A DNA stretch of 34,941 nucleotides. Origin: Clostridiales bacterium (lineage in GTDB: Bacteria > Bacillota > Clostridia > Christensenellales > Pumilibacteraceae). Location: the NCBI GenBank assembly GCA_031286385.1, contig JAITUJ010000022.1:1-34941 (forward strand). The letters are read 5' to 3'. Shown one piece after another: positions 1 to 34,941 of the stretch (its first letter is position 1; every line of letters starts with the position of its first letter). Made by a program: the position numbers and the translations under genes. The notes beneath the pieces were generated by a model, which searched no databases, was not told where the DNA came from, and was given only the letters and a program-made list of their open reading frames with translations.

Positions 1-560
1 TTTTTAAAAAAAGAGTTTTTTGATACTGTAAATTGTAGAAGTTTATTTTCTACAAAGTTGACTATTGTATCTGCGCTAGCCAACTTACCCAACCCTTGTT
101 CCCCACAAGCCAAAATTCCACTTTCTGGCATGATAAAATCATATCCATATAATTGCAATTTTTGAACATTTGATACAAGGATAGAGTTATTCCACATTTG
201 AGTGTTCATTGCTGGTGCAAATATAACTGGACTTTTTGTAGCCAAAACAGTGGTCGTCAAAAAATCATCAGCAATTCCATTTGCAATTTTACCTATTATA
301 TTTGCAGTAGCCGGTGCAATTAAAAAAATGTCAGCCCAATTTGCAATTTCAATATGTGCTAGACTGTTATCAAACTGACTTATCAAAACTGGTCTTTTGC
401 TTAAACTTTCAAAGCATATTGGTTTAATAAACTCGCATGCATTGTCCGTCATAACAACTTGAACTTGATAATCCATTTTTACCAAAGCACTGACAATATC
501 ACAAGCTTTGTAAGCAGCAATACTTGCCGACACTGCTAATACTATATTACGCTTTGCCAT
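1..560 (-). CDS. coaBC: CoaBC, phosphopantothenoylcysteine decarboxylase / phosphopantothenate-cysteine ligase (3' part beyond window)
   Basis: Only the N-terminal ~186 residues, the CoaC decarboxylase half, lie in the window; the frame is open to base 1. CoaC is an FMN enzyme that decarboxylates phosphopantothenoylcysteine in coenzyme A synthesis; CoaB, the ligase half, would follow outside. Visible marks are the N-terminal flavoprotein start MAKRNIVLAVSASIAAYKA, the conserved His in SLAHIEIA, the substrate clamp PAMNTQMW and the catalytic-Cys region ESGILACGEQGLGKL. The ATG at 558-560 is 18 nt past the rpoZ stop, with no clear Shine-Dalgarno site. The gmk-rpoZ-coaBC order is a common Bacillota operon. 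Whether the CoaB half is fused cannot be seen here, so the bifunctional name rests on the family norm. Confidence 0.93.
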   Translation of the reverse strand, partial: MAKRNIVLAVSASIAAYKACDIVSALVKMDYQVQVVMTDNACEFIKPICFESLSKRPVLISQFDNSLAHIEIANWADIFLIAPATANIIGKIANGIADDFLTTTVLATKSPVIFAPAMNTQMWNNSILVSNVQKLQLYGYDFIMPESGILACGEQGLGKLASADTIVNFVENKLLQFTVSKNSFFK

Positions 561-578
561 AGTGTATATTCAATAATA

Positions 579-791
579 TTAATGATTATTGACCCATATT
601 TGGTCATCTTTGTGTTCTATTTTGCCTTCAAAAATTTCCCTAGCCGCATATGTCAAAGGGGTCTCTTTGCTCTCAAATAGAGCATCTGATTTTTTCTCTA
701 CTATATAGTGTGCTCTTTTTGTGACTAAACACACAAGTGCAAACTTGCAACCGACTTTATCTATCAACTTGTCTATTGGTGGTTGTATCAT
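579..791 (-). CDS. rpoZ: RNA polymerase omega subunit
   Basis: A 70-residue omega subunit, which binds the beta-prime C-terminus and helps core RNA polymerase assemble. The start MIQPPIDKLIDKVGCKFALV and the segment VTKRAHYI are typical of Bacillota omega; length is normal. The ATG overlaps the gmk stop in an ATGA arrangement (788-791), so translation is probably coupled. An AAAGGAG Shine-Dalgarno site sits about 6 nt upstream, inside gmk. Its place between gmk and coaBC is the usual one. Confidence 0.93.
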   Translation of the reverse strand: MIQPPIDKLIDKVGCKFALVCLVTKRAHYIVEKKSDALFESKETPLTYAAREIFEGKIEHKDDQIWVNNH

Positions 792-1390
792 TCCTGACTC
801 CTTTTTTTAATCTCACTTTCTATAATAAGCTGTACTTGTTCTATGCAGTCACATAAATTGTCATTTTGCACAATGTAGTCAGCCGCTTGACCTTTTTTAA
901 ATTCATCGTTAGCGTTTAGCATTCTAAGGTTTATAGTTTCTTCACTGTCCAAATTACGCATTTTCAACCTTTGCTTCAACTCATCCATATTAGGCAAAGT
1001 GATAAATATCCAAACAGCTTGGAGGTATTGTTCTTTTACTTGCATTGCACCATATACATCAATCTCCAAAACAGTATGTTTGTTTTGCATTAAATTTTGC
1101 AATACTAAATCTTTTGGAGTTCCATAAAAATTGCTGTGAACCTTAGCATACTCTAAAAATTGACCATTTGCAACAAGCTGTTCAAATTTTTTCAACCCAA
1201 TAAAATAGTAATCTACTCCATCTATTTCCCCTGTGCGAGGAGTGCGGGTTGTCATAGATATTGACTTATGCAAATTTGGCATACTATCTAGTATTGCATT
1301 GTAAACTGTGCTTTTACCTACACCAGATGCACCAGTAATAATAAATAACAATCCCTTAGAATTTTCTGAATTTTCTTGCGTTGTTAGCAT
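788..1390 (-). CDS. gmk: Guanylate kinase
   Basis: This 200-residue enzyme phosphorylates GMP (or dGMP) to GDP with ATP. The P-loop GASGVGKST is at residues 20-28, and the GMP-binding stretch SMTTRTPRTGEIDGVDYYF follows; length is normal for the family. It is the first gene of gmk-rpoZ-coaBC. No Shine-Dalgarno site is visible before ATG 1388-1390, and a sigma-A-like promoter lies close upstream, giving a leader of only about 8 nt. The remA/yicC genes often found upstream of gmk in Bacillota are absent; the tmRNA gene is there instead, on the other strand. Confidence 0.96.
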   Translation of the reverse strand: MLTTQENSENSKGLLFIITGASGVGKSTVYNAILDSMPNLHKSISMTTRTPRTGEIDGVDYYFIGLKKFEQLVANGQFLEYAKVHSNFYGTPKDLVLQNLMQNKHTVLEIDVYGAMQVKEQYLQAVWIFITLPNMDELKQRLKMRNLDSEETINLRMLNANDEFKKGQAADYIVQNDNLCDCIEQVQLIIESEIKKRSQE

Positions 1391-1405
1391 AATGATGATA
1401 ACTAT

Positions 1406-1434
1406 ATTGTAACATATTTTAATTTTTTTTTCAA
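1406..1434 (-). promoter_or_regulatory. Predicted sigma-A promoter of gmk-rpoZ-coaBC
   Basis: On the minus strand TTGAAA (1429-1434) and TACAAT (1406-1411) are separated by 17 nt. Only 15 nt separate the -10 from the gmk ATG, so the predicted leader is very short and contains no Shine-Dalgarno sequence. Confidence 0.6.
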
Positions 1435-1574
1435 CTGTTTTTACTTGTTAGATTTGTTTTTTGTTTTCAATATAGCAAATTGACATAAAACAGCAAACAA
1501 TAATATTACATTAAAGAAGAAAATATAACAAAAAATAAAAAATATAACAAATTTATTAAATTTCATGATTAGTA

Positions 1575-1603
1575 TTGACTAAAAATTTTTTATGTGATAT
1601 AAT
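1575..1603 (+). promoter_or_regulatory. Sigma-A promoter of ssrA
   Basis: TTGACT (1575-1580), a 17-nt spacer, and an extended -10 TGATATAAT (hexamer 1598-1603) lie just before the mature tmRNA 5' end at 1613. It is one of the best housekeeping promoters in the window and serves as a reference for the spacing of the others. Confidence 0.85.
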
Positions 1604-1612
1604 GTAATCAAT

Positions 1613-1997
1613 GGGGATGTCATGGTTTCGACGGGGAGTCCTTAATATTAGACAGCAAGTAGTAGTCGCCTAGTCTACTTTAAAAGAGGCACAAATTAAA
1701 TGCTAACAAAGTAGCAAAATCAAATGTAGTAAGCTTCCCAGCTCCTGCATTTGCAATGGCAGCCTAGAGTAGCCACGGTGCTTGATAGAATGCTTTGACT
1801 ATCAAATCATTGGAATATAAAAAGCCACTGGATTAGTTTTGTGACAACCGAACCTAATCAACACAATATTGTCAGCAAGAGTTTTGGTCTTGCTAAATTG
1901 TACCAAAACTTCCAAGAGCCAAACAATATAGCTAAACTTGTAGAATCTTTTAATTATTACTTTTCGGAAAGGGGTTCGACTCCCCTCATCTCCACCA
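1613..1997 (+). ncRNA. ssrA: tmRNA (transfer-messenger RNA)
   Basis: A 385-nt tmRNA, which with SmpB rescues stalled ribosomes and tags nascent peptides. The 5' GGGGATG (1613-1619) pairs with CATCTCC before A-CCA at the 3' end (encoded CCA 1995-1997). The T-arm GGTTCGACTCC is present. The resume codon is GCT at 1702 and the tag frame runs to TAG at 1765-1767: 21 codons, beginning ANKVAKSNVV and ending FAMAA. The hydrophobic AA end fits the degradation signal read by ClpXP-type proteases. Its 3' end is a well-known integration site for mobile elements, and an accessory block follows it here. Confidence 0.97.
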
Positions 1998-2029
1998 CAT
2001 CACAGCTATACAATAAGATGCGTTGTCGC

Positions 2030-2054
2030 ATAATCAAGTTTTGATTATTTTTTT
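2030..2054 (+). terminator. Rho-independent terminator of ssrA
   Basis: A perfect 8-bp stem ATAATCAA / TTGATTAT with a 3-nt loop is followed by a T run at 2049-2054. It is AT-only apart from one pair, so weak by itself, but well placed 33 nt after the tmRNA end. Confidence 0.65.
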
Positions 2055-2055
2055 G

Positions 2056-2186
2056 TAGCCCATAATCAAAACTTTTTTTGATTAAATTTTTAATTCAAAT
2101 AAAATCAAATGCTTTGCATTCTAGACACTTTTGCTGACTAATCAAAAGTGCCTAGTTGTTTATTAGTAGTTTGATTTTATGGGCTA
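2056..2186. repeat. 131-bp inverted-repeat element (MITE-like or long hairpin)
   Basis: TAGCCCATAA at 2056-2065 is the exact reverse complement of 2177-2186. Inside are ATAAAATCAAA (2099-2109) against TTTGATTTTAT (2170-2180), and a strong inner hairpin CTAGACACTTTTG (2121-2133) against CAAAAGTGCCTAG (2143-2155) with one mismatch. Nested terminal and internal inverted repeats without coding capacity suggest a miniature transposable element or a structured RNA. No target-site duplication is visible. Confidence 0.45.
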
Positions 2187-2198
2187 TCATATGATTAC

Positions 2199-2258
2199 AA
2201 ACGACTTGCACAAATGGGGCAACAGCCTTGAAAGACTTTTTGTTGAGTATTTGTGCTA
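2199..2258. repeat. Dispersed structured repeat, copy A
   Basis: It contains GACTTGCACAAATG (2203-2216), identical to 27840-27853. GCACAAAT (2208-2215) pairs with ATTTGTGC (2249-2256), and CAACA (2220-2224) pairs with TGTTG (2241-2245). In copy B the inner stem is CACAA/TTGTG, so paired bases changed together. Both copies lie just past the 3' end of a minus-strand gene. Confidence 0.5.
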
Positions 2259-2301
2259 AGTAGATTTTAAACTTGGCACAAGATGAACAGTTGTTTGCTT
2301 C

Positions 2302-2550
2302 TTATTCCCCTGCACCTTCACTTCTTTTTGTCCAATACTTTTCCATTTTATCAGCTTCTTGCCTTGCTAGTGGTCTTTGCAAACCGCCTGCATGACTTGG
2401 AAATTTCATATTCATAAGTTCATTATTTGCCGTTATAAAAGTAAAACTTGCTAAATAATCAATTCTTTTATTATGCACACCTATAATGCTTGAATTTGGA
2501 GTGTAAAATGTTGTTATTCTAGGACTATTATAATCAGGTAAATTTTTCAT
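2302..2550 (-). CDS. Hypothetical protein coupled to a DUF4238 gene (82 aa)
   Basis: I do not recognise this family. The protein is soluble, with no membrane segment or signal peptide, and has a conserved-looking PSHAGGLQRPLARQEADKM stretch near a charged C-terminus. Its ATG (2548-2550) overlaps the stop of the DUF4238 gene by the ATGA arrangement, so the two are very likely translated together and may act together. It is the last gene of the pair. The inference that it is a partner, for example an antitoxin- or effector-like subunit, comes only from coupling. Confidence 0.6.
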   Translation of the reverse strand: MKNLPDYNSPRITTFYTPNSSIIGVHNKRIDYLASFTFITANNELMNMKFPSHAGGLQRPLARQEADKMEKYWTKRSEGAGE

Positions 2551-3332
2551 AATTCTACGGATATAGTTTTCTTTAGTTTATTTATCTCATCAATTTGTCC
2601 CTTTTGCTTAATTTTAACAAGACTATTTTGCAGATTGCTTATACTGTAAGCAATTGAGTCGTAGAGCAAAATAGCATATCTAGGTGAAATTGGCAAGATA
2701 AACATCGCACCAGCACTTGCCATGTCGTAGCCAGACCAAAGTCCTTTTTTCACTGTTAGTAAGTTATAATGTATTAAAGGGTAATCAGAAGTAATAAACT
2801 CAACTTCAGAAGTGTTTTTTATCAAAACAAAATCTAAATCGAGTAATACTGTATACTTTTGTATAGCGGCTAAAATTGGACTATTTACAGCATTGTCAAT
2901 TTTTACTTTATCAAAGATGTCTTTTGGAATCTCTAATTTTTGCCCGTGTGCTTGCTGCATTTTCAACTGTACTTTCATTAACTCTAAAAGTTGCCTTTCT
3001 TTTGATTCTGCAGATTCCAAAGTTCTCACATTACATAAAGAAAAATATAGATATAGTCCTTCAAATTCAAGGCTGGTAATATTGTTAAAATGCTCATCAT
3101 TCAACAATCTGCTATAAACTGCTGCAATAATATTTTCTACCTTAGTAAATAAATCTTCTATTTCTCCATCTTTTCCATACATGTAGCTTTTTGATGCAAT
3201 GTTTTTAACATTAGCAATATCATCAAAAAACCTACTACTTGCTTTATTCCATTGTGAAACGGTTTTTTTATTGTTAGACCAATTTCTTATATGAAATTGT
3301 GGTACATAATGTTGATTTTTCTTTTGTGGCAT
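2547..3332 (-). CDS. DUF4238-family protein
   Basis: A 261-residue protein whose N-terminus KKNQHYVPQFHIRNWS is the hallmark of DUF4238 (usual form HYVPQxYLRxF). Function is not established; members are scattered in accessory DNA. Other features are the ITSDYPLIHYN segment near residue 190, common in the family, and a predicted all-soluble composition. I chose ATG 3330-3332: an upstream TTG in frame would add 13 residues not seen in the family, and a -10 TATAAT with TGG extension lies exactly 6 nt before the ATG, so the TTG would lie upstream of the predicted transcription start. No Shine-Dalgarno site exists, consistent with a leaderless mRNA. Confidence 0.85.
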   Translation of the reverse strand: MPQKKNQHYVPQFHIRNWSNNKKTVSQWNKASSRFFDDIANVKNIASKSYMYGKDGEIEDLFTKVENIIAAVYSRLLNDEHFNNITSLEFEGLYLYFSLCNVRTLESAESKERQLLELMKVQLKMQQAHGQKLEIPKDIFDKVKIDNAVNSPILAAIQKYTVLLDLDFVLIKNTSEVEFITSDYPLIHYNLLTVKKGLWSGYDMASAGAMFILPISPRYAILLYDSIAYSISNLQNSLVKIKQKGQIDEINKLKKTISVEL

Positions 3333-3338
3333 ATAGCA

Positions 3339-3347
3339 ATTATACCA
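3339..3347 (-). promoter_or_regulatory. Extended -10 promoter abutting the DUF4238 start
   Basis: Minus strand TGGTATAAT (hexamer 3339-3344) is followed by 6 nt and then ATG. No good -35 is present, but the TGn extension can compensate. The predicted transcription start is at the A of the ATG. Confidence 0.55.
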
Positions 3348-3504
3348 TAAACAAACACTTCTATATATCAATTAACAATATAAATTTAATAATGTAAATT
3401 TTGACATCTGCTACTGTAAAACCTCACCTTGAATATAAATTTTACAGTTGTTACTTTATCATTACCCACTACTTCTTGTTTTTCAATTACCACTTTCTCT
3501 ATTG

Positions 3505-3770
3505 GTTTATAAAGCAACCTCTACGATTGCCAACTCTAATACAATTCTTAGAATTCCAAAGCCCAATGGCAATCAACAAATATTTGACAAGTATATTCTA
3601 GCAGAGTTATTAACTCCCAAATTTAGTCTAGATGCAAAAGACAGACTGTTAAAAAATATATCTAAACGACTTGACCTGAAAGCTGAATATCTCTCAAACT
3701 TGTAGGTGGAAAAGAGCGTATTTTGGATAGTTTTAGACTACTAAGGAATTACACTACTCTCAAACAACCA
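3505..3770 (+). pseudogene. Possible broken coding remnant, unknown family
   Basis: A plus-strand frame reads RIPKPNGNQQIFDKY and then KFSLDAKDRLLKNISKRLDL before a stop at about 3703. A second frame continues with LVGGKERILDSFRLLRN. The amino-acid composition is protein-like and the second part would follow the first after one frameshift. No start codon with a ribosome site is evident, and I do not recognise the family. The rest of 3372-3759 shows no gene. Confidence 0.25.
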
Positions 3771-3927
3771 CATTCATGTTGCGGGCTATCTCTGCCCATG
3801 TGTAACCCTCAATAACCCTATAAACAAGTGTGTCAACTACTGCTCCATATAACATACACTCATGTGCATACTGCCGTAACTCTTTTTCTTCTAACTGAAA
3901 AATATTGATATTTTCTTGCTTTGTCAT
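3760..3927 (-). CDS. Small hypothetical protein downstream of the phage-tail-like gene (55 aa)
   Basis: A short soluble protein whose C-terminus, GYTWAEIARNMNVV, looks like the turn of a helix-turn-helix (as in sigma-factor region 4 or small phage regulators). The ATG at 3925-3927 lies 7 nt after the stop of the upstream tail-gene fragment; an in-frame TTG at 3948 would overlap that fragment. No Shine-Dalgarno site is seen. It is probably the next gene of the same phage-derived block. Function is unknown; it may itself be truncated. Confidence 0.4.
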   Translation of the reverse strand: MTKQENINIFQLEEKELRQYAHECMLYGAVVDTLVYRVIEGYTWAEIARNMNVVV

Positions 3928-3934
3928 AAATTTA

Positions 3935-4384
3935 CTATTGATGCTCAAACATTGATATGTCTATATTGCTTATATACCAATCCGCTTTTTTGCCAACATC
4001 ATCTAAATCACTTACATTGCGGGCTATTACAAAGTATCTTGCACCGCTATAAGTTATATCATTGATTTCTACTGTGCTTATGACTGCTATACTTGCAACT
4101 TCGGACATATCAGTATTCGCTAGTATATTGGATACATTGAGCTTTAAGCCACCTTTGGTTGTGTCAGCCAAACCAATATCCAAATCATACAAGGTAGGTA
4201 GTATTATTCGCTGCTCTATTGTTTCATTAGATATTTTATTGACTTCTTCATGCAATAAAGCTAGTTTTAGGATTTGTTTACCTGATCTCCACATATAAGC
4301 AGATAGTACAAATCTATCACTGTCTGTTATAACTTGTAAATTTGTAGTTAAAGTGTATTGCTTCTCTGTTGTCTTTAAGCAACC
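3935..4384 (-). pseudogene. Phage-tail-like protein, C-terminal piece after second frameshift
   Basis: This frame is open from 4384, after a TAG at 4385-4387, so it overlaps the end of the larger fragment. It reads LKTTEKQYTLTTNLQV, then DRFVLSAYMWRSGKQI, and continues to the stop at 3935. The larger fragment ends in a short, out-of-character tail after HTHGVGLLK, whereas this frame continues smoothly from GVG. A one-base shift therefore separates them. The piece is in the same frame as the N-terminal fragment at 7190-7579, so the two shifts compensate. A separate start ATG at 4292-4294 is possible but has no ribosome site. Confidence 0.55.
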
Positions 4385-7301
4385 CTACACCATGTGTGTG
4401 GCTTTTTATATTATCTTTATCACAACTACCAATTATAAAATCTGCGTCTACATCGGCTAGATTGGTGATTGGATTGTTGGGTAACTGTGATACTGCGGAT
4501 ACTTTTTTAAATCCCTCACCAGTAGAAATTTGCACTTTCTTATCTTGCATTGCATAATTGTTGATAATAGCAAATTCTACCAAATCTGCTCTACCAAATA
4601 CATCAGGGTATTTTTGTGGCAGCATAGTTGTGTAGGTATTGTCAGTAGAGCTATCACTTACTGTGTTGTATTGAACTTCACTTGTAGTCGTACCTGCACT
4701 AAAATTATCCTCCATACCCCATGAAATTGTAAGTGTATTGTGGATACTGTCTGTCCCCAAAGCGTGACAAAATTCACTTAAAAAACTTTCATTGCCAATG
4801 ACAATAGGGTCTTTGTCGCTATCGTTTTTAAAAACAGTGATTGCGTATTTTGGATACTCTTTGATTTCACCGAATAACAGATCTTTTATCCAGTTCCAAC
4901 CATTTTTTCTTATATAGCTTTCATCGTTATCAAGACTTACAATTTCAGTTCCAATCACAATATAATCATTGAAAACTTTTTCTTTTTTTATGTTTGATTG
5001 TTCACTAATCTCATAAAATCTAGGTTCGCTTGGTATACCTATAATTTGTGACAGTCTATTAAAGTCTTTTGAGAACTCAACCTCACTGATGACATGATTG
5101 GCATAATAAGTATTTTTGACTTTGGACACATAAAACCATTCGCCCCTAATATCATACAAGTCACCTGATTGCTTGATTGCACTTAGATTGTCATGCCACT
5201 CTGTTTTTGTATAATTGGTATTTCCTGTCCTAATCAAATCACCATATACATTGTTACCAAATTTAACACTATCTACCACTACATCAGTTTGATTTCTAAA
5301 TTGATTGGCTTGTGGTACTTTGTCATGTTTGCTTGTCATTAGATATTTACGCAAATCAGGTCGTACTTGATTGGAACGCAAGGTATCTTTTGTACGGTAT
5401 ACTACATGAAATATAAAATCATTCACTTTTATATTTGGCATTGAGGTTTTGAAAACTTGACCTAATATTCTTTTTATTGAATATTCAGTTTGTGCAGTTC
5501 CACCATTGATGTCTGGCAATCTATAAGATAAACCTTGTATTTTATTGTCACCTAAGTTGTAGTAGAGAGCAAGCCCTTTGTTTGGTTCTGTATCTGCAAT
5601 AATTCCTAATAACTGATAAATTTCATATCCAAAAATATATCCATTTGAACTTTCTCCATTTTTACCTTTGCCTGCTAAATTGCGTATAGTTCCAGTTGAT
5701 AGTTTTTTTACCTCCATATCCACAATCTCAATAATATTGCGTGTAGTGTGGATTTCTGCAACATCATTGTAGACTAAATGGTCAGCAGAGCTTGACTTTG
5801 GACTTACCCACTCATCAATAATACCGCCTAATTGTACAATATTGGATACATAACTACTGATTGCATTGATATACTCATCTACACTACGACTATTGAATAT
5901 GGATAATTGTGCTATTCTTTTTAAGATCCAACCTCTTACTTGACCTCCCTCGTATTTAACCGCACTTAAAGCCAGACCAGGATAATTATTTAAATTGATA
6001 ACAATTCCTGTTGTTTCACCAGCATTCCAATATGCCTCATCATTATTTTTATATGGATCGAACCTTTTGCCAATTGCATTATGATTCTCGTCTTCTTTTC
6101 CAATAACGATAGTTGTTTTTTCATCTTCTATCCTTATTTTTGTTACAAGAACACTTATAGAACAAAGTCCTTGTAATGAAAATAAAGGATCGTTATCAAG
6201 TTCTCTTTTTTTACCATAATTCATCTTTAAAATTGGCAAAGGCAGTGTAATTTCTTTTGTAGGACTAAGTGGACTTAATGGTTGATAATATAATAATTTT
6301 TGCCATCTAGGTCGCCATGTTGCCCAGGCCCATTCAAACATTTTTCCAATATGTGTACTTCGTATAAAATTGTAATCCCAATCGTCCGTTATCATAAAAT
6401 CAGTTGGATAATTTTGCATTTGAAAAGTTGCCTCTTTGTTAACATCATAATTAGGTTTACTCTCTAAACTTACATCTTGCAGTTTATAAGTTACGGCAAT
6501 ATTATCCACAATCCGCTTTTGGCTATCAACGCTTGCCTCATTGAAAGTTATTTGGTGGTCAAAGCGTTTATTGTCTGTGATGACTGGTTGTGACACAACA
6601 TCCATAGCAACACACAAATGCCAGTCTTTGTACATGACTAGCTCTTGACTGACTTTACTAGCTCTATTAACTGACTTCAATGTATTAACTTCTACATATT
6701 GCCACTTCTCATATATGAACTTTGTGAGAGGGCTAAACTCTTCACTAAATGGTAAGTCCACAATCCCTATGGTCAAATTCGGTGTTAAACCGTCCTTACC
6801 GTCCATACCAGTCCACCCCTCAAAGATTGACCAATCAGTACCACCCACACCATGCCAATACAAGTCATAGCGTGTAGATGTCCTTGTCGTATTCCCAGTG
6901 TCAAAAATATAAGCATCTCCTATCTCTGTTGTAGCAAAATCAGGCAAAGGGTTATTTGCACTATACAATTCTGCATGAACATTAAAGGCTTGTCCCGCTT
7001 TTCCAGGTTCCCCAGTGATATTTCCATTTATCAATATCAGGTATTCATTCCAACCATCAACAACTTCATGAGATATTATTGTACCTATATTTCCTCTACT
7101 GTTTATGTTAGTAGAGATTAGGACATCTCCTACTATAAACTCTTTTGCATTGAATCGAATTGTTGCAACTGGTAAATCGTTTTCACCTTTTATTTCAATA
7201 TCGATTGTAAATATTCCATTACCTCTATCTCCTTTATCACCTCTTCGAGGAAAGCCACTTGTGCCTGCATACTTGCTATTGCCTTGCTTTGAATTGCAAG
7301 T
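4317..7301 (-). pseudogene. Large phage tail/baseplate-like structural protein with collagen-like triplets, central piece
   Basis: About 995 codons are open from just after a TAA at 7302-7304 down to 4317, but the upstream 270 nt contain no ATG, GTG or TTG before TTG 7034. The N-terminal part carries Gly-X-Y-like triplets (AGTSGFPRRGDKGDRGNG, then GEPGKAGQ and GMDGKDGL). The long middle is beta-rich and has KDFNRLSQIIGIPSEPRFYE and similar stretches seen in large phage virion proteins. I infer a tail-fibre or baseplate protein. It can only be made as a continuous protein if ribosomes shift -1 from the frame of the upstream piece, or if the gene is broken. No standard slippery heptamer is visible, so I favour a decayed gene or an assembly indel. 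Confidence 0.6.
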
Positions 7302-7579
7302 TTACATTCTACAAACTTGCTCTCCAACCTTCTGTTCTGGGGTGAAGTTATCAGAAAACACACTCCTCTTTCAGCTCCTGCTATACTCTCTGCCTCAATA
7401 TCGTTTATCGGGCAAGATTTTGAGTACAGCTCTACAAGATCGTGTATGTCGTTAGGATTTAGGCCAAAGATAAAAGAGTACTGACAAGCATTGATGACAG
7501 CAGATGCCTTAATCGCTATCCGCCCAACAATATTTTTATATTTTACATATACTAAACTTTGGTATGGGTCAAGAATCAA
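7190..7579 (-). pseudogene. Phage-tail-like protein, N-terminal piece
   Basis: A 129-codon frame starting at TTG 7579 immediately after an in-frame stop. It reads LDPYQSLVYVKYKNIVGRIA and ends in a helical AIQSKAIASMQAQ segment that leads naturally into the AGTSGFP triplets of the central piece through a -1 shift between 7301 and 7265. The last 25 codons in this frame are probably not native. Its 5' end overlaps the divergent PBP gene by 16 nt and lacks an ATG or ribosome site, so the true N-terminus may have been lost. Confidence 0.5.
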
Positions 7580-9531
7580 AAAAATATTTTATATTTAGCA
7601 CGGCATTAAAAAAGGTAGCAACGCTAAGTACTATACTTATAGTACTTATGTTTGCAATAGGCTTTGTCTTAATTGAGCCAAATTTTAAGTTTAAAGGTTT
7701 AAAAAATTTAGATGAGGAAAAATTTTTTAAACCCGTAAACACAGTTTTACTCGACGCAAAAGGTAAACCATTAGAAATAAGTCATCAAATTTTGGTAGAT
7801 ATCAAAAAAGTACCCAAACACACAATAGATGCATTTATTTCAATCGAAGATCACAGATTTTTTGAACATCATGGATTTGACCCTTTTAGAATACTCAAAG
7901 CAACCGGAAAAAATATTAGAGCGTTTAAATATAAGGAAGGTGCTTCTACCATAACTCAACAGCTAGTAAAAAATACGCATTTGAAATCTGAAAAAAAATT
8001 GAGTAGAAAACTTGATGAAATCAGAATAGCAAGAGAATTGGAAAGAGTTTATACAAAGGAACAAATTTTAGAAAAGTATTTTAACATTCTTTACTTTGGT
8101 AAAGGGATACAAGGGCTGGGAAATGCTTGCAAAAAATTTTTTAACCAACAATATCAAAATATCACACTAGAACAGTCTGCACTATTAGCGGCAATCATAA
8201 ATAATCCACTACTATATAATCCATTTAACAACAATGAAAAAGCTGTACAAAGACGAAATTTGGTACTTGAACAAATGTACAAAAGAAAGTTTATTTCAAA
8301 AGAACAACTAGACAAAGCAAAGGCACAAAAAATATATGTAATACAGGAAAATGACTACATGTATTCATTATCTAGCTTAATTCATAGTGAAATGAGTAAC
8401 CTACCAGATAAAGACATAACAATACAGACAGACATTGACAGTAACTTTACAAAACAGGCATATAAAATTATAAAACAGCAAAAAAAAGAAGATTTTGATA
8501 TATCTGTCGTGCTGATAGAAAACCAATCCAACAGTATAGTATCAGCAATATCGACACAATGCAAAAATTTAGCAACAGTTAAAAGACAGCCAGGCTCTGT
8601 ACTAAAACCCATTGTAGTATATGCACCCAACTTGGAGTGCAATAACATCAGTCCATCTACTCCAATTTTGGATAAAAAAACAGACTTCAACGGATTTAAA
8701 CCTAAGAATTACAACGATAAATATTTAGGATGGACAACGGTTGAAGAAAGTTTGGCACATTCTCTAAATAATCCAGCGGTAAAATTATTGCAAGAATATG
8801 GTGTAGAAAACTGTATTAAATTTGCACAAAATTTTGGAATTGATTTTGACGACAAAGACGACAATCTTTCCATAGCTCTAGGTGGTATGACAAACGGCGT
8901 TTCACTCATTGACCTTGTGACAGCATACAGCTCATTTGCTAATTTAGGAATTTTTCAATCTAGTAGTGTAGTCAAAAAAGTTAGCCATCAAGATAGAGTA
9001 ATTTTTTGTAAACCTTTTTTTAAAAAACAAGTTATGAGAGCAGATGCAGCCGAATTATTAAATGAAATGCTTATGCACACCGCTAAAACTGGAACAGCAA
9101 AAGCCTTGTCAGATTTAGATTTTGAAGTAGCTGCAAAAACTGGCACTGTGGGAAACAAAGAATACAATACTGACGCGTATTGCTTGGCATTCACAAGCAA
9201 ACACAGTATTGGCGTATGGCTTGGCGGAGATAAAATGTCTCCAAAAATTACAGGTGGAGGGTTGCCTACACATATTGCAAAACAGCTATTAAAGCTCTTA
9301 TACCAAAAAGAAAACCCTGCACCATTACAAAAAAGCGGCAAAGTGACAACTAAATACTTTGATGCCGAAGTTTTTAAAAAGTATAATACAATACAACTTG
9401 CATCAAATCATTTACCTGCACAAAAAAAATTGAAAGGAAGTTTTTCTTTATATAATCCCCCATCTCCGTCACCATTACAGCCTATCAAACATGAGGAAAT
9501 TTTGGAATACTATATAAATAACACAAGATAA
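7564..9531 (+). CDS. Class A penicillin-binding protein (bifunctional transglycosylase/transpeptidase)
   Basis: A 655-residue membrane enzyme that polymerises glycan strands and cross-links peptides in peptidoglycan. A single N-terminal membrane segment spans about residues 17-37. The GT51 domain shows EDHRFF at 95-100 with the catalytic Glu and GASTITQQ at 126-133. The transpeptidase domain has SVLK at 345-348 (active-site Ser), SLN at 400-402 and KTGT at 525-528. Length is typical for PBP1-type proteins without a long C-terminal tail. A TATACT hexamer lies 10 nt before ATG 7564 and no Shine-Dalgarno site is present. The promoter lies inside the 5' end of the opposite phage fragment, suggesting that fragment is a remnant. 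The gene stands alone and ends at a strong terminator. Confidence 0.93.
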   Translation: MGQESKKYFIFSTALKKVATLSTILIVLMFAIGFVLIEPNFKFKGLKNLDEEKFFKPVNTVLLDAKGKPLEISHQILVDIKKVPKHTIDAFISIEDHRFFEHHGFDPFRILKATGKNIRAFKYKEGASTITQQLVKNTHLKSEKKLSRKLDEIRIARELERVYTKEQILEKYFNILYFGKGIQGLGNACKKFFNQQYQNITLEQSALLAAIINNPLLYNPFNNNEKAVQRRNLVLEQMYKRKFISKEQLDKAKAQKIYVIQENDYMYSLSSLIHSEMSNLPDKDITIQTDIDSNFTKQAYKIIKQQKKEDFDISVVLIENQSNSIVSAISTQCKNLATVKRQPGSVLKPIVVYAPNLECNNISPSTPILDKKTDFNGFKPKNYNDKYLGWTTVEESLAHSLNNPAVKLLQEYGVENCIKFAQNFGIDFDDKDDNLSIALGGMTNGVSLIDLVTAYSSFANLGIFQSSSVVKKVSHQDRVIFCKPFFKKQVMRADAAELLNEMLMHTAKTGTAKALSDLDFEVAAKTGTVGNKEYNTDAYCLAFTSKHSIGVWLGGDKMSPKITGGGLPTHIAKQLLKLLYQKENPAPLQKSGKVTTKYFDAEVFKKYNTIQLASNHLPAQKKLKGSFSLYNPPSPSPLQPIKHEEILEYYINNTR

Positions 9532-9539
9532 AACAAAAT

Positions 9540-9572
9540 AGTTATTGGAAACAGCAGTATCCAATAACTTTT
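9540..9572. terminator. Bidirectional terminator between PBP and trmR-like gene
   Basis: A 10-bp stem AGTTATTGGA / TCCAATAACT with a 10-nt loop is followed by a short T run on the plus strand and by an A/T-rich T run on the minus strand. It lies between two convergent genes. Confidence 0.75.
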
Positions 9573-9619
9573 AACTAAGTATTTTCTTTAAAAAATAAAT
9601 GACCTTAATGACCTTCAAT

Positions 9620-10231
9620 TCAGTGCTTGTCCAAAATACTTAAACTAATGCCATCTCCTACTGGTAAAATTGCAGTTATCAAAGGTGACTTTTGAACATC
9701 ACATAAGAACTGCCTTAACTTGCGTATCATTGTAGTAGATTTACCGTCATTCTGTTGTACTAAGCCTCTAAAAAGCACATTATCACATATCAATACACCA
9801 CCATCACTTAATAATTGTACAAGGTACGGCAACAGTTCAACATAAGCACTTTTAGGGCCATCCATAAAAATCAAGTCAAATTCTATCTGTTCACAGTGCA
9901 AAAAACTGGATAAATTTGGAACAATATTTCTACAATCACCTTGCAAAACAATTGCTCTATCAAAAAAATTCTGCTCAAATATGTGATTTGCAACGCAAAC
10001 ATATTGTGCATTTTTTTCTATACTTATCAAGCGAGTGCTACTTGATGCATTTTTTAGCAGTACACAACCACTGTAACCTATACCCGTTCCTATTTCTAAA
10101 ATCTGTGAAGGTTTTTTCAGTGCTACTATTGTCTGTAAAAATTGTGCAACTTCATGACTAATTATAGGTATCTTATAGTCTTTGCCCAATTTTTTGACTT
10201 CATCTAAATTAACTTTGTTGACAGTTTGCAT
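9620..10231 (-). CDS. trmR: SAM-dependent O-methyltransferase, TrmR (YrrM)-like
   Basis: A 203-residue class I methyltransferase of the O-methyltransferase family 3 fold. Motif I is LEIGTGIGYSG (about 45-55), the metal/substrate loop FMDGPKSAY follows, and GGVLICDNVLFRG is the usual D-N metal-binding stretch. Bacillus YrrM (TrmR) methylates 5-hydroxyuridine in tRNA to 5-methoxyuridine; length and Bacillota origin suit that role, but caffeoyl-CoA-type methyltransferases share the motifs, so the exact substrate is inferred. It lies 30 nt downstream of RNase J on the same strand, probably in one operon. No Shine-Dalgarno site is evident before ATG 10229-10231. Confidence 0.8.
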   Translation of the reverse strand: MQTVNKVNLDEVKKLGKDYKIPIISHEVAQFLQTIVALKKPSQILEIGTGIGYSGCVLLKNASSSTRLISIEKNAQYVCVANHIFEQNFFDRAIVLQGDCRNIVPNLSSFLHCEQIEFDLIFMDGPKSAYVELLPYLVQLLSDGGVLICDNVLFRGLVQQNDGKSTTMIRKLRQFLCDVQKSPLITAILPVGDGISLSILDKH

Positions 10232-10261
10232 GTCTATCTTGTTTTATAAATATAACCTATA

Positions 10262-11941
10262 TTAATTTTCCAAAATCATGGATAATATCATGGGATTTCT
10301 ACGAGTTTTGCTAAATAAATATGTTTTTAGTTCCTTTCTTATTATATTTTTCAACAAATTCCAATCTGCCAAATCTTTTTGATCTAATCTAGAATATACT
10401 TGCATGACGACATCCTTCGCTTCGTCAATCAATTCTTCTGTTTCTTTCATGTAGACAAAGCCACGACTTGTCACTTCGCATGCAGTAATTTCCTGACTGC
10501 GAGTATCAATGCCAAGCACAACGACAAACAACCCATCTTCACTAAGATGTTTTCGATCTCTCAACACAACTTGTCCGACATCTCCTACACCCAAGCCATC
10601 TACAAGCACTGCCCCTGCCACAATTTTGTCACCCAACCTCATTGTTCTACTATCAAACTCGATACAGTCACCCAAATCTCCAATGTAGATATGTTGCGGA
10701 CTCATTCCCATAGACATAGCAACTTCAGCATGCTTTTTCAAATGCCTAGGTTCGCCGTGAACTGGTATAAAGAACTTTGGCTTAACCAACGACAAAACTA
10801 ACTTCAACTCATCTTGATATCCATGTCCGCTTGCATGTACTTCTGCAAAACTCTCATAGATAACCTTGGCACCTTTGCGGTACAAGTTGTTTATTACAGT
10901 ATTTATCATCCGTTCGTTTCCTGGAATAGGAGAAGCAGATATTACAATAGTGTCCATTGCACCTATCATGACTTTATTAAACTCATCGTTTGACATTCTA
11001 GTCAATGCACTCATTGGTTCACCTTGACTGCCCGTAGTGACGATAACCAAATTGTTATCTGAAATATCTTTTATTTGGTCTATATCTACCAATATATTTT
11101 TGTCATATTTCAACTCACCAATTTTAGAAGCTATGTCCGCAACATTGAGCATACTTCTACCTCTAAAAGCCACACGCCTTTTGTGTTTTTTGGCTAAGTC
11201 CAAAATCTGCTGTATTCGGTGAATATTGGAAGAGAATGTAGCAATAATCAAACGCCTGTCTAAATTGTCCAAAAAGATATTGTTCAATGCTCTGCCTACA
11301 CTTGTTTCACTCATTGATATTCCCAATCTTTCTATGTTTGTGCTGTCAGACAGCATACATAGCACTCCTTTTTGTCCTATTTCAGCTATTCTTACCAAAT
11401 CAGTAGGCACTCCACCAATTGGAGTAAAGTCCACTTTAAAGTCACCAGTAAAGAATACAATGCCAACAGGAGTAGTTATGGATAGAGCACAACTGCCTGG
11501 TATTGAATGGTTAACATGAATAAACTCTACTTTAAAACTGTTACCAAGAGATATAACACTTTTTGGGCGTACTGTGTTTAAAACAAAACCCTCCATTTTG
11601 TTTTCTCTAAGCCTGCCCTCGACAAGTGCAAGTGTAATATTGGTACCAAAAACAGGTGCCTTTATGTCCCTTAATAAATATGGCATTGCTCCTATATGGT
11701 CTTCGTGACCATGCGTCAAAATAATACCTTTGATTTTTGAATGATTGTTAACCAAATAAGTGAAATCTGGAATGACTAGGTCAACGCCAGGCATATCAAC
11801 ACTAGGAAAGGTCATCCCACAATCAACGATGATAATTTCATCTTTATATTGTAACGCCGCCATATTTTTCCCAATTTCACCTATGCCTCCCAAAAACATA
11901 ATTTTAAGTGGCAAATCAATCTTCTTTGTTTGATTATTCAA
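10262..11941 (-). CDS. rnj: Ribonuclease J
   Basis: A metallo-beta-lactamase/beta-CASP RNase with 5'-3' exonuclease and endonuclease activity, central to mRNA decay and rRNA maturation in Bacillota. The Zn site HGHEDH is at residues 77-82 of the form chosen here; VNHSIPGSCAL, FTGDFK, the beta-CASP stretch and PVHGEPRHL follow. About 559 residues, normal for RNase J. I chose TTG 11939-11941: a GGAGG Shine-Dalgarno site lies 8 nt before it and would be inside the first codons (ATG GAG GTA) of the longer form starting at 11956. Followed by trmR. Only one RNase J is seen in the window. Confidence 0.93.
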   Translation of the reverse strand: MNNQTKKIDLPLKIMFLGGIGEIGKNMAALQYKDEIIIVDCGMTFPSVDMPGVDLVIPDFTYLVNNHSKIKGIILTHGHEDHIGAMPYLLRDIKAPVFGTNITLALVEGRLRENKMEGFVLNTVRPKSVISLGNSFKVEFIHVNHSIPGSCALSITTPVGIVFFTGDFKVDFTPIGGVPTDLVRIAEIGQKGVLCMLSDSTNIERLGISMSETSVGRALNNIFLDNLDRRLIIATFSSNIHRIQQILDLAKKHKRRVAFRGRSMLNVADIASKIGELKYDKNILVDIDQIKDISDNNLVIVTTGSQGEPMSALTRMSNDEFNKVMIGAMDTIVISASPIPGNERMINTVINNLYRKGAKVIYESFAEVHASGHGYQDELKLVLSLVKPKFFIPVHGEPRHLKKHAEVAMSMGMSPQHIYIGDLGDCIEFDSRTMRLGDKIVAGAVLVDGLGVGDVGQVVLRDRKHLSEDGLFVVVLGIDTRSQEITACEVTSRGFVYMKETEELIDEAKDVVMQVYSRLDQKDLADWNLLKNIIRKELKTYLFSKTRRNPMILSMILEN

Positions 11942-12182
11942 AACAAATACCTCCATAATATTCTTAAAACACCTAATACAACAAAATTAAAGCAAGCAGA
12001 ACAAAGACAAACATCGTTTGTTATTTTGTACCTACAATTCTTTAATATTGTTAAAAGGTATTATGTAAAAACCCCTCTTGACTTAAAAATTAAAACAAAA
12101 TGTTAAAATTACATTAAATAAAGACAGTATAATTTTCAATAAAAAATACTTTAAATCACAAAATTTTGTCATGTCAAAATTT

Positions 12183-12278
12183 TTAAAAAATATCTAAATC
12201 AAACATACCGTTGTGAATAGAAATAGTTTGCTTCAATTGTCTCAATAGTTCTCTGTTAAACTCACTATAATCATCCAT
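12183..12278 (-). CDS. Possible 31-aa peptide, unknown
   Basis: ATG 12276-12278 opens a short charged frame beginning MDDYSEFNRELLRQLKQ. A TATACT hexamer lies 7 nt before the ATG, the same close spacing seen at longer genes. No -35 and no Shine-Dalgarno site are visible. It lies in the 990-nt stretch upstream of RNase J. It may be a real small leaderless gene or a fragment of a lost gene. Confidence 0.3.
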   Translation of the reverse strand: MDDYSEFNRELLRQLKQTISIHNGMFDLDIF

Positions 12279-12407
12279 ATAACTTAGTATATGAACAAAA
12301 ATTCAAAAATATTAAAAACTGGCAACCCATCTACCACTCAAATGACTGTGTTTCATGCCTACTCTTTCAAAACCATCCTAACAATATCTTATTAAAAGAC
12401 TAAGATT

Positions 12408-12436
12408 ATTTTAACATATTTTTTAATGCTTGTCAA
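12408..12436 (-). promoter_or_regulatory. Strong sigma-A promoter in the gap upstream of RNase J
   Basis: Minus strand TTGACA (12431-12436), 17-nt spacer, TAAAAT (12408-12413). It points toward RNase J, whose start is about 460 nt downstream, and no other good promoter is seen between. It may drive RNase J from a long leader or a small RNA. Apart from the 31-codon frame I see no gene between 11,957 and 12,565. Confidence 0.6.
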
Positions 12437-12565
12437 CACTTTTATGCTATTTTAACAAGGCAACCTTTTGCATAGCTTGCCCTATGAGCACCTAACTATA
12501 CGGATATTGAGGCTCTTCTTTCAGGTGACAAGCAATTGATAGCAAACAACTTTTTGAGAACAAAA

Positions 12566-12601
12566 ATAAAAGACCCCAGCGTTTTTGCTAAGGTCTTTTA
12601 T
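12566..12601 (-). terminator. Rho-independent terminator
   Basis: A 10-bp stem ATAAAAGACC / GGTCTTTTAT with an inner AGC/GCT pairing is followed on the minus strand by a T run. It lies downstream of the methylase remnant and the toxin/immunity genes. Confidence 0.7.
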
Positions 12602-12643
12602 GAGTATTGGATGGTCTGATATCCGAGCATGTTAGTGTTCGTA

Positions 12644-12847
12644 TCATCTCAACGACTTTGTGTTCATATCATTAGTAATTGTTTTTTGGGCGTTAATGTT
12701 AGCTGACACATTAAAACCACCTGCAAATAAATCTACAAATGTCTTTATTGAATTTGGAAATATACTATATAATTGCGGCAGCAACTTGTATTTCCCACCG
12801 ATATAATTTACTGGACTTTTAACAAATCTTCTTTTACAGCAATCTTT
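12644..12847 (-). pseudogene. N-terminal remnant of a D12-class DNA adenine methylase
   Basis: A 67-codon open stretch without a proper start reads SPVNYIGGKYKLLPQLYSIF, then FVDLFAGGFNVSANIN and NDMNTKS, and stops at 12644. NYIGGKYKLLP and DLFAGG (the SAM-binding F-x-G-G motif) with the following ND are the N-terminal signature of MethyltransfD12 (Dam/DpnM) enzymes, which methylate N6 of adenine. The target-recognition and catalytic DPPY parts are missing, so it is inactive. It indicates that a restriction-modification or orphan methylase gene once sat here. Confidence 0.7.
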
Positions 12848-12903
12848 CTACATGTCAGTTGATGCTGTGCATTTGTGCAACACAATTGTAGTTCTATTTA
12901 AAC

Positions 12904-12935
12904 AAAGACATGTCGCTGGATTGCAACATGTCTTT
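12904..12935 (-). terminator. Terminator after the 111-aa putative immunity gene
   Basis: A perfect 10-bp stem AAAGACATGT / ACATGTCTTT with a 12-nt loop starts 12 nt after the stop of the gene at 12947; a T-rich stretch follows on the minus strand. Confidence 0.6.
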
Positions 12936-12946
12936 ATTTAAAGTTG

Positions 12947-13282
12947 TTATAATTTATCAATATTGGTTCTTAAAAATCCACTGTACAAAACAATTCCATC
13001 TTGTGCATTCTTATCGAGCAACTGCAATCTTAGATTATTTAAAGCTATATCACCGAATATATCATAACATATTAGTAAATTTTTTCTAATTCCATTTTGT
13101 GTTACAACTAAGGTAATGTGACTCTTTTTATCTAAAGCATAACTTTCCCAAATAATCTCTATTGTAGTAGTTTTGCCATTATACACAATATTGATTTCAG
13201 AATTTCTTTGATACATAGTTTTTATAAATTTAGCTTCTAAAAAACTAAATTGGTTTTGCAAAAATTTTTGATTAACACGCAT
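12947..13282 (-). CDS. Putative immunity protein of a toxin/immunity pair (111 aa)
   Basis: A small soluble protein with no signal peptide. It shares a layout with the 104-aa protein at 13663-13977: an N-terminal helix with QxFLxxxFxFLE, a beta-rich middle with IEIxxxSYxLDKK, and a helical end. Both follow a gene fragment of one toxin-like family (PGY...LT..LG...DIG). This pairing and the repeated unit suggest immunity proteins for related polymorphic-toxin tips; that role is inferred from context. Start ATG 13280-13282, without a clear ribosome site. Confidence 0.5.
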   Translation of the reverse strand: MRVNQKFLQNQFSFLEAKFIKTMYQRNSEINIVYNGKTTTIEIIWESYALDKKSHITLVVTQNGIRKNLLICYDIFGDIALNNLRLQLLDKNAQDGIVLYSGFLRTNIDKL

Positions 13283-13343
13283 ATATTTAAATGAGATTGT
13301 TTTTATTTAATTACTCCCCACTTTATAAGTTTAAAAATCTCCA

Positions 13344-13565
13344 TCATATAATTAGGCTTCTTGTATTCCTTGTTATATCTATTCCAATATCAACAATACT
13401 GACACCAGACCTATGAATTCTACTTATCCAAGTTGCACTATGAACCTTTCCCAGTTGAGAAGTCAATTTCTCGTCCAACACAGCCTTCACTCTTGTATAT
13501 CCTGGCATACCATTATAAATTAGATTCCTCAAATGTGTCCATGTTGCAGCCTTGTTGCGGTACAC
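13344..13565 (-). pseudogene. Toxin C-terminal domain remnant (second of two related)
   Basis: The frame is open from about 13640 after a TAA. It reads VYDVLGNTTVYRNKAA (YD-repeat-like) and then NLIYNGMPGYTRVKAVLDEK and SGVSIVDIGIDITRNTRSL, ending early at 13344. The PGY...LT.QLG...WI..I...G..I.DIG pattern matches the 91-codon fragment at 13982-14257. The nearest possible start is GTG 13563-13565 with no ribosome site. I read it as the tip of a YD/RHS-type polymorphic toxin, detached from its carrier and truncated at the C-terminus. Confidence 0.5.
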
Positions 13566-13662
13566 TGTAGTGTTTCCTAAAACATCATATACACATCTCT
13601 CATTGTTGTCGTTATTTAAAAAGATAACAATAAATTAGAAAGCTAGACAATAAATTCAACAC

Positions 13663-13977
13663 CTAGCTCTCTAAATTAACTATTATTTTATCCAAATAGA
13701 ATTTTAAAATTTCTTTCACCTGGTTGATTTGAGCGTTATATGTTTTTCCGTTCAAAAAAACATTACTTAATAAGTCTTGTTGCATTATATTGTTTTTGAA
13801 ACTTATATAAAACTTCTTATCTAAATAACTAAACTCAATGAAAATTTTACTGTCACCTTTTATAAAGATAAAAGTTTCATCATTACTATATTTTTGAACA
13901 TTCGAAAAATAATATCCATAATTAGATAAAAATGCAAAATCTTCACATATCTTTTTTTGAGTAGTTTTAAAAAACAT
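13663..13977 (-). CDS. Putative immunity protein (104 aa)
   Basis: A small soluble protein lying 4 nt after the stop of the 91-aa toxin-like fragment. Its middle, FIFIKGDSKIFIEFSYLDKK, resembles the equivalent part of the 111-aa protein downstream. The pairing (toxin-like piece then small beta-rich protein), repeated twice in tandem, supports an immunity role by inference. The ATG at 13975-13977 lacks a Shine-Dalgarno site. Confidence 0.5.
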   Translation of the reverse strand: MFFKTTQKKICEDFAFLSNYGYYFSNVQKYSNDETFIFIKGDSKIFIEFSYLDKKFYISFKNNIMQQDLLSNVFLNGKTYNAQINQVKEILKFYLDKIIVNLES

Positions 13978-13981
13978 ATTA

Positions 13982-14257
13982 TTATCTTATAAAAAGTTTT
14001 GGCATATTTCTAAGATTCCAATAACCTCTTAACATCAACATTTCTCTACCATAAGAACCAGTGAGTGAGCCACCCAAGTTATAAATTGTGCCACCTTTTT
14101 TTACGACGTTATTTATAAAACTATAATTATTAGCCCAACCTAGTTTTTGAGTTAGTCCTCTGCCTAATATTTTTTCAAATTTAGCATAGCCTGGTATTCC
14201 ATATAATAAGCCAAACCCCTGGCATTTGTACTTCCTTAAATTCACCCATCTTACCAA
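13982..14257 (-). CDS. Toxin C-terminal domain, orphan (91 codons from TTG)
   Basis: The frame from TTG 14257 reads GLLYGIPGYAKFEKILGRGL, TQKLGWANNYSFINNVVKKG and GTIYNLGGSLTGSYGRE, then GYWNLRNMPKLFIR. The shared motif with 13344-13565 is G[IM]PGY..-..IL...LT..LG-..I...G..I.[ND][LI]G. An ATG 14242-14244 in another frame begins MGEFKEVQMPG, so a small frameshift near the 5' end is possible. A consensus promoter (14270-14299) lies directly upstream. Likely a detached tip domain of a polymorphic toxin; the catalytic activity is unknown. Confidence 0.45.
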   Translation of the reverse strand: MVRWVNLRKYKCQGFGLLYGIPGYAKFEKILGRGLTQKLGWANNYSFINNVVKKGGTIYNLGGSLTGSYGREMLMLRGYWNLRNMPKLFIR

Positions 14258-14269
14258 TTAATACATCTT

Positions 14270-14299
14270 ATTATACTCTATTTGTACACCATTTGTCAA
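14270..14299 (-). promoter_or_regulatory. Sigma-A promoter of the orphan toxin/immunity cassettes
   Basis: Minus strand TTGACA (14294-14299), 18-nt spacer, TATAAT (14270-14275). It starts immediately after the terminator at 14301-14336, so the cassette array below forms a separate transcription unit. Confidence 0.7.
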
Positions 14300-14300
14300 G

Positions 14301-14336
14301 AAAAAAGCAACCAACAATAAATGCTGGTTGCTTTTT
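14301..14336. terminator. Strong bidirectional terminator
   Basis: AAAAAAGCAACCA / TGGTTGCTTTTT forms a GC-containing stem with an 11-nt loop and T/A runs on both sides. It ends the transcript of the 61-aa membrane protein gene. Confidence 0.85.
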
Positions 14337-14360
14337 GTAAAGTTTGTAATATTATTTGTA

Positions 14361-14546
14361 CTATTTTTGTCTAATGCGATAAAAAATATAAAAGATTAAG
14401 AAAATTATCAATAAAAGCACTGCCCATGCTATTATTGCCACTAAAACATCTTTCCAACTCATTCTACCATTATCACCAAACATTGCGGAAATAGAACCAC
14501 CCATACACTTAAACACATATCCAATAAAATCAAATACTTCTTTCAA
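14361..14546 (-). CDS. Small single-pass membrane protein (61 aa)
   Basis: One strongly hydrophobic helix lies near the C-terminus (about residues 35-57, VLVAIIAWAVLLLIIFLIF), followed by a short basic tail RIRQK. The start is TTG 14544-14546, supported by a full AAGGAGG Shine-Dalgarno site 6 nt upstream. It follows the broken toxin-like gene at 14583-15045. An immunity or holin-like role is possible but cannot be shown. Confidence 0.6.
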   Translation of the reverse strand: MKEVFDFIGYVFKCMGGSISAMFGDNGRMSWKDVLVAIIAWAVLLLIIFLIFYIFYRIRQK

Positions 14547-14582
14547 TTAAAGCCTCCTTATATATTATTTATAATCATCGAT

Positions 14583-15045
14583 TTATCTTTTATTAATATT
14601 TGACATTCCCAAAATGAATGAAAATAAGTTGGATGCAACTATCTTATTTGTAGGGTTCTTTTTAGAATACTTTATTATCCGTGATAAGTTCCCATTGCCA
14701 CCGCTTCCAAAACCACTTATTCCTTCTACTCCTAAAATGAATGCTTGTGTTCCAAGTGTCAATAATGCATTTTTTCCAACTTCTCCCCAGTTCCAGCCGT
14801 TACCTTCTGACACTCCACGCAAACCTGTACTCAATCCACTCACTGCTGTTTTTCCTAGTGCAACACCTACCTACCTACCTACCTACCTACCTACCTACCT
14901 GCTATCCCTAGTCCTACAATTCCTCTCATTGATGTTCCCTAGCCTTTGTGTTAACACATTGACTAGACTGGTTGTCTTGTCCTCGTGCTGGTAGTAGTTG
15001 TACTCACTTGATATGTTATACACATCAATTTTATTACCTATAAAA
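14583..15045 (-). pseudogene. Broken RHS/YD-like pre-toxin region
   Basis: Fragments in three frames fit one ancestral protein: KIDVYNISSEYNYYQHEDK and TTSLVNVLTQRLGN, then (shifted) SMRGIVGLGIA, then after the (AGGT)9 tract VALGKTAVSGLSTGLRGV, NGWNWGEVGKNALLTLGTQ and FILGVEGISGFGSGGNG. Gly/Ala-rich segments with NWGEVGKNAL are typical of the stretch before the variable tip in polymorphic toxins. A TAA lies upstream at about 15058 and the microsatellite stops every frame. An internal restart at GTG 14843 could give 86 residues. I infer a decayed toxin carrier. Confidence 0.5.
14865..14900. repeat. (ACCT)9 tetranucleotide microsatellite
   Basis: Nine perfect ACCT units (AGGT on the coding minus strand) lie inside the toxin-like remnant, between SMRGIVGLGIA and VALGKTAV. 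The 12-nt cycle AGG TAG GTA GGT contains TAG in every reading frame, so three or more units block translation in all frames. Confidence 0.95.
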
Positions 15046-15108
15046 AGAATCACCACTTACATGGTGACCTCTTTCTCTGATATCTTTGAACTCAATGAAA
15101 ATAAAATA

Positions 15109-15441
15109 TTATGTTAGCATTTTTAGAATCATATCGAAATCGACATATTGGTTATATTCAAACTCATATTCAATGTTAGCTTTCTTTCCTTTTCCTCCTT
15201 TATTAATTAGAGTTCCACCTTTTTCATACATTTTATCCAATTTTTCTAACATTTCATTTATATTTTGTTTGTCAATTTCAATATTGATCGTAAAAGTTGG
15301 GTGTTTCATGAAACCTAACTCAACAATTGCATTATCAATTATTAAACTATCTTTTATTAATTGACAATATTTTTCTTTGCCAAACTTTTTTAGACAATCT
15401 AAAAAATAACTATATTCACCCTCACTAAGTTCAATTATCAT
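15109..15441 (-). CDS. Putative immunity-type hypothetical protein (110 aa)
   Basis: A small soluble acidic protein. The N-terminus MIIELSEGEYSYFLDCLKKF and a FTINIEIDKQNINEMLEKLD segment are visible; no family is recognised. A full AAGGAGG Shine-Dalgarno site lies 8 nt before ATG 15439-15441, so it is translated well. It follows decayed toxin-like sequence (15442-15700) and precedes another toxin remnant, so an immunity role is inferred from position alone. Confidence 0.55.
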   Translation of the reverse strand: MIIELSEGEYSYFLDCLKKFGKEKYCQLIKDSLIIDNAIVELGFMKHPTFTINIEIDKQNINEMLEKLDKMYEKGGTLINKGGKGKKANIEYEFEYNQYVDFDMILKMLT

Positions 15442-15930
15442 TTACTTTTCCTCCTTGCGCTTAGCGCATTTTATAGAATAGATCGATGTGCTCCGCCGTG
15501 ACCTAGTCTCTAAAAATGCAATAGTCCGCTAAGTCCATAATTTTTTGGTTTTCCGGTAAGGTTATTCTAAACTTTGAAGAAGTTTCGCTTATATCCTGGG
15601 GATATTACCGTTATCATACTTCTCTTTCCATAATCACTCAGGGCTGCAACAGGGCTTATAGTATGCTTGTACATATATCATTTGAAGGAGATTACTTGAA
15701 AGCCTAAGCTTTCTTTTTGTAGTTTAACACTTGTAAGCAGCATCTCGTCATCAAGCAAAATTCATTCATCAGCAAAATCCGTGTCAAACCTACTCCCACT
15801 TCTTCAAGTCTCATTTGCCCCATAAGACTCTTAAATCCCTAGCAAACTTTGCCGCATTAAAATATGACTGCCCTTTAAACACGCTTGTCACCGTATTCAC
15901 GGAATATCCGTCTAATACGGCTGAATTTTA
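15442..15930 (-). pseudogene. Decayed coding sequence, probably toxin remnants
   Basis: No intact gene is present. Minus-strand pieces with protein-like composition are YSVNTVTSVFKGQSYFNAAK and FARDLRVLWGK (ending about 15820), PVAALSDYGKRSMITVISPG (about 15600-15660), and NNLTGKPKNYGLSGLLHF followed by LGHGGAHRSIL (about 15470-15560), split by stops. The last looks like the His-rich end of a nuclease-type toxin tip, but this is a guess. A small palindrome TGCGC-TTA-GCGCA lies near 15454-15466. Confidence 0.3.
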
Positions 15931-15939
15931 ATTTGAAAT

Positions 15940-16797
15940 TTACTGCTCATTTGCATCTACTTTTAACATTGTCAAAAACTCTGGTCTTGTTGAGTCCAGA
16001 AGTGCCGATATAAAAGAGATAAAACTTTCAATTTCATTTATTTTTTGCATCAAATTTACTAAACATATTTTCTTGACACTTTTATGTGACGGCTTTCTAT
16101 CTTTGTTTATTGGGTAGCGAAATAACATAGAATCTACATCCATATTGTGAAATTCGTTTATATAATTTTCAATATTTTGCATTCTCTCTTTCTCTTTAAG
16201 ATTAAAATCTTTTAACTGTTTATCAGTGTATCCTTCCAATTCAATTTTATTATTTTCATTCATCAAAGTCTCTATCATCGGCTTAACTTGATTGCTCCAA
16301 ACTGATAACAATAAATGGTTTGTATTTTTTAGAAATTTGCTTTTTTGCTCATCGGTATCTTTTGAATAATATAAATACAAATCCTTTAATGACAACTCTA
16401 AGTACTGTCTATATAGAAAACAAGCTGGAAAAATTGCATTATTTTTTGACTCATCATTGCCCTTAATGAGTGCATCCATAATTATAACATTTGCGGCTTC
16501 CCTATATCCTGTCAGATATGAAAAAAACTGTGCAACTTCTTTTTGTGGTTTTATTTCTGCATTTGTGCTATTATTCTTTGAGTCCAAAAATAATTTCCTT
16601 GCCTTGTTTTTTTCTTGGCTTCCAAACATGTAATGGTATAACTCATTTGTCGACCCTCTTGCCCCAAACAAGCTATCTTTGCCATTTATAGCCCCATTCA
16701 ACATAAATCTTAAAGCATTTCTATGACTCTTTTCTACTTCATTCTCTTTATTTGGCTCAAAAACTATTGTTTCTTTGGCAGTGCTTATGTTTTGCAT
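15940..16797 (-). CDS. Hypothetical protein, possibly HEPN-like (285 aa)
   Basis: A soluble, mostly helical protein. The middle FLYRQYLELSLKDLYLYYSK followed about 20 residues later by NHLLLSVW resembles the paired helices (R-x-x-[LY]-E-[LF]-x-[LI]-K ... H) of HEPN/abortive-infection-type proteins. A strict R-x4-6-H RNase motif is not clear (DRKPSH has three residues between). GGAGG lies 8 nt before ATG 16795-16797 and overlaps the last codons of a 26-codon upstream frame, suggesting translational coupling. Function unknown; a defence role is inference from resemblance and the accessory setting. Confidence 0.65.
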   Translation of the reverse strand: MQNISTAKETIVFEPNKENEVEKSHRNALRFMLNGAINGKDSLFGARGSTNELYHYMFGSQEKNKARKLFLDSKNNSTNAEIKPQKEVAQFFSYLTGYREAANVIIMDALIKGNDESKNNAIFPACFLYRQYLELSLKDLYLYYSKDTDEQKSKFLKNTNHLLLSVWSNQVKPMIETLMNENNKIELEGYTDKQLKDFNLKEKERMQNIENYINEFHNMDVDSMLFRYPINKDRKPSHKSVKKICLVNLMQKINEIESFISFISALLDSTRPEFLTMLKVDANEQ

Positions 16798-16802
16798 CTA
16801 CA

Positions 16803-16883
16803 CTACCTCCAAGGCGGATATTTTTTCACATTACTATCAACCAAATTATTGCTTTGCATTTTTAATTTGTTTAATTTTTCCAT
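16803..16883 (-). CDS. 26-aa upstream peptide (leader ORF) before the 285-aa gene
   Basis: ATG 16881-16883 lies exactly 6 nt after an extended -10, TGATATAAT, so the transcript should start at this ATG. The peptide begins MEKLNKLKMQ and ends KKYPPWR, with TAG 16803-16805. Its last codons TGG AGG contain the GGAGG ribosome site of the 285-aa gene, whose ATG is 5 nt past the stop. It could be a leaderless entry frame that hands ribosomes to the main gene, or a regulatory leader peptide; the PPW end could slow ribosomes. Confidence 0.5.
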   Translation of the reverse strand: MEKLNKLKMQSNNLVDSNVKKYPPWR

Positions 16884-16889
16884 ATAGGT

Positions 16890-16898
16890 ATTATATCA
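16890..16898 (-). promoter_or_regulatory. Extended -10 promoter abutting the 26-aa ORF
   Basis: Minus strand TGATATAAT (hexamer 16890-16895) with 6 nt to the ATG. The -35 (TAGCAA at 17-nt spacing) is poor. The ~250 nt farther upstream (16,899-17,100) show no gene. Confidence 0.55.
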
Positions 16899-17100
16899 TA
16901 TTTTGGGATAGCTTGCTATGGAAATCGCGTTTAAATTTAATTTTTTCTAACTTTTTAGTTCCAGAATCTCCGCTTTCAATTTTCGATTTAACTTTTTTAT
17001 TAAACTGAATTTCCCTATCTCTTCTCCGCTCAAGTTTATCACTCTCGTTTTTTAGTTATCACTGGATGCTCTCTCCCCTATATCTTGTGGTTTGGGCATA

Positions 17101-17150
17101 AAAAAGGTGTCCTATTCATCTTACTTAAAATATTAAGACTTTTGACACCT
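17101..17150 (-). terminator. Terminator of the tRNA operon
   Basis: AGGTGTC / GACACCT (17105-17111 with 17144-17150) with an inner CTTAA/TTAAG helix is followed on the minus strand by T residues. It starts 5 nt after the tRNA-Gly CCA end. Confidence 0.8.
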
Positions 17151-17155
17151 GAAGT

Positions 17156-17230
17156 TGGAGCGGAAGACGAGGGTCGAACTCGCGACATTTACCTTGGCAA
17201 GGTAACGCTCTACCACTGAGCCACTTCCGC
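17156..17230 (-). tRNA. tRNA-Gly (anticodon GCC)
   Basis: A 75-nt cloverleaf with acceptor GCGGAAG / CTTCCGC, D-arm GGCTCAGTGGTAGAGC, anticodon loop TTGCCAA and T-arm CGAGTTCGACCCTCG, plus encoded CCA. Read with tRNA-Leu upstream as one unit. Confidence 0.97.
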
Positions 17231-17319
17231 ATAGCTTATTGTTTATTGTACTAAATTATTTTCAATTCAAAAAGTGTGAAAATTTTTGCTGTATAATAAG
17301 TTTGTCACAATTTTATTTT

Positions 17320-17401
17320 TGGTGCGGATGAAGGGACTTGAACCCCCACACCGAAGTACTGGTTCCTAAGACCAGCGCGTCTGCCATTTCGCCACATCCG
17401 C
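17320..17401 (-). tRNA. tRNA-Leu (anticodon TAG)
   Basis: An 82-nt class II tRNA: acceptor GCGGATG / CATCCGC, anticodon stem CTGGT-CTTAGGA-ACCAG (anticodon TAG), a short variable arm TACTTCGGTG, T-arm GGGGTTCAAGTCCC and encoded CCA. Confidence 0.97.
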
Positions 17402-17410
17402 AAACACAAT

Positions 17411-17451
17411 AAAAAAGACAGTATACAAAAACAATATTATTGTATACTATC
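17411..17451 (-). terminator. Terminator of pdaA
   Basis: GACAGTATACAA / TTGTATACTATC, a 12-bp stem with one G-T pair, is followed on the minus strand by six T residues. It lies 60 nt after the pdaA stop. Confidence 0.8.
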
Positions 17452-17511
17452 CTGAAAAAAATGTCAAATGTTTTTGACAACTTTTTTATTAATTTTTAAA
17501 TTCTCATATAA

Positions 17512-18243
17512 TTAGAGCTGTGTTGCGTCACCGATTTCAAAGCCATTGGACACTATTTGAGGGATAAGCAATTCTAACATTTTGGGAGTACCTGCATTTG
17601 TTATGTGCAACAGAATTATACTGCCAGAATGCAATCTGCCCAACAACTTATCACTGCACTTAGATGGGTCAATTGGTTTTTTTGACCAGTCAGCAATAGC
17701 GTTGCTCCATAACACAGTTTTAAGTCCATTTTGATGTGCACACTTTAATACACGCTCATCAAATCTACCATGTGGAGGTCTAAAATGCTTGATAGAGTGC
17801 GTAAATTTTTCATTAAACTTTTGACTAAAATCTTCTATATCTTTTTTTAAATCTTGATCACTTTGCTTTGGTAAGTCAAGATGATTGTCTGTATGATTGC
17901 CAATTATATGCCCATCAGCAATCATTTTATCAATAATTTTATCTTCTTTTAAATAATTACCACATAAAAAGAAAATTGCTTTTATTTTATGTTTTGCTAA
18001 AATATCCAAAACTTGCATAGTATAACCAGCTTCATACCCTAAATCAAAAGTTAGGTAGACAATATTTTTTTGCTTATCGCCCAAAAAAATACCATTATTA
18101 TCTTCTAGCATACCTTGTGCAAAGTCAGGTACTTGTGGAGTCCAACCTTTTTTTTGATGTGTCAACCCCCAACTTATAACATGAGAGCTAAAAATAGCAC
18201 TCAAAATAAAAATTGTCAGTACACTACTAAAAACTTTTTTCAT
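17512..18243 (-). CDS. pdaA: Polysaccharide deacetylase, PdaA-type (spore cortex muramic delta-lactam synthesis)
   Basis: A 243-residue exported NodB-domain protein. The signal peptide is at about residues 1-23; SWGLTHQKKGWTPQVP after it is the PdaA hallmark (SWG...P). The NodB site is TFDLGYE (first Asp; PdaA usually has TFDNGYE), the metal His pair GNHTDNH, RPPHGRF and the late LLHITNAG. PdaA removes the acetyl group from muramic acid so that cortex delta-lactam can form, which germination lytic enzymes need. A TATACT hexamer lies 6 nt before ATG 18241-18243 with no ribosome site, so the mRNA is probably leaderless. TATACTA is also close to the sigma-G -10 (CATxMTA). Confidence 0.88.
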   Translation of the reverse strand: MKKVFSSVLTIFILSAIFSSHVISWGLTHQKKGWTPQVPDFAQGMLEDNNGIFLGDKQKNIVYLTFDLGYEAGYTMQVLDILAKHKIKAIFFLCGNYLKEDKIIDKMIADGHIIGNHTDNHLDLPKQSDQDLKKDIEDFSQKFNEKFTHSIKHFRPPHGRFDERVLKCAHQNGLKTVLWSNAIADWSKKPIDPSKCSDKLLGRLHSGSIILLHITNAGTPKMLELLIPQIVSNGFEIGDATQL

Positions 18244-18249
18244 AGTTAT

Positions 18250-18255
18250 AGTATA
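18250..18255 (-). promoter_or_regulatory. -10 element abutting pdaA
   Basis: TATACT on the minus strand, 6 nt before the ATG. No sigma-A -35 is present; TATACTA matches six of seven positions of the sigma-G -10, which fits a forespore gene, but a sigma-G -35 is not convincing either. Confidence 0.45.
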
Positions 18256-18270
18256 AGTAATTTTCTGATT

Positions 18271-18870
18271 TTAAATATCTTTTTTTATCACTTTTGTGAG
18301 ATGTTTATTTTTTAGTATAATGAATCCTAAAACTATAACAATCAAAGTATCTGGTAGGAGATATAATAAGTTGTACATAAAGCTATAACTCCATGCAAGC
18401 CCACCTACCAAGTCACCTTGCCATATTCCAAAATCAATACCATTTGACCAAAATATTACTCCACTTAAAGTATGTGAAAATATTCTAAACAAAAAATACA
18501 ATACTACACCCCAAAAAAAGCCTTTATGCTTATGGTACTCTGATGATAAACTCATGTTTTTATTACATACACAGGGCCAACAGAGAAAAGATGCAGGTAG
18601 AACATAATCAAGTAAAATGCTCCAAACATTTATAAAAAAAATTCCAAAAACAAATTGCAACAATACAAAGCTACAACAATATAGGATAGATTTTCTAAAG
18701 CCATAAAAATAACTGTATAACAATAGTGGTAAAGCAGAACCTGCTGTGACATCTCCACCTAATGGCATTCTCCAAATAGGAAAAATATATAGTAAAAATG
18801 ACAATGACAAACAAACTGCTCCTATAACTACTTCTCTTGTTTTTACGCTTGCATTTTTTTTAAGGTCCAT
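18271..18870 (-). CDS. thiT: Thiamine ECF transporter substrate-binding subunit ThiT
   Basis: A 199-residue protein with about six membrane helices. The PLGGDVTAGSALPLLLYSY stretch corresponds to the conserved GGSVTLGSM region of ThiT, and the later LLDYVLPA and GDLVGGLAWSYSFMYN fit thiamine-binding loops. ThiT captures thiamine outside and works with a shared EcfA/A'T module, which is not in this window. A promoter, TTGTGT-17-TATAAT, ends 9 nt before ATG 18868-18870. No TPP riboswitch is present upstream. With thiN it indicates thiamine salvage. Confidence 0.82.
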   Translation of the reverse strand: MDLKKNASVKTREVVIGAVCLSLSFLLYIFPIWRMPLGGDVTAGSALPLLLYSYFYGFRKSILYCCSFVLLQFVFGIFFINVWSILLDYVLPASFLCWPCVCNKNMSLSSEYHKHKGFFWGVVLYFLFRIFSHTLSGVIFWSNGIDFGIWQGDLVGGLAWSYSFMYNLLYLLPDTLIVIVLGFIILKNKHLTKVIKKDI

Positions 18871-18879
18871 ATATAGACT

Positions 18880-18908
18880 ATTATAACTTATAATATAATT
18901 TTACACAA
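18880..18908 (-). promoter_or_regulatory. Predicted sigma-A promoter of thiT
   Basis: TTGTGT (18903-18908), 17-nt spacer, TATAAT (18880-18885) on the minus strand; 9 nt to the ATG, so the predicted leader is 2-3 nt. Confidence 0.6.
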
Positions 18909-18942
18909 CTATTTTGATAATATAAAAGTTCTACATATCTTC

Positions 18943-19554
18943 CTAACGTCTTCTAATATATTTGCTGCTAACTGAACGACTTCTTGTCCTGCTGGAATAT
19001 CTTGAAACTTGACTGCTCTTTTTTTTCTTCACAAAAATGACTATATTTGCCAAAATTAACAAACCTAATGTGGCTGCCGAAACACCTATAATAGCCCTAC
19101 TGATAGTTTTGCTTTTGTTGGCGTCAATTCTGCCATCATACTCTACAATCAAAGCATAGGGACTTTCTTCACCCTTTTCATTTAAAGCACACACATAATA
19201 CATAAGATAATCGTCACCTGCTGTATTTATATCTGTCCAAATCAAAAGTGTACTCTCAGCAGCTTTTGCAAATCTAGCTTCGTTAATACTCTTGTATACT
19301 ACATATTTTATAGCATCATAGTTTATATCCCAACTAATAATAATATCCTTACCATGCTTGACCAAAGCAGTCCCCTGCACCAAACTTGGAGCATTCTTGT
19401 CTTTAAAATTTAGATTATTAAACTTTTGTTGTGATTCACTATTTTTACAATCATGCAAAAGACCACAAGTATGGCTATTTTCAGCACACAAAAATAAATA
19501 AAAACTATTTAAAAAAATTAAACAGCATGCAATAATTCTGACAAATTTTTTCAT
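18943..19554 (-). CDS. Membrane-anchored protein with one Fn3-like domain
   Basis: A 203-residue protein: signal peptide (about 1-24, ACCLIFLNSFYLFLC), an extracellular part with HGKDIIISWDINYDAIKYVV and a later YYVCALNEKGEESPYA, typical strands of a fibronectin type III fold, then a membrane helix (about 155-174) and a strongly basic Arg/Ser tail inside. Family not known; it may bind wall or partner proteins. It has a weak ribosome site and lies between the ABC exporter genes and thiT on the same strand, though separate terminators suggest its own unit. Confidence 0.6.
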   Translation of the reverse strand: MKKFVRIIACCLIFLNSFYLFLCAENSHTCGLLHDCKNSESQQKFNNLNFKDKNAPSLVQGTALVKHGKDIIISWDINYDAIKYVVYKSINEARFAKAAESTLLIWTDINTAGDDYLMYYVCALNEKGEESPYALIVEYDGRIDANKSKTISRAIIGVSAATLGLLILANIVIFVKKKKSSQVSRYSSRTRSRSVSSKYIRRR

Positions 19555-19828
19555 AAAACTTTCTCTTTGATATTTATTTAGTGTGTGTAAAATCTATCAA
19601 TTATACAAAATTGGTCAAAAGTATCTACGTTCTTTTTTGACTCAATGGATAGTTTTTTACTATTCGTTACTTAGACATTTTTATCTACACAACGCTATAC
19701 CAGTTGAAAGCTCTATTCCCACCAATTTATTTAGCACTGTCCACTAATATAAAAATATAAAACAATGCTCACAAATAAGCAAGTTCTCCAATTTTAGCGA
19801 ACCACAATTTATTGTATTTTAACTAGTA

Positions 19829-19866
19829 AAAAAATAGGTTCATCGTTTTTGATAAACCTATTTTTT
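19829..19866 (-). terminator. Terminator of the ABC exporter operon
   Basis: AAAAAATAGGTT / AACCTATTTTTT, a 12-bp stem with a 14-nt loop, lies 24 nt after the stop of the second ABC gene and ends in a T run. The region 19,555-19,828 shows no gene. Confidence 0.75.
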
Positions 19867-19889
19867 ACTTTACTAGTATGAATAAAAAT

Positions 19890-21800
19890 TTATTCAGCAT
19901 TAGGGTCAGCAAACTGACTATTGTAAAGTTCTTGATAAAAACCACCTTTTGATATCAACTGTTCGTGATTACCACTCTCTACAATATCACCTTCTTTCAA
20001 CACCAATATCAAATCAGCATTTTTTATTGTCGACAGTCTATGTGCTATTACAAAGCTTGTTCTACCTTTCGATACCTTATCCATAGCATCTTGTATATGT
20101 TGCTCTGTTCTTGTGTCAACATTTGAAGTAGCTTCGTCAAGTATTAGGATAGGACTATTTTGGACCATTGCTCTCGCTATGGTAATCAACTGCCTTTGAC
20201 CTACGGATATATTTGTTTCATCATTAATTTTGTGGTCATACCCTCCTTCCAATGTCAAAATAAAGTGATGAATATTGGCAGCCTTACAGCACTCTACAAC
20301 TTGTTCATCAGTGACACCTTGCTTTGCGTATATCAAATTCTCCTTTATTGTACCTTCAAATAACCAAGTATCTTGCAATACCATGCCAAACATTGAACGC
20401 ACATCAGCTCTTGCCATGTCACTTATGGGTACTCCATCTATCTTAATAAGACCTTGCTGAGGCTCATAAAAACGCATCATCAAGTTTATAATGGTTGTTT
20501 TACCTGCACCCGTAGGTCCTACAATGGCCACTTTTTGCCCAGACTTTATATCGGCAGAAAAGTCTTTTATTACAGCATGCTCTGGGTCATAACCAAATCT
20601 CACATTTTCAAACTTGACATCACCCTTTACATTTTTCAAACTCACTTTGTCTTTATCTATTGGCTGCTCTTTTTCATCTAGAAACTCAAAAACTCTCTCT
20701 GACCCTGCTGCACCTGACTGCAACAATCCAAGCCCTTGTGCCAACTGTCCAAATGGCATCATAAATAGTCTAGAATAAACTAAAAATTGTGTTATAACAC
20801 CCAAGCTAGCTATTGAATTATTGTTCAACAAAAGCACACCGCCAACAATTACAGCAATATAACCCAAATTACCTACAAATGCCATAAGTGGCCACATTAG
20901 ACCTGTCAAAAACTCTGCGTTCTTTGAGCTGTTTGCAAGTTTTCTATTTGTCACATCAAACATTGATTGAGCCTTTGTCTGTCCTCTAAAAGCAAGCACT
21001 ACACTTTGAGCAGAGTAATTTTCTTCTATTTGACTATTCAACTGACCAAGATAATCTCTCTGTTGTTTTTGATACTTTTGTGATTTACTCATTACCAAAC
21101 CTATCAGTATAAAACTTATAGGCACAGTGGCAATTGTTATCAAAGCCATCTTCCAGTTTACAATAAGCATAGCTGTAATCAAGCCAATAATCAGCAAAAA
21201 TGATATTATTGTGGGCACCATGCCTTCGTTGAGTGATTGACCAATGATAGAAACGTCATTGGTTGTTCGAGACAACACGTCACCAAATCCTACTTTATCG
21301 TAATAACTCAAAGGCACACGGTTAATTTTTGTAGCAATTTCGTTGCGCATTTTTTTAGTAGACTTCGCCGCTACTCCTGCCATCATAAAACCTTGAACAT
21401 AGTTACAAATAAAAGTAACCGTGTAAAAACCAATCAAAATTGCACCATACTGCGCTACTTTACTCAACCCATCAGCTACAATTTGCTTTGCGTCTGTTGA
21501 CTGCAATTCGGGAGGAGTTGACTGTAATATTCCAAAGTCTTTGACCATATCAAAAATCGAATCTGTCAATTTTTGAATTACACTAGGTCCCAAAATCTGA
21601 ATTACTGTTGCTCCAATCGCAAATAAAATGGATACAACCAAAATAAACCGCCAAGGTTTTAAGTATTTCAACAATCTGCCCATACCTACTTTAAAGCTCT
21701 TGGGTTTTTGAAATACCATTTCTGCAAAAGCATCGCCTCCATTGAGACTGTCACTCTTTATTCTATCAGAATCTAATTCTTTATTTTTATTTTCTGCCAT
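19890..21800 (-). CDS. ABC exporter, catalytic-site half (636 aa)
   Basis: Membrane domain with six helices (about 50-370) followed by a nucleotide-binding domain: Walker A GPTGAGKTT, Q-loop MVLQDTWLF, signature ISVGQRQ (diverged from LSGGQ), Walker B ILILDEATSNVD with the catalytic Glu, and H-loop VIAHRLST. With its partner it forms one canonical and one degenerate ATP site, as in BmrCD, LmrCD and TmrAB-type multidrug or lipid exporters. An N-terminal extension of about 40 residues is polar. The ATG is one base after the partner stop. Substrate unknown. Confidence 0.9.
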   Translation of the reverse strand: MAENKNKELDSDRIKSDSLNGGDAFAEMVFQKPKSFKVGMGRLLKYLKPWRFILVVSILFAIGATVIQILGPSVIQKLTDSIFDMVKDFGILQSTPPELQSTDAKQIVADGLSKVAQYGAILIGFYTVTFICNYVQGFMMAGVAAKSTKKMRNEIATKINRVPLSYYDKVGFGDVLSRTTNDVSIIGQSLNEGMVPTIISFLLIIGLITAMLIVNWKMALITIATVPISFILIGLVMSKSQKYQKQQRDYLGQLNSQIEENYSAQSVVLAFRGQTKAQSMFDVTNRKLANSSKNAEFLTGLMWPLMAFVGNLGYIAVIVGGVLLLNNNSIASLGVITQFLVYSRLFMMPFGQLAQGLGLLQSGAAGSERVFEFLDEKEQPIDKDKVSLKNVKGDVKFENVRFGYDPEHAVIKDFSADIKSGQKVAIVGPTGAGKTTIINLMMRFYEPQQGLIKIDGVPISDMARADVRSMFGMVLQDTWLFEGTIKENLIYAKQGVTDEQVVECCKAANIHHFILTLEGGYDHKINDETNISVGQRQLITIARAMVQNSPILILDEATSNVDTRTEQHIQDAMDKVSKGRTSFVIAHRLSTIKNADLILVLKEGDIVESGNHEQLISKGGFYQELYNSQFADPNAE

Positions 21801-21801
21801 A

Positions 21802-23544
21802 CTAAACTCCCAACTCCTCCGCTGTCAATTGACTAAAAGCAATTTCTCTATAAACGTCACAAGATTTTATCAACTCACTGTGAGTACCTTTACCTACAAC
21901 CTCACCTTGATCTAAAACCAAAATCAAGTCAGCTTCCATAATACTTCCCACTCTTTGTGCTACCACTAAACTAGTGGCATTTGAAGCACTCTGTTTCAAA
22001 GCGTCACGGACAGCTCTGTCTGTTTTAAAGTCAAGTGCAGAAAAACTGTCATCAAAAATGAAAATCTCTGGCGTTATTGCAACGGCTCTCGCTATACTCA
22101 ATCTTTGTTTTTGACCACCGGACACATTTTTACCACCTTGCGCAATGTGCGTTTGGTACCCGTTATCCATTTTGGTTACAAATTCGTGAGCGGAAGCAAC
22201 AATTGAGGCTTGCTGTACAGCTTGGTCATCTTGTCTATCCAATCCGTAGCTAATATTTTGATGAACAGTACCACTAAACAGAAGCGATTTTTGTGGAACA
22301 TAACCGATACTGGACAATAAATCTCCCTGCTTTATGTCTTTTACATTCACACCACCAACTAAGACCTCTCCGCTAGTCGCATCATAAAATCTAGGTAACA
22401 GGTTTACAATTGTAGATTTTCCGCTACCCGTACTGCCAATGATTGCCACTGTCTGCCCTGCACTTGCTTTAAAGCTTATGTCCTTTATGACGCACTCTTC
22501 AGCTCCCGGATATTTAAACGACACATTTTTAAATTCAATGTCCCCACTTTTTATAAAACTTTTTGGATGTGACGGATCAGAGACACTAGGTGTAGTGTCT
22601 AACACTTCGTTTATTCTTTTGCTACTGACAATAGCACGCGGTATCATTACAAATAAAAATACCACGCCCATAAATGCAAACAACACTTGCATAGCTAGCA
22701 TGACTGTTTTTATTATAGCACCTGCGTTAAATGACCCGTACCCCAATATAGAATCGCCGACAAGCTTACCACCCAACCAATAAATTGTCAGTTGCATGCC
22801 GTTCATGATTACAACCATAAAAGGCCAAATAAAAGCGGATAGCCTGTTCATAAACAAGTCCAAAGACTGCACATCTTTTGCAACAGTATTGAGTTTGTCC
22901 TCTTGATAATTTGCTGCATTGTACGCCTTTACTACTCTTAAACCAGTCAAGTTTTCCCGTGCGACACTGTTTAACTTATCTGTCATTTTTTGAGTTTTTA
23001 TAAACTTTGGAATAAACATTCCAATTATACAAGCCAAACCTACAATCAACAAAAGTATCCACAGCCCTCCGTACAACATGAGCTGTGTGTCCACTTCACT
23101 TATTTTGACAATAGCCCAAATAGCACTCAATGGCGCTGCAACACCTGTTCTCAACAGTGTAATAAAAGCCATCTGTACTTGCGCTATGTCATTTGAAGAC
23201 CTAGTGATAAGGCTTGCTGTGCTAAACTTGTTTATTTCAGCAAATCCAAATGTTTGAACTTTAGCAAAAACATCTGCACGCAGTCGCTTGCCATACTGTG
23301 TTGCAATTATGGCAGCAAAATAACTAGCTATTATGGTGCTCGTCATGCTACCAAGTATGAGTAATAACATTTTCCAACCATTTTCCCAACTATCACTGTT
23401 AGAGGGAATTTTGGTAGGTTCTAACATTTTGTTTACATAGTCTGGCAAAGTGACATCAAAATACACTTGCAAGACCACAAAGCCCAACAAAATGATAGCA
23501 AAGACCCAATCAATTGGTCTTAATCTTAAAAATAACTTTATCAT
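21802..23544 (-). CDS. ABC exporter, degenerate-site half (580 aa)
   Basis: Type IV ABC exporter half: six membrane helices (about 14-310), then Walker A GSTGSGKST, signature VSGGQKQR, Walker B IFIFDDSFSALD where the catalytic Glu is replaced by Ser, and VVAQRVGSI where the H-loop His is Gln. These changes make its own ATP site non-hydrolytic, while its intact VSGGQ completes the active site of the 636-aa partner. First gene of the two-gene operon, divergent from DUF1294. A promoter TTGACA-18-TAATAT ends 9 nt before ATG 23542-23544. Confidence 0.9.
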   Translation of the reverse strand: MIKLFLRLRPIDWVFAIILLGFVVLQVYFDVTLPDYVNKMLEPTKIPSNSDSWENGWKMLLLILGSMTSTIIASYFAAIIATQYGKRLRADVFAKVQTFGFAEINKFSTASLITRSSNDIAQVQMAFITLLRTGVAAPLSAIWAIVKISEVDTQLMLYGGLWILLLIVGLACIIGMFIPKFIKTQKMTDKLNSVARENLTGLRVVKAYNAANYQEDKLNTVAKDVQSLDLFMNRLSAFIWPFMVVIMNGMQLTIYWLGGKLVGDSILGYGSFNAGAIIKTVMLAMQVLFAFMGVVFLFVMIPRAIVSSKRINEVLDTTPSVSDPSHPKSFIKSGDIEFKNVSFKYPGAEECVIKDISFKASAGQTVAIIGSTGSGKSTIVNLLPRFYDATSGEVLVGGVNVKDIKQGDLLSSIGYVPQKSLLFSGTVHQNISYGLDRQDDQAVQQASIVASAHEFVTKMDNGYQTHIAQGGKNVSGGQKQRLSIARAVAITPEIFIFDDSFSALDFKTDRAVRDALKQSASNATSLVVAQRVGSIMEADLILVLDQGEVVGKGTHSELIKSCDVYREIAFSQLTAEELGV

Positions 23545-23553
23545 TGTCTTTAA

Positions 23554-23583
23554 ATATTAGCATAAATTGCACTTTTTTGTCAA
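23554..23583 (-). promoter_or_regulatory. Predicted promoter of the ABC exporter operon
   Basis: TTGACA (23578-23583), 18-nt spacer, TAATAT (23554-23559); 9 nt to the ATG. It is back to back with the DUF1294 promoter, the two -35 boxes being 30 nt apart. Confidence 0.6.
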
Positions 23584-23613
23584 GTAATTTTTTAAATAAA
23601 CTACCAATCATTG

Positions 23614-23642
23614 TTGACACAAATGATGAGATGTGGTATACT
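23614..23642 (+). promoter_or_regulatory. Consensus promoter abutting the DUF1294 start
   Basis: TTGACA (23614-23619), 17-nt spacer, extended -10 TGGTATACT (hexamer 23637-23642), then 6 nt and ATG. This is the clearest leaderless arrangement in the window because both boxes and the TGn are near perfect. Confidence 0.8.
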
Positions 23643-23648
23643 AAAACT

Positions 23649-23930
23649 ATGGTTTGGATTTTTGTCTTGGTTGTATATTTAATTACTGCAAATATCTTTG
23701 CATACATTGCTATGGCAAAAGATAAAGATGCCGCACAAAAAAAACAGTGGCGTATAAAAGAAAGCACACTGATGTGGATAGCTGCATTGGGAGGTTCTAT
23801 TGGCATGCTTTGGGCAATGCACAAACTAAGACACAAAACAAAGCATGATAAATTTAGATTGGGCGTACCTTTAATATTGCTGTGTCAAATACTGTTAGCA
23901 ATATTTATTATTGTCATGATTTACAAATAA
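23649..23930 (+). CDS. DUF1294 family membrane protein
   Basis: A 93-residue protein with three hydrophobic segments (residues about 2-18, 40-57, 73-91). The LRHKTKHDKFRLGVPLIL stretch, with RHKT..H.KF, is the DUF1294 signature. Function unknown; in other proteins this domain is often joined to a cold-shock domain, which is absent here. The ATG at 23649-23651 is chosen because it lies at the predicted transcription start; upstream in-frame starts precede the promoter. Confidence 0.85.
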   Translation: MVWIFVLVVYLITANIFAYIAMAKDKDAAQKKQWRIKESTLMWIAALGGSIGMLWAMHKLRHKTKHDKFRLGVPLILLCQILLAIFIIVMIYK

Positions 23931-23949
23931 CAGACAGTGAAACAATTTT

Positions 23950-23981
23950 AATTTAAATTGTAAATTTTTACAATTTAAATT
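23950..23981. repeat. 15-bp perfect inverted repeat
   Basis: ATTTAAATTGTAAA (23951-23964) faces TTTACAATTTAAAT (23967-23980), with an additional A-T pair outside and a 2-nt spacer. It lies 20 nt after DUF1294. It may act as an extra transcription end or be a protein-binding site. Confidence 0.6.
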
Positions 23982-23998
23982 TGATAAAAAAATCAAGT

Positions 23999-24039
23999 AA
24001 AAAAGCTGTACAAAGCATGACATTTTGTACAGCTTTTTT
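23999..24039. terminator. Strong bidirectional terminator
   Basis: GCTGTACAAA / TTTGTACAGC, flanked by A6 and T6, lies between convergent DUF1294 and the 366-aa membrane protein gene. Confidence 0.9.
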
Positions 24040-24058
24040 GCACTGTAACTTTGCTAAA

Positions 24059-25159
24059 CTAAATAGATATTGAATCATTAAAAATGATATCAGAATCTTG
24101 ACTTTCATTATAATTTTGTCTTGCTTTTAAACATCTCTTATGCATACCTTTTGCACGCTTAGCGTATATAAACCCTACCATCAATATTGCCACAGACAAC
24201 ACAATTTCCAAAGTCAAAAACAGCGGTGATTCTAGAAAATCTGAATTTTCATTGCTATAAAAAAATTGCCTAAGCAATGCCACGCCAATTGCCAAAACTA
24301 CACAAGCAATGTACGCAAAGTCACCTAATCCAAAAAGTTTGAGGTTTTGCTTGTGTGCATACTCTGTGATGCGGTTGAGCTTTGCCATACATGTTGTATA
24401 CACGATAAAAGAACCAATGGCATGCATCAACAAGGCAGTCCAAAAAGAAGAAAAAATACCCAAAAACACAAAAGGTATAAGTGTAACGACAATAAACACA
24501 CACCTAATTGTGTTTGCCAGCGCTGTCATGGACAGTCTTAACTCATTTTCCTTCAAGTCAATCAAGTTTGCCAATCGACTGCCTTTAAACTTCCTTGTGT
24601 TGTAAATGCTATCTATTATGCCATATGCCTTCAATTTTCTTCGCAATTTTATTTCTTTTATATATTTTTTGCGATATTTTTCGTATGAGATACCCACAAG
24701 CACCCAAGACACAAACATTGCATAAATTCCTACACCTACTTTTAGCAGTATCCAGGGCGCTATTTTTAGCTGTTCTATGTCACCATACAGTGAAACTAAG
24801 TACTCCACAAACAAAATGACAATGGGCAGCGTACAGCAAACAATGTAGGACACAGTTTCAAATTTAAAGAACTTTGCACCTACCTTAAAGTCTGTAAATA
24901 GAGAGGCGTATATCCTAGTCCGGACAAAAGACATGCCCACGAGTACAATCAAAGCATATGCAAACATCAAAGCTAAATGGATAATAATATAAACATCATC
25001 ACCTTCAAATAAAAGTGGTGTAAGTGCTGAAATTGGAATCAAAAATATGCACATAGAAAGGCAAGGGACTAAATTGATTAAATAATCCCTCGCACTTTGG
25101 TACTGCAAATCTGTCATCTTTGATTTCAAATCTTGTTGAGACAAATTTGTATCAATCAT
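24059..25159 (-). CDS. Multi-pass membrane protein, unknown family (366 aa)
   Basis: About eight to nine hydrophobic helices with a cytosolic linker near residues 160-210 rich in Lys/Arg (YEKYRKKYIKEIKLRRKLK). No transporter motif is recognised. The ATG at 25157-25159 has a GAGGTGG ribosome site. Last gene of a leftward four-gene cluster (secreted/anchored 255-aa protein, then 152-aa and 103-aa membrane proteins). The first ~60 codons are duplicated at 27259-27474. A role in export of or resistance to the product of the first gene is a guess from clustering. Confidence 0.7.
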   Translation of the reverse strand: MIDTNLSQQDLKSKMTDLQYQSARDYLINLVPCLSMCIFLIPISALTPLLFEGDDVYIIIHLALMFAYALIVLVGMSFVRTRIYASLFTDFKVGAKFFKFETVSYIVCCTLPIVILFVEYLVSLYGDIEQLKIAPWILLKVGVGIYAMFVSWVLVGISYEKYRKKYIKEIKLRRKLKAYGIIDSIYNTRKFKGSRLANLIDLKENELRLSMTALANTIRCVFIVVTLIPFVFLGIFSSFWTALLMHAIGSFIVYTTCMAKLNRITEYAHKQNLKLFGLGDFAYIACVVLAIGVALLRQFFYSNENSDFLESPLFLTLEIVLSVAILMVGFIYAKRAKGMHKRCLKARQNYNESQDSDIIFNDSISI

Positions 25160-25273
25160 AATCCACCTCTTTTTTAACTTTTTCTTTAAGAATCAAAAAG
25201 CAATTAATAAAGTAGTTACAAAAACTATAAATGGCAACACCGTAACAATTTTCCAATATAACACATCAATTGG
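25006..25273. repeat. Segmental duplication, copy 1
   Basis: About 268 bp spanning the 3' end of the 103-aa gene, the spacer and the 5' end of the 366-aa gene. It recurs at 27321-27598 with roughly 90 percent identity by eye and a few small indels. Confidence 0.8.
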
Positions 25274-25504
25274 TTGTTTAAAACTTTTAGAATTTACAAT
25301 AATCATCAAGTACAAGTAAATCAATAGTGTTATTGTTGATGATACATAGTCTATATACAAATTTTTCTTTTTTAGTAAATCTAACAAATATTGCCATAAT
25401 TGAAGCAAAGAAAAAAGAACACTTAAAATTGTCTGCAAAACCAACATAGAAAAATTTTCGCTGACTTCTCCATCTATTTCCTGAATTCTGTTTTTGTAAA
25501 ACAA
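25193..25504 (-). CDS. Small membrane protein (103 aa), paralogue of the 152-aa neighbour
   Basis: Three hydrophobic helices. LQTILSVLF and DVLYWKIVTVLPFIVF match FCQTILSVLY and DASYWRIISTIPLLTY of the upstream gene, so they are paralogues; this copy lacks the first ~50 residues. The only upstream start is TTG 25502-25504 just after a stop, without a ribosome site, so it may be 5'-truncated. Function unknown. Confidence 0.55.
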   Translation of the reverse strand: MFYKNRIQEIDGEVSENFSMLVLQTILSVLFSLLQLWQYLLDLLKKKNLYIDYVSSTITLLIYLYLMIIVNSKSFKQPIDVLYWKIVTVLPFIVFVTTLLIAF

Positions 25505-25566
25505 ATATTAAATGAAACAACCTCTTCTATAAACCAAACTGTCTCATAATATGGGTTTAAAGGTAT

Positions 25567-26025
25567 TTAATCTTGTACTTTTTTAAATACAGTAACGAAG
25601 AAAAATATTGTAAACAAACCATATGTCAACAATGGAATAGTCGATATGATTCGCCAATATGATGCATCTTTAAATTTGTCGTCAAACTCTATTATCTTTC
25701 CGATAGCAACATTAAAAATTAACAGAGTGTATATAAACAATATAGAAAAACTTATTATAAGAAATACTTTTAAAACATTATACTTGTTTTTACTATATAA
25801 TAGGATACAAACTACCGCAAAAACTACATATAGTACACTTAGAATTGTTTGACAAAAAAACATAACCAAATCACTAGGCATATAGTCATCAAATGTTTTG
25901 AAAAATTCTGATAAATATACACAGCTTACTATCTCATTAGCTACTATTGCAAAAACAGTTACAATAGTAGCTAATGTCATACTCTTCATAGTACGAATAG
26001 GAAAAAGTTTAATAGTAGTATTCAT
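25567..26025 (-). CDS. Membrane protein of unknown family (152 aa)
   Basis: Four hydrophobic helices, no signal motif. Its ATG at 26023-26025 lies immediately after the stop of the gene at 26027, so the two are probably co-translated. It is paralogous to the 103-aa protein downstream. A small four-helix membrane protein paired with a secreted-looking partner could be an immunity or assembly factor; this is inference. Confidence 0.65.
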   Translation of the reverse strand: MNTTIKLFPIRTMKSMTLATIVTVFAIVANEIVSCVYLSEFFKTFDDYMPSDLVMFFCQTILSVLYVVFAVVCILLYSKNKYNVLKVFLIISFSILFIYTLLIFNVAIGKIIEFDDKFKDASYWRIISTIPLLTYGLFTIFFFVTVFKKVQD

Positions 26026-26026
26026 A

Positions 26027-26794
26027 TTAAAAAATTGACATCAATATTTGTGCTATGTCCAATGTTATGGTTGCATTCCAAAAAGTCCAAATTGAAAAAA
26101 CCGTAACATTAAACCAAGTTAATTCAAAATAATAACCATGAGATTCCAAAAATTTTCCTATTTCATATTCTACACACCCACCAATAGCTACTCCAATGGC
26201 TGCACCCAATATTATGCCAATTATCCCTGCTGACGCCCCTATTCCCATACAAGCAGTAGCTAATTTCCAAATACTTCCAGTAAACCACCCTGTTAGCTCA
26301 GCCATAGTAAAATAAAATGTAACAACCAACCTTGTTGAACCACGCTGAATTAAACTATCATTGATATTCAACTCGTCACGACTATATAGGGATTGAACTA
26401 ACATACTTTCCATAATGGCAAATTCTTGTTCGTCAAAATGTGAAAACAAAAATTCTAATAAAATTTCTACATCTACATTGTCATCTAATAGTGCAAAATA
26501 ACTATCAAAAAATTTATCATCAAACTTGCCTAAATCACTTTGTAAATTACGAGACTGATTTTGAAGTGTATATTCTTGCAAAGAATTTTCAGTTTGATTT
26601 TTTATACCTTGATATGCTTGTGCTTTTTCTTGTTCAAATTTCACAACCTGATTCTGTTGTGTACTTTGAGGCACATCGACAATGCTCGACTTTGACTGCA
26701 ACACTGCAAATAGTCCAGTTGATGCAGCTAATAACAGACAAAGAAACACGGCTATAACTGCAACTTTCTTTTGATAAATATTTTTAACCATCAT
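26027..26794 (-). CDS. Exported or anchored protein with a Gly/Ala-rich C-terminal hydrophobic region (255 aa)
   Basis: N-terminal signal or anchor (KKVAVIAVFLCLLLAASTGL), a long polar Gln-rich and acidic middle, and a C-terminal third with GIGASAGIIGIILGAAIGVA and further aromatic hydrophobic stretches. The glycine-zipper-like segment resembles membrane-active peptides or pore-forming tails, but no family is recognised. I use ATG 26792-26794 because it directly precedes the signal segment; an in-frame TTG at 26866 would add 24 residues. First gene of the cluster; it abuts the 152-aa gene. Confidence 0.6.
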   Translation of the reverse strand: MMVKNIYQKKVAVIAVFLCLLLAASTGLFAVLQSKSSIVDVPQSTQQNQVVKFEQEKAQAYQGIKNQTENSLQEYTLQNQSRNLQSDLGKFDDKFFDSYFALLDDNVDVEILLEFLFSHFDEQEFAIMESMLVQSLYSRDELNINDSLIQRGSTRLVVTFYFTMAELTGWFTGSIWKLATACMGIGASAGIIGIILGAAIGVAIGGCVEYEIGKFLESHGYYFELTWFNVTVFSIWTFWNATITLDIAQILMSIF

Positions 26795-26903
26795 TTCTCT
26801 TTTTAGTTTTTGATATAAACTTTCAATCTGTAAAAAGAAACCTCTTTTATAGTCTTCAATAACCAACTTTACGGCATTGTTTTTTAAAGACCTCTATCCA
26901 CTG

Positions 26904-27179
26904 TCAAAGCAACCCATATTCATCACCCCCCCTTTCCTCCTTACTTTCTCTCACCCATTTAAGTAGCGTGTAAATGGGTATATCAAACTGCTTGGCTACA
27001 ATGTTGGAGTGTCCATTGACTCTATAATACAAAATCGCATCATGTTTGAGTTGTTTACTATACCCTTTTGTAAACTCAACAAACTTATGTCCACAATTCT
27101 TACACTTAAATACTTGTGAATTCGTCAATGAATGTCCGTTTTTGACTACTTTTAAACTGCTACAATTTTTGCACTTCAT
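26904..27179 (-). CDS. Transposase-like zinc-ribbon/HTH protein, fragment (InsA-like)
   Basis: CKNCSSLKVVKNGHS...FKCKNCGHKFVEFTKGYS is the Cys4 zinc ribbon of IS1/InsA-like and related transposases, followed by an HTH, NIVAKQFDIPIYTLLKWVRE. The catalytic domain is absent; it ends after a few polar residues, so it is an inactive remnant or a stand-alone DNA-binding protein. ATG 27177-27179 is chosen for its GGAG ribosome site 9 nt upstream; an in-frame upstream ATG or other start would add 5 residues. No terminal inverted repeats are seen. Confidence 0.7.
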   Translation of the reverse strand: MKCKNCSSLKVVKNGHSLTNSQVFKCKNCGHKFVEFTKGYSKQLKHDAILYYRVNGHSNIVAKQFDIPIYTLLKWVRESKEERGGDEYGLL

Positions 27180-27258
27180 AAAGTTATACTCCAATTATAA
27201 ACAATAAACACCAGTAATTGTCTTATAAATTTATATTAACACAGCACTATGTATTTTG

Positions 27259-27474
27259 TCAATACAATACGACTAAATTTTTGTTGCACTTATAGGCATA
27301 AAACGATATTACATCTGAACTAAATAAAAGTGGTATAACTGCTGATATTGGAATCAAAAATATGCCTATAGAAAGGTAAGGGACTAAATTGATTAAATAG
27401 TCCCTTGCACTTTGGTATTGCAAATCTGTCATCTTTGATTTCAAATCTTGTTGAGACAAATCTGTATTAATCAT
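27259..27474 (-). pseudogene. Truncated duplicate of the 366-aa membrane protein gene
   Basis: The N-terminal ~52 codons match the 366-aa protein almost exactly (LSQQDLKSKMTDLQYQSARD), then the frame runs into unrelated sequence and stops. Upstream, at 27481-27598, the 3' end of the 103-aa gene is also duplicated. It is an inactive copy. Confidence 0.75.
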
Positions 27475-27598
27475 AATCTACCTATTATTTTAAACTTTTT
27501 CTTTTTCTTTAAAAACAAAAAGGCTAATTAACAAAGTAGTTACAAAAACTATAAACGGCAACACCGTCACAATTCTCCAATACAACACATTAATTGGG
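27321..27598. repeat. Segmental duplication, copy 2
   Basis: The counterpart of 25006-25273, in the same orientation, about 2.3 kb away. The zinc-ribbon transposase-like remnant lies between the copies, which may relate to how the duplication arose. Confidence 0.8.
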
Positions 27599-27616
27599 AT
27601 TTATGGAATAGGCTAG

Positions 27617-27760
27617 TATCCAATAACAGAATGTAGTACAAATTCAAGTAAAATCCAATATTATGAAAAAATAAAAGAATCTGTTGAGTGTGAATACAAG
27701 GCAAATCAATTATTGGAGTTTATATCAAGTATCTGCTTATATAACAACAGTATTACCTAA
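27617..27760 (+). pseudogene. Possible C-terminal coding remnant, unknown
   Basis: A 47-codon open frame without a start reads KIQYYEKIKESVECEYKANQ and LLEFISSICLYNN before TAA. Composition is protein-like. The truncated duplicate ends just before it, so it may be the far side of a deletion. Confidence 0.2.
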
Positions 27761-27804
27761 AAACACAAGCCATAGTTAGGAATATTAACTTATATGGCTT
27801 GTGT
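27759..27804 (-). terminator. Terminator hairpin downstream of sigK
   Basis: A perfect 12-bp stem ACACAAGCCATA (27763-27774) / TATGGCTTGTGT (27793-27804), extended inside by GTTA/TAAC, is followed on the minus strand by five T residues. Confidence 0.7.
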
Positions 27805-27811
27805 GCCTTCG

Positions 27812-27890
27812 AACGACTTGCACATTTGTGCTTTTCAATGACTTGCACAAATGCGTCACAAAGCTTGAAAGTGCTTTTTATTGTGTAGTG
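27812..27890. repeat. Dispersed structured repeat, copy B
   Basis: Contains AACGACTTGCACA (27812-27824) and again GACTTGCACAAATG (27840-27853), then CACAA (27857-27861) pairing with TTGTG (27881-27885) around AGCTTGAAAG. The layout matches copy A at 2199-2258. Confidence 0.5.
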
Positions 27891-27910
27891 TATATATTTG
27901 ATATTGTCTT

Positions 27911-28603
27911 TCAAAAGTTCAATCTGGCATCTCGTAATTTGCTGATTGCTTTTTTTTCTATTCTAGACACATAGCTTCTGCAAATCTCTAACTTATTTGC
28001 CACCTCAATCTGTGTCATTGGTCTTTGATTGTTTAGCCCAAAACGCATTATAATTATTTCTCGCTCTCTATCACTTAACACTCTTAACATATCTACTACA
28101 ATGTTATCATACATTACACGCTTTTCTACATTGTCACTTATACTTTCACTTTTGTCAGGCAAAATATCCATGCGCGTAACTTCATTGCCATCTTTGTCAA
28201 TACAAATAGTTTCAAACAATGATACAGTCTGTCTGTGTTTTTTGTTCCCTCGCAAGTACATAAGTATTTCATTTTCTATACACCTAGCTGCGTAAGTAGC
28301 CAAAGCACTTCCCTTGCCTTGCTTAAATGAATTTATAGCTTTTATAAGTCCTATTGCACCTGTAGAAATTAGGTCATCAGCATCCACGCCAGATGAGCTA
28401 TACTTTTTTGATATATGTACAACTAAACGCAAATTGTGCCTGACTAACATTTCTTGAGCAAATTTGTCGCCTTGTGCCACCCTATCCAAATATTCCATCT
28501 CTTCTTCCTGTGACAATGGTTTGGGAAAAGACCCTTTATTGTTTACATAAGAAGTAAAGAAAAAAACCTTGCTTATAAAAGCAAAAAAACTTTCCCAAAT
28601 CAT
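27911..28603 (-). CDS. sigK: RNA polymerase sporulation sigma factor SigK
   Basis: A 230-residue sigma-70-family factor for late mother-cell genes. The N-terminal hydrophobic pro-region FFAFISKVFFFTSYVNNKGS precedes FPKPLSQEEEMEYL, matching pro-SigK; region 2 has NLRLVVHISKKY, DDLISTGAIGLIKAI and YAARCIENEILMYLR, and region 4 has EVANKLEICRSYVSRIEKKA. The reading frame is uninterrupted: no skin element. The pro-sequence implies cleavage by a SpoIVFB-type protease, not in this window. TATACA lies 6 nt before ATG 28601-28603. SigE is related but its start differs. Confidence 0.9.
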   Translation of the reverse strand: MIWESFFAFISKVFFFTSYVNNKGSFPKPLSQEEEMEYLDRVAQGDKFAQEMLVRHNLRLVVHISKKYSSSGVDADDLISTGAIGLIKAINSFKQGKGSALATYAARCIENEILMYLRGNKKHRQTVSLFETICIDKDGNEVTRMDILPDKSESISDNVEKRVMYDNIVVDMLRVLSDREREIIIMRFGLNNQRPMTQIEVANKLEICRSYVSRIEKKAISKLRDARLNF

Positions 28604-28608
28604 ATAAT

Positions 28609-28635
28609 ATGTATATGCAAATTAGGTCAACATTC
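28609..28635 (-). promoter_or_regulatory. Possible sigma-E-type promoter of sigK
   Basis: GAATGTT (28629-28635) matches six of seven positions of the sigma-E -35 (KMATATT). TATACATA at 28608-28615 resembles CATACAHT after a 13-nt spacer. The -10 ends 6 nt before the ATG. A 17-nt T tract lies just upstream at 28638-28654. Confidence 0.4.
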
Positions 28636-28714
28636 TGTTTTTTTTTTTTTTTTTGGACAAGTTAGTTCAAAAATATTTTAAATAAAAAACTCCATAAGTA
28701 TAATTTATATGCGT

Positions 28715-29089
28715 TTAACGCTTTGCTTTGGGTTTAAATAAAAGAGCGACTAAATAGCTAGCCACAACTGCCAAGCCAACACCAAAAGCAGTTTTTACCA
28801 GTCCTCCTGCAAAAGCTCCGAGTATGCCATACTGTTGTGTGTACTCAATCGCTCCCTTTGTTAAAGCAGCTCCAAATCCTACAATAGGCAAACTTATGCC
28901 AAACTTCGCAAAGTCATAAATATGTTGATATGCGCCCGTAGCTTGTAATACTACGCCAGCAAACATAAATATTATCAAAATGCGTGCAGGTGTAAGTTTT
29001 GTTTTTATTATCAACAACTGTGCCAAAGCACATACACCACCTCCCACTAAAAAAACAATACCAAAATTCAACATTTTTTGAGTAATCAT
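28715..29089 (-). CDS. spoVAE: Stage V sporulation protein, SpoVA family (SpoVAE-like)
   Basis: A 124-residue membrane protein with four helices. VFLVGGGVCALAQLLI, KLTPARILIIFMFAGVVL and LPIVGFGAALTKGAIEY are conserved positions of SpoVAE/SpoVAC proteins, which form the forespore channel for dipicolinic acid. It stands alone: neighbours spoVAC and spoVAD are absent. ATG 29087-29089 is chosen over TTG 29125 because homologues begin near here and a -10 (CATACT) lies exactly 6 nt upstream. Distinguishing SpoVAE from SpoVAC needs alignment. Confidence 0.8.
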   Translation of the reverse strand: MITQKMLNFGIVFLVGGGVCALAQLLIIKTKLTPARILIIFMFAGVVLQATGAYQHIYDFAKFGISLPIVGFGAALTKGAIEYTQQYGILGAFAGGLVKTAFGVGLAVVASYLVALLFKPKAKR

Positions 29090-29095
29090 AGTGAT

Positions 29096-29125
29096 AGTAT
29101 GTGAACAGTCAAAGTCTTTTATCAA
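29096..29125 (-). promoter_or_regulatory. Predicted promoter of the spoVA-family gene, possible sigma-G type
   Basis: CATACTA (29095-29101) equals the sigma-G -10 (CATxMTA); TTGATA (29120-29125) lies 18 nt upstream. The -10 hexamer ends 6 nt before the ATG. The -35 overlaps a 12-bp inverted repeat. Confidence 0.5.
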
Positions 29126-29150
29126 ATATTTTTGTATAAATATTTGATAA
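29119..29150. repeat. 12-bp perfect inverted repeat upstream of spoVA-family gene
   Basis: TTATCAAATATT (29119-29130) and AATATTTGATAA (29139-29150) with an 8-nt spacer overlap the -35. It may end the lipoprotein transcript or be an operator. Confidence 0.55.
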
Positions 29151-29162
29151 CTATTTGTGCAT

Positions 29163-29801
29163 TTACGTAGTCGTATGTGTCGTCACAACAACACTTATTT
29201 TCATAGGTTTTCCAAATCTAATTTCCCAGCCGAAAGGATACCAATTGTCAGTTTCAGGCTGTTTTTCAATAATTTTCACGATTGATCTTGTTACAAGATT
29301 AACCGAATTTGTAGTAAAATTATTTAAGCTATATGTTGATTTACCTAATTTTTGATAAAAATTATCTTCCGTTCCGTCGGGAGAATCAATAATTGGATTA
29401 GAGTAAGACAATGCAGGTTTTCTAAAATTTATATATTCATCTGGATTATTATTCATATGGGTAAACTTTAAAACAAAATCAAAATCATGGACATTTTGTG
29501 ATATGAGTTTATCAAAGAATAAAAGGGTAGTTTGCTCATAAACGACCCATCGAATACCTTTACGATCCCCAGTATTCGTTTTATATGCATAATCTAGATT
29601 TTCTTCTATTGTGTATTCTGTATTGTTATCTCCTAGCTCTATCGGATCACTGTCAAATTCAAAATCTGATTCTGTTATAGTAATAGGTGGTGAATCAAGC
29701 GGAAGGTTTTTGTTAGAGCAAGCAAAAATAAAAAATATAAATACTAAACTTAAAGCTATTATAGATACTTTTCTTAGAATACTAGAATTATTTATAACCA
29801 T
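29163..29801 (-). CDS. Lipoprotein, unknown family (212 aa)
   Basis: A signal peptide with lipobox IFACS places Cys at about residue 28; the mature protein is soluble with acidic N-terminal and mixed beta composition, ending in a Thr-rich tail. No domain recognised. ATG 29799-29801 lies 6 nt after TATAAT in a complete TTTACA-17-TATAAT promoter, with only ATAGGG between, so a leaderless mRNA is likely. It lies between sporulation genes, but a spore role is not shown. Confidence 0.7.
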   Translation of the reverse strand: MVINNSSILRKVSIIALSLVFIFFIFACSNKNLPLDSPPITITESDFEFDSDPIELGDNNTEYTIEENLDYAYKTNTGDRKGIRWVVYEQTTLLFFDKLISQNVHDFDFVLKFTHMNNNPDEYINFRKPALSYSNPIIDSPDGTEDNFYQKLGKSTYSLNNFTTNSVNLVTRSIVKIIEKQPETDNWYPFGWEIRFGKPMKISVVVTTHTTT

Positions 29802-29807
29802 CCCTAT

Positions 29808-29836
29808 ATTATATAATAAAATTATATAATTGTAAA
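29808..29836 (-). promoter_or_regulatory. Promoter abutting the lipoprotein gene
   Basis: TTTACA (29831-29836), 17-nt spacer, TATAAT (29808-29813), 6 nt, ATG. Another clear leaderless arrangement. Confidence 0.75.
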
Positions 29837-29885
29837 TAATTCTACCCCCCCCTCACTGTAAATTTTTACCAATTATTTACGATAC

Positions 29886-29990
29886 TTATTGATTAATATT
29901 AAATTTTTGTTCCCATGCTTCAACTAAAATTTGTGAAAATTTATGTTTTACATTTCTGTACAGTTTGAGTATATTGGTATTGTAAAAGTC
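29886..29990 (-). pseudogene. Possible coding remnant, unknown
   Basis: A 34-codon open stretch without a start reads NILKLYRNVKHKFSQILVEA and WEQKFNINQ before TAA. Protein-like but unrecognised; likely a fragment. Nothing else is seen in 29,837-30,057. Confidence 0.2.
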
Positions 29991-30057
29991 TTATGTACTC
30001 GCTTTCTACCCTTATTAAACAACAATCTTAAATTGGATTATTTTGTTGCATGATTTT

Positions 30058-30201
30058 TTATTTTACTAAACTTCCATTATTATTATACGCAAACCTGTTT
30101 GCTTGTTCCAAACTGTTGAACTCATACTCATACATATTTTCCGAGTAATTGTAAGAGCTGTCATAATCTAATACTGGTTTTTTGCATCTAACTATCCACA
30201 T
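30058..30201 (-). CDS. Small protein of unknown function (47 aa)
   Basis: ATG 30199-30201 is preceded by AGGAG with 8-nt spacing, a good ribosome site. The peptide begins MWIVRCKKPVLDYD and is rich in Tyr, Asn and Glu (NYSENMYEYEFNSLEQANRF). No membrane segment. It lies downstream of the spoVM terminator on the same strand; it may be a separate gene or receive read-through. Confidence 0.5.
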   Translation of the reverse strand: MWIVRCKKPVLDYDSSYNYSENMYEYEFNSLEQANRFAYNNNGSLVK

Positions 30202-30272
30202 AATATTGGCTCCTAATTTTTTTGCATATATTGTGATTATATATAGTTTATGTCATAACATCAAATATATAC

Positions 30273-30294
30273 AAAAAAACACCCAATAAGTGTT
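30273..30294 (-). terminator. Terminator of the rsgA-spoVM operon
   Basis: AACAC / GTGTT, a short 5-bp stem, is followed on the minus strand by seven T residues, 40 nt after the spoVM stop. Short stem, so moderate support. Confidence 0.5.
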
Positions 30295-30333
30295 AATACC
30301 ATTGCGTGTTCATTTATGCTATTTTTTAAAGTA

Positions 30334-30429
30334 TTATTTCTCTTGTGCTTGTTTCATTTGTCTTTTGATAAATATTTTTTTTAGAATAGTCCTCGTCATT
30401 TTAGGTGCTTTGATACAAATTATTGTCAT
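30334..30429 (-). CDS. spoVM: Stage V sporulation protein SpoVM (31 aa)
   Basis: A 31-residue basic amphipathic peptide starting MTIICIKAPKMTRTILKKIF. It shares with B. subtilis SpoVM the pattern M....IK.PK....I, including the key Pro9; SpoVM recognises the curved forespore membrane and recruits SpoIVA for coat assembly. An AGGAGG ribosome site 5 nt before ATG 30427-30429 overlaps the thiN stop. Its place directly after rsgA-rpe-thiN is where spoVM lies in Bacillus. The C-terminal extension (KRQMKQAQEK) is a few residues longer than usual. Confidence 0.82.
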   Translation of the reverse strand: MTIICIKAPKMTRTILKKIFIKRQMKQAQEK

Positions 30430-30438
30430 TATAACCTC

Positions 30439-31044
30439 CTACTTTTGATAAAATACAAGTACTGTTCCACTTTTTACAGCGATTTCAATCGTGTCATCAA
30501 CGCTCACATTACTGATTGGAGCAACATTACACAACCCAAAACTGGCATCTTGTATTTTATACAATAATCCTTTGGTATATGATATATGCACGCTACCTAA
30601 AAAAGGTGACAAAGAAACTATTTTATTTTTACCTATATTTTTTTTTATATTTTTATTGACAATTTGTACAAAAAAGTCATCATCTTCTATGCAACAAGAA
30701 GTTTTCAATGTTCCTTCTGCCAATAAAAAATAGTTGAAAAACTCATGGTCAGCTCTACCACCGCGGTACCCCATTATGGTTATGCTCTTAGCACACAACT
30801 CTATTAAGTGCCTCAGTCCAATTTGACCGTCCGTACAATCTTTATTTTTTGGTAGTATTTTCGTTGCAATATCTTTTGGTAATTGCAGAATGGAATCCAT
30901 ATCACCTACAATAATGTCAGGTTTGCAACAATGCTTTGCCCAATTAAATGCCCCATCAGCACACACAATATAGTCTGCTTTTTTTAGTGAGGTTGTGTCT
31001 TTTGGTGCATTCCCGTTTAATAACAAGAAAGTATTTTGATACAT
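30439..31044 (-). CDS. thiN: Thiamine pyrophosphokinase
   Basis: A 201-residue enzyme that transfers pyrophosphate from ATP to thiamine to give thiamine diphosphate. ADYIVCADGAFNWAK and PDIIVGDMDSI are the conserved N-terminal TPK motifs; KDCTDGQIGLRHLIE and GYRGGRADH follow. Normal length. It lies 22 nt after rpe and overlaps the ribosome site of spoVM. With ThiT it forms a salvage route for imported thiamine; no biosynthetic thi genes are in the window. Confidence 0.92.
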   Translation of the reverse strand: MYQNTFLLLNGNAPKDTTSLKKADYIVCADGAFNWAKHCCKPDIIVGDMDSILQLPKDIATKILPKNKDCTDGQIGLRHLIELCAKSITIMGYRGGRADHEFFNYFLLAEGTLKTSCCIEDDDFFVQIVNKNIKKNIGKNKIVSLSPFLGSVHISYTKGLLYKIQDASFGLCNVAPISNVSVDDTIEIAVKSGTVLVFYQK

Positions 31045-31066
31045 AAATTTAAAACCAAAACTTCAA

Positions 31067-31786
31067 TCAATCTTCGTCATCATCATAGTCTTCATCTTCC
31101 TCAACGATGTCGGCTATCTGTTGCTGCTGGTTACTTCCATTTTTAAGTTGTGCTATTGTATTTGTCCAGTCAGTCGAATTAAGTATGCTAGACCCTACAA
31201 CCGCAATATCTACGCCTAATTCTCTAAGTTGTTCTATGTTTTGTAAGTTGATACCACCATCTATCTCAATTTCAATATTTCTATCCCCTATCATTTCCTT
31301 CAATTGTTGTAAGCGCTTTAAAGTCTTTTCTATAAACTTTTGTCCGCTAGCACCAGGATAAACACTCATTAACAAAACCATATCCACAAAGTCTAATGTT
31401 TGTCTAATATCATTGAGAGGTGTATCTGGACTGATCGCAACGCCTGCCTTTAATTTGCGTCTTTTTATATCTTTGATGGTAGGTAAAAGATAATCTGTTG
31501 ATGTTGACTCTACATGAATAGTGATGATATCAGCACCTGCATCAGCAAATGCTGCTGTATATCTTTCTGGCTTGACTATCATTAAATGTACATCTAAGGG
31601 TACAGATATATGTTTTTTTAAATCAGCTACCATTTTTGCACCAAATGTAATGTTGCTGACAAATATTCCATCCATCACATCAAAATGAATCATATCTGCA
31701 CCACACTTTTGCAAATCTACAACTGCATTTTGCATATTACCAAAATCAGCACTTAAAATTGACGGTGATATTTTTATTTTTTTCAT
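31067..31786 (-). CDS. rpe: Ribulose-phosphate 3-epimerase
   Basis: A TIM-barrel enzyme interconverting ribulose-5-P and xylulose-5-P in the pentose phosphate pathway. PSILSADFGNM, HFDVMDGIFVSNITFG, DVHLMIVKPERY, EIDGGIN and AVVGSSIL are present. SVYPGASGQKFIE replaces the more common SVNPGFGGQ. The C-terminus carries an extra acidic tail VEEDEDYDDDED after a QQQQ run. I chose ATG 31784-31786 (239 residues): AAGGAGA lies just upstream; an in-frame TTG at 31810 has none. Confidence 0.92.
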   Translation of the reverse strand: MKKIKISPSILSADFGNMQNAVVDLQKCGADMIHFDVMDGIFVSNITFGAKMVADLKKHISVPLDVHLMIVKPERYTAAFADAGADIITIHVESTSTDYLLPTIKDIKRRKLKAGVAISPDTPLNDIRQTLDFVDMVLLMSVYPGASGQKFIEKTLKRLQQLKEMIGDRNIEIEIDGGINLQNIEQLRELGVDIAVVGSSILNSTDWTNTIAQLKNGSNQQQQIADIVEEDEDYDDDED

Positions 31787-31836
31787 TATTCTCCTTGTGC
31801 ATAACAACATATAAAATTTCTATACTCGTTAAAAAT

Positions 31837-32205
31837 TTACCTTATTGGAGGCAAAATTTCCAACCAATGTTCATCAGGGTCACAAATAAAGTATAGCCCT
31901 CTTTGAACATTGTCATAGGATATACAACCCATATTTTTATGCAAATCGTAGGAAGCTTGATAGTCATCTACTCTAAAAGCTAGGTGAGTTTGATTTTCTC
32001 CTAAATCATATTTGCCTATTTTGTCCCTGTTCCATGTCAACTCTAAAAAAAAGTCGCCCTCCCCTTTTAAGAAGACTATTTTATATTCGCCACTTGGATG
32101 TTCTGAGCGTTTAAATTCAGTTAATCCTAGTGCGTCAAAATAAAACTTTATACTTTTTTCTAAATCTATTACATGAAAATTTACATGAACAATTTTAAAT
32201 TTCAT
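31837..32205 (-). CDS. Glyoxalase/lactoylglutathione lyase family protein
   Basis: A 122-residue VOC-fold metalloprotein. HVNFHVIDLEKSIKFYFDAL, ELTWNRDKIGKYDLGENQTH and DPDEHWLEILP supply the expected metal ligands (His, Glu, His, Glu). It may detoxify methylglyoxal with a thiol, but VOC proteins are diverse. AGGAG lies about 6 nt before ATG 32203-32205. Its place between rsgA and rpe is unusual compared with the rsgA-rpe-thiN order of Bacillus. Confidence 0.85.
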   Translation of the reverse strand: MKFKIVHVNFHVIDLEKSIKFYFDALGLTEFKRSEHPSGEYKIVFLKGEGDFFLELTWNRDKIGKYDLGENQTHLAFRVDDYQASYDLHKNMGCISYDNVQRGLYFICDPDEHWLEILPPIR

Positions 32206-32229
32206 TTTTCACTCCTATAATATTTTCTT

Positions 32230-33114
32230 TTAATACTTCTTTTTTAAACATAAATCACTGTATACTGTGACATAATTGTCATACCTACTTTTGTTTATAT
32301 TGCCCTCTTTTACAGCGTTAATGATATTACAACAAGGCTCTATTGTGTGTGTACAGGTTGAAAATCTACACAAATTTGAATAATTTTTGAATTCAGGTAA
32401 CAACTTACTCAAACTATTGGCATCGATGTCCATTGTATTCAATAAACTAAAACCGGGAGTGTCAACGACTAGTGTGGTCCCATTGCGTATGTTAAAAATT
32501 TTGGAACTTGACGTAGTATGTTTACCTCTATTGCTTTTTGCACTGACATGTCCGACTGTTTGACACTCGTTCATCATCAAGCAGTTAACTATACTAGATT
32601 TACCTACTGCTGACTGTCCAGCCAAACAACAAACTTTGCCATTTATCGTATTTAATAGTGGTTCAATTTGACCTAGTTTTGCACTAACTCTTAATGGACT
32701 CGCACAAACCGCTTTAAATCTATCTTGTAATTGTAGCAAAAATTGAGGTGTAGCAATGTCCATTTTATTTATACATAACACATACTCTATTCCTTGTTTG
32801 ACACAGTTGTACGACAATTTATCTAAAGCCAAGTAATCTGGTTTTGGTATTTCTGCTATGACAGCTATACACATATCAATATTTGCAACTTTGGGTCTAT
32901 TTAGACTGTTCTGTCTGTCCATTACACTCACAATAATAGCTTGTCCTGCCTCTACAATGTATCCAATCCAGTCCCCTACAATGATGTCTTTGCCGCTGTC
33001 TTTTATTTTTTTGCGTGCAATCATATTTACAATTTGTCCGTTTACTAAAACTTGATACTTATTGGAGCTGACCTTAACAACTCTAAAAAATTGTTGTGCA
33101 TCTACATTAAACAC
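32230..33114 (-). CDS. rsgA: Small ribosomal subunit biogenesis GTPase RsgA
   Basis: A 294-residue circularly permuted GTPase: N-terminal OB fold (FRVVKVSSNKYQVLVNGQ), then G4 INKMD, G1 GQSAVGKSS and G3 DTPGFS, then a zinc motif CRFSTCTHTIEPC. It checks 30S subunit maturation. First gene of rsgA-glyoxalase-rpe-thiN-spoVM. It starts with GTG 33112-33114, exactly 6 nt after TATACT of a consensus promoter and with no ribosome site: a likely leaderless GTG start. Confidence 0.93.
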   Translation of the reverse strand: MFNVDAQQFFRVVKVSSNKYQVLVNGQIVNMIARKKIKDSGKDIIVGDWIGYIVEAGQAIIVSVMDRQNSLNRPKVANIDMCIAVIAEIPKPDYLALDKLSYNCVKQGIEYVLCINKMDIATPQFLLQLQDRFKAVCASPLRVSAKLGQIEPLLNTINGKVCCLAGQSAVGKSSIVNCLMMNECQTVGHVSAKSNRGKHTTSSSKIFNIRNGTTLVVDTPGFSLLNTMDIDANSLSKLLPEFKNYSNLCRFSTCTHTIEPCCNIINAVKEGNINKSRYDNYVTVYSDLCLKKKY

Positions 33115-33120
33115 TTAGAC

Positions 33121-33149
33121 AGTATACACTATTTAAAAAAATTGGTCAA
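33121..33149 (-). promoter_or_regulatory. Consensus promoter abutting rsgA
   Basis: TTGACC (33144-33149), 17-nt spacer, TATACT (33121-33126), 6 nt, GTG. It lies between the trkH stop and rsgA, showing that rsgA begins its own operon. Confidence 0.75.
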
Positions 33150-33158
33150 TTATATTTT

Positions 33159-34613
33159 TTACGCTCTCTTGGCAAAAAGCATACAAATCCCTGTAAGTAT
33201 GGTAATAATTTCCAATCTCGCTATTAACATTCCTATTGTGCTTACGACAAGCGTAAGGTTATTTGTATATTGGTCAAATAAATTTATGGAAAATCCTGTC
33301 GTACTAGTAATTGAAGCAGAGTTGAACAGACTGTCAACGATTCCTATATCTGCTGTTACACACAACAACAAAGCCAAAATGACAAATGTCAAAAAATATA
33401 AAAATGAAAAAACAAAAGTATCTTTTATCAAAGTATCGTCAATAGCAATTTTGCCTTGACCCTTATAGTAAAATCCCGTTAGTATTCGACTATTAGGCGA
33501 CAACTTTGTTTTTACATGCAATCCCACGCCTCTAAACATCAAATAAAGTCTATTAAGTTTTAGTCCACCCGAAGTAGAACCTGCACTTCCACCTATCAAC
33601 ATAATCATTATAAATATAAAAATTGCAAAATTTGGAATCACAGAAAAATCCAAAGTAGTAAAACCTGTTGTAGATAATCCAGAAACTACATTAAAAATGC
33701 TGTATCTCAAACCTTGCCCAAAGCTAATAGATAATCCCAAAAACAAACTTGTAGCAATTAGAGGAATTGAGATTAAAAAAACTAAACCACCAATACGCAA
33801 CTCTGAAACTTTTGTAACTTGTTTAAATTTGCGTTTTGTTAGCAGTATCAAAACACCAAAATTTGTCATACCTAAAAGCATCAAAAGAATGGTGACCGCT
33901 TCTATTAAAACACTGTTATATTCGGCTATACTATTTACCTTTGTTGATGCTCCACCAGTTGATAAGGCACTCATAGTATTTACAATGCTATCAAAAATTG
34001 GCATGCCACAAATGATATACAAAACTGTACCCAATAAAAACAACAAAATATACAGTATAAAAATCATTCTAGCTGTCTTAATCAAACTAGGTCGCAATTG
34101 ATCATCGTGTCCTTCAAATCTAAACAGGCTCATTGAGTGCTTGTTTTGTATTATCATTACCATCATCAGTACAAAACCCACACCACCACAAAATTGCATA
34201 AAACTTTTGTGAAACAAAAATATCTGTGGAGTATCTTCTGGATTTACAACTCTCAAACCAGTGGTCGTCCAGCTAGAAGCAGACTCAAACAGTGCTTGAA
34301 TAAAATTTAGATTACCTAAAAACAAAAAAGGAATGGCAGCTATAAATATTGCATAACTCCATGCAAAAATCACTGTCAAACTACTGTGTTTAATAATAGA
34401 AGAAAAACCCTCATAATAAGTCGCTCTTTTTTTTTGTGGCAAACTGCATAAAAACATGCCCAACAAAACGGACAAAAGACTGGGTAAAAAAAATGCAAAA
34501 AAATATTTTGCATTTGACAAAAAAAATGGAATAACACACACAGGCATAAGTGTAACAATGCCAATTAAAATCATAAGCCTGCCAAAGTCGTTTTTGTTTT
34601 TTAATAACTGCAT
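33159..34613 (-). CDS. trkH: Potassium uptake protein, TrkH/KtrB family
   Basis: A 484-residue membrane protein with four M1-P-M2 repeats. The P-loops with the selectivity Gly are SSWTTTGLRV, MSALSTGGAST, VSGLSTTGFTT and ASITSTTGFSI. It forms the K+ pathway gated by the cytosolic TrkA/KtrA ring. The ATG directly follows the trkA stop (TAA ATG), so the two are coupled. The stop is 45 nt before rsgA. Confidence 0.92.
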   Translation of the reverse strand: MQLLKNKNDFGRLMILIGIVTLMPVCVIPFFLSNAKYFFAFFLPSLLSVLLGMFLCSLPQKKRATYYEGFSSIIKHSSLTVIFAWSYAIFIAAIPFLFLGNLNFIQALFESASSWTTTGLRVVNPEDTPQIFLFHKSFMQFCGGVGFVLMMVMIIQNKHSMSLFRFEGHDDQLRPSLIKTARMIFILYILLFLLGTVLYIICGMPIFDSIVNTMSALSTGGASTKVNSIAEYNSVLIEAVTILLMLLGMTNFGVLILLTKRKFKQVTKVSELRIGGLVFLISIPLIATSLFLGLSISFGQGLRYSIFNVVSGLSTTGFTTLDFSVIPNFAIFIFIMIMLIGGSAGSTSGGLKLNRLYLMFRGVGLHVKTKLSPNSRILTGFYYKGQGKIAIDDTLIKDTFVFSFLYFLTFVILALLLCVTADIGIVDSLFNSASITSTTGFSINLFDQYTNNLTLVVSTIGMLIARLEIITILTGICMLFAKRA

Positions 34614-34941
34614 TTAATTTGTACCAAAAACCTTTATAGCTTTTTCCTCTTGCCCTTGTTCAGAAATCAAAATAAGGGTATCACCTGCCAAAATTTCTGT
34701 ATCGCCGTAAGGTATCATTGTGTCGTCACCACGCAAAATACAACCTACAATAATTTTGCGTGATAGACTTATTTCTTTCAACTTTTTTCCAACTCCATTC
34801 CAGTCTTTTTCTATTGTAACTTCTGTAATGCTAACTTTTCCGCTAGCGACTGCAAAAGAATTGGTCAACTTATCTACTACCGCTTGCTGTTCTATAATTT
34901 TACTTATTCTATCAATTGCACAAATTGCACTGTCTACGCCC
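34614..34941 (-). CDS. trkA: TrkA/KtrA-type potassium uptake regulator (C-terminal part; 5' end beyond window)
   Basis: Open to the window edge; about 108 residues seen. DWNGVGKKLKEISLSRKIIV and GDTEILAGDTLILISEQGQE are the RCK-C domain that binds nucleotide or c-di-AMP in such rings; the NAD-binding RCK-N lies outside. VDSAICAIDRISKII upstream is in frame. Directly followed by trkH. Confidence 0.88.
   Translation of the reverse strand, partial: GVDSAICAIDRISKIIEQQAVVDKLTNSFAVASGKVSITEVTIEKDWNGVGKKLKEISLSRKIIVGCILRGDDTMIPYGDTEILAGDTLILISEQGQEEKAIKVFGTN

Follow-up and report, generated by a model that had tools for sequence, protein, structure and literature searches.

SpoVM is a very short protein, of less than about 35 aa, that labels the surface of the forming spore as the site of coat assembly. 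In Bacillus, spoVM stands in the gene order rsgA-rpe-thiN-spoVM-rpmB-yloU. Published work (PMC5607322) has established that Pro9 is the only residue conserved across all SpoVMs, that Ile6 is required for SpoIVA binding, that Lys2 and Ile15 are important in the B. subtilis protein, and that a change at Gly486 of SpoIVA rescues the SpoVM I6A mutant; the proximity of rpmB to spoVM has also been noted (PMC5607322). The gene is rarely annotated, and the possible existence of distant clostridial versions was pointed out in 2012 (PMC3533761). The locus described here bears out that earlier open suggestion of undiscovered distant clostridial spoVM genes (PMC3533761). Our finding accordingly amounts to an annotation that is correct and useful, with nothing new in kind: a coat-anchor gene already known is now placed in gut Clostridia, mostly uncultured and with small genomes, in which it had been missed by annotation, the models overlooking spoVM because it is so short and so diverged.

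The window, by which we mean the whole 34,941-nt stretch of Clostridiales contig JAITUJ010000022.1 that was analysed, carries on its minus strand a reading frame of 31 codons plus stop (30334 to 30429), with its ATG at 30429 and its stop ending at 30334, as read from the window's open reading frames. The 31-aa product, MTIICIKAPKMTRTILKKIFIKRQMKQAQEK, contains an IK.PK motif with proline at position 9, and both this start and the AGGAGG ribosome-binding site that the initial annotation had reported 5 nt before the ATG are present as described: the site (30440 to 30435, minus strand) lies within the bases immediately 5' of the start codon, AAAAGTAGGAGGTTATA, and shares bases with the stop codon of the preceding thiamine pyrophosphokinase gene, which is separated from the spoVM start by 9 nt. 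That gene (thiN, also tpk; 30439 to 31044; TIGR01378 118.3 bits, E 2.9e-34; PF04263) is preceded on the same minus strand by the ribulose-phosphate 3-epimerase gene rpe (31067 to 31810; PF00834, E 1.1e-67), a glyoxalase-like gene (31837 to 32205; PF00903, E 9e-9) and rsgA, encoding the ribosome small-subunit GTPase (32230 to 33114; TIGR00157, E 1.9e-50). The proposed placement directly after rsgA-rpe-thiN thus holds for order and strand, but the extra glyoxalase-like gene parts rsgA from rpe, an insertion present in this genome only and not found in the relatives' loci that were read.

Among 60 relatives searched, 27 genomes have an orthologue of 20 to 34 codons, preceded in most cases by a ribosome-binding site, so that 28 loci carry the small gene when the window is included, nearly all of them adjoining rpe, tpk or rsgA. 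It lies beside rpe in 27 of the 28 and beside tpk in 20, and rsgA is seen in 12 within loci that extend only 1.5 kb; on the 3' side, rpmB follows on the opposite strand in 14 of 28 loci and an Asp23-family gene is present in 12, which matches the Bacillus order. Downstream of spoVM, neither the window nor the genome of the same genus (L096) has rpmB. In L007, L011, L014, L016, L018 and L021 no tpk/thiN match lies between rpe and spoVM, and spoVM still comes after rpe. Downstream of spoVM the window holds a 47-codon frame (30058 to 30201, minus strand; MWIVRCKKPVLDYDSS...) with no credible family match. Relatives' loci retrieved through the neighbouring spoVAE gene had no spoVM among them, and the spoVAE/sigK neighbourhood is therefore no conserved context; the nearest spoVAE relatives (L061 to L063) bear isolate names that we take to denote termite-gut samples.

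Could so short a frame simply have arisen by chance in AT-rich DNA and come to resemble SpoVM? It has only 31 codons, its composition is AT-rich, Pfam and NCBIfam do not recognise it on its own, and elsewhere in the genome there is a further match that is partial and spurious (C13:2675-2719). A profile built from the 27 relatives' SpoVM sequences, with the window row excluded, nevertheless scores the frame at 35.0 bits. Against the window's 1959 six-frame segments this gives E 1.2e-9, the next-best segment standing at 0.17; across the organism's whole genome the frame is the sole match at E <= 10, with an E value of 9.9e-8. Over the 28 loci, identity at codon positions 1, 2 and 3 is 0.60, 0.84 and 0.35, a strong codon-position pattern, and the pooled pN/pS is 0.32. 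Together, the profile match, the conservation, the codon pattern and the pN/pS lead us to conclude that the frame is a protein-coding gene under protein-level selection; a chance origin is refuted by the conservation of position and frame in 28 nearly always syntenic loci with ribosome-binding sites, and we regard it as having practically no probability left. The lack of conservation that the initial annotation had named as evidence against its reading is thus the opposite of what was found.

The other observation it had named against itself, a bona fide spoVM elsewhere in the genome, did not materialise either: no second spoVM was found in the assembly (1.37 Mb, 94 contigs), an absence that is not absolute since the assembly is 87% complete. 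Two weak SpoVM_broad matches were examined and rejected, one at C13:2675-2719 (16.6 bits) that covers only profile positions 5 to 19 and runs antisense to a 322-aa frame, and one at C5:1511-1555 that is partial and falls within a short frame. The window spoVM is conserved, syntenic and single-copy, and it belongs to the SpoVM family by way of its orthologues.

This route to family membership is reflected in the profile searches. In the proposed HMM comparison with SpoVM, run as Pfam and NCBIfam scans, PF08183 and NF033436 both miss the window protein when it is taken by itself; of its orthologues, 17 of 28 match NF033436 (SpoVM_broad) and 8 of 28 match NF011327 (SpoVM). The Pumilibacter muris orthologue scores 32.7 bits against NF033436, above the curated cut-off of 31, that of P. 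intestinalis 29.2 bits, and the window and same-genus copies fall under the reporting level; a search of PDB sequences with the SpoVM alignment gave no match. That alignment (A1; consensus MKIICIKAPK.LRGILRLF.KK) has Met1, Cys5 and Pro9 invariant in all 28 aligned orthologues and isoleucine or valine at position 6 in all except one. The window protein retains Ile6, Pro9, Ile15 and Lys7/Lys10 and is without the usual glycine after position 12; threonine replaces Lys2 here and in the same-genus orthologue, and Lys2 is no family-wide invariant. When used as a query against the order, A1 finds a match at E <= 0.01 in 174 of 297 genomes, nearly always in single copy, whereas PF08183 passes its own cut-off in 3 of 297, a gap that is large even though the two thresholds are unlike. 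A profile of the A1 type would therefore offer a practical gain when spore-forming ability is judged from genomes.

It may be asked whether the position of spoVM has instead been taken over by a different small membrane peptide of unrelated function. The SpoVM function is, after all, assigned by analogy, and Cys5, invariant here, is no general SpoVM feature, Pro9 alone being fully conserved (PMC5607322). Against this, orthologues match both NF033436 and NF011327; L031, a PF08183 SpoVM of canonical type from within the order (MRFYCIKLPRFVGAVIRFVLGK..., 33.7 bits against a cut-off of 20.6), whose gene also adjoins rpe and rsgA, shares both Cys5 and the neighbours; and in another family of the order, f29, the homologue is linked to spoIVA, lying 0.1 to 0.9 kb downstream of it and in the same orientation at each of the three loci. 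An unrelated peptide thus appears extremely improbable. The f29 homologue carries an N-terminal extension with further prolines (KIICIKAPKWMRPLLKPFVKK), and the family's genomes L111, L114 and L119, of 0.8 to 0.9 Mb and listed as 99-100% complete, carry spoIVA; they may be among the smallest to have sporulation genes at all.

The state of the wider sporulation pathway bears on whether the gene, if a spoVM by descent, is losing its function in this lineage. The window copy is the most diverged of the set, with Thr2 for Lys2 and MTRT in place of FLRG, its amphipathicity is weak and its C-terminus longer, and sigE was not found in the organism's own assembly. The frame is nonetheless intact, its ribosome-binding site is perfect and Ile6, Pro9, Ile15 and Lys7/Lys10 are kept, and the comparison with the same-genus copy gives approximately 10 synonymous differences on 9.7 sites and 6 non-synonymous ones on 32.3 sites. 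The genome also encodes SpoIVA (E 1.8e-109), which is found in 63 of 74 genomes of the family, SipL (E 1.4e-6) and Spo0A (E 1.6e-40), and genes for SpoVAE and for a SigK-type sigma factor lie in the window itself. The latter (27911 to 28603, minus strand) is the only SigE/SigK-class match of such strength in the assembly, most relatives having a pair that includes a strong SigE. With an assembly 87% complete, and with a SigE-type match of at least 329 bits in 16 of 20 other genomes sampled, that of the same genus included, sigE is likelier to be missing from the assembly than lost and probably lies within the absent 13%. A crude scan with a simple consensus returned no sigma-E promoter in the 300 nt upstream of spoVM. 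Taken as a whole, decay seems very improbable to us, and the frame is very probably the spoVM of a spore-forming, Pumilibacteraceae-like Christensenellales bacterium, a diverged but genuine and ordinary gene, as the initial annotation had proposed on the strength of motif and synteny. Elsewhere in the window lie a tmRNA gene (1613 to 1997, plus strand; tag ANKVAKSNVVSFPAPAFAMAA) and a 96-aa frame (26904 to 27194, minus strand), perhaps part of an insertion sequence, that combines a zinc ribbon like that of InsA (PF03811, below cut-off) with a helix-turn-helix-like tail.

The AlphaFold2 model of the window SpoVM (mean pLDDT 89.7) predicts coil over residues 1 to 9 and helix over residues 10 to 30, the helix starting directly after Pro9. 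We could not confirm the amphipathic pattern claimed at the outset, since shuffled sequences reach hydrophobic moments as high as that of the window helix (p 0.22 to 0.85 over the segments tested); the test has little power, given that the B. subtilis SpoVM control itself reaches only p ~0.07. By analogy with B. subtilis (PMC12004969, PMC5607322), the mother cell would produce the peptide as the cell sporulates; its short, flexible N-terminus would end at the helix-breaking Pro9, and the helix that follows would insert in the membrane with a preference for the convex forespore surface. Ile6 would then contact the C-terminal glycine region of SpoIVA and so recruit that protein, whose polymerisation at the forespore surface would form the coat's base; SipL would presumably be layered onto it, as elsewhere in the Clostridia. 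The C-terminus of the organism's own SpoIVA (...NEGKGGVICILL) has glycine as its seventh-last residue, which, counted from that end, corresponds to B. subtilis Gly486; a PDB search with SpoIVA gave no match.

Cys5, directly beside the SpoIVA-contact residue Ile6, is present in 28 of 28 aligned SpoVMs, in further members of the order that were inspected and in the canonical L031 protein, in a sample biased by searches that began from Cys5-containing sequences. The clostridial SpoIVA C-terminus in turn bears a conserved ICIIL or ICILL motif, with a cysteine three residues after the glycine presumed to be touched by Ile6, and this cysteine, fourth from the end, is found at all clostridial SpoIVA loci with a readable C-terminus. 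In B. subtilis SpoIVA, Cys98 is the sole cysteine, and the C98S variant has been termed cysteine-less (PMC4396682). A covalent bond between SpoVM Cys5 and the SpoIVA C-terminal cysteine, locking the coat base to its membrane anchor, is a long shot suggested by the co-occurrence of the two residues.

Among described systems, the C. difficile SpoVM is likewise clostridial, binds SpoIVA and occurs in genomes with SipL; it is controlled by sigma-E, and because C. difficile can largely do without it (PMC5607322), the degree to which B. subtilis depends on SpoVM is not transferable. The P. muris and P. intestinalis proteins belong to the same family and share the gene order of the window, with the difference that the window and same-genus copies score below the reporting level of the NF033436 model that describes them. 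Measured against the B. subtilis SpoVM (PF08183/NF011327), the window protein has 31 residues instead of 26, threonine for Lys2, a cysteine at position 5 and no GG after position 12, and has diverged too far to pass the cut-offs of Pfam and NCBIfam, and its locus gains a glyoxalase-like gene upstream and lacks rpmB downstream; yet the two are alike in being tiny peptides with an IK.PK start that includes Pro9, with Ile6, Ile15 and a helix (here predicted) after Pro9, encoded after rsgA-rpe-thiN in genomes that also encode the partner SpoIVA.
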